From NCBI RefSeq assembly GCF_000526315.1, contig NZ_JAFV01000001.1:3226501-3290500 (forward strand): a stretch of DNA of 64,000 nucleotides, written 5' to 3'. Shown here piece after piece: positions 1 to 64,000 of the stretch. Each line of letters opens with the position of its first letter. Position 1 is the first letter of the stretch. Below the pieces are notes generated by a model. It worked only from the letters and a program-made list of their open reading frames with translations, was not told the origin of the DNA and ran no database searches. Both the position numbers and the translations under genes were made by a program. The stretch comes from Methylopila sp. 73B (GTDB taxonomy: Bacteria > Pseudomonadota > Alphaproteobacteria > Rhizobiales > Methylopilaceae).

Positions 1-893
1 GTGCGACGCGCGGCGCCGACGCCGACGATCGCGCCAGTGATGGTGTGCGTCGTCGAGACCGGCACGCCGAGCCATGTCGCCATGAACAGCGTGATGGCTC
101 CGCCGGTCTCCGCGCAGAAGCCCTGCATGGGGTTCAGGCGGGTGATCTTGGAGCCCATGGTGTGGACGATGCGCCAGCCGCCGCAGAGCGTGCCCAGCGC
201 CATCGCCGCCTGGCACGAGAGCACAACCCACAGCGGCACGTGGAACGCGCCGCCGAGCATGCCCTGCGAGTAGAGCAGCACCGCGATGATGCCCATGGTC
301 TTCTGCGCGTCATTGCCGCCATGCCCGAGCGAGTAGAGCGAGGCGGAGGCGAACTGCGCGATGCGGAAGGTGCGGTCGACCGCGAAGGGCGTGAACCGAA
401 CGAAGGCCCAGGACACCGCGAGCACGAGGACAAGCGCGAGCAGAAAGCCGACCAGCGGCGACAGCACGATCGCGGCGACGGTCTTGCCCAGCCCGCCGAG
501 CACCACGACCCCGAAGCCGCCCTTGGCGGTCGCGCCGCCGACCAGCCCTCCGATCAACGCATGCGAGCTGCTGGAGGGGATGCCGAGGATCCAGGTGGCG
601 ACGTTCCAGACGATCGCGCCGATCAGCGCCGCGAAGATCACCGTGGGGTCGATGATCTGCGCGTCGACGATTCCGACGCCGATGGTCTGCGCCACATGCA
701 GGCCGAAGAACAGGAACGCGATGAAGTTGAAGAACGCCGCCCACAGCACGGCGAAGCTCGGCCTGAGCACCCGGGTGGAAACAATGGTCGCGATGGAGTT
801 CGCGGCGTCGTGCAGGCCGTTCAGGAAGTCGAACAGCAGCGCGACGGCGATCAGTCCGACCAGAATGGGAAACGCGAGCGTCGCATCCGCCAT
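1..893 (-). CDS. pit: PiT-family inorganic phosphate transporter (3' end cut off)
   Basis: Low-affinity phosphate/cation symporter of the inner membrane. About 297 codons are visible from an ATG at 891-893; the C-terminus lies beyond the window's left edge. The protein is very hydrophobic and carries both halves of the PiT signature: near the N-terminus NGLHDAANSIAT, and further on GHGGNDAQKTMG, the internally duplicated phosphate-binding motif of this family. It lies 7 bp downstream of a DUF47 protein on the same strand, the usual pit-accessory arrangement, so the two are probably one operon. No odd features are seen in the visible part. Confidence 0.93.
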   Translation of the reverse strand, partial: MADATLAFPILVGLIAVALLFDFLNGLHDAANSIATIVSTRVLRPSFAVLWAAFFNFIAFLFFGLHVAQTIGVGIVDAQIIDPTVIFAALIGAIVWNVATWILGIPSSSSHALIGGLVGGATAKGGFGVVVLGGLGKTVAAIVLSPLVGFLLALVLVLAVSWAFVRFTPFAVDRTFRIAQFASASLYSLGHGGNDAQKTMGIIAVLLYSQGMLGGAFHVPLWVVLSCQAAMALGTLCGGWRIVHTMGSKITRLNPMQGFCAETGGAITLFMATWLGVPVSTTHTITGAIVGVGAARR

Positions 894-900
894 CGCGCTG

Positions 901-1545
901 TCACACGTTCTCGACGACGATGCCGTTTATTTCGTTGGCGACGTCCTCGAATCGATCGACGACGTCTTCCAGCTGCCCGTAGATTTCGCTTCCGATGATG
1001 TAAGCCATGGGATTCGCTTGGCCCTCGCCCTTGAACAACGCTTTCAGGCCCTGGTCGTGAAGTTCGTCGGAGCGGCCTTCGACCGCCACGATTTGTTCCG
1101 TCAGCTCGCCCAGCCGGGCGGCGTTCGCGTTCGGCGTCTTCAGCAGCGGGATCGCCTCGGCCGTCAGCCGCGCCGCTTCGGCGACGCAGGCCGCCATCTC
1201 GCGCATCACCGGATCGAACGTGGTCAGCTCGTACAGCAGCACCGTCTTCGCCACCCGGTGCATCTGATCGATCGCGTCGTCCATCGACTGGATCAGGTCG
1301 GTGATGTCGCCGCGATCGAAGGGCGTAATGAAGCTGCGTCGCACCGCGAGCAGCACGTCGCGCGTCACTTCGTCGGCCTGATGCTCGTAATCCGCGATCT
1401 CCCGCGCGCGGGCGGCCACGCCGTCTCCGCCCTCGAGCAGCCCTTCGAGCGCGCGTGCGCCGCTGACGAGCGTTTGCGAGTGCCTCTCGAACAGGTCGAA
1501 GAAGCGCTCCTCTTTGGGCATCAGCGCCCGGAACCAGCCCAGCAT
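901..1545 (-). CDS. DUF47 / PhoU-like phosphate transport accessory protein
   Basis: A 214-residue, largely alpha-helical protein beginning MLGWFRALMPKEERFF and matching the DUF47 (TIGR00153, PhoU-like) family, usually encoded with Pit transporters. It contains the family's acidic helical segments (ADYEHQADEVTRDV and DLIQSMDDAIDQM), which resemble the metal-binding helices of PhoU. Family members are thought to modulate Pit activity; the exact mechanism is not shown here. It precedes the Pit gene by 7 bp on the same strand. Divergent from the Nudix gene starting at 1626. Confidence 0.9.
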   Translation of the reverse strand: MLGWFRALMPKEERFFDLFERHSQTLVSGARALEGLLEGGDGVAARAREIADYEHQADEVTRDVLLAVRRSFITPFDRGDITDLIQSMDDAIDQMHRVAKTVLLYELTTFDPVMREMAACVAEAARLTAEAIPLLKTPNANAARLGELTEQIVAVEGRSDELHDQGLKALFKGEGQANPMAYIIGSEIYGQLEDVVDRFEDVANEINGIVVENV

Positions 1546-1625
1546 CGCACGTTCCCCCCAGCTTTCGCGTCAATCGCTCAACGAAGCGGCGTCGCCGGTG
1601 TTCCCCTGCGAAGAGCGCGTCTTAA

Positions 1626-2081
1626 ATGAGCGGCATGCCAAAAGCTGCAAAAAAGAAGACTAAGCCGCGCCAACAGTTTGGCGTCGCGCCGTACCGCAGC
1701 CTCCCCGACGGCGGGCTGGAGGTGCTGCTCGTCACCTCGCGCGACACCGGCCGCTGGATCATTCCCAAGGGTTGGCCGATGAAAAAGGGCTCGCCGCTGA
1801 AGGCTGCGTTGCGCGAAGGCTTCGAGGAAGCCGGCGTGCGGGGCGATGGCGGAGCTGAGATCGGCGCCTTCGAGTACGTCAAGGTCATGGAGTTCGGCCG
1901 CGACCGACCCTGTCGGGTGGGCGTGTTCGCGCTGAAGGTGACCGAAGAGCTCGAGGACTGGCCAGAGCGCGGGGAGCGCGTCCGCCGCTGGTTCTCGCCC
2001 GCGGAAGCCGCCGCGGTGGTGAACGAAGACGGCCTCAAGGAAATCCTCGAGACGCTTCCAGCCCGCCTCGAGAACAGCTGA
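1626..2081 (+). CDS. Nudix hydrolase
   Basis: A 151-residue Nudix-fold phosphohydrolase. The Nudix box runs from GWPMKK to REGFEEAGV (about residues 49-71). The catalytic REx(F)EE core is intact, but the first glutamate of the canonical Gx5Ex7REUxEExGU pattern is glycine (GWPMKKG). The substrate cannot be predicted; relatives with a KGWP motif are related to diphosphoinositol-polyphosphate or diadenosine hydrolases. The N-terminus is lysine-rich (KAAKKKTKPRQQ). An alternative start lies three codons in at 1635. It stands alone, divergent from the Pit-accessory gene and convergent with the amidohydrolase. Confidence 0.88.
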   Translation: MSGMPKAAKKKTKPRQQFGVAPYRSLPDGGLEVLLVTSRDTGRWIIPKGWPMKKGSPLKAALREGFEEAGVRGDGGAEIGAFEYVKVMEFGRDRPCRVGVFALKVTEELEDWPERGERVRRWFSPAEAAAVVNEDGLKEILETLPARLENS

Positions 2082-2097
2082 CCGCCAGACGCGAGGA

Positions 2098-3027
2098 TCA
2101 CGGATCGACGCGTGGGACGGCGGTCGTGGGGGGAAAGCCATAGAGCCGCGCAGGGTTCTCCACGAGGATGCGCGCGCGGTCGAAGGGCGTCGGCGCCCAG
2201 TCCGCGAAGACGTCGAGAAGATGCCCCACGTCCAGTGACGGCGCCCAATGCGCAACGTGCGGCCAGTCCGAGCCCCAGAGGCAGCGCTCGGGGGCGGCCT
2301 CGAACAGCGCCCGCGCAAAGGGCGCGACGTCGCGGTAGGGCGGCCCGTCGACGCTGATGCGATAGGCCCCCGACAGCTTCACCCAGGCCCCGTCGGCCAC
2401 AAGCCCGACCAGCGTGCGAAAGCCGGCGTCGTCCCGGCCGCGGCTCGTCGGCATATGGCCCATGTGGTCCACCACGAAGGGCACGGGCAGGGCCTTCAGG
2501 CGGGGCGCGAGGATCGGCAGGTCGGCAGCGTCCAGCAGGAACTGCAGGTGCCACCCCATCTCGCGGGCGATCGCGCCGTAGGTCTCGAGCTTGTCGAAGC
2601 CGACGCCGCCGCCGAACAGCACGTTGAGGCGCAGGCCCACGACGCCCGCCTCGGCGAGCGCCGCCAGGTCGCGCTCGGACGCCTTCGGCGAGATCACGGC
2701 GACCCCGCGCAGGCGGTCCCGGTTCGCGGCGAGCGTGCGGAGCATCAGCCGGTTGTCGGTCCCATGCGCGCTGACCTGCACCAGCACGCCATAGGTCATG
2801 CCGGTGGCGTCGAGCATCCTGAGATAGGCGGCTGGGGTCGCCTCCGGCGGCGTGTAGCTCCGCTCCGCGACGAAGGGGTAGGCCGGCGGCAAGCCGATGA
2901 CATGGGCGTGGGAATCCACCGATCCGGGCGGCGGATCGAACCGGGTCGCCGCATGGGGCGCGGGCGCCGGCCCAGGGCAGACCGGAGGCTCGCCCCGCGG
3001 CGGATGCATCGGGCGGTCGATCCTCAT
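2098..3027 (-). CDS. Amidohydrolase-superfamily (Amidohydro_2) metal-dependent hydrolase
   Basis: A 309-residue TIM-barrel hydrolase of the Amidohydro_2 group, to which LigI-type 2-pyrone-4,6-dicarboxylate hydrolases belong. Visible motifs are the N-terminal metal-binding VDSHAHV, the DHMGH segment in mid-barrel, and WGSDWPH near the C-terminus, which carries the catalytic Asp. The ATG at 3025-3027 was preferred because the upstream extension is arginine-rich and would run into the TraB gene region. It follows the TraB-like gene on the same strand by 115 bp. No other lignin or aromatic genes lie nearby, so the substrate is left open. Confidence 0.85.
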   Translation of the reverse strand: MRIDRPMHPPRGEPPVCPGPAPAPHAATRFDPPPGSVDSHAHVIGLPPAYPFVAERSYTPPEATPAAYLRMLDATGMTYGVLVQVSAHGTDNRLMLRTLAANRDRLRGVAVISPKASERDLAALAEAGVVGLRLNVLFGGGVGFDKLETYGAIAREMGWHLQFLLDAADLPILAPRLKALPVPFVVDHMGHMPTSRGRDDAGFRTLVGLVADGAWVKLSGAYRISVDGPPYRDVAPFARALFEAAPERCLWGSDWPHVAHWAPSLDVGHLLDVFADWAPTPFDRARILVENPARLYGFPPTTAVPRVDP

Positions 3028-3142
3028 GGAGCCCCGCCAAGCCGCCGGAGCGCGCGTGGCCCGGCCGCGCCTATCGCCGTCGTCATGTCGTCCTCCCGTC
3101 TCGGCGTCTCTGACGTACGCCTTCACGAAGATCCTAGCGCGG

Positions 3143-4150
3143 TCACCACGCCTTTTCGACCGCGTATCCCGCCTGTCGGTAGAGCTCGACCAGCCCTTTC
3201 GGACCAGGCAGATGCAGCGCGCCGACCGCGACGAAGGCCCCGCCGTCATCGATGAGCGCCCGGGAGCGTTCGGCCATCAGGGTGTTGCGACGGTCCACCA
3301 GCTCGGACATGAAATCCGCGTAGGCCTCGACGTCGAAGCCCGCGCCGAACAGGCCGCCCTTCATGGCGAGATACCAGCCGACCTTCCGCGCGCGGTACAG
3401 CGCGAGCGTGGTGGTCTGGAGATCGCCGCCCGCCGCCGGGGTCGCGACCGTGTCGCGGATCATGCGGCGGGCGGTCTCATCCGGAATCTTTGACACGGCG
3501 TCGAGCTGTTCGGTGATGCTCTCGAGACCCACGATCCTGGCGCCGCCGTCCCGCCCGATCCGCTCGACCGCGCCGTCGATGGTCGGCAGCCCCTGCGCCA
3601 TGCGCTTGGTTTCACAGGCCGAAACCTGGAGGGTGATTCCGAGGAACCACGGCTTCAGCGACCCCGCGACCGCCGCGGGCAGGCCGTTCTCCGCGATCCG
3701 ACGTCCGACCTCTTTCCGCTGCGCCTCGTCGAGACCCTCGAGTCCTTTGCCGGAGAAGTCGATGGCGTTGCGGGTGACGTAGGCCACCACCTCGGCCTGC
3801 GCCGCCGCGCCGTTGGCGTCGGCGATCTCGACCGCGACGGCTTTGGCGTCCTTCAGCGCGGCGCGCACCGGCTCCCTGAGGGCGACGAGGTCGGCGTCGG
3901 TCGTGTGCATGGTGCCGAACAGGTAGGACGGCGCGACGTTCGCGGCCTTCGGCGTGATCCGCCACAGCAGGCCTTCGGCGTTCGGCACGGCGCGCGCCTC
4001 CGTCTCGAAGGCGGCGTAGGCCTTGGGGTCCTCCGCCTTCGCCTTGGCGATGAGGTCCCGCCCTTCGCAGGACCGCGCCACGTCCTGCGCGGCCACGGGC
4101 GAGACGACCAGGGCTGCGGCGAATGCTGCGGCGAGGCGACGGAAGAACAT
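3143..4150 (-). CDS. TraB/GumN-family protein, exported
   Basis: A 335-residue protein with a clear N-terminal signal peptide (MFFRRLAAAFAAALVVSPVAA), so probably periplasmic or lipid-anchored outside the cytoplasm. The body matches the TraB/GumN (Tiki-like) fold: SYLFGTMHTTDADLV near the N-terminus and AFVAVGALHLPGPKGLVELY at the C-terminus, the paired GxxH-type motifs of the family. Eukaryotic Tiki relatives are metalloproteases; bacterial function is not established. The start at 4148-4150 was chosen because it gives a proper signal peptide. The longer reading frame upstream is Arg-rich and looks non-coding. Confidence 0.85.
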   Translation of the reverse strand: MFFRRLAAAFAAALVVSPVAAQDVARSCEGRDLIAKAKAEDPKAYAAFETEARAVPNAEGLLWRITPKAANVAPSYLFGTMHTTDADLVALREPVRAALKDAKAVAVEIADANGAAAQAEVVAYVTRNAIDFSGKGLEGLDEAQRKEVGRRIAENGLPAAVAGSLKPWFLGITLQVSACETKRMAQGLPTIDGAVERIGRDGGARIVGLESITEQLDAVSKIPDETARRMIRDTVATPAAGGDLQTTTLALYRARKVGWYLAMKGGLFGAGFDVEAYADFMSELVDRRNTLMAERSRALIDDGGAFVAVGALHLPGPKGLVELYRQAGYAVEKAW

Positions 4151-4427
4151 GATGCGGGCGCGGTCCGGCGTGCGAGGGTCGCCGATCCTCGCGCGACGGC
4201 GCTTTCGGCGGGTTAACGCCGTCCGAAAGTTCGACGCGTCGTTAACGAGCGATGGCCCGGAGGCGGCCATTACGCCCGCTGACCGGAAAGCCCCCCGGGG
4301 GGTCACGCAGGCGCCCGGCTCTGGCGTCCCACGGCCGACGTCGCCGCGGCTTCTTAAGCGACGCTCAATCGTCCGCCGGAATTGTCGTCGCTCTTGCCCG
4401 CCGGGGCCTGCGGCGTATGGTGCGGCC

Positions 4428-5246
4428 ATGCCGCTCAGTCCTTCGGAAGTCGAACGCTACGCCCGCCACATCGTGCTGCACGACGTGGGCGGGCCGGGCC
4501 AGCAGAAGCTCGCCAAGGCCCGCGTGCTGGTCGTGGGGGCCGGCGGGCTGGGCAGCCCGCTCGCGCTTTATCTCGCCGCGGCGGGCGTGGGAACGATCGG
4601 GATCGTCGATGACGACCACGTCTCGCTCTCGAACCTGCAGCGGCAGGTGCTGCACGGCACCCCCGACGTCGGCCGCCTGAAGACCGACTCCGCCGTCGAC
4701 GCCATCGCCCGCGTGAACCCGCACGTGACGGTGGAGCCGCACCCGACGCGGCTGACCGCCGAAAACGCGATGGCGCTCGTCGAAGCCTACGACATCGTCG
4801 CCGACGGCTCGGACAGCTTCGCGACCCGCTATCTCGTGGCCGACGCATGCGCGCTAGCGGGACGGCCGCTCGTCACCGCCTCGCTCGGGACCTTCGACGG
4901 CGCGATCACCACCATCCGCGCCCACGAGACGAACGCCGAAGGCGAGCGCAACCCGACCTGGCGCTGCCTGTTCCCCGAGCCGCCGCCGCCTGGCGCGGTG
5001 GCGAGCTGCGCCGAGGCCGGCGTGCTGGGGGCGCTGGCGGGGCTGATGGGTTCGCTGATGGCGATCGAGGTTCTGCGCGAGATCGTCGGCTTCGGGCAGG
5101 GGCTCGTCGGCCGCCTGCTGGTCATCGACGCCCGCGCCATGCGGTTCGAGACCGTCTCCTACGGCTGGGATCCGGACAACCCGGTCACCGGCGACAACCC
5201 GACGATCACCGACCTGTCGATCCACGCTAAAAAATTCGGCGGCTGA
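4428..5246 (+). CDS. ThiF/MoeB/HesA-family adenylyltransferase lacking the zinc cysteines
   Basis: A 272-residue E1-like enzyme that would adenylate the C-terminal glycine of a small sulfur-carrier protein (ThiS or MoaD). The ATP-binding GAGGLGSP motif, the DDDxVxLSNLQRQ motif and the adenylation-region DGSDSFATRYL are all present. In MoeB and ThiF four cysteines in two CxxC pairs hold a zinc. Here the first pair is reduced to TWRC and the second, normally CPVC, reads NPVT. The start at 4428 gives the family's usual N-terminus (YARHIVLHDVGGPGQ). It is a single gene, with no thi or moa genes adjacent. Confidence 0.88.
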   Translation: MPLSPSEVERYARHIVLHDVGGPGQQKLAKARVLVVGAGGLGSPLALYLAAAGVGTIGIVDDDHVSLSNLQRQVLHGTPDVGRLKTDSAVDAIARVNPHVTVEPHPTRLTAENAMALVEAYDIVADGSDSFATRYLVADACALAGRPLVTASLGTFDGAITTIRAHETNAEGERNPTWRCLFPEPPPPGAVASCAEAGVLGALAGLMGSLMAIEVLREIVGFGQGLVGRLLVIDARAMRFETVSYGWDPDNPVTGDNPTITDLSIHAKKFGG

Positions 5247-5377
5247 CGCACGGGGCGGGCCACCTTCCGGCTCGACCGGAGGGGCCATCTCCGGCGTCGC
5301 ACTCGACGCCTCACGTGGATGGTCCGGTCAAGCTGGACCATGACGGCGCGGGCGCGACGAGGGCGGAGCCTGTCGCC

Positions 5378-5746
5378 TCAGCGGCGCCAGACGAAGGCCG
5401 CGCCTTGGCGGCGCACGACTTTCAGCGAGCCGTCGTCGGCCTTGATGGCGAGGTAGCAGGATTCGCGCCGGGCCTGGCCGAGCTTCATGCAGAAGCCCTC
5501 GTCGTCGACCCGCCACGTCCCCTCGGTCGCGGAGCCTGCGCGGCCGCCGGCGCGGGTGACCTTTCCGTCAGCCGCGAACGCGAAGGTGGAGGCCCCGCCG
5601 CGCGGCCCGGTGGTCGAGACGGTTCGCCCGTCGAGCCAGTTGGCTTTCAGGTCCTGCGGTCCGACGAGTTCGACAGCGGCCGCAGGTTCGGAGGCAAGGC
5701 TCAGTGCCAGTGCGCTCACTCCCGCAAGAATGCCGATGATGCGCAT
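5378..5746 (-). CDS. Small exported hypothetical protein
   Basis: A 122-residue protein with an N-terminal signal peptide (MRIIGILAGVSALALSLASEPAAA), so predicted to be periplasmic. The mature part has two cysteines (FCMKLG and ESCYLAI) about 16 residues apart that could form a disulfide, and short beta-strand-like segments (STFAFAADGKVTRAGG, EGTWRVDDEG). The layout resembles small alphaproteobacterial DUF995-like lipocalin-type proteins, but I do not recognise it firmly. It lies alone between the ThiF-like gene (convergent) and the hydroxyacid dehydrogenase. Confidence 0.7.
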   Translation of the reverse strand: MRIIGILAGVSALALSLASEPAAAVELVGPQDLKANWLDGRTVSTTGPRGGASTFAFAADGKVTRAGGRAGSATEGTWRVDDEGFCMKLGQARRESCYLAIKADDGSLKVVRRQGAAFVWRR

Positions 5747-5862
5747 GCCGCCCTCCGTCGCCCTATGTTCGCGCCTTGTTCACAGAACAAATCCAGCACG
5801 GCGGTTTTGGCGAGTCAAGACGGGTTGCGGCGCAGTCGATCTTCACGTCGAACGTCAGGCGC

Positions 5863-6858
5863 TCACAACATCGAGGGCAGCACGCGGTCGGGCGGGCGGT
5901 GGCCATCCATGAAGGTCTTGATGTTGACGATGACCTTCTCGCCCATGTCGATGCGGCCCTCGAGGGTGGCCGAGCCAAGATGGGGCAGCAGCACCACCTT
6001 GTTCTGGCGCGCGAGCTTGACGAGCTTGGGGTTCACCGCGGGCTCGTTCTCGAACACGTCGAGCGCGGCGCCCGCGAGGTCGCCGGCCTCCAGCATGCGG
6101 GCGAGCGCGTTCTCGTCGATCACCTCGCCGCGCGCGGTGTTGACGACGTAGGCCTCTTTCTTCAGCAGCTTCAGCCGGCGCGCCGAGAGCAGGTGGTAGG
6201 TCGCCGGCGTGTGCGGGCAGTTGACCGAGACGATGTCCATGCGGGCGAGCATCTGGTCGAGGCTTTCCCAGTAGGTCGCCTCCAGCTGCTCCTCGACGTG
6301 GGGCGCCACCCGGCGCCGGTTGTGGTAGTGGATCGAGAGGCCGAAGGCGCGGGCGCGCCGCGCCACCGCCTGGCCGATGCGGCCCATGCCGACGATGCCG
6401 AGGCGCTTGCCCCAGATGCGGCGGCCGAGCATCCAGGTCGGCGACCAGCCGGACCACTCGTGGTCGTCCGGCACCACGCGGGCGCCCTCGGCGATGCGGC
6501 GCGGCACCGTCAGGATCAGGCCCATGGTCATGTCGGCGGTGTCCTCCGTCAGCACGCCGGGCGTGTTGGTGACGGTGATCCCGCGATCGAGCGCGCTCTG
6601 GACGTCGATGTTGTCGACGCCGTTGCCGAAGTTCGCGATCAGCTTGAAGTTCGGCCCGGACTGGGCGAGCAGCGCGGCGTCGATGCGGTCCGTCACGGTC
6701 GGCACCAGCACGTCGGCCTCCCGCACGGCGGTCGCCAGCTCGTCCGGCGTCATCGGCTTGTCGTCATGATTCAGCCGCGCGTCGAACAGCTCGCGCATGC
6801 GCGTCTCGACCACGTCGGGCAGCCGACGGGTCACGACGACGAGCGGACGCTTCTTCAT
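5863..6858 (-). CDS. D-isomer-specific 2-hydroxyacid dehydrogenase (glyoxylate/hydroxypyruvate reductase type)
   Basis: A 331-residue NAD(P)-dependent D-2-hydroxyacid dehydrogenase, cytosolic. The Rossmann motif GIVGMGRIG is at residues 154-162. The catalytic triad is visible as Arg243 (NTARGE), Glu272 (DVFENEP) and His293 (LLPHLGSAT). Arginines follow the Rossmann second strand (HNRRRVAP, about 180-186), which favours NADPH, as in GhrA/GhrB-type glyoxylate reductases. The C-terminus (PPDRVLPSML) is typical of alphaproteobacterial D-glycerate dehydrogenases. Length is normal for the family. The gene stands alone, divergent from the SH3-domain gene. Confidence 0.9.
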   Translation of the reverse strand: MKKRPLVVVTRRLPDVVETRMRELFDARLNHDDKPMTPDELATAVREADVLVPTVTDRIDAALLAQSGPNFKLIANFGNGVDNIDVQSALDRGITVTNTPGVLTEDTADMTMGLILTVPRRIAEGARVVPDDHEWSGWSPTWMLGRRIWGKRLGIVGMGRIGQAVARRARAFGLSIHYHNRRRVAPHVEEQLEATYWESLDQMLARMDIVSVNCPHTPATYHLLSARRLKLLKKEAYVVNTARGEVIDENALARMLEAGDLAGAALDVFENEPAVNPKLVKLARQNKVVLLPHLGSATLEGRIDMGEKVIVNIKTFMDGHRPPDRVLPSML

Positions 6859-7036
6859 GGCCGGCGACCTTTCTGGAGGAGCTCGGGCGTACGGTTAATC
6901 CATCGTCAACGTGGACAACGGATGCTTGTTCGAGGCCGCGCGGTGCGGCGAACGCGACCCGCGGCGACCCCTCGCGTCTCTAGCAGACGGAGGGCGGAAC
7001 GCAAGACGGCGACGAAAGACGGAGCGTGCGACGCGC

Positions 7037-7603
7037 ATGGCTGGGAATCGACTGAAGCCCTTCGGACGGGCGGCGCTGGCGGCGGCGGCGGCTCTCGGCG
7101 TTCTGGCCGGCTTGAGCGGCGCGGCGCGCGCGCAGGCCGCCAGGGAGACGGAGGCCGGGGTGATGATCGGTCCGGTGTCGGGTCTTCCCGTGCCGCGCTA
7201 CGTCAGCCTGAAGAGCGCCAAGGTCTACGTGCGCCAGGGTCCGACCAAGGACCATCCCGTGGCGTTCGTCTACCGCCGCGCAGGCGAGCCGGTCGAGATC
7301 GTCGCCGAGTACGACAACTGGCGGCGCATCAGGGATTCCGAGGGGTCTGAAGGCTGGGTCTGGCACAGCCTGCTGTCGGGCCGGCGCACGGCGCTGGTCG
7401 CGCCCTGGTCCAAAGACAGCGCGCTTCCGATCCGCGCCTCGGCGACCGCAGACGCTCGCCTGTCGGCGCGGCTGGAGCCGAAGGTGCTCGTCGAGGTGCG
7501 CCGCTGCGACGGCTCGTGGTGCAAGGTGGAGGGCGACGGCTTCGACGGCTTCATCCCGCAGGACCGGCTCTGGGGCGTCTATCCCGGCGAACGCTTCGAC
7601 TGA
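7037..7603 (+). CDS. SH3-domain exported protein
   Basis: A 188-residue protein with a signal peptide (about residues 1-33, ending SGAARAQA), then two bacterial SH3-type repeats. The first runs from PRYVSLKSAKVYVRQGP to EGWVWHSLLSG, the second from ALPIRASATADARLSA to GFIPQDRLWGVYPGE. Such tandem SH3 domains usually bind the cell wall or act as periplasmic interaction modules; many Hyphomicrobiales encode one copy. The ATG at 7037 was chosen because it places the signal peptide at the very N-terminus. It is 27 bp upstream of the DUF1294 membrane gene, possibly co-transcribed. Confidence 0.85.
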   Translation: MAGNRLKPFGRAALAAAAALGVLAGLSGAARAQAARETEAGVMIGPVSGLPVPRYVSLKSAKVYVRQGPTKDHPVAFVYRRAGEPVEIVAEYDNWRRIRDSEGSEGWVWHSLLSGRRTALVAPWSKDSALPIRASATADARLSARLEPKVLVEVRRCDGSWCKVEGDGFDGFIPQDRLWGVYPGERFD

Positions 7604-7630
7604 TCTCCAATCGCGCCCGCAAAGCCTGAT

Positions 7631-7939
7631 ATGGGCCCCTCCGCGCTCCCGCTCGCGGCGCTTTACCTACTTGGCGTCAACGCCGCGGCGTTCATGGCGT
7701 TTGTCTCCGACAAGGCGCGCGCCGGTCGAGGCGACTGGCGCATCCCTGAGCGCACACTCCTGATGCTCGCGGCTTTGGGCGGCAGCGTCGGCGCCCTCGC
7801 CGGCCAGCGCCTGTTGCGCCACAAGACGTGGAAGGAGCCGTTTCGGTCGATCCTCGACGTGATCGCTATGACGCACGGCGTGCTTGCCGGGGCGCTCTGC
7901 GGATGGCTGCTGTGGCGGGCGATCGAAACTACGTTCTGA
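7631..7939 (+). CDS. DUF1294 small membrane protein
   Basis: A 102-residue integral membrane protein of the DUF1294 family. It shows an N-terminal hydrophobic helix (ALYLLGVNAAAFMAFVSDK), the characteristic RIPERTLLMLAALGGSVGALAGQ segment, and a C-terminal helix. The SDKxxA...RIPE pattern is diagnostic of the family; its function is unknown. It follows the SH3-domain gene closely on the same strand and converges on irr, with a shared hairpin terminator between them at 7994-8027. Confidence 0.85.
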   Translation: MGPSALPLAALYLLGVNAAAFMAFVSDKARAGRGDWRIPERTLLMLAALGGSVGALAGQRLLRHKTWKEPFRSILDVIAMTHGVLAGALCGWLLWRAIETTF

Positions 7940-7942
7940 GTG

Positions 7943-7986
7943 CGATCCCGGTTCTCCGCTGCGCTTCGGCTAGGATGACAACGTCC
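7943..7986. repeat. Degenerate copy of a palindromic intergenic repeat
   Basis: The intergenic stretch beginning GCGATCCCGGTTCTCCGCTG and ending near TAGGATGAC closely resembles the right half of the element at 10655-10761 (GATCCCGGATCTCCGCT through GGGATGAC). It looks like a decayed copy of the same dispersed repeat. It lies between the DUF1294 gene and the terminator behind irr. Confidence 0.5.
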
Positions 7987-7993
7987 GGACAAC

Positions 7994-8027
7994 AAAAAAG
8001 CCGCCCCGGAGACCGCGGCGGCTTTTT
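7994..8027 (-). terminator. Rho-independent terminator, probably bidirectional
   Basis: A run of A residues, then GCCGCC, a loop and GGCGGC followed by a T run: AAAAAGCCGCC pairs with GGCGGCTTTTT. Because the A and T tracts flank both arms it can work on either strand, ending irr (leftward, stop at 8046) and the SH3/DUF1294 transcript (rightward). Confidence 0.85.
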
Positions 8028-8045
8028 CTCGAACTCGGACCGAGA

Positions 8046-8549
8046 TCAGCTCACGCGCTTGCGGCGCAGGCGGACCACGACGTCGACGCGGGCGATCTCC
8101 ATGCCGTCCGGAATTTCCGGCAGGCGGTCGACGGAGACGTGCGCGCCCGGGATGTCCATCAGGCGGTTGTCGTCTTCGACCAGGAAGTGGTGGTGCTCGG
8201 TGACGTTGGTGTCGAACCAGGTCTTGGAGCCGTCGACCGCGAGCTCGCGCAGCAGGCCGACTTCAGTGAACTGATGGAGCGTGTTGTAGACGGTGGCGAG
8301 CGACACCGGCACGCGGGCGCGCATCGCCTCCTCGTGCAGGATTTCGGCCGTCACGTGCCGGTCGCCCTTGGCGTAGAGCAGACGGCCGAGCGCGATGCGC
8401 TGGCGGGTGGGACGGAGGCCGGAGTCGCGCAGCAGACCACCAACGTCGCGCGCGACGCACAGGGACGGCCGCAGGCCGCAGTCGACCGAGCGATCGGCCG
8501 CGGCGGAGGAAGCGACGGGGGCGGCGGTGGTCGTGATCGGTTCGGCCAT
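8046..8549 (-). CDS. irr: Irr, Fur-family iron response regulator
   Basis: A 167-residue Fur-superfamily regulator. In rhizobia Irr represses haem and iron-use genes when iron is low and is destabilised by haem. The DNA-binding region (GLRPTRQRIALGRLLYA, about residues 44-61) and PVSLATVYNTLHQF recognition helix are clear. The HHHF motif at 119-122 is the second haem/metal-binding site typical of Irr. The N-terminal haem regulatory motif of Bradyrhizobium Irr (GCPWHD) aligns here with LCVARD at 30-35: the Cys is kept, the Pro and His are not. The gene is divergent from fabA across 240 bp, a conserved order in Hyphomicrobiales. Confidence 0.92.
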   Translation of the reverse strand: MAEPITTTAAPVASSAAADRSVDCGLRPSLCVARDVGGLLRDSGLRPTRQRIALGRLLYAKGDRHVTAEILHEEAMRARVPVSLATVYNTLHQFTEVGLLRELAVDGSKTWFDTNVTEHHHFLVEDDNRLMDIPGAHVSVDRLPEIPDGMEIARVDVVVRLRRKRVS

Positions 8550-8789
8550 CGTCGGTCTCGGGTACGCTCATGTTGAAGGCGGAGCCGAAGGGCGGCCGCG
8601 CCGGACAAGGACACGCGCGCAGCAATGCGCAGCGAAAGCATGCGTAATCGTACCGTGTCGCAACGCAGCGAGCAACCTCCTTCACTCGGAACGCTTTTCG
8701 CCGGTCCGACATGTGTGCTAGCTAAGCCGCGCTTCGCGCGCCGGACTTCTGGCGAACGCAATGATCCATAAGGACGCAGACGCAGTCAC
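8550..8789. promoter_or_regulatory. Divergent irr / fabA intergenic region
   Basis: These 240 bp must hold the promoters of irr (leftward) and fabA (rightward). I see no clear iron-control element of the TTTAGAA-N3-TTCTAAA type and no unambiguous sigma-70 hexamer pair. The stretch near 8640-8660 (CATGCGTAATCG) is the least GC-rich part. The call as a promoter region rests only on gene orientation. Confidence 0.45.
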
Positions 8790-9311
8790 ATGACCGAACG
8801 CAAGGCCAGCTACGAGTATGAAGACCTTCTGGCCTGCGGCCGCGGGGAGCTGTTTGGGGCGGGCAACGCCCAGCTTCCCCTACCGCCCATGCTGATGTTC
8901 GACCGCATCTCGGAGATTTCGGAGACCGGCGGCCCGCACGGCAAGGGCTTCGTCCGCGCCGAGCTCGACGTGACGCCGGACCTCTGGTTCTTCGACTGCC
9001 ACTTCAAGGGCGACCCGGTGATGCCGGGTTGCCTCGGCCTCGACGCGCTCTGGCAGATGACCGGATTCTTCCTTGGTTGGACCGGATCCTCGGGCCGAGG
9101 CCGCGCGCTGGGCACGGGCGAGATCAAGTTCACCGGCCAAGTGCTCCCGAGCGTCAAGAAGGTGGTCTACGGCGTCGACTTCAAGCGCGTCGTGCGCGGT
9201 CGCCTCGTGCTCGGCATCGCCGACGGCTGGCTTCAGGCCGACGGGCAGACCATCTATGAGGCGAAGGACCTGAAGGTCGGCCTGTTCAAGGCCGAGGCCG
9301 CCGCGGCCTGA
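8790..9311 (+). CDS. fabA: 3-hydroxydecanoyl-ACP dehydratase/isomerase
   Basis: FabA dehydrates beta-hydroxydecanoyl-ACP and isomerises trans-2- to cis-3-decenoyl-ACP, the entry step of anaerobic-type unsaturated fatty acid synthesis. The protein is 173 residues, the normal length. Catalytic His71 ([14 protein letters not shown]) and Asp85 ([10 protein letters not shown]) sit at the family's positions. It heads the fabA-fabB-fabI cluster, which makes it the dedicated unsaturation branch together with FabB. It is divergent from irr. Confidence 0.97.
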
Positions 9312-9427
9312 GCCGCGGAGGTCGCCTTTACCCCCCGGCGCCGCGACGCGGCGCGTCAACCTGATCCGGCCCGCGTCCCGCGCAAGATGCTGCGGACCCC
9401 GGGCCGTCACGGAACTGGAGGCTCCCC

Positions 9428-10639
9428 ATGAGGCGCGTCGTCGTCACCGGCATGGGTATCGTGTCGTCGATCGGAAACTCCACGCAGGAGGTCGTCGCCT
9501 CCCTGCGCGAAGCGAAATCCGGCATCACCCGCGCGGAGCAGTTCGCGGCCCATGGCTTCAAGTGCCAGGTTCAAGGCGCGCCGACGCTCGATCCGGCGGA
9601 GGTGGTCGACCGTCGCGCCATGCGCTTCCACGGCGGCGGCTCCGGCTGGAACCACGTCGCGATGGATCAGGCGATCCGGGATTCCGGGCTCGAGGAGAGC
9701 GACATCTCCAACGAGATGACCGGCATCATCATGGGCTCCGGCGGTCCCTCGACCAAGGTCGTCGTGGAGGCAGCGGACATCACCCGCGAGAAGGGCGGCC
9801 CGAAGCGCATCGGGCCCTTCGCCGTGCCGAAGGCGATGTCCTCAACGGCGTCCGCCACGCTCGCCACCTGGTTCAAGATCAAGGGCGTGAACTACTCGAT
9901 CTCCTCCGCCTGCGCGACGTCGAGCCACTGCATCGGCAACGCCGCGGAGATGATCCAGTACGGCAAGCAGGACGTGATGTTCGCCGGCGGCTGCGAGGAG
10001 CTGGACTGGACGCTGTCCGACATGTTCGACGCCATGGGCGCCATGTCGAGCAAGTTCAACGACACGCCCGCCACCGCCTCGCGCGCCTATGACAAGAACC
10101 GCGACGGCTTCGTCATCGCCGGCGGGGCCGGGGTGCTGGTGCTGGAGGAGTATGAGCGGGCCAAGGCGCGCGGCGCCAAGATCTACGCCGAACTCACCGG
10201 CTACGGCGCGACATCCGACGGCTACGACATGGTCGCCCCGTCGGGCGAAGGCGCGATGCGCTGCATGCGCCAAGCGATGAAGACCGCCCGGAACCCAATC
10301 GATTACGTCAACCCGCACGCCACCTCGACCCCTGTCGGCGACGCCAAGGAGATCGAGGCCCTGCGCGCGGTGTTCGGGGACAAGTGCCCGCCGATCTCCG
10401 GCACCAAGTCGCTCAGCGGCCATTCGCTCGGCGCGGCCGGCGTGCAGGAGGCGATCTACTCGCTGCTGATGATGCAGGGCGGCTTCATGGCCGAGAGCGC
10501 GCACATCGAGGAGCTCGATCCGGCTTTCGCCGACATGCCCATCCTGCGCGAGCGGACCGACAAGACGTTGAACGCCGTGATGTCGAACTCCTTCGGCTTC
10601 GGCGGCACCAACGCCACGCTGGTGTTCGAGCGGGTCTGA
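9428..10639 (+). CDS. fabB: Beta-ketoacyl-ACP synthase I
   Basis: A 403-residue KAS I enzyme that elongates acyl-ACPs, including the cis-3-decenoyl-ACP made by FabA. The catalytic triad is intact: Cys162 in SSACATSSH, His297 in [11 protein letters not shown] and His332 in [11 protein letters not shown], very close to the E. coli FabB positions. The start ATG follows GGAACTGGAGG with good spacing. It lies 116 bp after fabA. Pairing with FabA rather than FabZ identifies it as FabB and not FabF. Confidence 0.96.
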
Positions 10640-10654
10640 CCAGCTGGGCGCAAA

Positions 10655-10761
10655 GCGTCATCCCGGACGGCCGTCAGGCCGAGCCGGGATCGTCTTCAGA
10701 ACGAAGCGCCATGTCTGGGTGACGATCCCGGATCTCCGCTTCGCTACGTCCGGGATGACGC
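10655..10761. repeat. Nested palindromic intergenic repeat
   Basis: A 14-bp perfect inverted repeat (CGTCATCCCGGACG at 10656-10669, its complement at 10747-10760) encloses a second pair (GCCGGGATCGTC at 10683-10694 with GACGATCCCGGAT from 10721). The element would fold into a long two-storey hairpin in the fabB-fabI transcript. Related decayed pieces occur at 7943-7986 and 60249-60312, so it is a dispersed repeat family rather than a one-off terminator. Confidence 0.8.
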
Positions 10762-10798
10762 CCAGCGTCCGCCCGGCGCAAGCCTTCGGAGAACTTGA

Positions 10799-11638
10799 AT
10801 GGTCGCCGGACTTCTTTCAGGCAAGCGCGCCCTCGTCATGGGCGTCGCCAACGACCACTCCATCGCCTGGGGCTGCGCCAAGGCGCTGGCGCAAGCAGGA
10901 GCCGAGATCGCGTTCACCTATCAGGGCGACGCGCTGGGCAAGCGCGTGCGGCCGCTGGCGGAGAGCGTCGGTTCAGACCTCGTGCTGCCCTGCGACGTGG
11001 AGGACATCGCCTCCGTGGACGCGGTGTTCGCCGCGCTCAAAGAGCGCTGGGGCGGGCTCGATCTGCTGATCCACGCCATCGGCTTCTCCAACAAGAACGA
11101 GCTGAAGGGCCGCTACGCCGACACCACGCGCGAGAACTTCTCGCGCACCCTGGTGATCTCAGCTTTCTCCTTCACCGAGGTCGCGAAGCGCGCGGCCGAC
11201 ATGATGACGGATGGCGGGTCGATGATCACGCTGACCTACGGCGGCGCGACCCGCGTCATGCCGAACTACAACGTCATGGGCGTCGCCAAGGCCGCGCTGG
11301 AGGCCAGCGTGCGGTATCTGGCCGCCGACTACGGCCCGCAGGGGATCCGCGTCAACGCGATCTCCGCCGGCCCGGTCCGGACGCTTGCGGGCGCGGGCAT
11401 CTCGGACGCGCGGCTGATGTACGAGCACCAGCGCCGCCACGCGCCGCTGCGCCGCCCGATCACCATCGAGGACGTCGGCGGCGCCGCGCTCTATCTGCTC
11501 TCGGACCTGTCGTCGGGCGTCACCGGCGAGATCCACTTCGTGGACGCCGGCTACAACATCATCTCCATGCCGCGGCCCGAGAGCCTGAAGACCATCGTCG
11601 CGGCGGAAGACGCGGCGGAGAAGGCCGGCGTCGGCTGA
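10799..11638 (+). CDS. fabI: Enoyl-ACP reductase (NADH)
   Basis: FabI reduces trans-2-enoyl-ACP in the last step of each fatty acid elongation cycle. The 279-residue protein has the divergent-SDR cofactor motif GVANDHSIAWG (residues 15-25) and the FabI active site Tyr147, Tyr157 and Lys164 (YNVMGVAK), matching E. coli numbering within one residue. The C-terminus is about 15 residues longer than in E. coli. It is the third gene of the fab cluster, separated from fabB by a palindromic repeat. Confidence 0.96.
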   Translation: MVAGLLSGKRALVMGVANDHSIAWGCAKALAQAGAEIAFTYQGDALGKRVRPLAESVGSDLVLPCDVEDIASVDAVFAALKERWGGLDLLIHAIGFSNKNELKGRYADTTRENFSRTLVISAFSFTEVAKRAADMMTDGGSMITLTYGGATRVMPNYNVMGVAKAALEASVRYLAADYGPQGIRVNAISAGPVRTLAGAGISDARLMYEHQRRHAPLRRPITIEDVGGAALYLLSDLSSGVTGEIHFVDAGYNIISMPRPESLKTIVAAEDAAEKAGVG

Positions 11639-11701
11639 ACCCAGCAGGCTCAGCGATCGTCCGCCCCTGAGAACGAGCGAGAGCGCTTCGGAGCGATCCA
11701 C

Positions 11702-12961
11702 GTGAGCGACCACCCGTCCGACTTCGTTGCGCAGCGCACAGACGCCTACTTCGCCAAGACCGCCGAGATCGTCGCGGCCCATGGCGACGCGCGCGTCACC
11801 TACGCAGTGTTCCTGCGCGCGGACGCCGTCGTCGCGCTCGACCGGGCGATCGCCTTCCTGGAGGAGGTCTATCCCGCCGACGCCGCGATCCCGCTGGCGG
11901 TCGACCGACCGGCGCCGGAGGGCGCCGCGCTCGCGCCGGGCAAGCCGATGCTCTACGTCACTGGGTCGTTGGCCGCCCTGTCGCCGATCGAGACGCTGCT
12001 GCTGCAGCGGATCGGCTTCGCCTGCGTGTCGGCGTTCAACGCCTTCTCCATGGCGCTCGCGCTGCCGGACTGCGCCTTCCTCGCCATGGAGGCCCGCCAC
12101 ACCACCGGCGACGATATGCACCTCGCGTGCTCCTACGGCGCAAGCGTCGGGTCGCGCACTGCGCAGCTGATGGGCGCGAAGGGCTTCGTCGGGACCTCCA
12201 CCGACCTCGCGGCGCCGTTCTATGGAACGGCCCATGGGCTCGGCACCATGCCGCACTCGCTGATCGGCTACGCCAAGGCGCTGATGCTGAAGGACGGCCG
12301 CGACCCCACGGTGGAGAGCGCGACGCTGGAGGCCGCCAAGCTCTACGCCGCCCAGTTCCCCGACGAACCCGGCCTGACGGTGCTCGTCGACTACGACGGC
12401 CGCGAGGTGACCGACGCGCTCGCCGTCTGCCGGTGGTTCTACGCGCCCGGCGGCCCCGCTGAGGCGGGCAGGACGCTGAGCTTTCGGCTCGACACCCACG
12501 GCGGCCGCCACCTCGAAGGGCTCGACTGGGACGAGAGCGTCCGCACGCTCCTCAAATGGACCCACCGGCACACGCCCGGCGAGGTGGCGAAGCTCGCGCT
12601 GCAAGGCTTCGATCTGGCCGAACTCGACGGCCTGTCGGCCGACGAGATCCGCGACAAGGTCCTGTTCGGCACAGGCGTGACGGCGGCGGCCGTGATCTTC
12701 TTCCGCAAGGCGCTCGACGACGCCGGCTTCAAGAAGCCGAAGATCGTCGCCTCCTCAGGCTTCGACACGCTGAAATGCCGCGTGTTCGGCAATCTCTCGG
12801 CGCCGGTCGACGTGGTCGGCACCGGCTCGTTCCTGCCGTCCAAGCTCTCGCGCACCTACGCCACCGCCGACATCGTGCGCTACGAGCTGCCGAAGGCCGA
12901 GGGCGACTGGCGACGCTTCGACTTGGTGAAGGTCGGCCGCGAGTTTCTGAAGATCAGCTAA
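11702..12961 (+). CDS. pncB: Nicotinate phosphoribosyltransferase
   Basis: A 419-residue enzyme of NAD salvage that joins nicotinate and PRPP to give nicotinate mononucleotide. Recognisable segments are the N-terminal QRTDAYFAKT, EARHTTGDD, YGTAHGLGTMPHSLIGYA (the phosphorylated-His loop region of the family), VDYDG, SSGFD and VVGTGSF near the C-terminus. It begins with GTG. The nearest match is the class in which about 400 residues suffice; nicotinamide phosphoribosyltransferases have different loops. It follows fabI by 63 bp and could be read through from it, but there is no functional link. Confidence 0.87.
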   Translation: MSDHPSDFVAQRTDAYFAKTAEIVAAHGDARVTYAVFLRADAVVALDRAIAFLEEVYPADAAIPLAVDRPAPEGAALAPGKPMLYVTGSLAALSPIETLLLQRIGFACVSAFNAFSMALALPDCAFLAMEARHTTGDDMHLACSYGASVGSRTAQLMGAKGFVGTSTDLAAPFYGTAHGLGTMPHSLIGYAKALMLKDGRDPTVESATLEAAKLYAAQFPDEPGLTVLVDYDGREVTDALAVCRWFYAPGGPAEAGRTLSFRLDTHGGRHLEGLDWDESVRTLLKWTHRHTPGEVAKLALQGFDLAELDGLSADEIRDKVLFGTGVTAAAVIFFRKALDDAGFKKPKIVASSGFDTLKCRVFGNLSAPVDVVGTGSFLPSKLSRTYATADIVRYELPKAEGDWRRFDLVKVGREFLKIS

Positions 12962-13010
12962 GCCTCCTCCGGCGTGGACGCCGGCCTCCGGCCGTGGCTT
13001 GCTGCGGTTC

Positions 13011-13661
13011 ATGGACATCAGCAAGCCCGCCGCCCGCCTCGCCGAAAAGCTGAAGCCACAGGGCGACGCGCGCAAGCACACGCGGCTGGAGGACGCCGTC
13101 GCCTTCTGCATCGCGGTGCTGCTGATCGGTTTCGGACTTGCGCTGCTGCAGGCGGCCGGACTCGCCACCGGCGGGGTCGCCGGGATCGCGCTGATCCTGC
13201 ACTTCGCGCTGGGCTGGCCGACAGGCGTGCTGTTCCTGCTGGTCAATCTGCCGTTCTACGCGCTCGTCTACCGCACCATGGGGGCTGAGTTCACCCTGAA
13301 GACCCTGATCGTCAACGCGATGCTCGCGGGATTCGGGGCGCTCGCGCCGCACGTCTTCGCCCTGCAGTCGAAGAGCGGCGTGTTCGCGGCCCTCGCCGGC
13401 GGCGTGCTGCTCGGCATGGGCGTCCTCGCCCTGGCCCGGCACAGGGCGAGCGTCGGCGGCACGAGCGCGCTCGCGCTCTACGCCCAGGAGCGCGGCTGGC
13501 TGCGGGCCGGCCACGTCCAGGCCCTGACCGATTTCCTGGTGCTCGCGGCGGCCGCGACGGTGCTCGACCTCGAGCATCTGGCGCTCTCGGTGCTGAGCGC
13601 CCTGACGCTGAGCCTGGTGCTCGTCTTGAACCACAAGCCCGGGCGCTACGCAGGATTCTGA
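13011..13661 (+). CDS. YitT-type multi-pass membrane protein
   Basis: A 216-residue protein with five or six hydrophobic helices, of the YitT/DUF161 group. Diagnostic pieces are the glycine-rich GLATGGVAGIALILHF, GWPTGVLFLLVNLPFYAL and a VGGTSALALYAQ segment. No transport substrate or activity is established for the family. An upstream TTG at 12999 is in frame, but the ATG at 13011 is more likely. It lies 49 bp after the nicotinate phosphoribosyltransferase gene. Confidence 0.82.
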   Translation: MDISKPAARLAEKLKPQGDARKHTRLEDAVAFCIAVLLIGFGLALLQAAGLATGGVAGIALILHFALGWPTGVLFLLVNLPFYALVYRTMGAEFTLKTLIVNAMLAGFGALAPHVFALQSKSGVFAALAGGVLLGMGVLALARHRASVGGTSALALYAQERGWLRAGHVQALTDFLVLAAAATVLDLEHLALSVLSALTLSLVLVLNHKPGRYAGF

Positions 13662-13723
13662 CCGCGACGCAATTTTTTGCGAAGCGTCGGGATTAAACCC
13701 TCGACCGGCTCCGTAAACACATC

Positions 13724-14260
13724 ATGAAAACACCGAGGCGCGGGTTCGACGTGACAGGGGAGCTTGACCCCATGCGTCGCTACGCCCGGGCCTTGGCCGG
13801 TCCCCACGGCGATGCGGACGACTTGGTGCAGGAAGCGCTTGCGCGTGCGCTGGAACGGCGCGCGAGCTTCCGCTCCGACATGGCCCTTCGGCCCTGGCTC
13901 CTGGCGATCCTGCACAATGTGTTCGTGGACGGCGTGCGCCGCCGCCGCGCGGAGATGACCCGGCTCGAGGTGAGCGAGGCGGTGGCGGCCGCCCTCGACG
14001 CGCCGCAGGAGCACGCCGTGCGCCTCGCCGAGGTGCGCGTGCGCTTCGACGCCCTTCCCGAGGATCAGCGCGCGGCGCTGCACCTCGTGGCGATCGAGGG
14101 CCTTTCCTACCAGGACGCCGCGGCCGCGATCGGCGCGCCCATCGGCACATTGATGTCGCGGCTCGGCCGCGCGCGCGCCGCGCTGCGGGCGCCGGAGACC
14201 GTCCCGTCTTCGGGCCCCGCTCGCCTGCGGCTCGTTGGAGGTTCGGATGACCAGCGCTGA
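13724..14260 (+). CDS. ECF-family RNA polymerase sigma factor
   Basis: A 178-residue sigma factor with region 2 (MRRYARALAGPHGDADDLVQEALARAL, about residues 17-43; WLLAILHNVFVDGVRRRR) and region 4 (LPEDQRAALHLVAIEGLSYQDAAAAIGAPIGTLMSRLGRAR, about 108-148). It lacks regions 1 and 3, which defines the ECF group. The downstream gene starts inside its last codons and has the layout of an anti-sigma factor, so the pair is probably a membrane-sensed regulon switch. A 6-bp hairpin (CGACGC/GCGTCG) lies in the 62-bp leader. Target promoters cannot be deduced. Confidence 0.93.
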   Translation: MKTPRRGFDVTGELDPMRRYARALAGPHGDADDLVQEALARALERRASFRSDMALRPWLLAILHNVFVDGVRRRRAEMTRLEVSEAVAAALDAPQEHAVRLAEVRVRFDALPEDQRAALHLVAIEGLSYQDAAAAIGAPIGTLMSRLGRARAALRAPETVPSSGPARLRLVGGSDDQR

Positions 14261-15026
14261 CGACGACCAGATGTCCGAAATCGATCTCGACGCCTATGTT
14301 GACGACCAGTTGCCCGTGGGGCGGCGCATAGAGGTGGAGGGCCATCTGGCTCGCCATCCCGCCCTCGCCAGCCGGGTGATGGCCGATCTACGCTCGCGCG
14401 ATGAGCTGAGGCTCGCCTTTGCGAACGTCCCCGGCCCGACCGCCGGGTCGCTCGCAGCCGCTCGGCGCCTGCAGCGCGCCGCCTGGTTGGACACGCGGTT
14501 TTCCGGCTTCCGGCGCGCCGCAGCCATTCTGTTGCTGATCGGCGCGGGCTGGGTCGCGAACGAGCAGTTGGACAGTCTGCTCGTCAGCAAGGTCTCGGCG
14601 TCGACGCAGCCCCCGACCTTCGTGTCCGAAGCGGTGATGGCCCATCGCACCGCGCTGCTTCGCGGCGAGATGCGGTCACAGATCGAGGCGCCGGACTACG
14701 ATCCGGACGAGGTGCGGTCGGCGACCGCGATCATGATGCCGCGGCTGCCATCCGGCTGGAAGGCGCTCGACGTGCAGGTGTTTCCTTCGACGTATGGACC
14801 GAGCGTCCAAATGACGCTCGCGACCGAGCCCTTCGGAGTCCTTTCGCTCTACGCCTCCCGACCGGGCGACCGGCGCACGGAGCCCGCGACGATCGCACAG
14901 ACGGACGGCGCGACCGCCGCGTTCTGGCGCAAGGGCGAGGTCGGCTATGTCCTGGTGGCGAATCCCGGCGTGGACGCCAGCGGCCTCGTCGAGATCGCGG
15001 GCGATCTGGCGCGGCGGCGCAAATGA
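14247..15026 (+). CDS. Putative transmembrane anti-sigma factor without zinc cysteines
   Basis: A 259-residue protein that overlaps the sigma gene's end by 14 bp. An N-terminal helical domain (DLDAYVDDQLPVGRRIEVEGHLARHPALASRV) resembles anti-sigma ZAS domains, but where they carry HxxxCxxC this one has HLARHPALAS, so no zinc site. One transmembrane helix follows (AAAILLLIGAGWVANEQL, about residues 90-110), then a periplasmic domain of about 150 residues. The overlap and order point to control of the upstream sigma factor. The ATG at 14247 is preferred to an in-frame TTG at 14235. Confidence 0.85.
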   Translation: MTSADDDQMSEIDLDAYVDDQLPVGRRIEVEGHLARHPALASRVMADLRSRDELRLAFANVPGPTAGSLAAARRLQRAAWLDTRFSGFRRAAAILLLIGAGWVANEQLDSLLVSKVSASTQPPTFVSEAVMAHRTALLRGEMRSQIEAPDYDPDEVRSATAIMMPRLPSGWKALDVQVFPSTYGPSVQMTLATEPFGVLSLYASRPGDRRTEPATIAQTDGATAAFWRKGEVGYVLVANPGVDASGLVEIAGDLARRRK

Positions 15027-15292
15027 GGGGCGAAGTCGTCGTCCTTCGCCGCGCCGCGCCGACGCCGCAAACGGAGCGGTCGAGCCCCTGCAGGTCGCGC
15101 CTGCGCGACGCGCTGTGCGCGGGCCGCGTCGACGAGTTCATCGAGGAAACCATCGCCGAAACGGCGGCGCCGCGGCCGCGGGGCAACGTCGTCGGGCTGC
15201 TGCGCGCCATGGGCGGCCGCGTGCCTTCGCCGCTGTCCGCTCTCAGGCGGCTCTGTCCCCACGACGTCCGCCCCCGCAGCGCCGAAGACTAA
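15023..15292 (+). CDS. Small unknown protein coupled to the sigma/anti-sigma pair
   Basis: An 89-residue Arg-rich frame that starts with ATGA overlapping the anti-sigma stop codon by four bases, the classic sign of translational coupling. It has three cysteines (SPCRSRLRDALCAG and RRLCPHD), no signal peptide and no membrane helix. I recognise no family. The central helix-like stretch RVDEFIEETIAETAA is more acidic than a random frame would be. It ends 6 bp before the convergent histidine kinase gene. The gene is probable from position, not from homology. Confidence 0.55.
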   Translation: MRGEVVVLRRAAPTPQTERSSPCRSRLRDALCAGRVDEFIEETIAETAAPRPRGNVVGLLRAMGGRVPSPLSALRRLCPHDVRPRSAED

Positions 15293-15298
15293 GCGCGG

Positions 15299-18067
15299 TC
15301 AGCCGTCCGGGACGAGCGCGGCGGCGGCCTGCGTCGGTCCCGCGACGGCGGGGCGCGCGGCGGCGAGCGCCGCTTTGAGCGCTTCGGCGTCGTACGGCTT
15401 CCGCAGTAGAAGCGGCGCGTCGCCGTCAACCTCGGGCGCGAGGTCGCTGCCGGTGGCGAAGATCACGCCGACCCCGGGCCGCAGCTCTCGCGCGCGCGCC
15501 GCGAAGGCGCCGCCCGAGACACCGGGAAGCCCGAGATCGGTCATCAACACATCCACGGGCATCGTCTGAAGCGCCGCGTCCGCCTCTTCCGCGCTGCCGG
15601 CCTCGACGACAACGTGGCCGAAGCCCTGAAGCATTTCCGCCGCGTTCGCGCGGATCAGCGCGTCATCCTCGACCAGCAGGACGGTCAACGGCGCGGCGTC
15701 CGCGAGCGCGCCGGCAGGCTCGACAGCGGCGGTCTCCGAATCAGGCTCAGCGGCCTGCGTCCGCTGAGCCTGATTCGCCAGCACGTGCCGGATTTTCCGC
15801 GCCAGCGCCTCCCGGGCGTAGGGCTTCGACAGCAGCTCGACGCCCGCGTCGAGCCGGCCGCCGTGCACGATCGAATTTTCGGTGTAGCCCGAGGTGAACA
15901 GCACCGCGAGGTTCGGCAGGCGCAGGCGCGCCCTGCGGGCGAGTTCGGGGCTCTTCAGCGTTCCCGGCATCACGACGTCGGTGAACAGCAGGTCGATCGG
16001 AACGCCGCTTTCAACCACGCTCAGCGCGCTCGCGGCGTCCTTGGCGGTCAGCACTCGGTAGCCGAGGTCGCCGAGCGTTTCGACGACGGTGGCGCGGACC
16101 TCCTCGTCGTCCTCCGCCACCAGGATCGTCTCGGTTCCGCCGCGCACCGGCGTCCCGTCCAGCGCGACCTGCACGTCCTCGACCTGGTCCGCTCGCGGCA
16201 GATAGAGCTTCACGGCGGTGCCCTGGCCCGGCTCGCTGTAGAGCTTGATGTGGCCGCCGGACTGCTTCACGAAACCATAGACCATCGACAGCCCGAGCCC
16301 CGTCCCCTTGCCCTCAGGCTTTGTCGAGAAGAACGGCTCGAACACCTGCTCGAGCACCTCCGGCGTCATGCCGGAGCCGGTGTCGCTGACGGCCACCAGC
16401 ACGTACTGGCCCGCCGTCGCCTCGCTGTGACGCCGCGCATAGTCCGCGTCGAGCACGGCGTTGCCGGCCTCGATCGTCAGCTTGCCGGCGCCATTCATCG
16501 CGTCGCGGGCGTTGATGGCGAGGTTCAGGATCGCGGTCTCGATCTGCGTGGGATCGATCAGCGTGTTCCAGAGATCGGCGCTTGCGACGGTCTCGACCTC
16601 GACGGCCTCGCCGATGGAGCGCCGCAGCATGTCGTCCATGCCCGCGATCAGGCGGCCGACGTTCACCACCTTAGGCGCCAGGGGCTGCCGGCGGCCGAAA
16701 GCCAAGAGCTGGCTCGCAAGCTTCGCGCCGCGCGCCACGCCGGCGAGCGCGTTGGCCACCCGCCGTTCGCCGCGCTCGTTGCCCGCCACGTCCCGGGTGA
16801 GCAGTTGGAGATTGCCCGAGATGACCTGGAGCAGGTTGTTGAAATCGTGGGCGACGCCTCCGGTGAGCTTTCCGATCGTCTCCATCTTCTGCGCCTGCTG
16901 AAGCGCCCGCTCGGCCTGCCTTCGGTCCGCGATCTCGGATGCGACCCTGGCTTCGAGCGTTTCGTTGAGCTGACGGAGCTGCTCCTCGGCCCGCGCCCGG
17001 TGCCGCAGTTGGCGTTCGAGCTGGGCGAACAGGCGCGCGTTGTCGATCGCGACCGCCGCCTGGCCCGCGAGGCTCAGCAGGCTCGCCTCCGCCGCCGCGT
17101 CGAACCGCGCCGGCTCGCCATGACCGAAGAGAAGCGCGCCGATCGCCTCGCCCGACCGCGACTTGACCGGCACTGCGAGATAGCTGCGGACGGGCAGGTG
17201 CCCGTCCGGCATCCCGGCGTGGGGGGCGTTGCGGCCGTAGCGCGCGTCTCGGGTGACGTCATCCGACCGCACGACGGTTTCGCCGCCGAAGGTGGGGGCG
17301 AACAGCGCGGTGTTCCGAGGTTGCGGAAAGCTCGCGAAGGCCTCCGGGTCGGCGCCGGACAGGGCGTACAGCCTGTAGCCCTCTCCGCGCTCGTCCCTGG
17401 TATTGTAGAAGAACGCGCCGAACTCCGCGCCTGTGAGGGCGACGCCCGCGTCCACGATGGTCTGGGCGACGCGCTCCACGTCGAGCTCGGACGTGATGGC
17501 GACGCCGGCCCGGTTGACCGTCGCCAGCGCGTCGGTGCGCGCTTTCAGAGCCGCAAGCGCGTCCTGCTCGCGTCGGGCCGCCAGCACGCCCTCGGTCACC
17601 TCGGTGGTGATGCAGAGCAGGCCGTCGATCGCGCCGCCGGCTCCGCGCAGCGGCGTGAACGAGAAGGTGAACCAGGTGTCGACAAGATGGCCCGCCCGCA
17701 TCATCGGGATCGGCAGGTTCTCGAACAGGGCCGGCTCGCCGTTCAGCACGCTCGCAATCGTGCCGCCGAACTGGGCCCAGACATCGGACCACACCTCCGA
17801 AAACGGCCGGCCGAGGGCGCCGGGGTGGCGCTCCGGGAAGATCGGCACGTAGGCGTCGTTGTAGAGGAACGCGAGATCCGGTCCCCAGGCCACGTACATC
17901 GACTGGCGGGACGCCAACATCGTGTCGACGTGGGATCGCAGAGCGCCAGGCCAGGCGTCGACAGGGCCGAGGCCCGCGGCCTCGAAACCCGGGACACGCA
18001 TCAAGCGGCCGACGTCGCCTCCCGCGGGGGGCCAATCCGAAGCGACGGGTCCTGTCATAGAGCTCAT
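15299..18067 (-). CDS. Hybrid sensor histidine kinase with PAS, GAF and two receiver domains
   Basis: A 922-residue soluble signalling kinase. Order: PAS-like domain (about 40-160), GAF domain (about 180-345), coiled-coil (348-395), HisKA with phospho-acceptor His407 (GGVAHDFNNLLQ), HATPase_c with N box NLAINARDAM and G boxes DTGSGM and GTGLGLSM (about 505-625), receiver 1 with Asp697 (FTDVVMPG) and receiver 2 with Asp844 (MTDLGLPG). No transmembrane helix, so the signal is cytoplasmic. The start at 18067 has AAGGACGG about 7 bp upstream on its strand. No separate response regulator is adjacent. It converges on the sigma-factor operon. Confidence 0.93.
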   Translation of the reverse strand: MSSMTGPVASDWPPAGGDVGRLMRVPGFEAAGLGPVDAWPGALRSHVDTMLASRQSMYVAWGPDLAFLYNDAYVPIFPERHPGALGRPFSEVWSDVWAQFGGTIASVLNGEPALFENLPIPMMRAGHLVDTWFTFSFTPLRGAGGAIDGLLCITTEVTEGVLAARREQDALAALKARTDALATVNRAGVAITSELDVERVAQTIVDAGVALTGAEFGAFFYNTRDERGEGYRLYALSGADPEAFASFPQPRNTALFAPTFGGETVVRSDDVTRDARYGRNAPHAGMPDGHLPVRSYLAVPVKSRSGEAIGALLFGHGEPARFDAAAEASLLSLAGQAAVAIDNARLFAQLERQLRHRARAEEQLRQLNETLEARVASEIADRRQAERALQQAQKMETIGKLTGGVAHDFNNLLQVISGNLQLLTRDVAGNERGERRVANALAGVARGAKLASQLLAFGRRQPLAPKVVNVGRLIAGMDDMLRRSIGEAVEVETVASADLWNTLIDPTQIETAILNLAINARDAMNGAGKLTIEAGNAVLDADYARRHSEATAGQYVLVAVSDTGSGMTPEVLEQVFEPFFSTKPEGKGTGLGLSMVYGFVKQSGGHIKLYSEPGQGTAVKLYLPRADQVEDVQVALDGTPVRGGTETILVAEDDEEVRATVVETLGDLGYRVLTAKDAASALSVVESGVPIDLLFTDVVMPGTLKSPELARRARLRLPNLAVLFTSGYTENSIVHGGRLDAGVELLSKPYAREALARKIRHVLANQAQRTQAAEPDSETAAVEPAGALADAAPLTVLLVEDDALIRANAAEMLQGFGHVVVEAGSAEEADAALQTMPVDVLMTDLGLPGVSGGAFAARARELRPGVGVIFATGSDLAPEVDGDAPLLLRKPYDAEALKAALAAARPAVAGPTQAAAALVPDG

Positions 18068-18271
18068 GTGGTCCGTCCTTCGCGAGGCCCGTGAAGGTGC
18101 CGGGGGCGGGGCAGGCTCGATCGTCGAGGCGCAGGCGCCCCGGGACGCGCGCGACATCCCATCGAACCAGTTAGCGCCTGCGGCCCCCACTCGTCCAGAT
18201 CGAGGCAATTACTTGATAAACATGGATGTCCGAGATCCTCCACCGCGCGCTTGCGGCTTTGCGGCGGCATG

Positions 18272-18306
18272 AAAAAGCCCGCCGGCGTCGCCGCCGGCGG
18301 GCTTTC
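18272..18306 (-). terminator. Rho-independent terminator behind pnp
   Basis: AAAGCCCGCCGGC pairs with GCCGGCGGGCTTT around a 6-base loop, with an A run on the + strand side that becomes a T run at the 3' end of the leftward transcript. It lies 26 bp past the pnp stop and ends the rimP-to-pnp operon. Confidence 0.88.
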
Positions 18307-18331
18307 AATCATCGGTCAGCGCGAGGCCTGA

Positions 18332-20557
18332 TTACTCAGCCGCCTCTTCGCGACGACGACGACCGCCGCTGCGACGACCGCCCGAGCGCTCCTCGCCGCC
18401 CTCGGAGGCCTCGGCCGCCGGGGCTTCGCCGCCATCGGCGCCGCCCTTGCCCTCGAGGTCTTCGCCGGTCTCCTGGTCGACGACCTTCATGGACAGGCGG
18501 GTCTTGCCGCGGTCGTCGAAGCCCATGAGCTTTACCTTGACCTTGTCGCCCTCCTTGAGGACGTCCGAGACCTTGGCGACGCGCTCGCGCGAGATCTGCG
18601 ACACATGGACGAGGCCGTCCTTCGCGCCGAAGAAGTTCACGAAGGCGCCGAACTCGACGACCTTCACGACGGTGCCGTCATAGACGACGCCGACTTCCGG
18701 GTCGGACGCAATCGAGCGGATCCAGTTCAGCGCGGCCTTGATGGCCTTGCCGTCCGAGGAGGCGACCTTCACGGTGCCGTCGTCCTCGATGTTCACCTTG
18801 GCGCCGGTCTTCTCCACGATCTCGCGGATGACCTTGCCGCCGGTGCCGATCACTTCCCGGATCTTGTCGGTCGGGATCTTGATGACCTCGATGCGCGGCG
18901 CGTACTCGCCGAGCTCGGTGCGGCCGGCTTCGATCGCCTTCGACATCTCAGTGAGGATGCCGAGACGGCCGTCCTTCGCCTGGGCGAGGGCGACCTTCAT
19001 GATCTCCTCGGTGATTCCGGCGATCTTGATGTCCATCTGGAGCGCGGTGACGCCCTGATCGGTGCCGGCGACCTTGAAGTCCATGTCGCCGAGGTGATCC
19101 TCGTCGCCGAGGATGTCGGAGAGCACCGCGAACTTCTCACCCTCGAGGATGAGGCCCATCGCAATGCCCGCGACCGGGCGCTTCAGCGGCACGCCCGCGT
19201 CCATGGCCGAGAGCGAGGCGCCGCAGACCGACGCCATCGAGGACGAGCCGTTTGACTCGGTGATCTCGGACACGATGCGGAGCGTGTAGGGGAACTCCGT
19301 CACTTCCGGCAGCATCGGGTGGATCGCCCGCCAGGCGAGCTTGCCGTGGCCGACTTCACGACGGCCGGGCGCGCCCATGCGGCCGGTCTCGCCCACCGAG
19401 TAGGGCGGGAAGTTGTAGTGGAGCAGGAAGCGCTCCTTGTAGGTGCCCGACAGCGCGTCGATGAACTGCTCGTCCTCGCCGGTGCCGAGCGTCGCGACCA
19501 CGAGGGCCTGCGTCTCGCCGCGGGTGAAGATCGCCGAACCGTGCGTGCGCGGCAGGACGCCGACTTCCGCGAGGATCGGGCGGACGGTCGTGAGGTCGCG
19601 GCCGTCGATGCGGATCTTGTCGTCCAGGATGCCCCAACGGACGATCTTGGCCTCGAGCTCCTTGAACACCGCGCCGAGCTTGAGCGGCTCGACCGGGTTC
19701 TCGACGCCTTCGCCGGAGAGGGCGGCGAGCGCCTTCTTCTTGGCGGCGGAGACGGCGTCCTGGCGATCCTGCTTGCGCTTGATCTTGTAGGCGTCGCGGA
19801 GGTCGGCCTCGACCAGCTCGCGGAGCTTGGCCTCAAGTTCGGACACGTCGGCGACCTGATGGTCGCGCGGCTCCTTGGCGGCCTTCTCGGCCAGGCGGAT
19901 GATCGCCTCGATCACCGGCTGGAAGCCGGCGTGGCCGAACATCACGGCGCCGAGCATAACGTCCTCGGAGAGCTCCTTGGCTTCCGACTCCACCATCAGC
20001 ACCGCGTCCTGGGTGCCGGCGACCACGAGGTCAAGCGCCGAGGAGCTCATGCGGTCCTGAACCGGGTTCAGGACGTACTCGCCGTCGATGTAGCCGACGC
20101 GCGCGCCGCCGATCGGGCCCATGAAGGGCACGCCCGAGAGCGTCAGCGCGGCGGAGGCGCCGACCATGCCCACGATGTCGGCGTCGTTCTCGAGGTCGTA
20201 GGAGAGAACCGTGATGACGACCTGCGTCTCGTTCTTGTACCCGTCGGCGAACAGCGGACGGATCGGGCGGTCGATCAGGCGGGAGGTCAGCGTGTCCTTC
20301 TCGGTCGGACCACGCTCACGCTTGAAGTAGCCGCCCGGGATGCGGCCGGCGGCGTAGTACTTCTCGGTGTAGTTCACGGTCAGCGGGAAGAAGTCGATGC
20401 CGGGCTTCGGCGACTTCGCCGACACGGCGGTCGCGAGCACGGTGGTGTCGCCGTAGGTCACGAGGACGGCGCCGTCGGCCTGGCGGGCGACATGCCCGGT
20501 CTCGAGCGTCAGCGTGCGGCCGGCCCACTCGATCTTTTCGCGGTGGATCTCAAACAT
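18332..20557 (-). CDS. pnp: Polyribonucleotide nucleotidyltransferase (PNPase)
   Basis: A 741-residue phosphorolytic 3'-5' exoribonuclease and degradosome component. Two RNase PH domains surround an alpha-helical linker (first about 5-225, second about 320-540), followed by a KH domain ([20 protein letters not shown]) and an S1 domain ([33 protein letters not shown]). The C-terminal 35 residues are a Gly/Arg/Glu-rich tail ([17 protein letters not shown]) that may bind RNA or RNase E. It is the last gene of the operon, separated from rpsO by an unusually long 332-bp leader. Confidence 0.97.
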
Positions 20558-20889
20558 GCAAAATCAGTCCTTGCGGTCTGGAACCGTCAAGGAGGCCGTC
20601 GGGCGTCGTGAAGGCCATGGGCAAGACGGCGCGGCGCTTCTCCGCGAACTCGGACCGTCGTCTCGCGACGTCGGCCGGGAAAGCGCCCTGCGATCCTGCC
20701 CCATGACGTTCGGGCCCGATGGCGTCCCGGGTCCCTTCGTTCGTGGCGTGAGCCGGCGCCCCATGCGCCGACCACCCTTATCGTCTTGGTCGCCTCGGGA
20801 GGCCGCGGTCTGCGGTCTCCGCCATGCTCGTCTCACCGTCGCATGACAGGCGGATGGCGGTCGATCGGCGACCGCCCTTCAGCGTGGCG
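20558..20889 (-). promoter_or_regulatory. Long pnp leader with hairpins
   Basis: No convincing gene is present in these 332 bp. On the leftward transcript two stem-loops stand out: GGCGGTCG/CGACCGCC at 20856-20876 with a 5-base loop, just after rpsO, and a 9-bp stem with one mismatch (GGAGGCCGC/GCGGTCTCC) at 20798-20820. In E. coli the pnp leader carries an RNase III hairpin used for autoregulation; whether these play the same role is inference. A separate pnp promoter may also lie here. Confidence 0.5.
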
Positions 20890-21159
20890 TCAGCGGCGGA
20901 TGCCGAGACGCTCGATCAGGCTCTGGTACCGAGCATGATCCTTGCCCTTCACGTAATCCAGCAGCGAACGGCGCTGGCTGACGAGCTTGAGCAGGCCGCG
21001 ACGCGAGTGGTTGTCCTTCGCGTGGCTCTTGAAGTGGCCGGTCAGGTTGGAGATGCGCTCGGTGAGGATCGCGACCTGGACTTCCGGCGAGCCGGTGTCG
21101 CCCTGCTTGGTGGCGTACTCGGAGACGAGCTCCTGCTTGCGTTCTGGAGTGATCGACAT
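20890..21159 (-). CDS. rpsO: 30S ribosomal protein S15
   Basis: An 89-residue small-subunit protein that binds the central domain of 16S rRNA. The family signature is complete: [36 protein letters not shown] and [13 protein letters not shown]. The length is exactly the usual 89 residues. It lies 42 bp after truB and before pnp, the standard bacterial order. Confidence 0.98.
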
Positions 21160-21201
21160 CGGGTCTCTCTCGTTCGATCGGTTTTAGTCGTCGCCCGACC
21201 C

Positions 21202-22131
21202 TCAAGGCCGCGCGATGTGGAAGATGCGTCGGGGATGAAGTTCGCCGCGTTCGATCTCGCCGAGCGCGATCAACGCGCCGTCGGTCGTCACGGAGACCGT
21301 ACCTTGGAAGGTCGGGGCATCCCGTCCGCGCAGCAGCACCGGTTGCCCATTGAGCAGCCGAGCCGCCTCCGCCCGATTGACGGCGAGCGCCGGGATGTCG
21401 TCCAGCGCCGTCTCGACCGGAAGCAGAGCGTCAGCGAGACCATGCTCGCCGGCGGCACCCTGTCGCAATTGCTCCAGTTCGTCCAGTGAAATCGCGTCGT
21501 CCTCGGTGAACCCGCCGACCACCGTGCGCCTCAGCGCCGTGACGTGGCCGCGGCTTCCGAGCGCGCGTCCCATGTCGCGGGCGAGCGCGCGGACATAGGT
21601 GCCCTTGCCGCATTCGGCCTCGAACACCGAGCGGTCCGGCGCCGGGGTCTCGACCAGATCCAGCCGGTGCACCTCGATGGTGCGCGCCGCGAGCTCGACC
21701 TCTTCGCCCTCGCGTGCGAGATCGTAGGCGCGCTGGCCGTCGATCTTGATCGCGGAGAACTTCGGCGGCGTCTGCTCGATCGAGCCATGGAACGACGGCA
21801 GCAGCGCGCGGATCTGCTCCGCCGTCGGCCGAACGTCCGAGGTCGCGATCGGCTCGCCTTCCGCGTCGTCGGTGTCGGTCTCGACGCCCCACAGCACTTC
21901 GAAACGGTAGATTTTTCGGCTGTCCATCACGAAGGGCACGGTCTTGGTCGCTTCGCCGAAGGCGATCGGAAGGATGCCCGAGGCGAGCGGATCGAGCGTG
22001 CCGGCGTGGCCCGCCTTCTTCGCTTGGTAGAGCCAACGCGCCTTCGACACCGCATGGGTCGAGGTGACGCCGACAGGCTTGTCGAGGATCAGCCAGCCGG
22101 AGATCTCAAGGCCCTTCTTACGCCGCGACAT
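21202..22131 (-). CDS. truB: tRNA pseudouridine(55) synthase
   Basis: A 309-residue enzyme that makes pseudouridine 55 in the T-loop of tRNAs. The catalytic Asp47 lies in GHAGTLDPLASGIL, and the N-terminal SGWLILDKPVGVTS motif is intact. The C-terminal extension (about residues 240-309) is typical of alphaproteobacterial TruB. It follows the DUF559 cassette and precedes rpsO. Its start at 22131 is 40 bp from the cassette's left inverted repeat, so the cassette is now part of its leader or separates it from rbfA. Confidence 0.96.
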   Translation of the reverse strand: MSRRKKGLEISGWLILDKPVGVTSTHAVSKARWLYQAKKAGHAGTLDPLASGILPIAFGEATKTVPFVMDSRKIYRFEVLWGVETDTDDAEGEPIATSDVRPTAEQIRALLPSFHGSIEQTPPKFSAIKIDGQRAYDLAREGEEVELAARTIEVHRLDLVETPAPDRSVFEAECGKGTYVRALARDMGRALGSRGHVTALRRTVVGGFTEDDAISLDELEQLRQGAAGEHGLADALLPVETALDDIPALAVNRAEAARLLNGQPVLLRGRDAPTFQGTVSVTTDGALIALGEIERGELHPRRIFHIARP

Positions 22132-22170
22132 GGCGATCGTCCTTCCGGCTAGGATTGGCGAAGGAGGCGG

Positions 22171-22203
22171 GGGCCTTCACCTCTCCCCGGCGGGGAGAGG
22201 TCG
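22171..22203. repeat. Left 33-bp terminal inverted repeat of the DUF559 cassette
   Basis: This 33-base stretch is a perfect reverse complement of 22599-22631. It contains its own small palindrome (CCTCTCCCC GGGGAGAGG), so each end can fold alone or pair with the other. Confidence 0.92.
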
Positions 22204-22228
22204 CGAGCGCGGCGAGCGGGCGAGGGGG

Positions 22229-22573
22229 ATGGAACGTTTCAGAACGCGCGCTCAAGCTTTGAGGGCGAAGCAGACAAGCGCCGAAGCCGGATTGTGGCAG
22301 GCGCTCAGAGGCAGGCGCCTCGCGTCCTGGAAATTCCGCCGCCAGCATCCAATCGATGGCTACGTCGTCGATTTCGTCACGATCGCCGGAAAACTGATCG
22401 TCGAGGTTGACGGCGCAACCCATGGAACGCCCGCCGAAATTGCGCGCGACGACTTTCGAACCGCGCGGCTCGAGGGTTGCGGCTTCTTTGTCGTGCGAGT
22501 CACGAACGCCGACGTCTACGAAAATCTCGATGGCGTGCTGTCGGCGATCGACGCTCAACTTCAAGGAGGATAA
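22229..22573 (+). CDS. DUF559 endonuclease-like protein inside an inverted-repeat cassette
   Basis: A 114-residue protein of the DUF559 family, which has a PD-(D/E)xK/Vsr-like nuclease fold. The predicted catalytic residues are Asp48 in YVVDFV and Glu59 with Asp61 in KLIVEVDG, followed by His65 and the C-terminal FFVVRVTNADV strand. The ATG at 22229 has GAGGGGG just upstream. It reads against the surrounding rbfA-truB operon. Perfect 33-bp inverted repeats sit 25 bp before its start and 25 bp after its stop. It looks like a small mobile or REP-associated cassette; its activity and target are unknown. Confidence 0.86.
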   Translation: MERFRTRAQALRAKQTSAEAGLWQALRGRRLASWKFRRQHPIDGYVVDFVTIAGKLIVEVDGATHGTPAEIARDDFRTARLEGCGFFVVRVTNADVYENLDGVLSAIDAQLQGG

Positions 22574-22598
22574 AGCCCCCTCACCCGGCCCTGCGGGC

Positions 22599-22631
22599 CG
22601 ACCTCTCCCCGCCGGGGAGAGGTGAAGGCCC
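22599..22631. repeat. Right 33-bp terminal inverted repeat of the DUF559 cassette
   Basis: Perfect reverse complement of 22171-22203. Just inside it (22583-22600) a second small palindrome, CCGGCCCTGCGGGCCG, lies next to the repeat, the compound layout typical of REP-type elements. Confidence 0.92.
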
Positions 22632-22662
22632 GCGCCTGATCCGGCTCCGATCGGCGCCTCGC

Positions 22663-23094
22663 TCACCGGGCGTCCTCCGGGCCGTCCGTCGACGCGTCGT
22701 CGTCGGGCTCGAGGTCGCGCTTCACCTCAGGCGAGCGCAGCAGAGCGTCGATCTGGGCGCCGCGGTCGAAGCTCTCGTCGACGCGGAAGCGGATGTCGGG
22801 CGCCGACTTCAGCTCGAGCCGCTTCACCACCAGCATGCGGATCTGCTTACGATTGGCGTCGAGCGCGGCGAGCACCTTCTTAACGTCCTTGCCGCCCAGC
22901 GGCATGACGTAGGCGGTCGCGAGCTTGAGGTCCGGCGTCATCCGCACCTCGGGCACCGTGACGACGTGCTTCTCCAGGACGGGATCAGGGATCTCGCGCC
23001 GCTGCAGCACGTCGGCCAGCGCATGGCGCACGAGTTCGCCCACGCGGAGCATGCGTTGCGACGGGGCTTTCGAGCCCCCGGAAGTGCGGGACAT
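22663..23094 (-). CDS. rbfA: 30S ribosome-binding factor A
   Basis: A 143-residue KH-fold protein needed for late maturation of 16S rRNA and cold adaptation. Family segments are [40 protein letters not shown] and [27 protein letters not shown]. The acidic C-terminal tail is variable in the family. It follows infB by 143 bp, with a hairpin terminator-like structure between. In other genomes it is directly followed by truB; here the DUF559 cassette intervenes. Confidence 0.95.
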
Positions 23095-23186
23095 TTGTCT
23101 TGTTCCTCAAGCGCCTATGCGGCGGCCGGAATGATCGGCTGCGCCGTCAGGGCCGGGATCGGACCGGCCGTGAGCGGATAAACGAA

Positions 23187-23212
23187 CGACCCGCGGCGTG
23201 AGCCGCGGGTCG
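23187..23212 (-). terminator. Terminator-like hairpin between infB and rbfA
   Basis: A perfect 11-bp stem, CGACCCGCGGC/GCCGCGGGTCG, with a GTGA (or TCAC) loop. On the leftward transcript it is followed by TTCGTTT. It could partially terminate or stabilise the upstream nusA-infB message within the operon. Confidence 0.7.
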
Positions 23213-23237
23213 CAAACGGTTCGAGCGTCGGACGCGT

Positions 23238-25973
23238 TTAGAGCGTGCGCTTCACTTCCGTGACGCGGTAGCACTCGATGACGTCGCCGGCGCGCATGTC
23301 CTGGTAGTTCTCGAAGGACATGCCGCACTCGGTGCCGGCGCGGACCTCCTGGACGTCGTCCTTGAAGCGCTTGAGCGTCGAGAGCTTGCCCTCGTGGATG
23401 ACGACGTTGTCGCGGATGAGGCGCACGCTGGCGCCCTTCTGGACCACGCCTTCGGTGACCAGACAGCCGGCGATCTTGCCGACCTTCGACACCGCGAAGA
23501 TCTCCCGGATCTCGGCGTTGCCGAGGAAGTCCTCGCGCCGCTCCGGCGACAGCATCCCCGACATCGCGGACTTAATGTCGTCCACCAGGTCGTAGATGAT
23601 GTTGTAGTAGCGGATCTCGGTGCCGGTGCGGTCGGCCGCGTCGCGGGCTTCCTTCAGCGCGCGGACGTTGAAGCCGATCACGGCCGCGTTCGAGGCCGCG
23701 GCCAGGATCACGTCGCTCTCGGTAACGCCGCCGGCTCCGGACAGCAGCACGCGGGCGCCCACCTCGTCGTTGCCGAGCTTCTCGAGCGCCTGAACGATCG
23801 CTTCCACGGAGCCCTGCACGTCGCCCTTGATGACGAGCGGGAACTCCTTTTTGCCGGCGACCTTGATCTGCGACATCATCTGCTCGAGGCCCGAGACGCG
23901 CACCGTGGCGCGCGCCGCGGCCTGCTCGCGCTTCTGGCGCTGGCGGTAGTCGGCGATCTCGCGGGCGCGGGCTTCGTTTTCGACGACCGCGAGGCGGTCG
24001 CCCGCCTCAGGCGCGCCATTGAAGCCCAGGATCTCGACCGGAGTCGATGGTCCGGCGCTCGTCAGCGCGGCGCCCTGGTCATCGATCAGCGCGCGCACGC
24101 GGCCCCACTCGGAGCCGGCGACGACAATATCGCTCTGCTTCAGCGTGCCTCGCTGCACGAGCACCGTCGCGACCGGGCCGCGACCGCGGTCGAGCTTGGC
24201 TTCGATCACAATGCCCTCGGCCGCGCGGTCCGGATTAGCCTTCAGATCGAGGATCTCGGCCTGCAACTGGATGATCTCGAGCAGCTTGTCGAGATTGAGC
24301 TTCTCCTTGGCCGAAACCTCGACCTCGAGCGTCTCGCCGCCGAGCGACTCGACCTGGAGCTCGTATTGCAGCAGCTCGCTGCGGACCTTGTCCGGCTTGG
24401 CGTCGGGCTTGTCGATCTTGTTGATCGCCACGATGATTGGAACGCCGGCTGCGCGGGCGTGGTTGATGGCCTCCGCCGTCTGCGGCATGACGCCGTCGTC
24501 GGCGGCCACCACCAGCACCACGATGTCGGTCGCGCGCGCGCCGCGCTGGCGCATCGCGGTGAACGCGGCGTGGCCCGGCGTGTCGATGAAGGTGATCTTG
24601 CCGCCGAGCGGCGAGGTCACCTGATAGGCGCCGATGTGCTGGGTGATGCCGCCGGCCTCGCCCTTCACCACCGCCGTGTGGCGGATGGCGTCGAGCAGCG
24701 ACGTCTTGCCGTGGTCGACATGACCCATGATCGTGACGACCGGAGGCCGCGTCACGGCCTCGCCGTCCACGTCGGCCGCGTCGAACAGGCCCTCTTCCAC
24801 GTCGGACTCGGCGACGCGCTTGACGGTGTGGCCGAGCTCTTCGGCCACAAGCTGCGCGGTGTCGGCGTCGATCAGCTCGTTGATCTTCTTCATGACGCCC
24901 TGCTTCATCAGCAGGCGCACCACGTCGACCGCGCGCTCCGACATGCGGTTCGCAAGTTCCTGAACGGTGATCGTCTCGGGAATGATCACTTCGCGGGCCA
25001 GCTTCTCCTTGGGCTCCTGGTGTCCCTTGCCCGACATGCGCTGAACGCGACGGCGGTAAGAGGCGACGGAGCGGGTGCGGTCTTCGCCCGTCGCGCCGGT
25101 CGCGGTCGCGATGGTCAGGCGGCCGCGTTCCTTCGTCGGGGCGGCCTTGGCGCGCTCCGGCTTCGCGGGGGTGACGGGGCGGGACGGCGCGGCGCCGAGA
25201 CGGCGCGGCGCGGCGCGCGCGGGCTCCTCCGGCTCGGCCATCGTCGGACGACGCACGCCGCCGGGAGCGGCCGAGGTCGGCGCGCTGGGACGGCGGGCCG
25301 CGGGCGATGCGGCGGAAGGAGCAGGCGACGCCGCCGGAGACGAGAACGTCGGCGCAGGCGCCTGGTCGCCGAGACGCTTCGCGGCCTCGGCTTCCGCCCG
25401 GCGCTTGGTCTCGTCCTCCTGGGCCCGGCGCGCGTCCTCCTCGCGCTTGCGCGCTTCGGCGGCGAGACGCTCGCGCTCCTCGTTCGCCTCGCGGATGATC
25501 CGCGCGCGAGCTTCTTCTTCGGCCTTCTTCCGATCCTCGGCCTCACGCACGCGGGCGCCGGCGAGCGCCTGGGCGCGAGCGCCCATCTCGTCGCTCGTCA
25601 GGGTGCGCAGCACCATGCCGCCGGGGCCGCCGCCACGCGACGGGCCGCTCGGACGTGCGCCCTGCGCGGGACGCTGAGGGCTCGCGGGGGACTGCGGCGC
25701 CGCGGGGCGCGGCGCGCTCGCGGCGGGCGCTTGGGGCGCAGCCGGCCGCGGGGTGGCGGGAGCCGCCGCCTGCGTCGGCGCCGCCGGAGCCGGCGCCTTG
25801 GCGGTCTCGCCCGGTCCGAGCGTGCGCCGCTTCACCTTCTCCACGACCACCGCGTTGGTGCGCCCATGGCTGAAGCTCTGCCGCACGACGCCCGGCTCCG
25901 ACGAACGCTTCAACGTCAGCGTCTTCGGCGAAGCGGTCAGCGTCTTGTCGCCCGTGTTTTTCGTATCCGTCAT
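23238..25973 (-). CDS. infB: Translation initiation factor IF-2
   Basis: A 911-residue GTPase that delivers initiator tRNA to the 30S subunit. The N-terminal 300 residues are Ala/Pro-rich with a charged coiled-coil ([27 protein letters not shown]), followed by the IF2_N domain. The G domain has all motifs: [12 protein letters not shown] (G1), DTPGHAAFT (G3) and NKIDKPDA (G4). Domains II-IV follow, ending [12 protein letters not shown]. Its start overlaps the stop of the preceding ylxR-like gene by four bases. Confidence 0.97.
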
Positions 25974-26659
25974 GCCTTGTCCGTTCCCGCGGGCTCGCCC
26001 GCGCCTGTAACTGTCGCTCCGACGGCGTCCGTCGGAGGGGGTCCGTCGCCGCTTACGCCTTCATACCGCGCGAGCGCGTCGCATCGTGCGAGGAAGGCGG
26101 CGCTGACCGGACCTGCGAGCAGCGCTGCATGTACCACATTCGACCGCCCCAACGCCAAGTCCAATTGACCTGAGCGAAACAGGCTCATCACCCGCAGGCC
26201 GGAGCTTTTTCCGAGCCGCGTGGCGGTCTGTCTCAGCTTGCGAAGGCCGTCGGCTCCCGCGTCGTTCGCCTCCACCAACGCCAAGACGGGCTCTTTCGCG
26301 AGCGCCGCCTCGACCTTCGCGAAGCCGCAGATCACACGGCCCGCCTTGTTGGCGAAGCCGAGCATCGCGAGCGCCTGGCGCTCCATCAGATCGCGCACGC
26401 TCATATCAAGCGCCGGATCCACCGCGGTCGCGCCGTCCTTGAAGCCGCGCGCGAACGCCTTTTTCTTCAGCGCGACGCGAACCGCGTCCGCCGTCGCCGT
26501 CACCCAAACGCCCCGGCCTGGAAGCTCGCGCTTCAGATCCGGAACCACCGTTCCGTCCGGCGCGCGGACGAAACGTATCAGCTCCTCGACGGGTTTCGCC
26601 TCGCGCGTGGCGACGCAGGTGCGTTCCGGCGCCTTGCGGTCGTCCTCGCGTTCAGCCAC
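25970..26659 (-). CDS. YlxR-domain (DUF448) RNA-binding protein fused to an L7Ae-like domain
   Basis: A 229-residue protein between nusA and infB, where YlxR normally sits. The N-terminal 90 residues carry the DUF448 motif ([20 protein letters not shown] and GRGVWV). The second half ([21 protein letters not shown]) resembles the L7Ae/YlxQ-type RNA-binding domain. The two are separate genes in Firmicutes but fused in alphaproteobacteria. Role: probable nucleic-acid binding linked to transcription-translation; not better defined. It ends in an infB overlap of four bases. Confidence 0.9.
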
Positions 26660-26679
26660 GTCCGCCTCGTTCGCTCCGC

Positions 26680-28302
26680 TCAGACCCGCGCCTCGCCGTC
26701 CGCGACGTAGGTCTCTTCGCCCTCGACCGCTTCCGGCTCAGGCGGCAACAGGTCGGCCTCGTCGATCCACCCCGCCTTGACGCGGGCGGCCATGATCATG
26801 GCCTCCGCCTCGTCGCGCGACAGGTCGAAGCCGTCGAGGGCGCCGGCCTCACGCTTCGGCTCGGGGCCGGAGCGGTCGATCCAGCCGATCAGGTCGTCGG
26901 TGGCGCAGCCCGCGAGGTCCTCGACGCTCTTCACGTCGTTCTCGCCGAGAGCGACCAGCATGGCGGTGGTGACGCCGGGCACTTCCTTCAGCGCGTCCTC
27001 GACGCCGAGTTCGATGCGCTTGGCGTCGTGCTCCGCCTCGATGCGGGCGAGATAGTCCTGGGCGCGGGCCTGGATCTCGGCCGCCATGTCCTCATCGAAG
27101 CCCTCGATGGTCGCGAGCTCGGACGGCTCGACATAGGCGAGCTCCTCGACGGAGGCGAAGCCTTCCGCCGCAAGCAGCTGACCGAGCGTCTCGTCGACGT
27201 CGAGCGCCTCCATGAAGGCCTGGGTGCGCGCGGTGAATTCCTTCTGGCGCCGCTCGCTCTCCTCGGCCTCGGTGAGGATGTCGATGTCCCAGCCGGTGAG
27301 CTGCGACGCGAGGCGCACGTTCTGGCCGCGGCGGCCGATGGCCAGCGAGAGCTGGTCGTCGGGAACCACGACCTCGATCTTCTCCGAGTCCTCGTCGAGG
27401 ACGACCTTCACCACCTGCGCCGGCTGCAGCGCGTTGACGATGAAGGTAGCCGCGTCCTGGGACCACGGAATGATGTCGATCTTTTCGCCCTGCAGCTCCT
27501 GCACCACGGCCTGCACGCGCGAGCCGCGCATGCCGACGCAGGCGCCGACAGGGTCGATGGAGCCGTCGCGCGAGATCACGGCGATCTTGGCGCGCGAGCC
27601 TGGGTCACGGGCGACCGCCTTCACCTCGATGACGCCGTCATAGATCTCCGGAACTTCCTGCGCGAACAGCTTCGCCATGAACTGCGGATGCGTGCGCGAC
27701 AGGAAGATCTGCGGGCCGCGCGGCTCGCGGCGCACGTCGTAGACGTAGGCGCGGACGCGGTCGCCGGGGCGGAACATCTCGCGCGGCAACAGCTCGTCGC
27801 GGCGAACGATCGCCTCGCCGCGGCCGAGGTCGACGATCACGTTGCCGTACTCGACGCGCTTCACCAGCCCGTTGACGATGTCGCTGATGCGCTCCTTGTA
27901 CTCCTGGTACTGCCGGTCGCGCTCGGCGTCGCGCACCTTCTGCACGATCACCTGCTTGGCCGACTGGGCGGCGATGCGGCCGAAATCGAACGGCGGCAGC
28001 GTGTCGGCGATGTAGTCGCCGGGCTGCGCCGCGGGGTTGCGCTTGCGCGCGTCTTCGACGGCGATCTCGATGTTGTCGTTGTCGACGAGCTCGACCACCA
28101 GCATCAGCCGCGAAAGTCGGATCTCGCCCGACTTCGGATTGATCTCGGCGCGGATCTCAGTCTCCTGACCGTAGCGCGAGCGCGCGGCCTTCTGGATCGC
28201 GTCCTCCATCGCCTCGAGCACGATGCTCTTGTCGATGACCTTCTCGCGGGCGACCGCTTCGGCGATCTGCAGCAGTTCGAGCCGGTTGGCGCTGACCGCC
28301 AT
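26680..28302 (-). CDS. nusA: Transcription termination/antitermination factor NusA
   Basis: A 540-residue RNA polymerase-binding factor. Order: N-terminal RNAP-binding domain (about 1-130), S1 domain (about 135-200), two KH domains ([14 protein letters not shown] and [14 protein letters not shown]), and two C-terminal helix-hairpin-helix repeats (from about 360). The ATG at 28302 was preferred to an in-frame GTG at 28311 because a strong Shine-Dalgarno (GGAGGTGA, 28308-28315) is correctly spaced only for the ATG. It starts 5 bp after the rimP stop. Confidence 0.97.
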
Positions 28303-28307
28303 TGACG

Positions 28308-28315
28308 TCACCTCC
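28308..28315 (-). promoter_or_regulatory. nusA ribosome binding site, overlapping the rimP stop
   Basis: GGAGGTGA on the leftward strand. Its last three bases are the rimP stop codon, so ribosomes finishing rimP sit on the nusA start signal: translational coupling. It decides for the nusA ATG at 28302. Confidence 0.8.
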
Positions 28316-29066
28316 GTCCCTTAGGGGCCGGCTTTGCGCCGTTCCCCTTCGCATTCCCGCTCCACCGGCGGGCCGGCCGCGCGCCGGACGGCGCAGCGGC
28401 GTCAGTGTCTTCATCGTTCGCAGCCGGAGACGGTGCGCCGTCGTCCGTCATCGGCACGTCCTCGTCGGCTTCTTCGGGCGCGCGGCCTGCGGCCTTGGCG
28501 CGCCGCAGCGCCTCGCGGATCAACTCGTCCGTCAGGATCAGCCGCGCCTCGCCGACGTCGGCGATCGGCAGTTCGACCCGGGCGACCTCGTCCTTGGCCG
28601 CGTCGTCGCGGCGCAGGATCGCCTTGTCGCCGGCGACGCCTTCGAGAAAGCCCTTGAAGCGCTTACGGCCGTCGACCGGGATTTCCATCTCGACCTTGGC
28701 GAGATGTCCGGCCCAACGGGCGAAGTCGGAGACCCGCACCAGCGGCCGATCGATGCCGGGCGACGACAGCTCGAGGTGATAGGCCTTCTCGATCGGGTCC
28801 TCGACGTCGAGCACAGGCGAAACCGCCTTGGACGCGACCTCGCAGTCGTCGACCGTGAAGGTGCCGTCCGGCCGCTCCACCATGATCTGGAGCGTGTAGC
28901 CGTTTCGTCCGGAGGACTTTACCCGCACGAGGCGGAACCCGAGATCCATTAGCGTGGGACCCACGATCGACGCCACGCGCGCATCGACGCCGCTCTCGGT
29001 CACGAGGCGGGGTTCGTCGAGGGGGCTGTCGATCTCGGTCGCGATGGCGTCGGCCATGGAGTCCAT
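28308..29066 (-). CDS. rimP: Ribosome maturation factor RimP
   Basis: A 252-residue factor for 30S assembly and the first gene of the operon. The RimP_N domain includes [25 protein letters not shown] and [19 protein letters not shown]; the motif [14 protein letters not shown] is diagnostic. The C-terminal Sm-like domain is followed by an Ala/Pro/Gly-rich tail longer than in E. coli. The ATG at 29066 ([11 protein letters not shown]) is chosen over an upstream extension that lacks family residues. A second ATG lies three codons in at 29057; neither has a strong ribosome binding site. Confidence 0.93.
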
Positions 29067-29277
29067 TCGGCTAACAAGGTTTGGGAGCGGGCCCGGGAGG
29101 ACCCACCCTCGAAGGGCTCGTTCGAGCCAGTCGACGATGTCATTGAGTGAGGCGGATATACGCGCCTTGCGCGCGGATCGCAAGAGCGCGGCCGTCGTCG
29201 GCCGTCGATGGACAGCCGCGTCCGGCCGTGCAGTCATGCCGCCCAACAACGACAAACGTCATCGGGAGAAACGGATC

Positions 29278-29931
29278 ATGGGTTCGCTGTATTCGGCCGA
29301 GCATCTGGCGTTGCAGGACGAGTTCGGCTCGACGAAGCTCGCGGGCTTCCTGGACGAGCATCACGTGACCGACGCCCTGAGCGACAAGGACGCGGCCTTC
29401 GTGGCCGCGCGGGACTATTTCTTCCTCTCGACCGTCGATCCAGAGGGCATGCCGACCGTCTCATACAAAGGCGGGCCGGTGGGCGCGGTGAAGGTGCTGG
29501 GGCCGAACGCCCTCGCCTTCCCCGGCTTCGACGGCAACGGGATGTTCTATTCGATGGGCAACGTCGCGGGGCAGGCCAAGGTCGGGCTGCTGTTCATCGA
29601 TTTCGAGACGCCGCACCGGCTGCGCGTTCAAGGAACGGCGCGGGTGGAGCGCGAGGATCCGCTCATCGGCGCGTGGCCGGAGGCGAAGTACGTGGTCCGG
29701 GTCGACGTGACCAAGGCCTGGGTCAACTGCCCGCGCTACATCCACAAGCACGTGCGGGTCGAGACCTCGAAGTACGTGCCGGAAGCCGGCAAGACCACGC
29801 CGCTCGCCGCCTGGAAGCGGCTCGACATCGTGCAGGACGCGCTTCCCCAGGAGGAGCGCGCGCGGGCGGAGAGCGAAGGCCTGCTCGACTTGCCTTCCTA
29901 CGAAGCGAAGCTCGTGACCGGCGACGCCTGA
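29278..29931 (+). CDS. Pyridoxamine 5'-phosphate oxidase-family FMN-binding protein
   Basis: A 217-residue protein with the split-barrel flavin-binding fold. Family segments are FFLSTVDPEGMPTVSYKGGP, LAFPGFDGNGMFYSMGN and VGLLFIDFETPHRLRVQGTARV. The C-terminal NCPRYIHKH motif is typical of a subgroup of uncharacterised PPOX-like proteins, not of the vitamin B6 enzyme PdxH. The ATG at 29278 follows GGGAGAA. It is probably in an operon with the GlcG/HbpS-type gene 83 bp downstream. Divergent from rimP. The biochemical reaction is unknown. Confidence 0.85.
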   Translation: MGSLYSAEHLALQDEFGSTKLAGFLDEHHVTDALSDKDAAFVAARDYFFLSTVDPEGMPTVSYKGGPVGAVKVLGPNALAFPGFDGNGMFYSMGNVAGQAKVGLLFIDFETPHRLRVQGTARVEREDPLIGAWPEAKYVVRVDVTKAWVNCPRYIHKHVRVETSKYVPEAGKTTPLAAWKRLDIVQDALPQEERARAESEGLLDLPSYEAKLVTGDA

Positions 29932-30014
29932 GGCGCCCGTTGTTCCTTCGTCGCGGTCGCAGCCCGATGGCCCCGCCCTAGCTCGCCGCTCGCACCAGGA
30001 ACAGGGAGAGCGTC

Positions 30015-30449
30015 ATGCACGTCACGCTAGAGAACGCCGAAGCCGCCATCGCGAAGGCGATCGAGAAGGCCCGCGAGATCGACACCTTCATGTGCGTCGC
30101 GGTGGTGGATTCCGGCGCCGACCTGAAGGCCTTTCACCGCATGGACGACGCCTGGGTCGGCAGCATCGACATCGCGATCAAGAAGGCGAAGACCGCGGTG
30201 TTCTTCGGCATGCCCACCGGCGAGATCGGCAAGCTGTCGCAGCCCGGCGCGCCGCTGTTCGGGATTGAGCATTCCAACGGCGGGCTGATCACCTTTCCCG
30301 GCGGCCTGCCGATCGTGGACGAGAACGGCGTCATGATCGGCGCGATCGGGGTCAGCGGCAGCTCGGTCGACAACGACCACGCGGTGGCGACCGCAGGCGT
30401 CGAGGCGCTCGGCTCGTCGGAGCTCCCCGCGCACCCTTGGAGGACCTGA
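30015..30449 (+). CDS. GlcG/HbpS-family protein
   Basis: A 144-residue protein of the GlcG/HbpS (DUF336) family, some members of which bind haem or cobalamin. Motifs: [38 protein letters not shown] and [24 protein letters not shown]. It lacks a signal peptide, unlike streptomycete HbpS, so is cytosolic. A good ribosome binding site (AGGGAGAG) precedes it. It lies between two genes with flavin and folate links; the shared role is not evident. Confidence 0.87.
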
Positions 30450-30509
30450 GCGAACGCCGTAAGACCGCCGGCGCGGCGACCGGCGCCGCGCCGAGGAGGC
30501 CTCAAGCTA

Positions 30510-30923
30510 ATGCCCGACGTCCGCTCGATCTGCGCTATCGGCCTCCGCGGCCAGATGGGTCTTCACGGCGTGCTTCCCTGGGAGGGCGACCGTCGCGCAC
30601 CCTTCGTCGACGACGTCGCGCGCTTCTTCGACATCACCCGCGGCCACGTGCTGGTCGCGGGCCGCAAGACGATCGAGGCGATCCCGGAGTTCGCCCGCGG
30701 CGACCGCACGCTGTTCATCACCGACCGCACGATGGAGCCGCGCGACGTGCTCGCCCGCTTCCCCGACCGGATCGTGTACGTCGGCGGCGGCCCGGTCGCC
30801 TGGGGCGCCTATGCGCCGTACATCCGCCATTGGGACATCAACCGTCTCCCTTACGACGGGGATGCCGACCGCTGGTTCGACCCGGCCTGGCTGCTGGCGG
30901 GCGGGCAGGCGCTGGAGTTCTGA
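30510..30923 (+). CDS. Short dihydrofolate reductase-like protein
   Basis: A 137-residue DHFR-fold protein; usual bacterial DHFRs have about 160-170. Family features include MGLHGVLPWEGD near the N-terminus, ARFFDITRGHVLVAGRKTIEAIP in the middle, and the GGG motif in VYVGGGPVAWGAY. The C-terminal beta-hairpin is shortened, with a run of aromatic residues instead (RHWDINRLPYDGDADRWFDPAW). It may be a DHFR paralogue with altered specificity. It is the last of three genes on the + strand. Confidence 0.75.
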   Translation: MPDVRSICAIGLRGQMGLHGVLPWEGDRRAPFVDDVARFFDITRGHVLVAGRKTIEAIPEFARGDRTLFITDRTMEPRDVLARFPDRIVYVGGGPVAWGAYAPYIRHWDINRLPYDGDADRWFDPAWLLAGGQALEF

Positions 30924-30933
30924 GCCGCGAGGT

Positions 30934-31995
30934 TCACTCCACCACCAACCGCTCCTTCGCCTCGCCCAGCCGGTCGGACAGATCGGCCAGGTTGCCCACC
31001 AGGTTCCTGAGCGCGAAAACGAGCCCCATGGTGGGCACGGCGGCCGCCACGTCGATCAGCCGGACGGTCTCGCCGTCGCGAAGATGCGCCACGGCGTCGT
31101 CGAGCGCGGCGAGCCGGGCGTCGGCCTCGTCGCGCTCGGCGGTCACGTCCCGGCCGGAGGCGACGCTGTCGAGCATGTCGGCGGCCGCCAGAATGACCGC
31201 GTCGGCCAGCGGCCCGACCAGCCGTCGTGTCGCGTCGGGCGCCGCGTTCAAGGCGCGCTCGACCGCCACCGCATCGTTGCGCACCCGCCAGAGCGTCCGG
31301 GCGAGCGCCGCCCGTCCCTCCGCGCCCGACCGGGCGCCGGGCGCGCGGCGGGCGTCGGCCACCGTCTTCTCCAGCGCCGCAAGCTTGCGGCGGATCGCGT
31401 CCTGCGCCCCCAAGAGCACGTGCGCGCCCTCCGGTCCGCGACGGCGGGTCGGAGCACCCCTGAGCAAGGCGGCGATGTCCTTCGCCACGCTGCGCGCCTC
31501 GCGGGCGAGATCCCGGTCCACATGCGCGGGGAACACGATCAACGTCGTGGCCACGCCGATCGCGCAGCCGAGCAGCACCTCCGCGACGCGCTCCGCCGCG
31601 ACCACCAGGGCGCCGGACTGGTTCGCGGTCGCCACCAGCAGGATCGCCGCCGTGATCGGCGCAAGCCGCAACATGGGACGCCCCGCCGCCGCAAACGACA
31701 GCAGCGCGACCGTCGCCGTCAGCACGACCGAGGTCGTGACCAGCGACTGCGGATGGAGGAAGCCAGCGGCTCCGCCGACGATCGCGCCGACGACCGTCCC
31801 GACCGCTCGCTCCTGCGCCGCGGCGACGGTGCCGCCGACGCTGGTCTGGACCACGATGAGCGCCGAAATCACGCTCCAGTAACCTTGGGGCAGCGACAGC
31901 AGCGTGGCTGCGACGAACGCCGACGCCGAGGCCACGGCGACCTTCGCAGCGAACTTGAGGTCGGCGGCGTGCCGGTCGGCGAAGGTGAGGCGCAT
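30934..31995 (-). CDS. FUSC-family membrane transporter
   Basis: A 353-residue inner-membrane protein of the FUSC/aromatic acid exporter group. The N-terminal half has about six hydrophobic helices (KVAVASASAFVAATLLSL, WSVISALIVVQTSVGGTV with AAQERAVGTVVGAIVGG) and the second half is helical and cytoplasmic. The family exports aromatic acids or related compounds; the substrate here is not predictable. It converges on the DHFR-like gene and is divergent from miaB across 160 bp. Confidence 0.86.
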   Translation of the reverse strand: MRLTFADRHAADLKFAAKVAVASASAFVAATLLSLPQGYWSVISALIVVQTSVGGTVAAAQERAVGTVVGAIVGGAAGFLHPQSLVTTSVVLTATVALLSFAAAGRPMLRLAPITAAILLVATANQSGALVVAAERVAEVLLGCAIGVATTLIVFPAHVDRDLAREARSVAKDIAALLRGAPTRRRGPEGAHVLLGAQDAIRRKLAALEKTVADARRAPGARSGAEGRAALARTLWRVRNDAVAVERALNAAPDATRRLVGPLADAVILAAADMLDSVASGRDVTAERDEADARLAALDDAVAHLRDGETVRLIDVAAAVPTMGLVFALRNLVGNLADLSDRLGEAKERLVVE

Positions 31996-32155
31996 CGAAT
32001 ATGTCCCGTCGATAACGTTATGGCGCGACCCGCGCGGGCGCGAAGACCCGCGAGATCAACGCTCGGCTATTCTCTCGCACGCGGTTTCGGGCTAAAGCTT
32101 GGGTTCGAACGGGCGGCCTCCGCCGCCCCGCGGAGCTCCAAAAGACCGTTCTGGA

Positions 32156-33537
<1,382 letters not shown>

Positions 33538-33541
<4 letters not shown>

Positions 33542-34608
33542 GCGCGGACAGCACCGTTAAAGGTTTCGATCCGTTGCGGGGGAACGCGGCTGCGCCGTCC
33601 CCGCGCAAGCCCGGCTTCGCCCGCGAGACCTCCTCGCCGGCGGAGGTCACCATCGCCTTCGACGACAACCGGCACGCCTCGAGCCTGATGGGCAGCCACG
33701 ACCAGAACCTCGCCTTCCTGGAGCGTAGGCTCGGCATCGAGGCCACGGTGCGCGGCAATCATGTGGCGCTGCGCGGCCCCGCCGAGGCCTGCCGCCAGGC
33801 TCGCAAGGTGCTGGAGAGCCTCTACGACCGGGTGAAGCGCGGCGAGGCCGTCGCCCTCGGCGACGTCGACGGCGCGATCCGCATGGCGGCGTCGCAGGGG
33901 CAGCTGTTTCCCGCCGACGGCGACGGCCCGCGCCCGGGCTTCGCCCAGGTCGCGACCCGCAAGAAGACCATCGTCGCCCGCACCGCGGCCCAGGACGCCT
34001 ACATCCGCTCGCTCGGACGCCACGAGCTGGTGTTCGCGACCGGCCCAGCAGGCACCGGCAAGACCTACATCGCGGTCGCCTGGGCCGCCGCTCTGATCGA
34101 ACGCGGCGAAGCCGACCGCATCATCCTCTCCCGCCCCGCGGTCGAGGCCGGCGAGCGCCTCGGCTTCCTGCCGGGCGACATGAAGGAGAAGGTCGACCCC
34201 TATCTCCGCCCGCTCTACGACGCGCTCTACGACGTGATGCCGGCTGAGAAGGTCGAGCGCGGCATGACCTCGGGCATGATCGAGATCGCCCCGCTCGCCT
34301 TCATGCGCGGCCGGACGCTGGCGAACGCGATCGTGCTGCTGGACGAGGCGCAGAACACCTCGTCCATGCAGATGAAGATGTTCCTGACGCGTCTCGGCGA
34401 GAACAGCCGCATGATCATCACCGGCGACCCGACCCAGATCGACCTGCCGCCGGGCCAGGTGTCCGGGCTCGCCGAGGCGGTCGGCCTGCTCGAAAACGTC
34501 GAGGGCATCGGGGTGACGCGGTTCTCCGCCGCCGACGTGGTGCGCCATGAGCTCGTCGCGCGGATCGTCCGCGCCTACGAGGGCGCGCACGAGAGTCCGA
34601 GCGTATGA
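33538..34608 (+). CDS. phoH: PhoH-family ATPase
   Basis: A 356-residue P-loop ATPase, PhoH/YbeZ type, predicted RNA-related helicase or nuclease partner of YbeY. Walker A is GPAGTGKT (169-176); Walker B is IVLLDEAQN. The N-terminal extension contains a KH-like RNA-binding region (about 40-110). It starts with TTG overlapping the miaB stop by four bases, an unusual but probable coupled start since no nearby ATG fits. It overlaps ybeY by four bases. Confidence 0.94.
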
Positions 34609-35120
34609 GCCCGGATCGATCTCCCCCCGTCGCGCTCGAAACCGTGCGCGACAGCGAACTCTGGGACGCCCTCCCCGACGCCGAAGCGCTCGTGGCCGCC
34701 GCCGTGCTCGCCGCCTTTGACGAGGCCGAGCTCGACGCCCTCCCCGACGCGGAGCTCGCGGTGACGCTCGCCGACGACGCGCGCGTGCGCGAGCTCAACG
34801 CGGCGTGGCGGGCCAGGGACACGCCCACCAACGTCCTCACCTTCCCGGCCTTCGAGCCGGACCAGATGGCCGACGCGCCGATGCTCGGCGACGTGATACT
34901 CGCCTACGAGACCGTCGCCCGCGAGGCCGAGGACGAAGGCAAGCCCTTCTCCGCCCATCTCTCCCATCTCGTCGTCCACGGCGTGTTGCATCTCTTCGGC
35001 TACGACCACGTCGTCGACGCCGCGGCGGAGGAGATGGAGGCGATCGAGACCCGCGCCCTCGCTCGCATCGGGGTCGCAGACCCCTACGCCGACGCGCCTG
35101 AAACTCTCCGAACGGTCTGA
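34605..35120 (+). CDS. ybeY: Endoribonuclease YbeY
   Basis: A 171-residue single-strand-specific endoribonuclease needed for 16S rRNA 3' processing and ribosome quality control. The zinc site is complete: His125, His129 and His135 in HGVLHLFGYDH. Arg and Asn in the NAAWRARDTPTNVLTF segment are the conserved substrate residues. ATGA overlaps the phoH stop, and the corC start follows 4 bp after its stop, so the genes are tightly coupled. Confidence 0.96.
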   Translation: MSPDRSPPVALETVRDSELWDALPDAEALVAAAVLAAFDEAELDALPDAELAVTLADDARVRELNAAWRARDTPTNVLTFPAFEPDQMADAPMLGDVILAYETVAREAEDEGKPFSAHLSHLVVHGVLHLFGYDHVVDAAAEEMEAIETRALARIGVADPYADAPETLRTV

Positions 35121-35124
35121 CCCC

Positions 35125-36123
35125 ATGTCTTCCTCCGACACCCCCGCCCGCGAACGCGCCCCCCACGGCCGCGGCTCCGACGGGCGCTCCGACAACTGGA
35201 TCGAGCGATTGCGGGCCTTCGTCGGGCTCGGCGCGCCGCAGACTCTGCGGGAAGAGTTCGCCGAGGCCCTGGACGAAACGGACGAGACCGATCTCTCCGT
35301 CTCGCCGCAGGAGCGGGTGCTGCTTCGCAACGTGCTCGGCCTGCGCGGCACCCGCGTCGACGACGTGATGGTTCCCCGCAGCGAGATCGTGGCGGTGTCA
35401 GACGACATCACGCTCGGCCAGCTGCTCGCGACCTTCGCCGCGGCGGGACATTCGCGGCTACCGGTGCACCAGGGCTCGCTCGACGAGCCCCGCGGCATGA
35501 TCCACGTCAAGGACGCGCTCGCGGTCATCGCCCGCGGCGCCGAGGGCGAAGGAACGGCCCTCGACCTCGCGACGGTGGACGTCACCGCCCGCATCGGCGA
35601 CGCCGACCTGATCCGCCCGGTGATCTACGCGCCGCCCTCCATGGCGGCGACCGACCTGCTCGCCCGCATGCAGTCGCTGCACATCCATCTCGCGCTCGTG
35701 GTCGACGAGTACGGCGGCGTCGACGGGCTCGTCTCGATCGAGGACATCGTCGAGACCATCGTCGGCGACATCGAGGACGAGCACGACGACGAGGAGGAGG
35801 TGCGGATCGCGGCCGACGGCGAAGGCGGCTTCGTGGCGGACGCCCGCGCCGCGCTGGAGGACGTGGCCGAGGCTGTGGGCCCCGCCTTCGACATCTCGAA
35901 CTTCATCGACGAGGTCGACACGCTCGGCGGGCTGATCGTGACGCTCGCCGGCCGCGTGCCGGCGGAGGGGGACGTGGTGGCCGGCCCCGGCGGGCACCGC
36001 CTCGAGGTGCTGAAGGCCGATCCGCGGCGGGTCGTGTCGGTGCGCATCGTGCGCGGCGGAACCGACCCCGCGCGCGCGGCGGACGAATCGGATACGCCCG
36101 GGAGCGCCGCGGACGCGGCCTGA
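35125..36123 (+). CDS. CBS-domain hemolysin/CorC-family protein
   Basis: A 332-residue cytosolic protein. It has two CBS domains (VDDVMVPRSEIVAVSDDITLGQLLATFAAAGHSRLPV and the following YAPPSMAATDLLARMQS...HIHLALVVDEYGGVDGLVSIEDIVETIVGDI) and a C-terminal CorC_HlyC transporter-associated domain. No DUF21 membrane domain is present, as in the short CorC/YbeX form. CorC is linked to magnesium/cobalt homeostasis and sits in the ybeZ-ybeY-ybeX-lnt cluster. The name hemolysin is historical. Confidence 0.92.
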   Translation: MSSSDTPARERAPHGRGSDGRSDNWIERLRAFVGLGAPQTLREEFAEALDETDETDLSVSPQERVLLRNVLGLRGTRVDDVMVPRSEIVAVSDDITLGQLLATFAAAGHSRLPVHQGSLDEPRGMIHVKDALAVIARGAEGEGTALDLATVDVTARIGDADLIRPVIYAPPSMAATDLLARMQSLHIHLALVVDEYGGVDGLVSIEDIVETIVGDIEDEHDDEEEVRIAADGEGGFVADARAALEDVAEAVGPAFDISNFIDEVDTLGGLIVTLAGRVPAEGDVVAGPGGHRLEVLKADPRRVVSVRIVRGGTDPARAADESDTPGSAADAA

Positions 36124-36154
36124 GCCGTTTTCGACATCACAGGGCCCGACCGCC

Positions 36155-37750
36155 ATGCCGCGACGTCTCGAGGGCCTATCGTCGTTCGCGGAACGGCTGA
36201 CGCTGCTTTCGGGCTGGCGGCGAGCCTTGGCCGCCGTCTTCGCCGGCGCCGTCTCCGCCCTCGCCATGCCGCCGTTTTCGGTCTGGCCGGCGCTCGCCCT
36301 CACGTTCCCCGTCGCCGTCTGGCTGATCGACGGCGCCTCCGGCGCGACGCGGCTTCGCAGCCTCTTCGCCGCGGCCCGCATCGGCTGGTGCTTCGGCTTC
36401 GGCTACTTCCTCGCAGGCCTGTGGTGGGTGGGCTCGGCCTTCCTGGTGGACGCCGACGTGTTCGGCTGGCTGATGCCCTTCGCGGTGGTCGGTCTCCCCA
36501 TGGGGCTCGCGCTGTTTCCGGCCGCCGGCTTCGCGCTCGCGCGGCTCATGTGGAGCGGCGGCGCGCGGCGGGTCTTCGCCTTCGCGCTGGGCCTCGGCCT
36601 CGCGGAGCTCGCCCGCGGCCACGTGCTCACCGGATTTCCCTGGAACTCCTTCGGCTACGCGCTCGCCGACCAACTCTGGCTCGGCCAATTCGCGTCGGTG
36701 ATCGGCGTCGAGGGCCTGACCTTCCTGTGCCTCGCGATCTTCGCCGCGCCCGCGGTCCTTGGCGACTTGCGCCCGCGCGTCGGCCTGGTCGGCCTCGCCG
36801 CGGCGACGCTCGCAGGCCTCGCCGTGTTCGGCTTCGCGCGCCTCACGCTCGCGGGCGAGACGGAGTTCGATCCGGGCGTCACGGTGCGGGCGTTGCAACC
36901 GGAGATTCCTCAGGACCTGAAGACGCAGGAGGCGGCCCGCGACACCATCATGGACGCCTACCTCGCGCTGTCGGACGAGGCGCGCTCGCCGGAAGCGCGC
37001 GGCTTCGCCGACGCGACGCTGACGGTGTGGCCGGAGTCCGCATTCCCCTTCCTTCTGTCGCGCGCGCCCGATGCGCTCGACCGCATTGGTCGCAGCCTCG
37101 CCCCGGGAACGACGCTCGCGACCGGCTCCGTGCGCGGCGAGCGGCGAGCGGACGGCTCGGGCGCGGACTTCTGGAACGCGCTGCACCTCGTGGGCGACGA
37201 CGGCTCGATCCTCGCCACCTACGACAAGATCCACTTGGTGCCCTTCGGCGAATACCTCCCGCTGCAGTCCTGGCTGGAGGCGATCGGCCTCGAGCAATTG
37301 ACGCGCCTGCAGGGCGGGTTCGCCGCGGGGGAGCGGGCGAACCTGATCGCGCTGCCGCAGGGGCCGCGCTTCCGCACGCTCGTCTGCTATGAGGCGATCT
37401 TTCCCGAGGAGATCGCCCAAGGGGACAGGCCGGACTTCCTGCTGAACGTCACCAACGACGCCTGGTTCGGCCACACCCCCGGCCCGTATCAACATGCCGC
37501 GCAGGCCCGCGTGAGGACGATCGAGCAGGGCCTGCCGATGGTGCGTTCGGCGAATGGCGGGGTGTCCTCGGTGGTCGACGCCTATGGGCGGGTCATCGCC
37601 TCCCTGCCGTTGGGTCAACGTGGGACAGTCGACGCGCGGCTGCCGCGTCCAATAGCCGCCACGCTGTATTCAAGTACCGAGGGCTGGCTTTTCCTTCTGC
37701 TGCCTGTGGTATTTTTGATCGTTGTATGCATAAAGCGTTCCCGCGTTTGA
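36155..37750 (+). CDS. lnt: Apolipoprotein N-acyltransferase
   Basis: A 531-residue inner-membrane enzyme that adds the third acyl chain to lipoproteins. The first 220 residues are hydrophobic with about six helices (including GWCFGFGYFLAGLWWVGSAF). Then comes the carbon-nitrogen hydrolase domain with the catalytic Glu in WPESAFPF, Lys in KIHLVPFGEY and Cys in LVCYEAIFPE. A final membrane helix (LFLLLPVVFLIVVC) anchors the C-terminus. It is 31 bp after the CorC gene. Confidence 0.95.
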   Translation: MPRRLEGLSSFAERLTLLSGWRRALAAVFAGAVSALAMPPFSVWPALALTFPVAVWLIDGASGATRLRSLFAAARIGWCFGFGYFLAGLWWVGSAFLVDADVFGWLMPFAVVGLPMGLALFPAAGFALARLMWSGGARRVFAFALGLGLAELARGHVLTGFPWNSFGYALADQLWLGQFASVIGVEGLTFLCLAIFAAPAVLGDLRPRVGLVGLAAATLAGLAVFGFARLTLAGETEFDPGVTVRALQPEIPQDLKTQEAARDTIMDAYLALSDEARSPEARGFADATLTVWPESAFPFLLSRAPDALDRIGRSLAPGTTLATGSVRGERRADGSGADFWNALHLVGDDGSILATYDKIHLVPFGEYLPLQSWLEAIGLEQLTRLQGGFAAGERANLIALPQGPRFRTLVCYEAIFPEEIAQGDRPDFLLNVTNDAWFGHTPGPYQHAAQARVRTIEQGLPMVRSANGGVSSVVDAYGRVIASLPLGQRGTVDARLPRPIAATLYSSTEGWLFLLLPVVFLIVVCIKRSRV

Positions 37751-37776
37751 CAGGGAAACGTGGCAAGATCAAAATT
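37747..37776 (+). promoter_or_regulatory. Possible sigma-70 promoter for the praR-like gene
   Basis: TTGACA at 37747-37752 overlaps the lnt stop codon. A 17-bp spacer leads to CAAAAT, a weak -10. The local sequence is AT-richer than its surroundings and followed by a 120-base leader. Only the -35 is convincing. Confidence 0.4.
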
Positions 37777-37892
37777 GGGCGCGTTGTTCACGTCGGGCGT
37801 TTTGATCTTTCTGCGTTAGCGGACGCGCAAAGCGAAACGAAGCAGGTTCGGCGGGGGCGACGCCGCACGCTCAAGTGTGCGAGGAGAATTCA

Positions 37893-38300
37893 ATGATTAA
37901 GAAGACGCCGAACCCGGTCGACAAGCACGTCGGCAGCCGGGTGCGGATGCGTCGTGTCTTGATCGGCATGAGCCAGGAAAAACTTGGCGAAGCTCTCGGC
38001 ATCACGTTCCAGCAGATTCAGAAGTACGAGAAGGGCACGAACCGCATCGGGGCAAGCCGGATGCAGCAGATCGCCACGGTGATGGGCGTGCCGGTGTCGT
38101 ACTTCTTCGAAGACGCGCCCGGCGCCTTGGCCGAGGGTCAGCCCGGCTTCGGCGAAGCTCCGAGCTCTGACTACGTGGTGGACTTCCTGACCACTACCGA
38201 AGGCCTCCAGCTTAACAAGGCGTTCGTGCGGATTGCAGATCCGAAGGTCCGTCGCAAGATCGTGGACCTGGTCTCCGCGCTCGCCGAACCCGCGGCCTGA
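37893..38300 (+). CDS. PraR-like XRE-family transcriptional regulator
   Basis: A 135-residue DNA-binding protein with a Cro/CI helix-turn-helix (VGSRVRMRRVLIGMSQEKLGEALGITFQQIQKYEKGTNRIGASRMQQI, about residues 13-60) and a short C-terminal segment. It matches the PraR/Phr-type regulators of rhizobia, which control quorum-sensing, polyhydroxybutyrate or symbiosis genes. Its place between lnt and metK is shared by Hyphomicrobiales. The ATG at 37893 follows GAGGAG with good spacing; an ATG 18 bases further up lacks such a site. Confidence 0.87.
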   Translation: MIKKTPNPVDKHVGSRVRMRRVLIGMSQEKLGEALGITFQQIQKYEKGTNRIGASRMQQIATVMGVPVSYFFEDAPGALAEGQPGFGEAPSSDYVVDFLTTTEGLQLNKAFVRIADPKVRRKIVDLVSALAEPAA

Positions 38301-38325
38301 ACGCCTTCTTGACCGTCCGCGCGGC

Positions 38326-38388
38326 TTCTGCGAGGAACAAAACCGTTCGGCCTACCGAACGGTTTTGTCTTCCTTTTCTGTCGCAGGA
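38326..38388 (+). terminator. Strong hairpin between praR and metK, possible attenuator
   Basis: AAAACCGTTCGG (38339-38350) pairs perfectly with CCGAACGGTTTT (38355-38366) over a 4-base CCTA loop, followed by GTCTTCCTTTT. It is a rho-independent terminator in form. Outside it CTGCGA (38328-38333) can pair with TCGCAG (38381-38386), which abuts the metK GGAGG. With only about 30 bases to the metK start, metK is either read through it or uses a promoter overlapping it. Confidence 0.75.
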
Positions 38389-38396
38389 GGCCGCTC

Positions 38397-39569
38397 GTGG
38401 CGCGTGCTGATTACCTGTTCACCAGCGAGTCGGTCTCCGAAGGTCATCCAGACAAGGTCAGCGATCGGATCTCGGACGAGGTCGTCGATCTTTACCTCGC
38501 CGCCCTGCCCGAAGCGCGTGTGGCCTGCGAGACGCTGGTCACCACCAACCGGGTGGTGATCGCCGGCGAGGTCCGCGGCCCGGACGATATCACGCACGCC
38601 AGGATCGAAGAGGCCGCCCGCGCGGCGATCCGCGACATCGGCTACGAGCAAGATGGCTTCCACTGGAAGACCGCCGAAATCGACGTGTATCTCCATGCCC
38701 AATCCGCGCACATCGCGCAGGGCGTTGACGCCTCCGGCAACAAAGACGAAGGCGCCGGCGACCAGGGCATCATGTTCGGCTACGCCTGCCGCGAGACTCC
38801 GGAGCTGATGCCGGCGCCGATCTATTACGCCCACAAGATCCTGAAGCGCCTCGCCGAAGTCCGGCACTCAGGCGAGCAGCCGACGCTCGGACCGGACGCC
38901 AAGAGCCAGGTGACCGTGCGCTACGCCAACGGCGTCCCTGTCGGCGTCACCTCGATCGTGCTCTCGACCCAGCACACGGACGAGACCCAGACCTCCGCCG
39001 ATATCCGCGCGATCGTCGAGCCCTACATCCGCCAGACTCTGCCCGAGGGCTGGGTGTCTGATGAGACGATCTGGCACGTGAACCCCACCGGCTCCTTCGT
39101 CATCGGCGGTCCCGACGGCGACTGCGGCCTCACCGGCCGCAAGATCATCGTGGACACCTACGGCGGCGCGGCCCCGCACGGCGGCGGCGCCTTCTCGGGC
39201 AAGGACCCGACCAAGGTCGACCGCTCGGCCGCCTACGCCGCGCGCTACCTCGCGAAGAATGTCGTCGCGGCGGACCTCGCGGACCGGGCCACGATCCAGC
39301 TATCCTACGCCATCGGCGTGTCGCAGCCGCTGTCGATCTACGTCGATCTGCACGGCACCGGCCGGGTGGACGAGGCGAAGCTCGAACAGGTCCTGGGCGA
39401 CGCGATGAGCCTGTCGCCGCGCGGCATCCGGGAGAAGCTTCAGCTCAACCGCCCGATCTACGCGCGCACCGCCGCCTACGGCCACTTCGGCCGCGCGCCG
39501 GACGCCGACGGCGGCTTCTCCTGGGAGGCGATCGACCTCGCCGAGGCGTTGAAGTCCGCGCTCGGCTGA
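38397..39569 (+). CDS. metK: S-adenosylmethionine synthetase
   Basis: A 390-residue cytosolic enzyme making SAM from methionine and ATP. Signatures: [34 protein letters not shown] (methionine-binding hexapeptide region) and [27 protein letters not shown] (P-loop-like). It starts with GTG preceded by AGGAGG. The gene follows a PraR-like regulator and precedes trmB, as in related genera. A strong hairpin lies in its leader; no known SAM riboswitch is recognisable. Confidence 0.97.
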
Positions 39570-39610
39570 GCACAGGGCGAAGCTATTCCGCGCGAGCGAT
39601 CGAACGTCCC

Positions 39611-40300
39611 ATGTCCGACGACACGCGCTACGAAGGCTCGTTCTTCGGCCGCCGCCGCGGCAAGCCGCTGCGCGCGGGCCGCGCGGCGCGGATCGAGGAC
39701 GATCTCCCGCGGCTGAAGGTCGACCTCGAAGCGATTCCCGACGATCTCACGCGGCTGTTCGAGGCGCCCGTTTCCGAGGTGCGCCTCGAGATCGGCTTCG
39801 GCGGCGCCGAGCACCTGCTTCATGAGGCGGAGACCAACCCGCACATCGGCTTCATCGGCGTCGAGCCCTTCCTCTCGGGCCTCGCCAAAGGTCTGGCGGG
39901 CGTCGCCGAGCGCGGGTTGCGCAACGTTCGTCTCTACGACGACGACGCGACCCAGCTGCTCGACCGACTGCCGCCGGCCTCGCTGGCGCAGGTGGATCTG
40001 CTCTATCCTGACCCCTGGCCCAAGACGCGCCACTGGAAGCGCCGCTTCGTCTCGGACCAGAACCTCGGCCGCATCGCCCGCGCGCTGAAACCTGGCGCGC
40101 CGTTCCGCTTCGCATCCGATATCGACACCTATGTCGCCTGGACGCTGGAGCACGCCCGCCGTTCGGACGATTTCGAGTGGACCGCGCGCCGCGCCGCCGA
40201 CTGGCGCGAGCCTTGGGCCGGATGGCCGGGCACCCGCTACGAGGCGAAGGCGATCCGCGAAGGGCGGCGCGGCAGCTACCTGATCTTCCGCCGGCTCTGA
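39611..40300 (+). CDS. trmB: tRNA (guanine-N7)-methyltransferase
   Basis: A 229-residue SAM-dependent enzyme making m7G46 in tRNAs. The SAM site is [14 protein letters not shown] and the signature [18 protein letters not shown] is intact, as is [13 protein letters not shown] at the C-terminus. It is 41 bp after metK, so probably co-transcribed with the enzyme that makes its cofactor. It ends 4 bp from a convergent efflux pump gene. Confidence 0.95.
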
Positions 40301-40304
40301 CCGC

Positions 40305-41507
40305 TCAGACCGGCGTTTCGCCGCGCGCCGCGCGCGACAGTCGGAAGAGCACGAGCGTCGCCACGCCGAAGAACGCGACGGTGATCGGCAGCGGGAGAAC
40401 GCCGCCGGCGCCGAGCGTGCGGCCCAGCGCGACGCCGACGATCGCCCCGAACGCCATCTGGCTGAAGCCGACGAGCGACGACGCCGCGCCGGCTCGCTCC
40501 GGGAACGGCTGCAGCGCGGACGCCATGCTCTGCGGCATCACCAGCCCGACGCCGAACATGTAGATCATCATCGGGACGACCACCTCCGCGGGAGAGCCCG
40601 GCCCCAGGGTCACGAGGGCCAGCATCAGGCAACCGCCGAGCGCGACCGCGCAGGCGCCGACGCCGATCGCGCCGTCCAGCCCGCGGGTTTTCACCAGCGG
40701 GCCCGCGGCGAGCGTGCCGCCGATGAAGCCAATGACCCCGATCGCGAAGGCCGCGCCGTAGGCGATCTCGGACAGCTTGTAGACCGACTGCAGGATGAAC
40801 GACGACGTCGAGATGTAGGCGAACAGCCCGCCGAAGGCGATCACAGTGAGGCCGAGGTAGGACAGGAACGCCTTGTGCCGCAGCAACACGCCGTAGCTTG
40901 CGAGCACCGTGCGCGGGCTGAGCGCGCCGGTGGTCCGCGCCTTGAGCGTCTCCGGCAGCAGGAAGGCGACGACCAGCATCTCGAGGGCGAGCACGACGGT
41001 CAGCAGCACGAAGGTGGCGCGCCAGTTGAAGGTTGTTTCGAGCACGCCGCCGATCAGGGGCGCCGCCGCGGGCACCACGCCGAGGATCGTCGCCATCCGC
41101 GCGAGCTCGCGGGCCGCGCGGGGTCCGGAATAGAGATCGCGCACGATCGAGCGCGCGAGCACGACCGGCCCCGCGCCTCCCAGCGCCTGAACGAAACGGG
41201 CGGCGATCAGCATCTCGATCGAGGGCGCGAGCGCGCAAAGCGCGCTTCCGAAGGTGAACAGCGCGAGGCTCACGATCAGCGTCGGCTTGCGGCCTCGCGC
41301 GTCCGACATCGGCCCGTAGACGATCTGCCCCCCGGCGAATCCCAACAGGAAGGCGGACAGCGTGAGCTGCCCCTCAGCCGGGCTTGCGCCGAGCGCGGCC
41401 GTCAGATGCGGCAGCGACGGCAGATACATGTCGATCGCAAGCGGTCCGACCGCCGTCAGCAGCGCGAGCAGGCAGGTCAGAGCGAAGGTGTCGGGCCGCA
41501 GATGCAT
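40305..41507 (-). CDS. Bcr/CflA-type MFS multidrug efflux transporter
   Basis: A 400-residue major facilitator with twelve predicted helices. The N-terminal LLTAVGPLAIDMYLPSLPHL and the MFS loop-2 motif GPMSDARGRKPTL identify the Bcr/CflA drug:H+ antiporter group. RFVQALGGAGPVVLARSIVRDLY is helix 5 motif C of drug antiporters. The substrate is not predictable. It converges tightly on trmB and is followed upstream by the zinc-peptidase-like gene on the same strand. Confidence 0.9.
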   Translation of the reverse strand: MHLRPDTFALTCLLALLTAVGPLAIDMYLPSLPHLTAALGASPAEGQLTLSAFLLGFAGGQIVYGPMSDARGRKPTLIVSLALFTFGSALCALAPSIEMLIAARFVQALGGAGPVVLARSIVRDLYSGPRAARELARMATILGVVPAAAPLIGGVLETTFNWRATFVLLTVVLALEMLVVAFLLPETLKARTTGALSPRTVLASYGVLLRHKAFLSYLGLTVIAFGGLFAYISTSSFILQSVYKLSEIAYGAAFAIGVIGFIGGTLAAGPLVKTRGLDGAIGVGACAVALGGCLMLALVTLGPGSPAEVVVPMMIYMFGVGLVMPQSMASALQPFPERAGAASSLVGFSQMAFGAIVGVALGRTLGAGGVLPLPITVAFFGVATLVLFRLSRAARGETPV

Positions 41508-41602
41508 CGGACGCCGGGAGACGAGGCGGGAGGCTGCGCAGATAGGCCGGGGACCGACGAGGTCGAGGCGCGTCGCGGCATGGCGCCGATGCGCGCGACG
41601 AC

Positions 41603-42376
41603 TCAGCCGTATCGGTGCAGCGTCGCCCCATGGGCCTTGAGCCAGGCTTCCGCGCGGTCGTAGTCGGGAACGATGCGGGCGACGTGCGCCCAGTAACGCG
41701 ACCCGTGATTCATCTCCTTGCGGTGCGCGACCTCATGCGCGGCGAGGTAGTCGAGCACATAGGGCGGCGCCAGAATGAGCCGCCAGGAGAACGCGAGATC
41801 GCCGGCGACCGAGCACGAGCCCCAGCGGCTCTTGGTGTCCTTGATCGTCATGCGTCCGACCATGACGCCGAGCGCCGCGGCGTGGCGCCGGACGGCCTCC
41901 GTGAGGTCATCGCGCGCCTCGCGCTTCAGAAAGTCGCCGAGCCGGCGCGGCGCGTGCGGGGCGAGGCCATAGACCGCAAGGACCGGCGTTTCGCCGCGAA
42001 GGCCTGGCTCGACGCGCACGAGCCCGCGAACGCTCTCCTTCAGCACGATGCGGTGCGGCTCTCCTCGCAGCGGAATGATCTCGCCGTGCGCGAAGGGCAC
42101 GTGCTCCGGCAGTCTGGCGAGCCGCTGCTCGATCCAGCCGACGTGACGCTCCACAAAATCGCGCGCGGCCGCGAGCGACGTGCGCGCCGGCAGCGTCAGC
42201 GTCACGTCGCGTGCGGCTGAGCGCACCCGCAGCGTCATCCGCCGCGCCTGGGCGTTCCGTCGGATCGCGATCGCGACCTCGCCGAGTCGGGTGTCGACGC
42301 GCAGCGCGTCGTCGTGCAGACGCGCGTCGGGACGCGCGAGGAGCGGCAGGGCACGGAAGGCGCGGAACAGCGACAT
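41603..42376 (-). CDS. YgjP-type (DUF45) zinc metallopeptidase-like protein
   Basis: A 257-residue protein with the SprT/M48-like YgjP domain. The zinc motif HEVAH lies at 214-218 with a further His at 224 (NHGSRYW). KDTKSRWGSCSVAGDLAFSWRLILAPP is the family signature just before it. Proteolysis has rarely been shown in the family, so the activity is inferred. It is 95 bp upstream of the efflux pump and may be in one transcript with the alpha/beta hydrolase. Confidence 0.88.
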   Translation of the reverse strand: MSLFRAFRALPLLARPDARLHDDALRVDTRLGEVAIAIRRNAQARRMTLRVRSAARDVTLTLPARTSLAAARDFVERHVGWIEQRLARLPEHVPFAHGEIIPLRGEPHRIVLKESVRGLVRVEPGLRGETPVLAVYGLAPHAPRRLGDFLKREARDDLTEAVRRHAAALGVMVGRMTIKDTKSRWGSCSVAGDLAFSWRLILAPPYVLDYLAAHEVAHRKEMNHGSRYWAHVARIVPDYDRAEAWLKAHGATLHRYG

Positions 42377-42475
42377 GGCGACCGGACGGTGGTGGGCCGA
42401 CCGCCGGCAAGGCGGCGAATCAGCGTCGCCGCCGACTTTAGCCGCGCGGATTCCGGCTGCGCGACCCCTTCATGC

Positions 42476-43237
42476 TCAGCTCGTGACGCCGTCCACGGCT
42501 TCGAGCAGCCGCGCGATGTCCTCGTCGCGCGACAGGCGATGGTCGCCGTCCTTGATTAGCGTCACCACCACGTCGTCCTCGGCGAGGCGCTCGACCGTGC
42601 GCAGGGCGTGCTCCCACGGCACGTCCGGGTCTCGCATGCCCTGCAGGATGTGGATCGGCGCGCCTACGCGGATCGGACCGCCGAGCAGCAGATGGTCGCG
42701 GCCCTCCTCGATGAAACGCCGGGTGATCGGGTACGGCTCCGGCGCATAGTCGCTGTGGCGCAGCCACCGGCCGGTCTCCAGGATCTCGGCGCGAACCTCC
42801 TCCGAGAACCGGTCCCACATCAGCGTCTCGCTGAAATCGACCGCCGGCGCGATCAGCACGAGGCCGGAGGGGGGCCGCGCCATGCGCCGCGCGACCAGGA
42901 GCGCGATCCAGCCGCCCATGGACGAGCCGACGAGCACGGGCGCCGGTCCCGCGTGGGCCTCGATCGCGGCGAGCGCGTCCTCGGTCCACGAACCGATCGT
43001 GCCGTCCTCGAACCGCCCGCCCGAACCGCCGTGCCCGGAATAGTCGAACCGGAGCGCGGCGCGGCCTCTTTCGGCCGCCCAGGAATCCAACGCGCTCGCC
43101 TTGGTCGCCGTCATGTCGGAGCGGAAGCCGCCGAGCCAGACGACGCAAGGGCCCGTCCCGGACCGCACGAGCAGCGCGAGCTCGCGCGCCTCCGCGCCTT
43201 CGCCCACCGTCAGTCTGAAGGAGGTGATCTCGGACAT
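42476..43237 (-). CDS. Alpha/beta-fold hydrolase
   Basis: A 253-residue cytosolic hydrolase. The nucleophile is Ser106 in GSSMGG. An Asp in GMRDPDVPWEHA and a His in KDGDHRLSRDED complete the triad. The oxyanion region is WLGGFRSDM and a HG-type motif YSGHGGSGG follows. The start at 43237 has GAGGGCGAG before it; longer versions are without family similarity. The substrate is unknown; it looks like bacterial relatives of ABHD10/palmitoyl thioesterases. Divergent from hemC. Confidence 0.85.
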   Translation of the reverse strand: MSEITSFRLTVGEGAEARELALLVRSGTGPCVVWLGGFRSDMTATKASALDSWAAERGRAALRFDYSGHGGSGGRFEDGTIGSWTEDALAAIEAHAGPAPVLVGSSMGGWIALLVARRMARPPSGLVLIAPAVDFSETLMWDRFSEEVRAEILETGRWLRHSDYAPEPYPITRRFIEEGRDHLLLGGPIRVGAPIHILQGMRDPDVPWEHALRTVERLAEDDVVVTLIKDGDHRLSRDEDIARLLEAVDGVTS

Positions 43238-43442
43238 GCGCTCGCCCTCGCTGTGCTCGGAAGATCCTCGCGGGCTGCGGAAGATCATGGCGCGCACGCT
43301 TGGCACAGGACGACGACGACGTCACGCCGTCGGCGACGGGACGGCGGCCCCGAACGTCGCGCGCTTCAGTCCAGGCTCATTGCGCAAGCCCGGCGGAGGC
43401 TGCTAACCCGCAGGCGACGTTCTGCGGCGGAAGACCTCCTTC

Positions 43443-44372
43443 ATGACCTCTCCTCGCTTTCGCATCGGCACCCGCGGCAGCCCGCTCGCGCTCTGGCAGG
43501 CGAACCGGGTGCGCGACGACCTGATCGCAGCCCATGGCCTTGCGCCGGAGGCGGTCGAGATCGTGACTATCAAGACCACGGGCGATGCCATCCAGGACCG
43601 GCCGCTGTCGGAAGCCGGCGGCAAGGGCCTGTTCGTCAAGGAGATCGACGAGGCGCTGCTCGACGGGCGCGTCGACCTCGCCGTGCATTCCGCCAAGGAC
43701 CTGCCCACCGAGCTTGCGCCCGGCACTGCGCTCTCCGCCACGCTGGAGCGCGCCGACGTGCGCGACGCGCTCATCGGCGGGTCGGCGCGGACGCTGAAGG
43801 AACTCCCGGCCGGCGCGATCGTCGGCACCGCTTCGCTGCGTCGCGGCGCGCTGGTGCGGCGCCTCCGGCCCGATCTCGAAGTGGTCTCCTTTCGCGGCAA
43901 CGTGCAGACCCGGCTCGACAAGCTCGGGCGCGGCGAGGCCCACGCCACGCTCCTCGCGCTCGCGGGATTGACCCGCCTCGGCCTCCAGGGCCACGCCACC
44001 GAGATCCTCGACATCGACGACTTTCCCCCGGCGCTCGGGCAGGGCGCGATCGCGGTGACGGCGCGCGAGGACGACGACGCCACCCGCGAGGCCTTGCGCG
44101 CGCTCGACCATGCGGCGACGGCGGCGGCTCTGGCCTGCGAACGCAGCTTCCTCGCCGTCCTCGACGGCTCGTGCCGCACGCCGATCGCGGGCCTCGCACG
44201 CGCCGAAGCGGGCAGGCTCCGGTTCCTCGGCCTTGTGCTGTCGGTCGACGGCGCTCGCACAGTCGAAGGCGTAATCGAAGGCGACATGGCGGACGCGGCG
44301 CGGCTCGGCGCTGAGGTAGGGCGTGACGTAAAGGCGCGCACGCCCGCCGATCTGCTCGCGGCCTTCGGCTGA
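43443..44372 (+). CDS. hemC: Hydroxymethylbilane synthase (porphobilinogen deaminase)
   Basis: A 309-residue haem pathway enzyme that joins four porphobilinogens. The dipyrromethane cofactor is attached to Cys244 in GSCRTPIAG; substrate arginines in RGSPLALWQ and ASLRRGALVRRLRPDLE are kept, and Asp82-region (DLAVHSAKDLPTEL) carries the catalytic Asp. It starts a cluster with hemD, mic60 and hemY. Confidence 0.97.
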   Translation: MTSPRFRIGTRGSPLALWQANRVRDDLIAAHGLAPEAVEIVTIKTTGDAIQDRPLSEAGGKGLFVKEIDEALLDGRVDLAVHSAKDLPTELAPGTALSATLERADVRDALIGGSARTLKELPAGAIVGTASLRRGALVRRLRPDLEVVSFRGNVQTRLDKLGRGEAHATLLALAGLTRLGLQGHATEILDIDDFPPALGQGAIAVTAREDDDATREALRALDHAATAAALACERSFLAVLDGSCRTPIAGLARAEAGRLRFLGLVLSVDGARTVEGVIEGDMADAARLGAEVGRDVKARTPADLLAAFG

Positions 44373-44384
44373 CGGCCGCCCGCG

Positions 44385-45134
44385 ATGAGGGTCCTCGTCC
44401 TTCGCCCGGAACGCGCTGCGGAACGCACCGCCCGCGCGCTCGAGGCGCGCGGGATGACGGCGATCCTCGCGCCCGTGCTCGCGATCGAGACACTCGACGC
44501 GGCCATTCCCGACGTCGCCTATGGCGCCGTGCTCGCGACCAGCGCCAACGGCCTGCGCAAGCTCAAGGACCGGCCGGAAATCGGCCGACTGCGCGGGGTT
44601 CCGCTGATCGCCGTCGGCGACCGCACGGCGGAGGCCGGCCGCGAGGCGGGCTTCGCCGTCGTGCACGTCGCCGAGGGCGACGGCCGGTCGCTGGTGGCGG
44701 ACGCCGCCGCGCGGTTCCCGGCGCCCTCGCGTTTCCTGCACGCCGCCGGCGCGGACCGGGCTTTCGACGTGGCGGGCGCGCTTGCCGCGCACGGCCATGC
44801 GGTCGACGTGGTCGAGCTCTATCGAGCGACCGCGGCCCCCGCCCTGCCGGACACGGCGCGAGCCGCGCTTTCCGCCGGCGAGGTCGACGCCGTGCTGCAC
44901 CACTCCCGCCGCATCGCCGAGACTTTCTTGATGCTTGCAGCCGGCGCGGGGCTTACGGAGGCGATCCGTCCCCTGCCCCACGCGGCGCTGGCGCTGCGGG
45001 TGGCGGAGCCTCTGCTCGCGGCCGGTTGTCCCATCGTAGCGGTCGCGGCGCGACCGGACGAAGGCGCCTTGCTCGACGCACTCGCCGGCGTGATCAACCC
45101 CGGCTCGCAATCCGGGGGCGAGCGTTCTAATTAG
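44385..45134 (+). CDS. hemD: Uroporphyrinogen-III synthase
   Basis: A 249-residue enzyme that cyclises hydroxymethylbilane and inverts ring D. Sequence conservation in HemD is low, but the MRVLVLRPERAAERTARAL start, LATSANGLRKL, IAVGDRTAEAGREAGF and AVLHHSRRIAETF segments match the two-domain fold. It lies 12 bp after hemC, the pathway's preceding enzyme. Confidence 0.92.
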   Translation: MRVLVLRPERAAERTARALEARGMTAILAPVLAIETLDAAIPDVAYGAVLATSANGLRKLKDRPEIGRLRGVPLIAVGDRTAEAGREAGFAVVHVAEGDGRSLVADAAARFPAPSRFLHAAGADRAFDVAGALAAHGHAVDVVELYRATAAPALPDTARAALSAGEVDAVLHHSRRIAETFLMLAAGAGLTEAIRPLPHAALALRVAEPLLAAGCPIVAVAARPDEGALLDALAGVINPGSQSGGERSN

Positions 45135-45195
45135 GAAGCGGCGGACGCCCGGAGACGGACGGCCCGATCTTCCCGTGACCAGTCAGGAGCGGCCT

Positions 45196-46773
45196 ATGGC
45201 GGACCCCAAAGGACCCGAGACCACGACCGGCGGCGGCGCGCCCTCCGCGCGGCCGAAGGCTCCGACGCTCGACCTGAAGGCCGCCGACGTGACGCCCAAG
45301 GATGCGGCGAAGGACCCGCCCTCCGCGACGACGACGCCCGCCGCCGCCAAGGACGCGCCCAAGCCTTCCAGCCCGAGCGCGCCACAGCCGGGCGCCGCAT
45401 CGCCCGCAGGCTCGCCCGAGATCAAGGCGGCTGACGTCAAGCCGGCGTCCCCGGTCGCCGCAGCTCCCGCGTCGGCCGGCCCGACGTCGTCCGGCGTTCC
45501 CGGCGCCCGTCCCGCTGGCGCGACGCCGAGCTTCGGCGGGGCGAAACCGACCGAAACCGCCGCGCCCAAGCCAGGTGCCGCCACGGGCCCAGACATGTCC
45601 AAGACCGGCGCCAGACCCGAGTCCTCGAAGCCGGACCTTGGCAAGAGCGAGCCCGGCAAGCCGGCCGACCTCAAGTCTTCGGATTTCAAGCCTGTCGATC
45701 CGAAACCTGCGGACACGGGCGCCCCGACTCGCGTCGCGGCGGCTGTGACGCCGGCGCGCGGCGGCGCGGGGGTGCTGGGGCTCGCTGGGTCCGCGCTGTT
45801 CGGCGCCGCGATCGCGCTGGGCGTGGTCGCGCTTTATGGCCAGGAGCTGATCGGCGGGGACGGGACCCAGTCGACGCGCGTCGCGGCCGTCGAGAGCAAG
45901 CTCGATTCGGTCGGCCGCGATGTGGCCGCTCTCCGCGAACGTTCGGGCCAGACCGCCCAGACCGCCGACACCTCAGCGATCGAAGCCCGCATCTCCGAGC
46001 TCGCCCTGACGATCGACGGCTCCGGCGCGCGCGTCGCGGCGCTCGAGGGCGAAATCCGCGGCCTCGCGGGTCGCGAGCAGGCGCCGACCGTGGACCCTGG
46101 CGCCGTCGACGCCCTCGCGAAGCGGGTCGACGGCCTTGAGGCCAAGATCGCCCAGGCGCCGACCCGCGAAGCGATCGCCGAACTCGGCGCCAGGATCGAC
46201 GCCGCGGTGAAGCCGCTGGACGAGAAGATCGCCGCGCTCGACGCCGCGCTCAAGGCCCGCCCGGTGGGCGATCCCGCGGCGCGGCTGGTGACCGCCTTCG
46301 CCGCCATCGACCAGGCCGTCGTAGCCGGGAGGCCGTTCCCGGCCGAACTCGCCGCCGCCAAGGCGGCCGGCGGCGACGTCGCTACGCTCGAGCCCTATGC
46401 GGCGGGCGGCGCGCCCACCAAGGCCGCGCTCGGCGCCGAGCTTCAGGACGTGATGGCGAAGCTGCCGCCGCTCAAGCCAACGGCCGACGCGTCCGTGTTC
46501 GACCGCCTCGTCGCGAGCGCGGGTTCGGTGGTCAAGGTCACGCCGGCGACCGCGCCGGCCGGATCGGCGCCTGCGGACGTGCGCGCCCGGGTGGCCGCGA
46601 AGGCTTCCGCCGGCGACGTCGAGGGCGCCCTCGCCGACATCGAGGCGCTCGATCCGGACGCCAAGGCCGCCACGGCCGCTTGGGCGGACAAGGCGAAAGC
46701 CCGTCTCGCCGCCGACGAGGCCCTCGCCACCGCCCGCACCGCCGCGCTTGCGCGCCTTGGCGCCACCGACTGA
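45196..46773 (+). CDS. Alphaproteobacterial Mic60/mitofilin-like membrane protein
   Basis: A 525-residue protein. The first about 190 residues are a Pro/Ala/Lys-rich disordered region with repeated AAD-type and KP-rich segments. One transmembrane helix follows (about 193-215, GVLGLAGSALFGAAIALGVVAL). Then a coiled-coil (about 225-350) and a C-terminal mitofilin-like domain. Alphaproteobacterial Mic60 homologues, relatives of the mitochondrial crista protein, are known to lie in this hemC-hemD-x-hemY position. The ATG at 45196 is preferred over a GTG at 45175 because CAGGAG precedes it at good spacing. Confidence 0.85.
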   Translation: MADPKGPETTTGGGAPSARPKAPTLDLKAADVTPKDAAKDPPSATTTPAAAKDAPKPSSPSAPQPGAASPAGSPEIKAADVKPASPVAAAPASAGPTSSGVPGARPAGATPSFGGAKPTETAAPKPGAATGPDMSKTGARPESSKPDLGKSEPGKPADLKSSDFKPVDPKPADTGAPTRVAAAVTPARGGAGVLGLAGSALFGAAIALGVVALYGQELIGGDGTQSTRVAAVESKLDSVGRDVAALRERSGQTAQTADTSAIEARISELALTIDGSGARVAALEGEIRGLAGREQAPTVDPGAVDALAKRVDGLEAKIAQAPTREAIAELGARIDAAVKPLDEKIAALDAALKARPVGDPAARLVTAFAAIDQAVVAGRPFPAELAAAKAAGGDVATLEPYAAGGAPTKAALGAELQDVMAKLPPLKPTADASVFDRLVASAGSVVKVTPATAPAGSAPADVRARVAAKASAGDVEGALADIEALDPDAKAATAAWADKAKARLAADEALATARTAALARLGATD

Positions 46774-46785
46774 GGTCCATCGAAC

Positions 46786-48483
46786 ATGGTTCGCGTTCTG
46801 ATTTACCTCGTTCTTGTCGGGGTCTTCGCCTTCGGCGCCGTCTGGGTCGTCGACCGTCCCGGCGAGCTGGTGCTCACCTGGCAGGGCTACCGCGTCGAGA
46901 CCAGCGTCGCGGTCGCGCTCGCCTTCGTGGCGGCGCTCGTCTGCGCCACCGTGGTGCTGTGGAACGTGATGCGCTGGATCCTCGCGGGACCCGAGGCCTT
47001 CGCGCTGTTCCGGCGCAACCAGCGCCGCGCCAAGGGCTACAAGGCGATCGCGCGCGGCGTGGTGGCGGTCGGCACCGGCGACGCCCGCCAGGCCGGGCGC
47101 GAGGCCTCCGAGGCCCGGCGCCTGCTCGGAAAGGAGCCGCTGACGCTGGTGCTGGCGGCGCAGGCCGCGCAGCTCGCCGGCGACCGCACCGGCGCGGAAG
47201 CCGCCTTCCGCGCCATGACCGATTCGCCCGAGACGCGCTCGCTCGGCCTGCGCGGGTTGTTCGTCGAAGCCGAACGCCGCGGCGACCGCGCAGGCGCCAA
47301 GGCGCTCGCCGAGGAGGCCGCGCGCCAGTCGCCCGAGACGCCCTGGGCGGGCCAGGCGCTGTTCGACTTCCAGTGCGCGGAGCGCGACTGGGGCGGGGCG
47401 CTGTCGACGCTCGAACGGCTCTCCGCCAACCGCTTGATGGACAAGGCCGAGGTGAAGCGCCGACGCGCCGTGTTGCTGACGGCCCAGGCGACCGACGGCG
47501 CGGCCGCCGATCCCGCGCTCGCCGTGAAACGCGCCCGTGAGGCGCACGGCCTCGCGCCGGACTTCGTGCCCGCGGCGGCGCTGGCCGGGCGTCTGCTCGC
47601 CGAGCAGGGCGACGCGCGCAAGGCCTCGAAGATCGTCGAGGCGACCTGGGCCAAGGCGCCCCATCCGGATCTCGCCGAGGTCTACGTGCACGCGAAGCCT
47701 GGCGATCCGGCGCTCGCCAAGCTGAAGCGCGCCAAGACCCTCGCCGAGCGCTCCGGGGACGATCCGGAAGGGCTGCTGGCGGTCGCCCGCGCCGCGATCG
47801 CGGCGCGCGAGTTCGAGACCGCCCGCGCCGCCGCCGACAAGCTGATCTCGATCCGCCCGACCGCGCGCGCCTGCCTGCTGATGGCGGAGCTCGAGGACAT
47901 CGAGAACGGCGACACCGGCAGCGCCCGCCAGTGGCTCGCCCGGGCGCTGCGCGCGGCGCGCGACCCGGCCTGGGTCGCCGACGGCGTGGCCAGCGACACA
48001 TGGGCGCCCGTGTCGCCCGTCACCGGCCGGCTCGACGCCTTTGTCTGGAAGGTTCCGGTCGAGGAGACGCGGCCCAAGCTCGCCGCGGACGCTTGGCTCG
48101 ACCAGCGGCCGGGCGCCGACGCCAGCATGATCGCGCCCAGCGCGCCGTCTTCGGTGCTGCCGCGCAAGATGCCGGAGTTGATGGACCCCGCGGATGCGCC
48201 GCCGGCCGCGCAGGCGGTCTCCCCAAAGTCCGTCGTTTCGAAGGTGGACGCGCCCAAGACCGAGCCGGCGAAGACCGGATTGGTTGAGGTGGTCCCGCCC
48301 CCGAAGACCGAGACTCCCGCCGTCGCGGCGGCCCTGCCGACGCCGCCGAAGCCCATGGCGGCCAAGCCGACGGCGGCCGTGTTCCCGCTCACCCGGGCGC
48401 CCGACGATCCGGGCCCCGCCGCCGCCGAGCCTGTCGACGCGGTCGCGACCAAGCGGTTTCCCGCGGACCGGCCGAGCTTCTAG
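46786..48483 (+). CDS. hemY: HemY-family tetratricopeptide membrane protein
   Basis: A 565-residue protein of the proteobacterial HemY_N family (not the Gram-positive oxidase of the same name). Two N-terminal membrane helices (VLIYLVLVGVFAFGAVWVV and VAVALAFVAALVCATVVL) are followed by TPR-like helices in the cytoplasm or periplasm (about 110-370), including FNFQCAERDW-type repeats. The last 150 residues are Pro/Ala/Lys-rich and low-complexity. Function in haem synthesis is presumed from its constant linkage to hemCD. It starts 12 bp after mic60. Confidence 0.9.
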   Translation: MVRVLIYLVLVGVFAFGAVWVVDRPGELVLTWQGYRVETSVAVALAFVAALVCATVVLWNVMRWILAGPEAFALFRRNQRRAKGYKAIARGVVAVGTGDARQAGREASEARRLLGKEPLTLVLAAQAAQLAGDRTGAEAAFRAMTDSPETRSLGLRGLFVEAERRGDRAGAKALAEEAARQSPETPWAGQALFDFQCAERDWGGALSTLERLSANRLMDKAEVKRRRAVLLTAQATDGAAADPALAVKRAREAHGLAPDFVPAAALAGRLLAEQGDARKASKIVEATWAKAPHPDLAEVYVHAKPGDPALAKLKRAKTLAERSGDDPEGLLAVARAAIAAREFETARAAADKLISIRPTARACLLMAELEDIENGDTGSARQWLARALRAARDPAWVADGVASDTWAPVSPVTGRLDAFVWKVPVEETRPKLAADAWLDQRPGADASMIAPSAPSSVLPRKMPELMDPADAPPAAQAVSPKSVVSKVDAPKTEPAKTGLVEVVPPPKTETPAVAAALPTPPKPMAAKPTAAVFPLTRAPDDPGPAAAEPVDAVATKRFPADRPSF

Positions 48484-48549
48484 CCTTCGGCCTCACCTTG
48501 TCCCACGACGCTCCGCGCCGCATTTAGGAGCGACTCGAGGACAAGACTC

Positions 48550-50787
48550 ATGACACGGCCCGAACCCGCACACGCCTTCGCCGCCGACGCCTCCGCGCCG
48601 GCGAGCGTGACGCTCGACGTCGAGGGCATGCACTGCGCCGCCTGCGCGGAGCGGATCGAGCGCGTGCTGGGCCGCACGCCGGGAATAGCCTCGGCCGTCG
48701 TGAACCTGCCGCTGGAGCGCGCCGACGTCCGCTTCGACGGACCGGCCGATCCCGCCGCCGCCGTCGCCGCGGTGCGGCGCGCCGGCTACGACGCCCATGT
48801 TCGCCCGTCGGGTTCGCAAGCGCGGCGCGCGGCCGACGAGGCCCGCGCGGTCGCCCGTCGCGCCGACGAGCGGCGCACCACCGCCCTGCTGATCATGACG
48901 GCGGTGCTGGGCGCGCCTTTCCTCGTCGAAATGGCGGGCATGGCGGTGGGCGCCCATGGTCTGCTGCCCCCTTGGTTGCAGCTTGCGCTCGCCACCCCCG
49001 TCCAGCTGCTCGTCGGGGCGCGCTTCTACCGCGGCGCCTGGGCGGCGTTGCGGGGCGGCGCCGCCAACATGGACGTGCTGGTCGCCCTCGGCGCCACCGC
49101 CGCCTATGGCTGGAGCGCGGTCGAGGTGCTCGCCTATGGCGGACATGGACCTCTGTATTTTGAAGCCGCGGTCGCCGTGCTCGGCTTCGTGCTGCTTGGC
49201 AACCTGCTTCAAGCGCGCGCCACCGCCGGGGCCAGCGCGGCGCTCACTTCGCTCGGCGAACTCACTCCGGCGCACGCTCGCCTCCACCGGCCCGACGGCC
49301 GCGAGGAGGACGTCGCGGTGGAGGCCCTGCACGCCGGCGACATCGTGCGGGTGCGGCCGGGTGAGCGTTTTCCGGTGGACGGTCTGGTCGTGGAGGGGCG
49401 TAGCGACGCCGACGAGCAGCTCGTCACGGGTGAGAGCAAGCCGGTCGCCAAGGCCGCGGGCGACGCCGTGATCGCCGGGGCGATGAACGGCTCCGGGTCG
49501 CTGCTTGTAGAGGCCTCCGCCGTCGGCGAGGACGCCACCCCGGCCCGCATCGGCCGGCTGGTGGCGCGCGCGCAGCTCGCCAAGGCGCCCGTGCAACGAC
49601 TCGTGGACAGGGTCACCGCGGTGTTCGTGCCGGTGGTGGTCGGGATCGCAGCCCTAACCTTCGTCGGCTGGCTGCTTGCTGGGGCCGGAGCCGGCGCGGC
49701 GCTGGGTCACGCCATCGCGGTGCTCGTCATCGCCTGCCCCTGCGCGCTCGGCCTCGCGACCCCCGCGGCGCTCGTCGCCGGCACCGGCGCGGGCGCGCGC
49801 GCCGGCATCCTGGTGCGCGACATCGAAGCGCTCGAGCGCGCGGCGCGGATCGACACCGTCGTGTTCGACAAGACGGGAACGCTGACCGCGGGCAGGCCCG
49901 CCCTGGTGGCCTCCGAGGCGCTCGACGGCGACGGCCAGAGGCTGGTCGCTCTTGCGGCCGCGATCGAGCGGGGGTCGGAGCATCCGCTCGCGCACGCCGT
50001 CGTCGAAGCCGCCGAGGGTCAGGGCCTCGACATTCCCGTCGCCCATGACATCCGCGCCGTGTCCGGCGAGGGAATCACCGGCACCGTCGACGGGTCCAAG
50101 ATCGCCATCGGCGGCGTGCGGTTGCTGACGGAGATCGGGGCCCACACCGCGCCCATCGAGGCGATGCTCGCGCGCCACGCCGCCGAAGGCCGCACCGCCG
50201 TGGCGATCTCGGAGGGACGCCGCGCCAAGGGCGTGCTGGCGTTCTCCGACGCCGCCCGGCCGAACGCCGCGGAAGCCGTGCGCCGGCTGCGCGACGACGG
50301 CATCGAGATCGTGATGCTGACCGGCGATTCGGCGGAAGCGGCGGCCCCCATCGCGCGCGGCGTCGGCATCGAGCGCGTCGAGGCCGGCGCCCGCCCGGCC
50401 GACAAGCTCGCGACGATCGCGCGCCTTCAGGCGGAAGGTCGCGTCGTCGCGATGGTCGGTGACGGGATCAACGACGCCCCGGCGCTCGCGGCCGCCGACA
50501 TCGGCGTCGCCATGGGCGGCGGCGCGGACGTGGCGCTCGAGACCGCGGGGATCGCGCTGTTACGCCCGGACCTGCTTCTCGCTCCCGCAGCACTGTCGCT
50601 TTCGCGCCGCACCGTGGCGACAATCCGCCAGAACCTCGTCTGGGCCTTCGCCTACAACGTGGTAGGCCTGCCCCTTGCGGCTCTTGGCTTTTTATCGCCC
50701 GCGATCGCCGGCGCCGCCATGGCGCTGTCCTCCGTGAGCGTGGTCCTCAATGCCTTGAGGCTTTCCCGTTGGAGAATGGATCCTTAA
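48550..50787 (+). CDS. copA: Copper-type heavy metal P-type ATPase
   Basis: A 745-residue P1B ATPase. The N-terminus has one heavy-metal-associated domain with GMHCAAC (Cys29 and Cys32). Eight membrane helices include CPC at 396-398 (IACPCALGLATP), the copper/silver-type metal site. The phosphorylation motif DKTGT begins at Asp440; the hinge is GDGINDAPALAAADIGVAMG. It exports Cu+ (or Ag+) from the cytosol in its known relatives. It lies 66 bp after hemY, but there is no regulator or chaperone nearby. Confidence 0.93.
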   Translation: MTRPEPAHAFAADASAPASVTLDVEGMHCAACAERIERVLGRTPGIASAVVNLPLERADVRFDGPADPAAAVAAVRRAGYDAHVRPSGSQARRAADEARAVARRADERRTTALLIMTAVLGAPFLVEMAGMAVGAHGLLPPWLQLALATPVQLLVGARFYRGAWAALRGGAANMDVLVALGATAAYGWSAVEVLAYGGHGPLYFEAAVAVLGFVLLGNLLQARATAGASAALTSLGELTPAHARLHRPDGREEDVAVEALHAGDIVRVRPGERFPVDGLVVEGRSDADEQLVTGESKPVAKAAGDAVIAGAMNGSGSLLVEASAVGEDATPARIGRLVARAQLAKAPVQRLVDRVTAVFVPVVVGIAALTFVGWLLAGAGAGAALGHAIAVLVIACPCALGLATPAALVAGTGAGARAGILVRDIEALERAARIDTVVFDKTGTLTAGRPALVASEALDGDGQRLVALAAAIERGSEHPLAHAVVEAAEGQGLDIPVAHDIRAVSGEGITGTVDGSKIAIGGVRLLTEIGAHTAPIEAMLARHAAEGRTAVAISEGRRAKGVLAFSDAARPNAAEAVRRLRDDGIEIVMLTGDSAEAAAPIARGVGIERVEAGARPADKLATIARLQAEGRVVAMVGDGINDAPALAAADIGVAMGGGADVALETAGIALLRPDLLLAPAALSLSRRTVATIRQNLVWAFAYNVVGLPLAALGFLSPAIAGAAMALSSVSVVLNALRLSRWRMDP

Positions 50788-50848
50788 TCCCTCCAGGCGC
50801 GTTATAGGCGCGTCACACGGGCGTTTGCGTCTCTCGGGGGTTCTTAAA

Positions 50849-51292
50849 ATGCGCGTCGCGATCTTCTTCTCGGCGATCCTGCTCTTCGTGCTCGCCGTCG
50901 CTCTGCTGCCGATGAGCGGACCGGCCGAGGCGGTCACCAAATCCGGAGAGCCGATCGTGGTGCGCAGCGCCCATGGCGTGATCCCGACGGTCCAGGCGCT
51001 CGAGGCCTCCCTCCGCCGCCGCGGCGTCTCCACGGTCGTGAAGGTCGAGCAGTCCGCCTCCGCGACCCTGGTGCTCTTCGCGGACCCCCATCACACCGCC
51101 GACGCCTCCGCCCGGGCGCTTGACGCGCTCGACCTGCCGCTGCGCGCGCTGGTCTACATGGAAGGCGACTTCGTCTCGATCGCCTATGACGACCCGAAGG
51201 CGCTGGTCAAGCGCCATGGGCTGAGCGCCGACGAAGCCGCCGCCGCCGGTCGCGCGGTCGCCGCCGTGGTGGCCGAGGCCGCCGGCTCCTGA
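50849..51292 (+). CDS. DUF302-family exported protein
   Basis: A 147-residue protein with an N-terminal hydrophobic signal or anchor (MRVAIFFSAILLFVLAVALLP). The rest matches DUF302: a helix (ALEASLRRRGVSTVVKVEQSASA), then LVLFADPHHT, LDLPLRALVYMEGDFVSIAYDDP. Function is unknown; DUF302 genes often accompany metal or redox systems, which fits the copper ATPase 61 bp upstream. The ATG at 50849 is chosen over a TTG at 50825 as it places the signal at the N-terminus. A hairpin at 51309-51330 (GCCGGCGC/GCGCCGGC) lies just beyond its stop. Confidence 0.8.
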   Translation: MRVAIFFSAILLFVLAVALLPMSGPAEAVTKSGEPIVVRSAHGVIPTVQALEASLRRRGVSTVVKVEQSASATLVLFADPHHTADASARALDALDLPLRALVYMEGDFVSIAYDDPKALVKRHGLSADEAAAAGRAVAAVVAEAAGS

Positions 51293-51308
51293 CAGAGGCT
51301 TCTCCGCC

Positions 51309-51330
51309 GCCGGCGCTCTCCCGCGCCGGC
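51309..51330 (+). terminator. Hairpin after the DUF302 gene
   Basis: GCCGGCGC pairs with GCGCCGGC around a 6-base loop. No T run follows, so intrinsic termination is only possible. Confidence 0.45.
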
Positions 51331-51429
51331 GCGGACACGTGATCAGTCGCGTGCGTCTTGGCCTTCTCGCGACCGAAATCGCACTATATCACGAAGCTCC
51401 ACCGTCCTTCCTCGACGCTTGAGAGCTTC

Positions 51430-53064
51430 ATGTCCCGCCGGCCTTCGCCCGACGCCTCCTCCGTTTCCCTCCTCGACCGCCGTGCGTTGCTGCAGATCGG
51501 CCTCGCCGCTCAGGCGGCGATCGCCTTCGGGACGCCCGCCTTTGCGCAGGGCGCAGCCGGCGACGATCTGAAGTTCGGTCCGGCAGAGCCCTTCTCCTAC
51601 GACGGGCTGAAGACGCTCGCGAAGGGGAAGGCGGCGAAACCCTACGCCGAGCCTCCGCGTCCGAATCCGGAGATCGTCCGGAAGATCGACTACGACGCCC
51701 ACGGCAAGCTGAAGTTCAACCCGGAGCACGCACTCTACGGCAAATCGCCGGGCGCCTATCCCATCACCTTCATGCACGTCGGCCAGTTCTTCCCCAAGAC
51801 GGTCCGCATGCACGCGGTCGCCGAAGGCAAGTCGCGCGAGATCCTCTACGATCCCGCCTACTTCGACATGCCGGCCGATCACGTCGCCAAGGGCCTCCCG
51901 CCGCAGCCGTCGGCCTACGCGGGCCTCTGGATCCGCGAGGCCAAGGATCAGGTCACCGACAAGGGCGACTGGAAGACGCGCGAGCCCTTCGCGACCTTCC
52001 TCGGCGCGTCCTACTTCCGCGCCATCGGGGGCAAGGGACAGGTCGGCATGTCCGCGCGCGGCGTGGCGCTGTTCCCTCAGCCCGGCGCGGCGGAAGAGTT
52101 CCCGGACTTCACGGCGTTCTGGTTCGAGCCGGCCAAGGCCGACGGCGACCCGGTCACGGTCTACGCGCTGCTCGACGGTCCGTCGCTCGCCGGCGCCTAT
52201 CGCTTCCTGATCCATCGCACCGCCGGCACGCTGATGGAGATCGAAGCGACGGTGACCATGCGCCAGGACGTGCCGCGGCTCGGGCTCGCCGCGCTGACCT
52301 CGATGTACTGGTTCTCGGAGGCGCAGAAGCCGTCGCTGATCGACTGGCGCCCCGAGGTGCACGACTCCGACGGCCTCGCCATGTGGACCGGCGCAGGCGA
52401 GCGGATCTGGCGGCCGCTGAACAACCCGCCGCGCATCATGACCTCGAGCTTCACCGACGAACGACCGCGCGGCTTCGGCCTTCTGCAGCGCGACCGGGTG
52501 TTCGACCATTATCAGGACGGCGTGAAGTACCAGGACCGCCCTTCGACCTGGATCGAGCCGGTGGGCGATTGGGGCAAGGGCGTCGTTCAGCTCGTGGAGC
52601 TGCCGACCGACGACGAGATCCACGACAACGTGGTGGCCTACTGGATCCCCTCGGAGCCCACCAAGGCGGGCGACACCGTCGCGCTGGCCTACAAGCTGCA
52701 CTGGCTGGACGAAGAGCCCTACCCCCCCCCGCTCGGCCGCGTGGTGGCCACCAGGCTTGGCCGGGGCGGCCAGCCCGGCCTGCCGCGGCCGCCCGGCGTG
52801 CGCAAGTTCATGATCGAGTTTCTGGGCGGGCCGTTAACCGACATCCCCTACGGCCAGACCGTGGAGCCCGTGCTCTGGGCGTCCCGCGGGACCTTCTCCT
52901 ACGTCTTCGCCGAGGCGGTCCCGAGCGACGTGCCGGGCCATTGGCGCGCACAGTTCGACCTGACGGCGGAAGGGCCGGAGCCGGTCGAGATGCGCTGCTA
53001 CATGAAGGTCGGAGACAGGGTTCTGACCGAGACGTGGCTGTACCAGTACATCCCGCCGGCCTGA
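51430..53064 (+). CDS. Periplasmic glucan biosynthesis protein (OpgG/OpgD family)
   Basis: A 544-residue periplasmic protein of the MdoG/OpgG family, for synthesis or modification of osmoregulated periplasmic glucans. The N-terminus has a twin-arginine-like export signal (LDRRALLQIGLAAQAAIAFG), more typical of OpgD. Family segments are HVGQFFPKTVRMH, GASYFRAIGGKGQVGMSARG, YWFSEAQKPSLIDWRPEVHDSDGL and FTDERPRGFGLLQRDR. A C9 run occurs in the coding sequence at 52722-52730. Whether it is OpgG or OpgD is not clear. No opgH partner is in the window. Confidence 0.9.
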   Translation: MSRRPSPDASSVSLLDRRALLQIGLAAQAAIAFGTPAFAQGAAGDDLKFGPAEPFSYDGLKTLAKGKAAKPYAEPPRPNPEIVRKIDYDAHGKLKFNPEHALYGKSPGAYPITFMHVGQFFPKTVRMHAVAEGKSREILYDPAYFDMPADHVAKGLPPQPSAYAGLWIREAKDQVTDKGDWKTREPFATFLGASYFRAIGGKGQVGMSARGVALFPQPGAAEEFPDFTAFWFEPAKADGDPVTVYALLDGPSLAGAYRFLIHRTAGTLMEIEATVTMRQDVPRLGLAALTSMYWFSEAQKPSLIDWRPEVHDSDGLAMWTGAGERIWRPLNNPPRIMTSSFTDERPRGFGLLQRDRVFDHYQDGVKYQDRPSTWIEPVGDWGKGVVQLVELPTDDEIHDNVVAYWIPSEPTKAGDTVALAYKLHWLDEEPYPPPLGRVVATRLGRGGQPGLPRPPGVRKFMIEFLGGPLTDIPYGQTVEPVLWASRGTFSYVFAEAVPSDVPGHWRAQFDLTAEGPEPVEMRCYMKVGDRVLTETWLYQYIPPA

Positions 53065-53130
53065 TTTCGGCGACGCTTCGCACGTCGCGCCTTGCATTCG
53101 GAGCGCCCTTTCGGTAGAGGGTGCGCCGTC

Positions 53131-53206
53131 GCCGCTTTAGCTCAGTTGGTAGAGCACGTCATTCGTAATGACGGGGTCGCGTGTTCGAGTCACGCAAGCG
53201 GCACCA
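53131..53206 (+). tRNA. tRNA-Thr, anticodon CGU
   Basis: A complete cloverleaf of 76 nucleotides. The acceptor GCCGCTT pairs with AAGCGGC, the D-loop is GCTCAGTTGGTAGAGC, the anticodon stem CGTCA/TGACG has loop TTCGTAA (anticodon CGT, reading ACG) and the T-arm GCGTG/CACGC has TTCGAGT. The terminal CCA is encoded. It stands alone between the glucan gene and the TerB-like gene; no integrase is nearby. Confidence 0.96.
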
Positions 53207-53333
53207 CCCCTTTCATCGAAATCGCGTCAGTGTCGCTTCCGCGTCCTACCGGACGTCGAACGCGGCCGTCTATACCTTCGTTGACGCCCTGCGGGACGGA
53301 CGCCGATCGGCGTCCTGGGCGGAGCGGGGACCC

Positions 53334-53822
53334 ATGTTCGACAGTCTGCGGCATTTCATGAACGAGCTCGCCGGGAGCGGCGAGGACGCGGCCGAGCCGT
53401 TTTCGGTGTCCGACCACCGCGTCGCGGCTGCGGCGCTGATGGTCCACCTGCTGGGCGTGGACGGCGTCGTCGAGGAGCAGGAGCGCGACGCGTTGCACGG
53501 CATCGTGCGGACGCGGTTCGGCCTGTCGGAAAGCGAGACCGACGAGCTTCTCGCCCTCGCCCGCCAGCGCGATCAGGAAGCGGTCGACCTCTACGCCTTC
53601 ACGAGCGTGCTCAAGCGCTCTCTGGACGCGGAGGGACGGGCCGGCGTCATCGAGATGATGTGGGAGCTCGTGTTCTCGGACGGCGCGGTCAATGAGCTCG
53701 AGGACAACGTGGTGTGGCGCGTCGCCGAACTGCTCGGCGTTTCGACGCGCGAACGCGTCGAGTTGAAGCGGCGGATCGCCGCCCGCGCGCATCCGTTGTC
53801 GGACACGCCCGTCAAGGACTGA
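53334..53822 (+). CDS. TerB-like protein
   Basis: A 162-residue helical protein of the TerB (tellurite resistance/co-chaperone-like) fold. Two Asp-rich metal-binding-like turns are seen: LLGVDGVVEEQERDAL and LVFSDGAVNELEDNVVWRVAELLGV. These are the paired D-x-x-x-x-E sites of TerB. No other ter genes are present, so tellurite resistance is unlikely; the family is widespread as single genes of unknown role. The ATG at 53334 was chosen as the start of the conserved helix (DSLRHFMNELAG). Confidence 0.85.
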   Translation: MFDSLRHFMNELAGSGEDAAEPFSVSDHRVAAAALMVHLLGVDGVVEEQERDALHGIVRTRFGLSESETDELLALARQRDQEAVDLYAFTSVLKRSLDAEGRAGVIEMMWELVFSDGAVNELEDNVVWRVAELLGVSTRERVELKRRIAARAHPLSDTPVKD

Positions 53823-54145
53823 GGTCCACGCGCGGCCTGCCGGTCGAGGACAGCGCGGGGCGCGAAATCCGGTCCGAAGCGGGACTTATCCATTCCGCGG
53901 ATTTGCAATTTGCGAAATGCGTCGCAAAACGCGACGCGCGCTGCGAAGCGCTTCCGGCCCTCACACTAGCTGTTGACGGTCTGCGCCTCGAAAGCCCCAC
54001 ATCTTGGGCGCGAAGGCACCACCGTGGACTGGCAAGGCGCTTGCACAATCAGGATCGCCGGATCTGGTTCATGCGTACCGGCGTCAGTTCGGGCGGAGGC
54101 GGGGTTTCGTCGTCGCGTTTTGGGACCCCCCTCCGCATCCCGACT
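53823..54145. other. Non-coding gap between convergent genes
   Basis: These 323 bp between the TerB-like gene and yggS hold no gene I can support. At 53919-53937 a perfect 7-bp stem-loop, GCGTCGC/GCGACGC with loop AAAAC, lies in a relatively AT-rich stretch (53890-53930). It may be a transcription end or a small regulatory element. Confidence 0.4.
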
Positions 54146-54820
54146 TCACTCCGGCTTCGGCCGCGTCCCGAAGATCGCGCTGCCCACGCGCACATGCGTC
54201 GCGCCGAACGGCACGGCGTCCGCGAAGTCGGAGCTCATCCCCATCGACAGGCCCTTGAGCCCATTGCGGCGCGCGATCTGGTCGAGAAGCGCGAAGTAGG
54301 GCGCGGGCGGCTCGTCCACCGGCGGGATGCACATCAGCCCTTCGAGCTCCAGGCCATAGGCGTCCCGGCACTGCGCGACGAACGCGTCGGCGTCCTCCGG
54401 ATCGACGCCGGCCTTCTGCGGCTCGGACCCAACGTTCACCTGCACGAAGAGTTTCAGGCTGCGGCCCTGCGCCGCCATCTCCTTCGCGACGGCCTGGGCG
54501 ATCTTCGGCCGATCGATGGTGTGGATGGCGTCGAACAGCGCGACCGCTTCCGCGGTCTTGTTCGACTGGAGCGGGCCGATGAGGTGAAGCTCGACGTCCG
54601 GAAACCGCGCCTTCAGCTCCGGCCATTTGGCCTGCGACTCCTGCACCCGGTTTTCGCCGAACGCGCGTTGGCCGGCCTCGAGCACGGGCAGGATGTCCGC
54701 GGCGTCGAAGGTCTTGGACACGGCGATCAACGTCGTCTCGCCCTCCGGACGGCCGGCGGCGCGCTCCGCCTTGGCGAGGGCCGCGCGCACCAGGGCGAGA
54801 CGGGCGGGGGCGTCGGTCAT
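54146..54820 (-). CDS. YggS-family pyridoxal phosphate homeostasis protein
   Basis: A 224-residue single-domain PLP-binding protein (PLPBP/YggS), which buffers PLP and supports amino acid homeostasis rather than catalysing a reaction. The PLP lysine is Lys36 in IAVSKTFDA. The phosphate-binding GLKGLSMGMSSDFADAVPFGATHVRVGSAIFG signature is complete, as is HLIGPLQSNK. The start at 54820 has GAGGAG upstream. It is 80 bp after dnaQ on the same strand. Confidence 0.95.
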   Translation of the reverse strand: MTDAPARLALVRAALAKAERAAGRPEGETTLIAVSKTFDAADILPVLEAGQRAFGENRVQESQAKWPELKARFPDVELHLIGPLQSNKTAEAVALFDAIHTIDRPKIAQAVAKEMAAQGRSLKLFVQVNVGSEPQKAGVDPEDADAFVAQCRDAYGLELEGLMCIPPVDEPPAPYFALLDQIARRNGLKGLSMGMSSDFADAVPFGATHVRVGSAIFGTRPKPE

Positions 54821-54900
54821 CTCGGCTCCTCGGGACAGGCCAAACACGCCCTCGGCGCGCGTGCGGAACGCCAAAACGTAAACGAGATCAACGGGCGCCG

Positions 54901-55611
54901 CTACTCGGCGGCGACCGCGTCCGGCGCGTCGAGATACTCCCGCCACATCGGCGAACCGCCCCCGAGGGTGGCGATGAACGCGGCGTGGGCGGCGAGATCT
55001 TCGGCCGTCAGGCGCGACGGCAGCGGCGTGGGACGCGGCGCGACGGCGCGGCCGCCGCGGAGGTTGCGATCGGTGAGATGCGAGAGGCCGAGCGTCGCCT
55101 GACGACCGCCCAGCAGCTCGAGATAGACCTCGGCCAGGATCTCGCTGTCGAGCAGCGCGCCGTGCTTGGTGCGGCGCGAGTTGTCGATGCCGTAGCGCTG
55201 GCAGAGCGCGTCGAGCGAGGCGGAGCCCCCAGGATTGCGCCGGCGCGCGAGCTGCAGCGTGTCGACGATGCGGTGCTGGGCGAGCTCCGGCTGGCCGATC
55301 TTCCGGAGCTCCATGTTCAGGAAGCCGACGTCAAAGGCCGCGTTGTGGATGACCAGGGCGTCGTCGGCGATGAAGTCCAGGAACTCCTGGGCGACCGCGG
55401 CAAACACCGGCTTCGTGCTCAGGAACTCCGCCGACAGGCCGTGGACGCGGAACGCCTCCTCCGGCATGTCGCGCTCGGGGTTAACATAAAGATGACAATG
55501 TGCGCCCGTCGGGATGCGGTTGAGCAGTTCGACGCACCCGATCTCGACGACCCGATCGCCTTTCAGCGGATCGAGGCCGGTGGTCTCGGTGTCGAGGACG
55601 ATCTCACGCAT
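54901..55611 (-). CDS. dnaQ: DNA polymerase III epsilon subunit (proofreading exonuclease)
   Basis: A 236-residue 3'-5' exonuclease, the proofreading subunit of the replicative polymerase. The DEDDh motifs are all there: Asp7 and Glu9 (LDTETTGLD), the second Asp in [10 protein letters not shown], and the His and Asp in [16 protein letters not shown]. The C-terminal extension carries the polymerase-binding tail. It overlaps coaE by 8 bp. It lies 3 kb from the putative origin, a conserved position in alphaproteobacteria. Confidence 0.96.
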
Positions 55612-56209
55612 CGGTCCGCGCTCCGTCGCGCGACCGGAGGCGCGCGAGCAGCGCGCGGACCTGCGCGCGGGCAGGCTCGATCCCTCGCGCGGTGTCGATC
55701 ACCACGGCGGCGCGGGCGCGCTTGTCGGCGTCGGGGGTCTGGCGGGCGAGCACGGCGCGAAAGGTCTCCTCGGTCATTCCGGGCCGCTGCATCACCCGGC
55801 GGCGCTGCTCCTCGGCGCCTGCGCTGACGACGACGACGAGATCGACGGCGCCGTCTCGCCCGCTTTCGAACAGCAGCGGGATGTCGAGCACGACGACGTC
55901 GGCGCCCTCGGCGCGGCGGGCGGCGATGAACGCGGCCTCGGCCTCACGCACGAGAGGATGGACGATCGACTCCAGCTTCGCCAGAGCGGCGGGGTCGCCG
56001 ATGACCCTCGTCCCCAGCTCCTTCCGGTCCACGGCGCCGTCGCGCGTGACGCCCGGAAACGCCGCCTCCACCAACGGGACAGCACGGCCGGCGTAGAGCG
56101 CGTGGACCACGGCGTCGGCGTCGTGCACGGGAACGCCCTCCTCCGCGAACAGCTTCGCGGTGGTGGACTTGCCCATGCCGATAGAGCCGGTGAGGCCGAT
56201 GACGATCAT
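55604..56209 (-). CDS. coaE: Dephospho-CoA kinase
   Basis: A 201-residue enzyme for the last step of coenzyme A synthesis. The P-loop GSIGMGKST lies at 8-16. Other family pieces are [25 protein letters not shown] and [23 protein letters not shown]. It overlaps dnaQ by 8 bp and follows aroE by 24 bp. Confidence 0.95.
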
Positions 56210-56233
56210 CGCGGGTGCTCGACGCCTGTCAGA

Positions 56234-57073
56234 TCACCGGCCCAGGATATCGTCGATCACCAGCGCGCGCAGTTCGGAAGTCACCTCGGGACGGACGCCG
56301 AACCAGCGCTCGAAACCCGGGACCGCCTGGTGCAGCAGCATGCCAAGGCCGTCGACGGTGCGGTTTCCCTGCGCCTTGGCCGCCGCGAGGAACGGCGTCT
56401 CCAACGGCACGTAGATGAGATCGGTCACCACGGCCTCGTCCCGCATCTCGCCGAGATGGACGTCGAGCGCGCCCTTGCCCGCCATGCCGAGCGAGGTCGC
56501 GTTGACCACCACGTCGGCCAGCGCCAGCCAGCGCCAGAGCTCGTCATAGCCGCAGGCGACGCCCGCCGAGCCGGCGAGCGCAGCGACCGTCTCGGCCCGC
56601 TCCACCGTCCGGTTCACGACGGCGACCCGCTCGAAGCCGCGCCCGGCCAGAGCATGCGCCACAGCCCGAGACGCGCCTCCGGCGCCCAGCACGAGCGCGA
56701 CCTTGCGTTCACCCTCCCAGCCCGGCGCGCGATCGTCGAGATTGGCGAGGAAGCCGAAGCCGTCGGTGTTCGCGCCGTGAAGCCGACCGTCCGCAAGCCA
56801 CAGCGTGTTGGCCGCCCCGAGCGCAGCCGCGCTCGGCTCCGCATGGTCGAGCAGCGCGAAGGCCGCCTCCTTGTGAGGAGCCGTCACGTTGCCGCCGACG
56901 AAGCCGTTCTCCACGAAGGCGCGGACGAAGGCTTTGAAATCCTCCGGCGCCACTTCGGCGTGCTCGTAGGAGCCCGGCAGGCCGTAGGTCTTCAGCCAAT
57001 GGCCGTGGATCATCGGCGAGCGCGACTGGCGGACGGGCCATCCGAGCACGCAGGCGCGCGGCGCAGCGCTCAC
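56234..57073 (-). CDS. aroE: Shikimate dehydrogenase
   Basis: A 279-residue NADPH enzyme of aromatic amino acid synthesis that reduces 3-dehydroshikimate. SRSPMIHG is the substrate loop, Lys68 in NVTAPHKEAAF is the catalytic residue, NTDGFGF follows, and GAGGASRAVAHAL is the NADP Rossmann motif. It begins with GTG, overlapping the maf stop by four bases (GTGA), an efficient coupled start. Confidence 0.95.
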   Translation of the reverse strand: MSAAPRACVLGWPVRQSRSPMIHGHWLKTYGLPGSYEHAEVAPEDFKAFVRAFVENGFVGGNVTAPHKEAAFALLDHAEPSAAALGAANTLWLADGRLHGANTDGFGFLANLDDRAPGWEGERKVALVLGAGGASRAVAHALAGRGFERVAVVNRTVERAETVAALAGSAGVACGYDELWRWLALADVVVNATSLGMAGKGALDVHLGEMRDEAVVTDLIYVPLETPFLAAAKAQGNRTVDGLGMLLHQAVPGFERWFGVRPEVTSELRALVIDDILGR

Positions 57074-57690
57074 GCCGCAATCGCCTTCGCACGGCGCAGG
57101 GCCGCGAGCAGCGGCAGAAGCGGCAGACCCAGAATGGTGAAGAAGTCGCCGTCGACCGCCGCGAACAGATGCGCCCCGACGCCCTCGAACTGGTAGCCGC
57201 CGACGCTCAGGCGCGCGCCTTCGCCGGCCGCGTCGAGATAGGATTCGATGAAGGCGTCGGAGAGCGGGCGCATGGTGAGATGCGCCTCGGCGACGTCGGT
57301 CCAGAGCGCGACGCCGTCGAGCGCGAGCGCGACGCCCGACGACAGCGTGTGCCTGCGGCCCGAGAGCCGCTGCAGCTGGAGGCGTCCCGCGTCGCGGTCG
57401 ACGGGCTTGGTGAAGCGCTCGCCGTCGAGCGCAAGCGTCTGGTCGGCCCCGACCACGAGGCGCCCCGGCAGCCGCAGCGAGACGTCGACCGCCTTCGCCG
57501 CCGCAAGCGCGCCCGCCACGTTCGCCGGCGTGGCGCCGTCGCCCGTCAGGCCGGCCTCGACCTCGCGCTCGTCGATCTCCGCCGGCAGCGCCTCTACAGG
57601 CAGGCCCGCGTCCGTGAGGACCTTGGCCCGGATCGCGCTCTTCGAGGCGAGCGCCAGCGGGGCGGACGGAAGCCAGAGCGGGTGGGTCAT
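57070..57690 (-). CDS. Maf-family nucleotide pyrophosphatase
   Basis: A 206-residue nucleoside triphosphate pyrophosphatase that removes modified nucleotides. The N-terminal motif LALASKSAIRAKVL matches the family's LAS-xS-R signature; ALPAEIDER, GADQTLALDGE and SGRRHTLSSGVAL follow. The start at 57690 gives this N-terminus; the frame extends upstream but without family features. It overlaps aroE by four bases. Confidence 0.93.
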   Translation of the reverse strand: MTHPLWLPSAPLALASKSAIRAKVLTDAGLPVEALPAEIDEREVEAGLTGDGATPANVAGALAAAKAVDVSLRLPGRLVVGADQTLALDGERFTKPVDRDAGRLQLQRLSGRRHTLSSGVALALDGVALWTDVAEAHLTMRPLSDAFIESYLDAAGEGARLSVGGYQFEGVGAHLFAAVDGDFFTILGLPLLPLLAALRRAKAIAA

Positions 57691-57847
57691 GCGGACATCC
57701 GAGCTGAGGGCCTGTCGGGACGATGGGCAAGTTACGGCCGGGCCAGTGCGTGCTTCGAGACGCCTCGCTATCGCGAGAGGTCCACTCTCATGGAAGCCAG
57801 ACTCATGCCGAGGAGCCCGCTGTTTGGCGGGCGTCGCGAAACACGCA

Positions 57848-57887
57848 TTGGCGGCCAAACAGCCAAACCGCAGCCGCCAACGTTGGC
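57848..57887. repeat. Palindromic hairpin between ppsR and maf
   Basis: TTGGCGGC at 57848-57855 pairs with GCCGCCAA at 57873-57880, and a perfect 12-bp palindrome GCCAACGTTGGC follows at 57876-57887, six bases from the regulator's stop codon. It may end or protect the leftward transcript; no T run is present. Confidence 0.45.
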
Positions 57888-57893
57888 CCGATC

Positions 57894-58760
57894 CTACGTC
57901 GTCGCGATCACGGCGGCCAAGCGCTTGGCGCGGTGCTCGTTCAGCATGGCGATGACGCCGGCGGCCGTCTCCTCGATCGAACGGCGCGTGACGTCGATCG
58001 TCGGCCAGCCGTGCCGGGCGCAGAACCGACGCGACGCCGTGATCTCCGCGGCCACCAGATCCGGGTCCACATAGGCCCCGTCCTGCAGCCGGCCGGGCAT
58101 GGCGCCTTCGAGCCCCAGCACGCGATTGTGCCGGATCGCGACGATGCGCTCGGGCGACGCGACCAGGCCCACGATCAAGGGGCCTTTGAGCTTCTCGAGC
58201 CCGTGCGGCGGGGGAAGGTCGGGAATGAGCGGAATGTTCGCGGTCTTCACCCCCCGGTTCGCCAGATAGATCGAGGTCGGCGTCTTCGACGTGCGGCTGA
58301 CCCCCAGCAGCACCACGTCGGCCGCGGCGAGGTCGTCAGCGTACTGCCCGTCGTCGTGGGCCATGGTGTAGTTAAGGGCGTCGATGCGCTTGAAATAGTC
58401 GGCGTTCAGCACGTGCTGGGCGCCCGGCTGCTTGTTCTGCTCGGTCCCGAGATAGGACCGCAGCAGCGTGAACACCGGCTCCAGCACCGACAGGCAGGGA
58501 CAGCCGAGGTCGCGGCAGCGGCTTTCGAGCTTCCCGATCAGGTCCTCGTCCACCAGCGTGTAGAGCACGATCCCGGGCTCGTCGGCGATTTCGTCGAGCA
58601 CCCGTTCGAGCTGCCGGGCCGATCGCACGAGCGGATAGACATGCTCGATCGACGACGCCGCGGCATACTGGGAGGCGGCGGCGCGCGCCACCGCGACAAG
58701 CGTCTCGCCGGTGGCGTCGGAGACGAGGTGGACGTGGAAGGAGTGGCGGTCCGGCGACAT
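57894..58760 (-). CDS. Pyruvate phosphate dikinase/PEP synthase regulatory protein (DUF299)
   Basis: A 288-residue bifunctional kinase/phosphorylase of the DUF299 (PpsR/PDRP) family, which controls PEP synthase or PPDK by phosphorylating an active-site Thr and removing phosphate. The P-loop-like GVSRTSKT is at 153-160; HLVSDATGET and ALNYTMAHDDGQ are the family's other motifs. It corresponds to the gene flanking the Caulobacter chromosomal origin opposite hemE. It reads away from the 396-bp gap that holds the putative origin. Confidence 0.93.
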   Translation of the reverse strand: MSPDRHSFHVHLVSDATGETLVAVARAAASQYAAASSIEHVYPLVRSARQLERVLDEIADEPGIVLYTLVDEDLIGKLESRCRDLGCPCLSVLEPVFTLLRSYLGTEQNKQPGAQHVLNADYFKRIDALNYTMAHDDGQYADDLAAADVVLLGVSRTSKTPTSIYLANRGVKTANIPLIPDLPPPHGLEKLKGPLIVGLVASPERIVAIRHNRVLGLEGAMPGRLQDGAYVDPDLVAAEITASRRFCARHGWPTIDVTRRSIEETAAGVIAMLNEHRAKRLAAVIATT

Positions 58761-59156
58761 GAAAGCTGAGAGCCTCTAGCGGTGGAACCGCGACCGGATG
58801 GCGGCGTTTAGCGCGGTCGATCCGGGCGTCGGAATCCCGGGACGACCGGTCGACGACCCGGTGGACGACTGTGGACGAATTAGCCTCGCCCCGCCCCTGC
58901 GTCCGACACTGTCGCCGAGCCCCCGATAATCATCAACACCGCCGCGCGACGGGATAACGATCCATGGGTCCGCGTCCGAAAAGGTGAAGAACCCGTTAAC
59001 GCCTTGAGACTCATGGTTTCGCCACAGGTCTTAAAAAATGGTTAACGCCGGCCAAGGTGTGGACGCCTTGTGGAGGGCGAGGAACGGCTGTAATCCGCCC
59101 CCCTAGAAAAAGAAACAGAAGACTCAACTCCAGATTCTAAGAGAGGGCCTCCGCCG
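58761..59156. other. Putative chromosomal replication origin (oriC)
   Basis: A 396-bp gene-free gap between divergent ppsR-type and hemE genes. Its content is unlike the rest of the window: a perfect CtrA box (59031-59045), TGTGGA repeats like DnaA boxes at 58870-58878, 59058-59066 and 59069-59077 plus GGTGGACGA at 58860-58868 and a TTATCC-like one at 58949-58957, three GANTC sites, and AT-rich stretches at 58978-59047 and 59101-59146. All genes shown on the left run leftward and on the right rightward for several kb, as expected of leading strands. The Caulobacter origin lies in the same gene context beside hemE. Confidence 0.72.
59031..59045 (+). promoter_or_regulatory. CtrA binding site (TTAA-N7-TTAA)
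   Basis: A perfect copy of the full CtrA consensus, TTAA, seven bases, TTAA. In Caulobacter such sites in the origin let CtrA repress initiation and regulate hemE. It lies 112 bp upstream of the hemE start and within the AT-rich segment. Confidence 0.7.
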
Positions 59157-60230
59157 TTGGTAAGTCCTGCGAACAACCTCGCGACTCCTATCCCTGAGGC
59201 GAGCGGCTCACGCTTCCTGAAGGCGCTCTCCGGAGAGACGCAGACGGTCCCTCCGGTCTGGCTGATGCGCCAGGCGGGACGCTACCTCCCGGAGTATCGC
59301 GCGCTGCGCGCCCAGGCCGGCGGCTTCCTCGATCTCTGCTACACGCCGGACCTTGCGACCGAGGTGACGCTGCAGCCGATCCGACGCTTCGATCTCGACG
59401 CCGCCATCCTGTTCTCCGACATCCTCGTCGTGCCGCACGCGCTCGGCCAGGATGTGCGGTTCGTCGAAGGCGAGGGTCCGCGGCTCGATCCGCTGGCGAA
59501 CCGAGCGGAGTTTGCGGCGCTGAAACCCGAGATCGACCTCGGGATGCTCGCGCCGGTCTACGAGACCGTGGCGCGTGTGCGCGCCGAGCTTGATCCGTCG
59601 AAGGCGTTGATCGGGTTCTGCGGCGCGCCCTACACGGTCGCGACCTACATGGTCGGCGGCCGCGGCGGCGAGGAGCAGGCGCCCGCCCGCAAGCTCGCCT
59701 ATAGCGACCCCGCGGCCTTCCAGGCGCTGATTGACCTGCTGGTGGACGCCTCCGCGGCGCATCTCCTGGCGCAGCTCGAGGCCGGCGCGGACGCGGTGCA
59801 GATCTTCGACAGCTGGAGCGGCGACCTGCCGCCGGCCGAGTTCATGACCTGGTCCGCGTCGCCCATCGCGGCGATCTGCGCCAGGGTGCGGGCGAGGCGG
59901 CCGGGCGCGAAGATTCTCGCGTTTCCCCGGGGCGCCGGCGCGAAGCTGAAGGCCTTTGCCGAAGCGGTGCCCGCCGACGCGATCGGGCTCGCCACCGCCG
60001 AGGACCGCCGCGCCGCCCGCGAGGCCGTTCCCGCGCACGTGGCGCTGCAGGGCAACGTCGATCCGATCGCGCTGACGGTCGGAGGCGCTGCCCTGGACGC
60101 GGCCGTCGACGGCGTGCTGGCCGACCTCGGCGATCGGCCGCTGATCGTAAACCTCGGCCACGGCGTACGTCAGGAGACGCCGCCCGAGCATGTCGCCCGG
60201 ATGGTTGCGCGGGTGCGGCGGGCGGGCTGA
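59157..60230 (+). CDS. hemE: Uroporphyrinogen decarboxylase
   Basis: A 357-residue enzyme that decarboxylates uroporphyrinogen III to coproporphyrinogen III. Signatures: PPVWLMRQAGRYLPEYR and GFCGAPYTVATYM with the catalytic Asp in LFSDILVVP. No ATG lies before the conserved MRQAGRYLPEY core, so a TTG at 59157 is the likely start, giving the usual length; only a weak GAGAGGG lies upstream. It borders the putative origin, as in Caulobacter. Confidence 0.94.
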   Translation: MVSPANNLATPIPEASGSRFLKALSGETQTVPPVWLMRQAGRYLPEYRALRAQAGGFLDLCYTPDLATEVTLQPIRRFDLDAAILFSDILVVPHALGQDVRFVEGEGPRLDPLANRAEFAALKPEIDLGMLAPVYETVARVRAELDPSKALIGFCGAPYTVATYMVGGRGGEEQAPARKLAYSDPAAFQALIDLLVDASAAHLLAQLEAGADAVQIFDSWSGDLPPAEFMTWSASPIAAICARVRARRPGAKILAFPRGAGAKLKAFAEAVPADAIGLATAEDRRAAREAVPAHVALQGNVDPIALTVGGAALDAAVDGVLADLGDRPLIVNLGHGVRQETPPEHVARMVARVRRAG

Positions 60231-60248
60231 GGGGCGTCCTGGACGGAC

Positions 60249-60312
60249 AGAGCGCGATCCGGGATCGTCGTCGCAGCGGAGCGCGATTGGCTCACGCGTC
60301 GCGTCCGTGCCG
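60249..60312. repeat. Degenerate copy of the palindromic repeat
   Basis: GATCCGGGATCGTC at 60256-60269 is the reverse complement of the core of the element at 10655-10761, and CAGCGGAGCGCGATTGG follows in the same layout. It lies in the 141-bp hemE-hemJ gap. Confidence 0.5.
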
Positions 60313-60371
60313 TCATCCTATTACGATCTAGGCTCCCGTCGCCGCCGGGAGCTACGGCAAGGACTTTCGCG

Positions 60372-60800
60372 ATGGATCTCTACGCGTGGATCAAGGCGCT
60401 GCATGTCGTCGCCATCATTTCGTGGATGGCGGCGCTGCTCTACCTGCCGCGGCTGTTCGTCTACCACGCCGCCGCGACCGTCGGCTCCGAGACCTCGGAG
60501 ACCTTCAAGGTCATGGAGCGGCGGCTGTTGAACGCGATCGCCAAGCCCGCCATGGGCGTCGCCTGGATCGCCGGCCTGATCCTGATCTGGCAGGGCGGCT
60601 GGGGCGCGTCCGGCTGGCTCCACGCCAAGCTGCTGTTCGTCGTGGCGCTGTCGGGCTTCACCGGCGTTCTGGGCCGCTGGACCAAGGATTTCGCGGCGGA
60701 CCGGAACACCCGATCCCAGCGCTTCTACCGGATCGCCAACGAAGCGCCGACGGTGTTGATGCTCGTCATTGTCGCCCTCGTGATCGTAAAGCCGTTCTGA
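60372..60800 (+). CDS. hemJ: Protoporphyrinogen IX oxidase HemJ
   Basis: A 142-residue membrane protein of the HemJ (UPF0093) family with four helices, which oxidises protoporphyrinogen IX in bacteria without HemG or HemY oxidases. Conserved residues are the His in KALHVVAIISWMA, the LYLPRLFVYH motif and a Lys in LHAKLLFVVAL. It lies between hemE and rho, as in other alphaproteobacteria, and completes the haem genes of this window (hemC, D, E, J). Confidence 0.93.
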   Translation: MDLYAWIKALHVVAIISWMAALLYLPRLFVYHAAATVGSETSETFKVMERRLLNAIAKPAMGVAWIAGLILIWQGGWGASGWLHAKLLFVVALSGFTGVLGRWTKDFAADRNTRSQRFYRIANEAPTVLMLVIVALVIVKPF

Positions 60801-61087
60801 GTGCGGGCGATCGTCAAAAAACCGAGCCGCGGAGACTTGCAGGCCGTCGCGCGAATAAGCTATGAATGGGTATTCCCTTCGTAGCGCCCTCGCGTTCGGC
60901 CTGGACAACGGCTGAATCGACACTGGCACGCGGATCGCCCGATCCGCTTTGCGACGTTAGGCGCCTTCAACAGGACCGAGCCGCTGTCGCGCGCCTGTCC
61001 TGAGCGCCGCCAGCCTCATCATCTCCTTCGTCCGGTCGCTTCTCCGCACAGCTTTCCAAGCGGACTCCATCTCCCCAAAGGCTCACG
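60801..61087 (+). promoter_or_regulatory. rho leader region
   Basis: Gene-free stretch of 287 bp before rho. GAATAAGCTATGAATGGG near 60852-60869 is AT-richer and could hold a promoter, but no hexamer pair is clear. Rho leaders are often autoregulated by Rho itself; nothing in the sequence proves it here. Confidence 0.35.
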
Positions 61088-62353
61088 ATGCCCGAAGTCA
61101 GGCTTTCCGATCTCAAGGCCAAGTCGCCGACCGAAATTCTCGTCCAGGCGGAGGAGCTCGAGGTCGAGAACGCCAGCACGCTGCGCAAGCAGGAGCTGCT
61201 GTTCGCCATCCTGAAGCAGCTTGCCGCGCGCGAGACCGACATCATCGGCGTCGGCGTGGTGGAGGTGCTGCAGGACGGCTTCGGCTTCCTGCGCTCGCCG
61301 GACGCCAACTACCTGCCCGGCCCGGACGACATCTACATCTCGCCCTCCCAGATCCGCCGCTTCTCGCTTCGCACGGGCGACACGGTCGAAGGCCAGATCC
61401 GCAGCCCGAAGGACGGCGAGCGCTACTTCGCGCTGCTCAAGGTCAACACCATCAACTTCGACGACCCGGAGAAGGTCCGGCACAAGGTCCACTTCGACAA
61501 TCTGACGCCGCTCTACCCGGACGAGCGGCTGAAGATGGAGATCGACAATCCGACCAAGAAGGACATGTCGACCCGCGTGATCGACATCGTCGCGCCGCTC
61601 GGCAAGGGCCAGCGCGCGCTGATCGTGGCCCCGCCGCGCACCGGCAAGACGGTCATGATGCAGAACATCGCGACCGCGATCGCCGCCAACCATCCCGAGT
61701 GCTACCTCATCGTGCTGCTGATCGACGAGCGGCCGGAAGAGGTCACCGACATGCAGCGCTCGGTGAAGGGCGAGGTGATCTCCTCCACCTTCGACGAGCC
61801 GGCCCAGCGCCACGTGCAGGTCGCGGAGATGGTGATCGAGAAGGCCAAGCGCCTTGTCGAACACGGACGCGACGTCGTGATCCTGCTGGATTCGATCACC
61901 CGCCTCGGCCGGGCCTACAACACCGTGGTGCCCTCGTCCGGCAAGGTGCTGACCGGCGGCGTCGACGCCAACGCGCTGCAGCGCCCCAAGCGCTTCTTCG
62001 GCGCGGCGCGCAACATCGAGGAAGGCGGCTCGCTGACCATCATCGCCTCGGCGCTGATCGACACCGGCAGCCGCATGGACGAGGTGATCTTCGAGGAGTT
62101 CAAGGGCACCGGCAACTCCGAGATCATCCTGGACCGCAAGGTTTCGGACAAGCGCACCTTCCCGGCGATGGACATCACCCGCTCGGGCACGCGCAAGGAA
62201 GAGCTCATCGTTCCGGCCGATACCCTCAAGAAGATGTATGTGCTTCGCCGCATCCTGAACCCGATGGGCACCGTCGACGCGATGGAGTTCCTGCTGGACA
62301 AGCTGCGCTCCACCAAGACCAACGGCGACTTCTTCGACTCGATGAACACCTGA
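61088..62353 (+). CDS. rho: Transcription termination factor Rho
   Basis: A 421-residue hexameric RNA helicase that releases transcripts. An N-terminal Rho_N and RNA-binding OB domain ([29 protein letters not shown]) leads to the RecA-like ATPase with Walker [13 protein letters not shown] and Walker [18 protein letters not shown]. The R-loop and Q-loop ([12 protein letters not shown]) are present. It follows hemJ after a 287-bp leader. In many relatives mnmE follows; here it does not. Confidence 0.97.
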
Positions 62354-62450
62354 TCCGGGGTCGCGGCGCCTGCGCGCAGCAACCGAGGCCGCGCGCTCGG
62401 GCGTCGTTCCCGCTTGCCGAGCCGGCCGTCTCCGTGCTCCCAATGCGGCC

Positions 62451-63218
62451 ATGACGGCGGTCCGCTCCCTTTCACGGCTCTTCGGCGCGATCGTGGTCGC
62501 GCTCGTCGTCGCCGCGCCCGCCCGGGCCGAGCTCAGCTTTCCCTCCTTCACGAACTACGTCGTCGACCAGGCGGGGGTGATCCCTCCGGCCGACGAGAGC
62601 GCGCTCGTCGCGAAGCTGAAGAGCTTCCAGGAGCGCACCGGCCGGCAGCTTGCGGTCGCGACCGTGCCCTCGCTGCAGGGAACCTCGGTCGAGGACTTCG
62701 GCAACCGTCTGTTCCGCGCCTGGAAGTTGGGGGACGCGACCCGCGACGACGGCGCGCTGCTCCTCGTCGCGCCGACCGAGCGCAAGGTGCGCATCGAGGT
62801 CGGCTACGGGCTTGAAGGCGACCTCACGGACGCCGTGTCCCGGCTGATCATCGAGAACGCCATCCTGCCGCGGTTCCGCGCCGGCGATTTCAGCGGCGGG
62901 ATCGCGCGCGGCGCCGACGACGTCATGGCGGTGTTTTCGGGGCAGGCCGACGAGTACAAGGCGCGCGCCGCCGCCCAGCGGGACGAGGAGCCGCCGCCGA
63001 TCGTGCTGATCGTCATGGGGCTGTTCCTGCTGCTCTTCCTTTACAGCTTCATCCGCAGCCTGCGCTCTGGCGGCGTTTCGCGACGCCGGTCGAGTCCCTG
63101 GATCATCGGCGGCCCCGGCTTCGGCGGGGGTGGCGGAGGCTGGTCCGCCGGCGGAGGCGGTTTTTCGGGCGGGGGCGGCGGGTCCTCCGGCGGCGGCGGG
63201 GCCTCGGGCGGATGGTGA
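62451..63218 (+). CDS. TPM-domain exported membrane protein with glycine-rich tail
   Basis: A 255-residue protein with a signal peptide (MTAVRSLSRLFGAIVVALVVAAPARAE), a TPM domain (VVDQAGVIPPADESALVAKL, GDATRDDGALLLVAPTERKVRIEVGYGLEG, about 30-165), one membrane helix (IVLIVMGLFLLLFLYSFI) and a C-terminal Gly/Ser-rich tail (GGGGGGWSAGGGGFSGGGGG), as in the YgcG family. The role is unclear; plant relatives assist photosystem repair as phosphatases. It overlaps the next TPM gene. Confidence 0.9.
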   Translation: MTAVRSLSRLFGAIVVALVVAAPARAELSFPSFTNYVVDQAGVIPPADESALVAKLKSFQERTGRQLAVATVPSLQGTSVEDFGNRLFRAWKLGDATRDDGALLLVAPTERKVRIEVGYGLEGDLTDAVSRLIIENAILPRFRAGDFSGGIARGADDVMAVFSGQADEYKARAAAQRDEEPPPIVLIVMGLFLLLFLYSFIRSLRSGGVSRRRSSPWIIGGPGFGGGGGGWSAGGGGFSGGGGGSSGGGGASGGW

Positions 63219-63847
63219 CGGCTGCAAGCTGCCCGGCCTTGACCGCCGATGACCGGGCGCGCATCGCTGCGGCCGTCGCCGCCGCCGAGGCCCGGACCTC
63301 GGCGGAGATCGTCGTGGTGGTGGAGACCGATCCCTGCGAGGAGGGCGACGCCACCGTTGCGCTCGTCGCAGCGGGTTTCCTTGCGATCGCCGTCGGCGGT
63401 CTGCTGTCCTGGACCGGGCTTCGGCTCGAAGGCGTGGTGATCGCGCAGGCCGCGCTGTTTGCGGGGCTGGCCGCCCTCGCGGCTTCGTCGCGGGTGCGGC
63501 GCGCGCTCGGCGTGGGCCGGCTGCCCTCGCACGCCGCCCATCAGGCGGCCCTGCGGGCCTTCGACGATCTCGGCCTCGCGCGGACCAAGGAGCGGACGGG
63601 CGTGATGATCCACGTCGCGGTCGCGGACAGGCGCGTCGAGATCGTGGCGGACGAAGGCGTCCATGCGGCGATCGCGCCGGAGACCTGGGCGGAGGAGGTG
63701 GAGATGGTCGTCTCCGCCGCGCGCGCGGGCCGCCTGGTCGACGGGCTCGTGCAGGCGGTGGAGACCTGCGGCGCCGCGCTGGCGCAGGCCCTGCCGCCGG
63801 AGCCCGGCCTCGGGAACGAGCTCCCGAACGCGCCGATCGTGCGCTGA
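63212..63847 (+). CDS. Second TPM-domain membrane protein
   Basis: A 211-residue protein that overlaps the preceding TPM gene by 7 bp. It starts with the TPM helix (LTADDRARIAAAVAAAEARTSAEIVVVVE), followed by two membrane helices (about 50-95, ATVALVAAGFLAIAVGGLLSW and IAQAALFAGLAALA), then the second part of the TPM domain (RTGVMIHVAVADRRVEIVADEGVHAAI). The helices interrupt the domain, which defines this subfamily. The two proteins probably function together. Confidence 0.87.
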   Translation: MVTAASCPALTADDRARIAAAVAAAEARTSAEIVVVVETDPCEEGDATVALVAAGFLAIAVGGLLSWTGLRLEGVVIAQAALFAGLAALAASSRVRRALGVGRLPSHAAHQAALRAFDDLGLARTKERTGVMIHVAVADRRVEIVADEGVHAAIAPETWAEEVEMVVSAARAGRLVDGLVQAVETCGAALAQALPPEPGLGNELPNAPIVR

Positions 63848-63851
63848 CGCC

Positions 63852-64000
63852 TCACACCACGCCCAGCACCCAGAGCCAGCCCGAGACCGTGACGACCGAC
63901 AGCGCGGTCGAGACCGCGATGGCGGCGGACGACGTCGTTTCGCCGGTCTTGTAGCGGGCCGCGACGAGGTAGGCGTTGATGCCGCTCGGCATGGCGGCGA
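63852..64000 (-). CDS. AEC-family transporter (5' end cut off)
   Basis: Only the last 49 codons are in the window, on the leftward strand, stop at 63852-63854. The segment reads MPSGINAYLVAARYKTGE, then SSAAIAVSTALSVVTVSG and WLWVLGVV at the C-terminus. That is the terminal helix pair of auxin-efflux-carrier-type transporters. The rest lies beyond the right edge. It converges on the second TPM gene. Confidence 0.8.
   Translation of the reverse strand, partial: AAMPSGINAYLVAARYKTGETTSSAAIAVSTALSVVTVSGWLWVLGVV

Follow-up and report, generated by a model that had tools for sequence, protein, structure and literature searches.

The Caulobacter chromosomal origin occupies 404 bp between hemE and a COG1806 gene, according to PMC1914354. 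Its DnaA sites range in affinity from moderate to very weak, as summarized in passages of a 2015 review (PMC4468827), and an excerpt of PMC8959179 places a non-coding RNA, CcnA, within it. The same review passages report no CtrA sites in the origins of bacteria other than Caulobacter species, with Rickettsia prowazekii as a possible exception; CtrA is further reported not to bind the origin of Sinorhizobium meliloti (PMC4433202) or of B. abortus (PMC2877005).

Here we analysed a 64,000-nucleotide stretch of Methylopila sp. 73B, referred to as the window (C1:3,226,501–3,290,500; contig C1 has 4,381,575 bases, and the 4.38-Mb genome is in two contigs), in which the original prediction had recognized an oriC beside hemE. 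The model it had in mind, the Caulobacter origin next to hemE with DnaA and CtrA sites, agrees with excerpts of the literature on the hemE/COG1806 neighbours (PMC1914354) and on the sites (PMC4468827, PMC8959179). We conclude that the gap is very probably oriC of the Methylopila chromosome, located where Caulobacter has its origin, while the CtrA, DnaA and GANTC steps put forward below are read from the sequence. The combination of motifs, the conserved neighbours, the Caulobacter-like place and a regional strand switch all support the assignment.

The gap has the predicted limits and a length of 396 bp. To its left, a PF03618 (DUF299) gene, which we take to be the COG1806 family, starts at 58760 on the minus strand; to its right, hemE starts with a TTG at 59157, the most upstream ATG, GTG or TTG available. 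The two genes are divergent, so that the proposed flip in gene direction at the gap stands. By HemE, the nearest named relative is Methylopila capsulata (96%). The genome encodes DnaA, CtrA (422 bits against a curated cut-off of 350), GcrA and one protein with a RAMA domain, as in CcrM. The features are as follows (window positions).

57894–58760, minus strand: left flank, PF03618 (DUF299, COG1806) kinase-pyrophosphorylase gene (Pfam Kinase-PPPase, E 1.5e-84)
58761–59156, no strand: putative oriC (motif combination, synteny, nearby strand-bias switch)
58860–58875, minus strand: left DnaA-box-like pair GGTGGA/TGTGGA, 10 bp apart (conserved block in a 7-sequence alignment)
58931–58938, plus strand: conserved CATCAACA element (invariant in 7 of 7 aligned sequences)
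59018–59026, plus strand: weak DnaA-box-like TTCGCCACA, immediately left of the CtrA box (2 mismatches from TTATCCACA)
59031–59045, no strand: full CtrA box TTAA-N7-TTAA (sequence match; spacing to DnaA cores conserved)
59058–59074, minus strand: right DnaA-box-like pair, TGTGGA twice at an 11-bp distance (conserved; rare genome-wide)
59089–59103, plus strand: conserved TGTAATCC and C-run leading into the candidate unwinding tract (alignment)
59102–59151, no strand: A+T-rich purine tract adjoining hemE, candidate DNA unwinding element, two GANTC inside (least stable 50-mer)
59157–60230, plus strand: right flank, hemE, uroporphyrinogen decarboxylase, TTG start (Pfam URO-D, E 1.1e-107)

All four sequence features attributed to the gap were recovered. 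The several TGTGGA repeats are three exact cores (58870, 59058 and 59069), accompanied by a GGTGGA at 58860; because no site in the gap comes within one mismatch of the DnaA box TTATCCACA, we regard these cores as weak DnaA-box-like sites. At the conserved CATCAACA element, TCATCAACA is two mismatches from TTATCCACA and possibly represents a further weak DnaA site, and at 59018–59026 GCCACAG is kept in 5 of the 7 aligned sequences, the window included. The perfect CtrA box reads TTAAAAAATGGTTAA, the GANTC sites number four (58832, 59008, 59121 and 59133), and the G+C content of the gap is 0.61 against a mean of ~0.70. The right DnaA pair ends ~28 bp before the purine tract, whose instability is equalled at 2 of the 63,951 starts in the 64 kb, itself included. 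A single candidate IHF site, at 58997, has one mismatch. No Rfam family reached its gathering score over 57800–60300.

Across the whole window, no run of three DnaA-trios followed a box with up to four mismatches at spacers of up to 16 bp. When the gaps of relatives were included, trio arrays were found in 17 of 72 at up to four mismatches (4.2 in shuffles) and in 0 of 72 at up to two. Reading the purine tract itself (TAG AAA AAG AAA) as DnaA-trios was rejected, the polarity being wrong for boxes on its left and the formal search returning no array. As a separate observation, three hemE gaps from Parvibaculaceae and Roseomonas MAGs (L083, L132, L136) carry a strong TGATCCACA box and, after a short spacer, a CTA triplet, a layout that by eye is nearer to Bacillus-type unwinding than that of the window; at up to two mismatches, a three-trio array occurs in no gap.

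How often such motifs come together by chance was gauged on 61,305 other 396-bp segments, taken at a 20-bp step from 1.24 Mb of the 4.38-Mb genome. None held three cores together with a CtrA box. Taken singly, at least three TGTGGA cores were found in 28 segments (from two places), a full CtrA box in 172, at least four GANTC in 191, and an A+T content as high as that of the gap in 1,525. Genome-wide, TGTGGA-N3..12-TGTGGA occurs at four places, namely 775,481, the gap (3,285,558), 3,892,276 and 4,074,637, the last as a triple. This triple (C1:4,074,637–4,074,664; L047:4637–4664) has its cores in an 11-bp phase directly upstream of a minus-strand gene, named by eye as 2-hydroxy-3-oxopropionate reductase-like, and is a possible DnaA titration or regulatory site. 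It was dismissed as a rival origin, as the surrounding samples sit on a rising skew slope. A plasmid origin was likewise discarded, with no match among 72,556 plasmid records.

The arrangement recurs among relatives. A HemE search kept 80 loci, the best 80 of at least 537 relatives, and 71 of these 80 have a divergent PF03618 gene upstream of hemE; of the nine without a PF03618 match, five have an upstream stretch shorter than 4 kb. The other four (L090, L104, L121, L137) have the full 4 kb, and there the origin neighbourhood may have been rearranged. In 72 gaps (the window plus relatives' gaps, ragged gene starts included), the count of TCCACA/TGTGGA is 195 where 13.9 are expected, with a core in 70 of 72; full CtrA boxes number 32 against 0.2 and GANTC 324 against 154.8. 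In 65 of the 72, against 25.2 expected by length, the least stable 40-mer falls within the 150 bp next to hemE. In the 7-sequence alignment, scored on the five sequences other than the window and M. capsulata, column conservation is 98% for TGTGGA, 93% for CtrA, 66% for GANTC and 59% for the rest. The conservation of the whole core set was matched by 0 of 111 rigid shifts, and that of single cores by 24, 24 and 9 of 310; the CtrA box was matched by 17 of 301 shifted controls and GANTC by 2 of 11. Conservation at the GANTC sites is therefore nothing special, and the CtrA box by itself is modestly conserved. The conservation of the gap among relatives, which had been proposed as a check, is thus borne out by its neighbours and its TGTGGA columns.

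The distance between the CtrA box and the DnaA cores is a further regularity. Of the 72 gaps, 26 carry a full box and 11 more have a one-mismatch box only. Within 20 of the 26, the full box has a TGTGG at a distance of 26, 27, 37 or 38 bp: spacings of 27 and 38 bp are shared by the window, three other Methylopila and all 7 Microvirga gaps, and 37 bp by all 9 Methylobacterium gaps. Six of the 7 Microvirga gaps (L088, L103, L110, L124, L126, L130) also carry a pair of full CtrA boxes separated by 59 bp. Twelve gaps (Rhizobium, Neorhizobium, Hoeflea, Flavimaribacter and one MAG), which we presume to form a Rhizobiaceae-like group, contain no full box, and six of them have a one-mismatch box. None was found in two Xanthobacteraceae-labelled gaps either, nor in two near relatives of the window (L073 and L075), each of which has a one-mismatch box.

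An order-wide search matched the CtrA-DnaA pattern in 114 of 297 genomes, a position-free count that means little alone. Among the 30 matching loci listed, six are at hemE, all with a spacing of 27 or 37, and are not independent because five of the six belong to one genus; among the 24 away from hemE, 27 or 37 occurs in none and 38 in two. Ten of 20 further, hand-picked stretches are at hemE, nine of them with 26, 27, 37 or 38 among their spacings. In the tenth (L226, genome G110), which comes from another family, f46, the full CtrA box and TGTGGA are spaced by 22 bp, and near-identical strings occur in G136 and G180 of that family. Within the window's genus, the pattern is found in 7 of 10 other genomes, always at hemE and spaced 27/38, 38 or 26/37, and has no match in the remaining three; three of the seven, M. 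capsulata, M. jiangsuensis and M. turkensis, were already counted among the gaps.

These spacings tip the balance slightly towards the view that much of the Hyphomicrobiales, with Methylopila, Microvirga and Methylobacterium as the minimum, has its chromosomal origin directly silenced by CtrA, from a box that keeps 27 and 38 bp (in Methylobacterium 37) to phased DnaA cores. If this is true, direct CtrA control of initiation is either ancestral, with Rhizobiaceae and Xanthobacteraceae having weakened or lost it, or was regained outside Caulobacter. The spacing matters because PMC4468827, in the passages noted above, sees no CtrA sites in origins beyond Caulobacter species, R. prowazekii possibly excepted. 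Replication may still be under direct CtrA control in the three genera that keep it, and Methylobacterium offers a place to study how that control was lost or gained. In the open-licence literature, we found nothing on Methylopila together with the replication origin, and no title or abstract there concerned CtrA sites in Methylopila, Microvirga or Methylobacterium origins.

Strand bias locates the start of replication more coarsely. Cumulative skew over 40 evenly spaced samples of 20 kb each was lowest at ~3.2–3.45 Mb and highest at 1.1 Mb. On contiguous sequence from 2.97 to 3.65 Mb (7,500 bases masked), the cumulative G-C minimum is at 3,289,068 (−2775), 3.6 kb from the gap centre, with a near-tied minimum at 3,440,053 (−2752); the values at the gap, parS and dnaA are −2687, −2599 and −2405. 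A k-mer model trained elsewhere in the genome, for which the leave-one-out sign was correct in 26–29 of 36 training stretches, had its minima at 3,285,938, 3,285,751, 3,286,380 and 3,286,701 for k = 3, 5, 6 and 7, and at 3,272,225 for k = 8. Its bootstraps at k = 6 fell at 3,193–3,194 kb (15 of 30; the adjoining stretch lies outside the data) and at 3,284–3,286 kb (6 of 30), and were discarded as a source of an interval, the scatter being too wide. The most strand-biased octamers, which include GGGCAGGG (62 to 6), switch at 3,319,985 (top 5, 10 and 25) or 3,312,846 (top 50), and these points beat the gap by 1.0, 6.3, 14.1 and 3.1 units for the top 5, 10, 25 and 50; dnaA scores 8.6 units worse than the gap (top 5). 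Because the top octamers switch 27–35 kb right of the gap, at parS, the strand switch is not resolved to the gap itself. Thus, of the skew check attached to the original prediction, the part concerning a minimum near the gap and a higher value at dnaA held, and the octamers did not follow. The zone 3.28–3.32 Mb fits an origin best, the gap and parS are not separated by strand bias, and dnaA is disfavoured; within the zone, the gap was chosen because of its motifs and homology.

The opposite end of the chromosome gives a reference point. A dif-like site with two mismatches at C1:1,140,816 (L066) places the terminus, and GGGNAGGG switches strand within ~5 kb of 1.141 Mb, at this site. If C1 is taken as circular, arithmetic gives arms of ~2.14 and 2.24 Mb from the gap to the dif-like site and puts the point opposite the latter at ~3,331,600. 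We abandoned this point as a means of choosing between the gap and dnaA, since it falls midway, about equally far from both.

Initiation at dnaA, as in many bacteria, would put the origin 93 kb to the right of the gap. The point opposite the dif-like site sits no worse with that position, but both the skew and the octamer score there are poorer than at the gap, and no examined segment near dnaA holds three or more cores; we consider it highly improbable. A position elsewhere in the zone, near parS and parB at 3.31–3.32 Mb, is a better contender, though still quite unlikely. Two perfect parS sites (3,314,066 and 3,316,132) and parB (3,317,705) lie there, 28–31 kb from the gap for the parS zone, and it is there that the octamers switch. 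The gap would then be a mere conserved divergent promoter region, in keeping with two promoter-like matches in it or at its edge (58903–58930, plus strand; 59163–59134, minus strand; 0.0 expected from shuffles), and the purine tract could serve as the leader of hemE. This account, however, is opposed by the lack of any examined segment near parS with three DnaA cores, and by the wide recurrence of the gap layout and its resemblance to the Caulobacter origin as outlined in part of PMC1914354.

A different doubt concerns the role of CtrA rather than the site. CtrA regulates many promoters, and the box, in a gap that is the origin, might control transcription of hemE or of the PF03618 gene and not initiation. 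Both promoter-like matches would suit this, and the Caulobacter CtrA acts on transcription of hemE as well, as one section of PMC8959179 has it. What speaks against such a role is the box-to-core spacing, unchanged across Methylopila and Microvirga and almost unchanged in Methylobacterium, and we hold a purely transcriptional box to be possible but doubtful.

Taking the gap as the origin, a plausible sequence of events can be proposed from its layout. DnaA would fill the weak sites of the left (58860–58875) and right (59058–59074) pairs and melt the unstable purine tract (59102–59151) beside hemE, where the helicase would be loaded. Sitting at 59031–59045, with a weak DnaA site on one side and the right pair on the other, phosphorylated CtrA would shut DnaA out until CtrA itself is removed, and may in this way directly control initiation in Methylopila; the Caulobacter reading in which CtrA excludes DnaA, as set out in passages of PMC4468827 and PMC8959179, fits this layout. 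CcrM, by methylating GANTC, would label origins that have just been copied. The binding, melting, methylation and timing steps are all predicted from sequence.

Sinorhizobium meliloti belongs to the same order as Methylopila, and its chromosomal origin is likewise of the DnaA type. Unlike the Methylopila gap, that origin is described, in the relevant part of PMC4433202, as having no CtrA motifs and not being bound by CtrA. The basal unwinding system of B. subtilis and other bacteria (DnaA-box, GC-rich spacer, DnaA-trios) resembles the gap in that a C-run and then an unstable tract lie beside DnaA-like sites, and differs in its trios, of which the window has no run of three. The Rickettsia and Wolbachia origins share the hemE flank; in the account of PMC1914354, they measure 383–455 bp with an A+T content above that of the genome, but those genomes are very A+T-rich and in Wolbachia COG1253 replaces COG1806. 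Closest is C. crescentus Cori, with the same hemE/COG1806 neighbours and ~400 bp (PMC1914354), weak DnaA sites, CtrA sites near DnaA sites and an A+T-rich part (passages of PMC4468827 and PMC8959179). The Methylopila gap departs from it in having one full CtrA box instead of five (PMC8959179, same passages), parS ~28–31 kb away instead of ~8 kb (an excerpt of PMC6399470), and dnaA at 93 kb. Thus, the location of the origin is already known from Caulobacter and Rickettsia, whereas the fixed-spacing CtrA box in Hyphomicrobiales origins goes beyond what PMC4468827, PMC4433202 and PMC2877005 report in the parts that bear on it.
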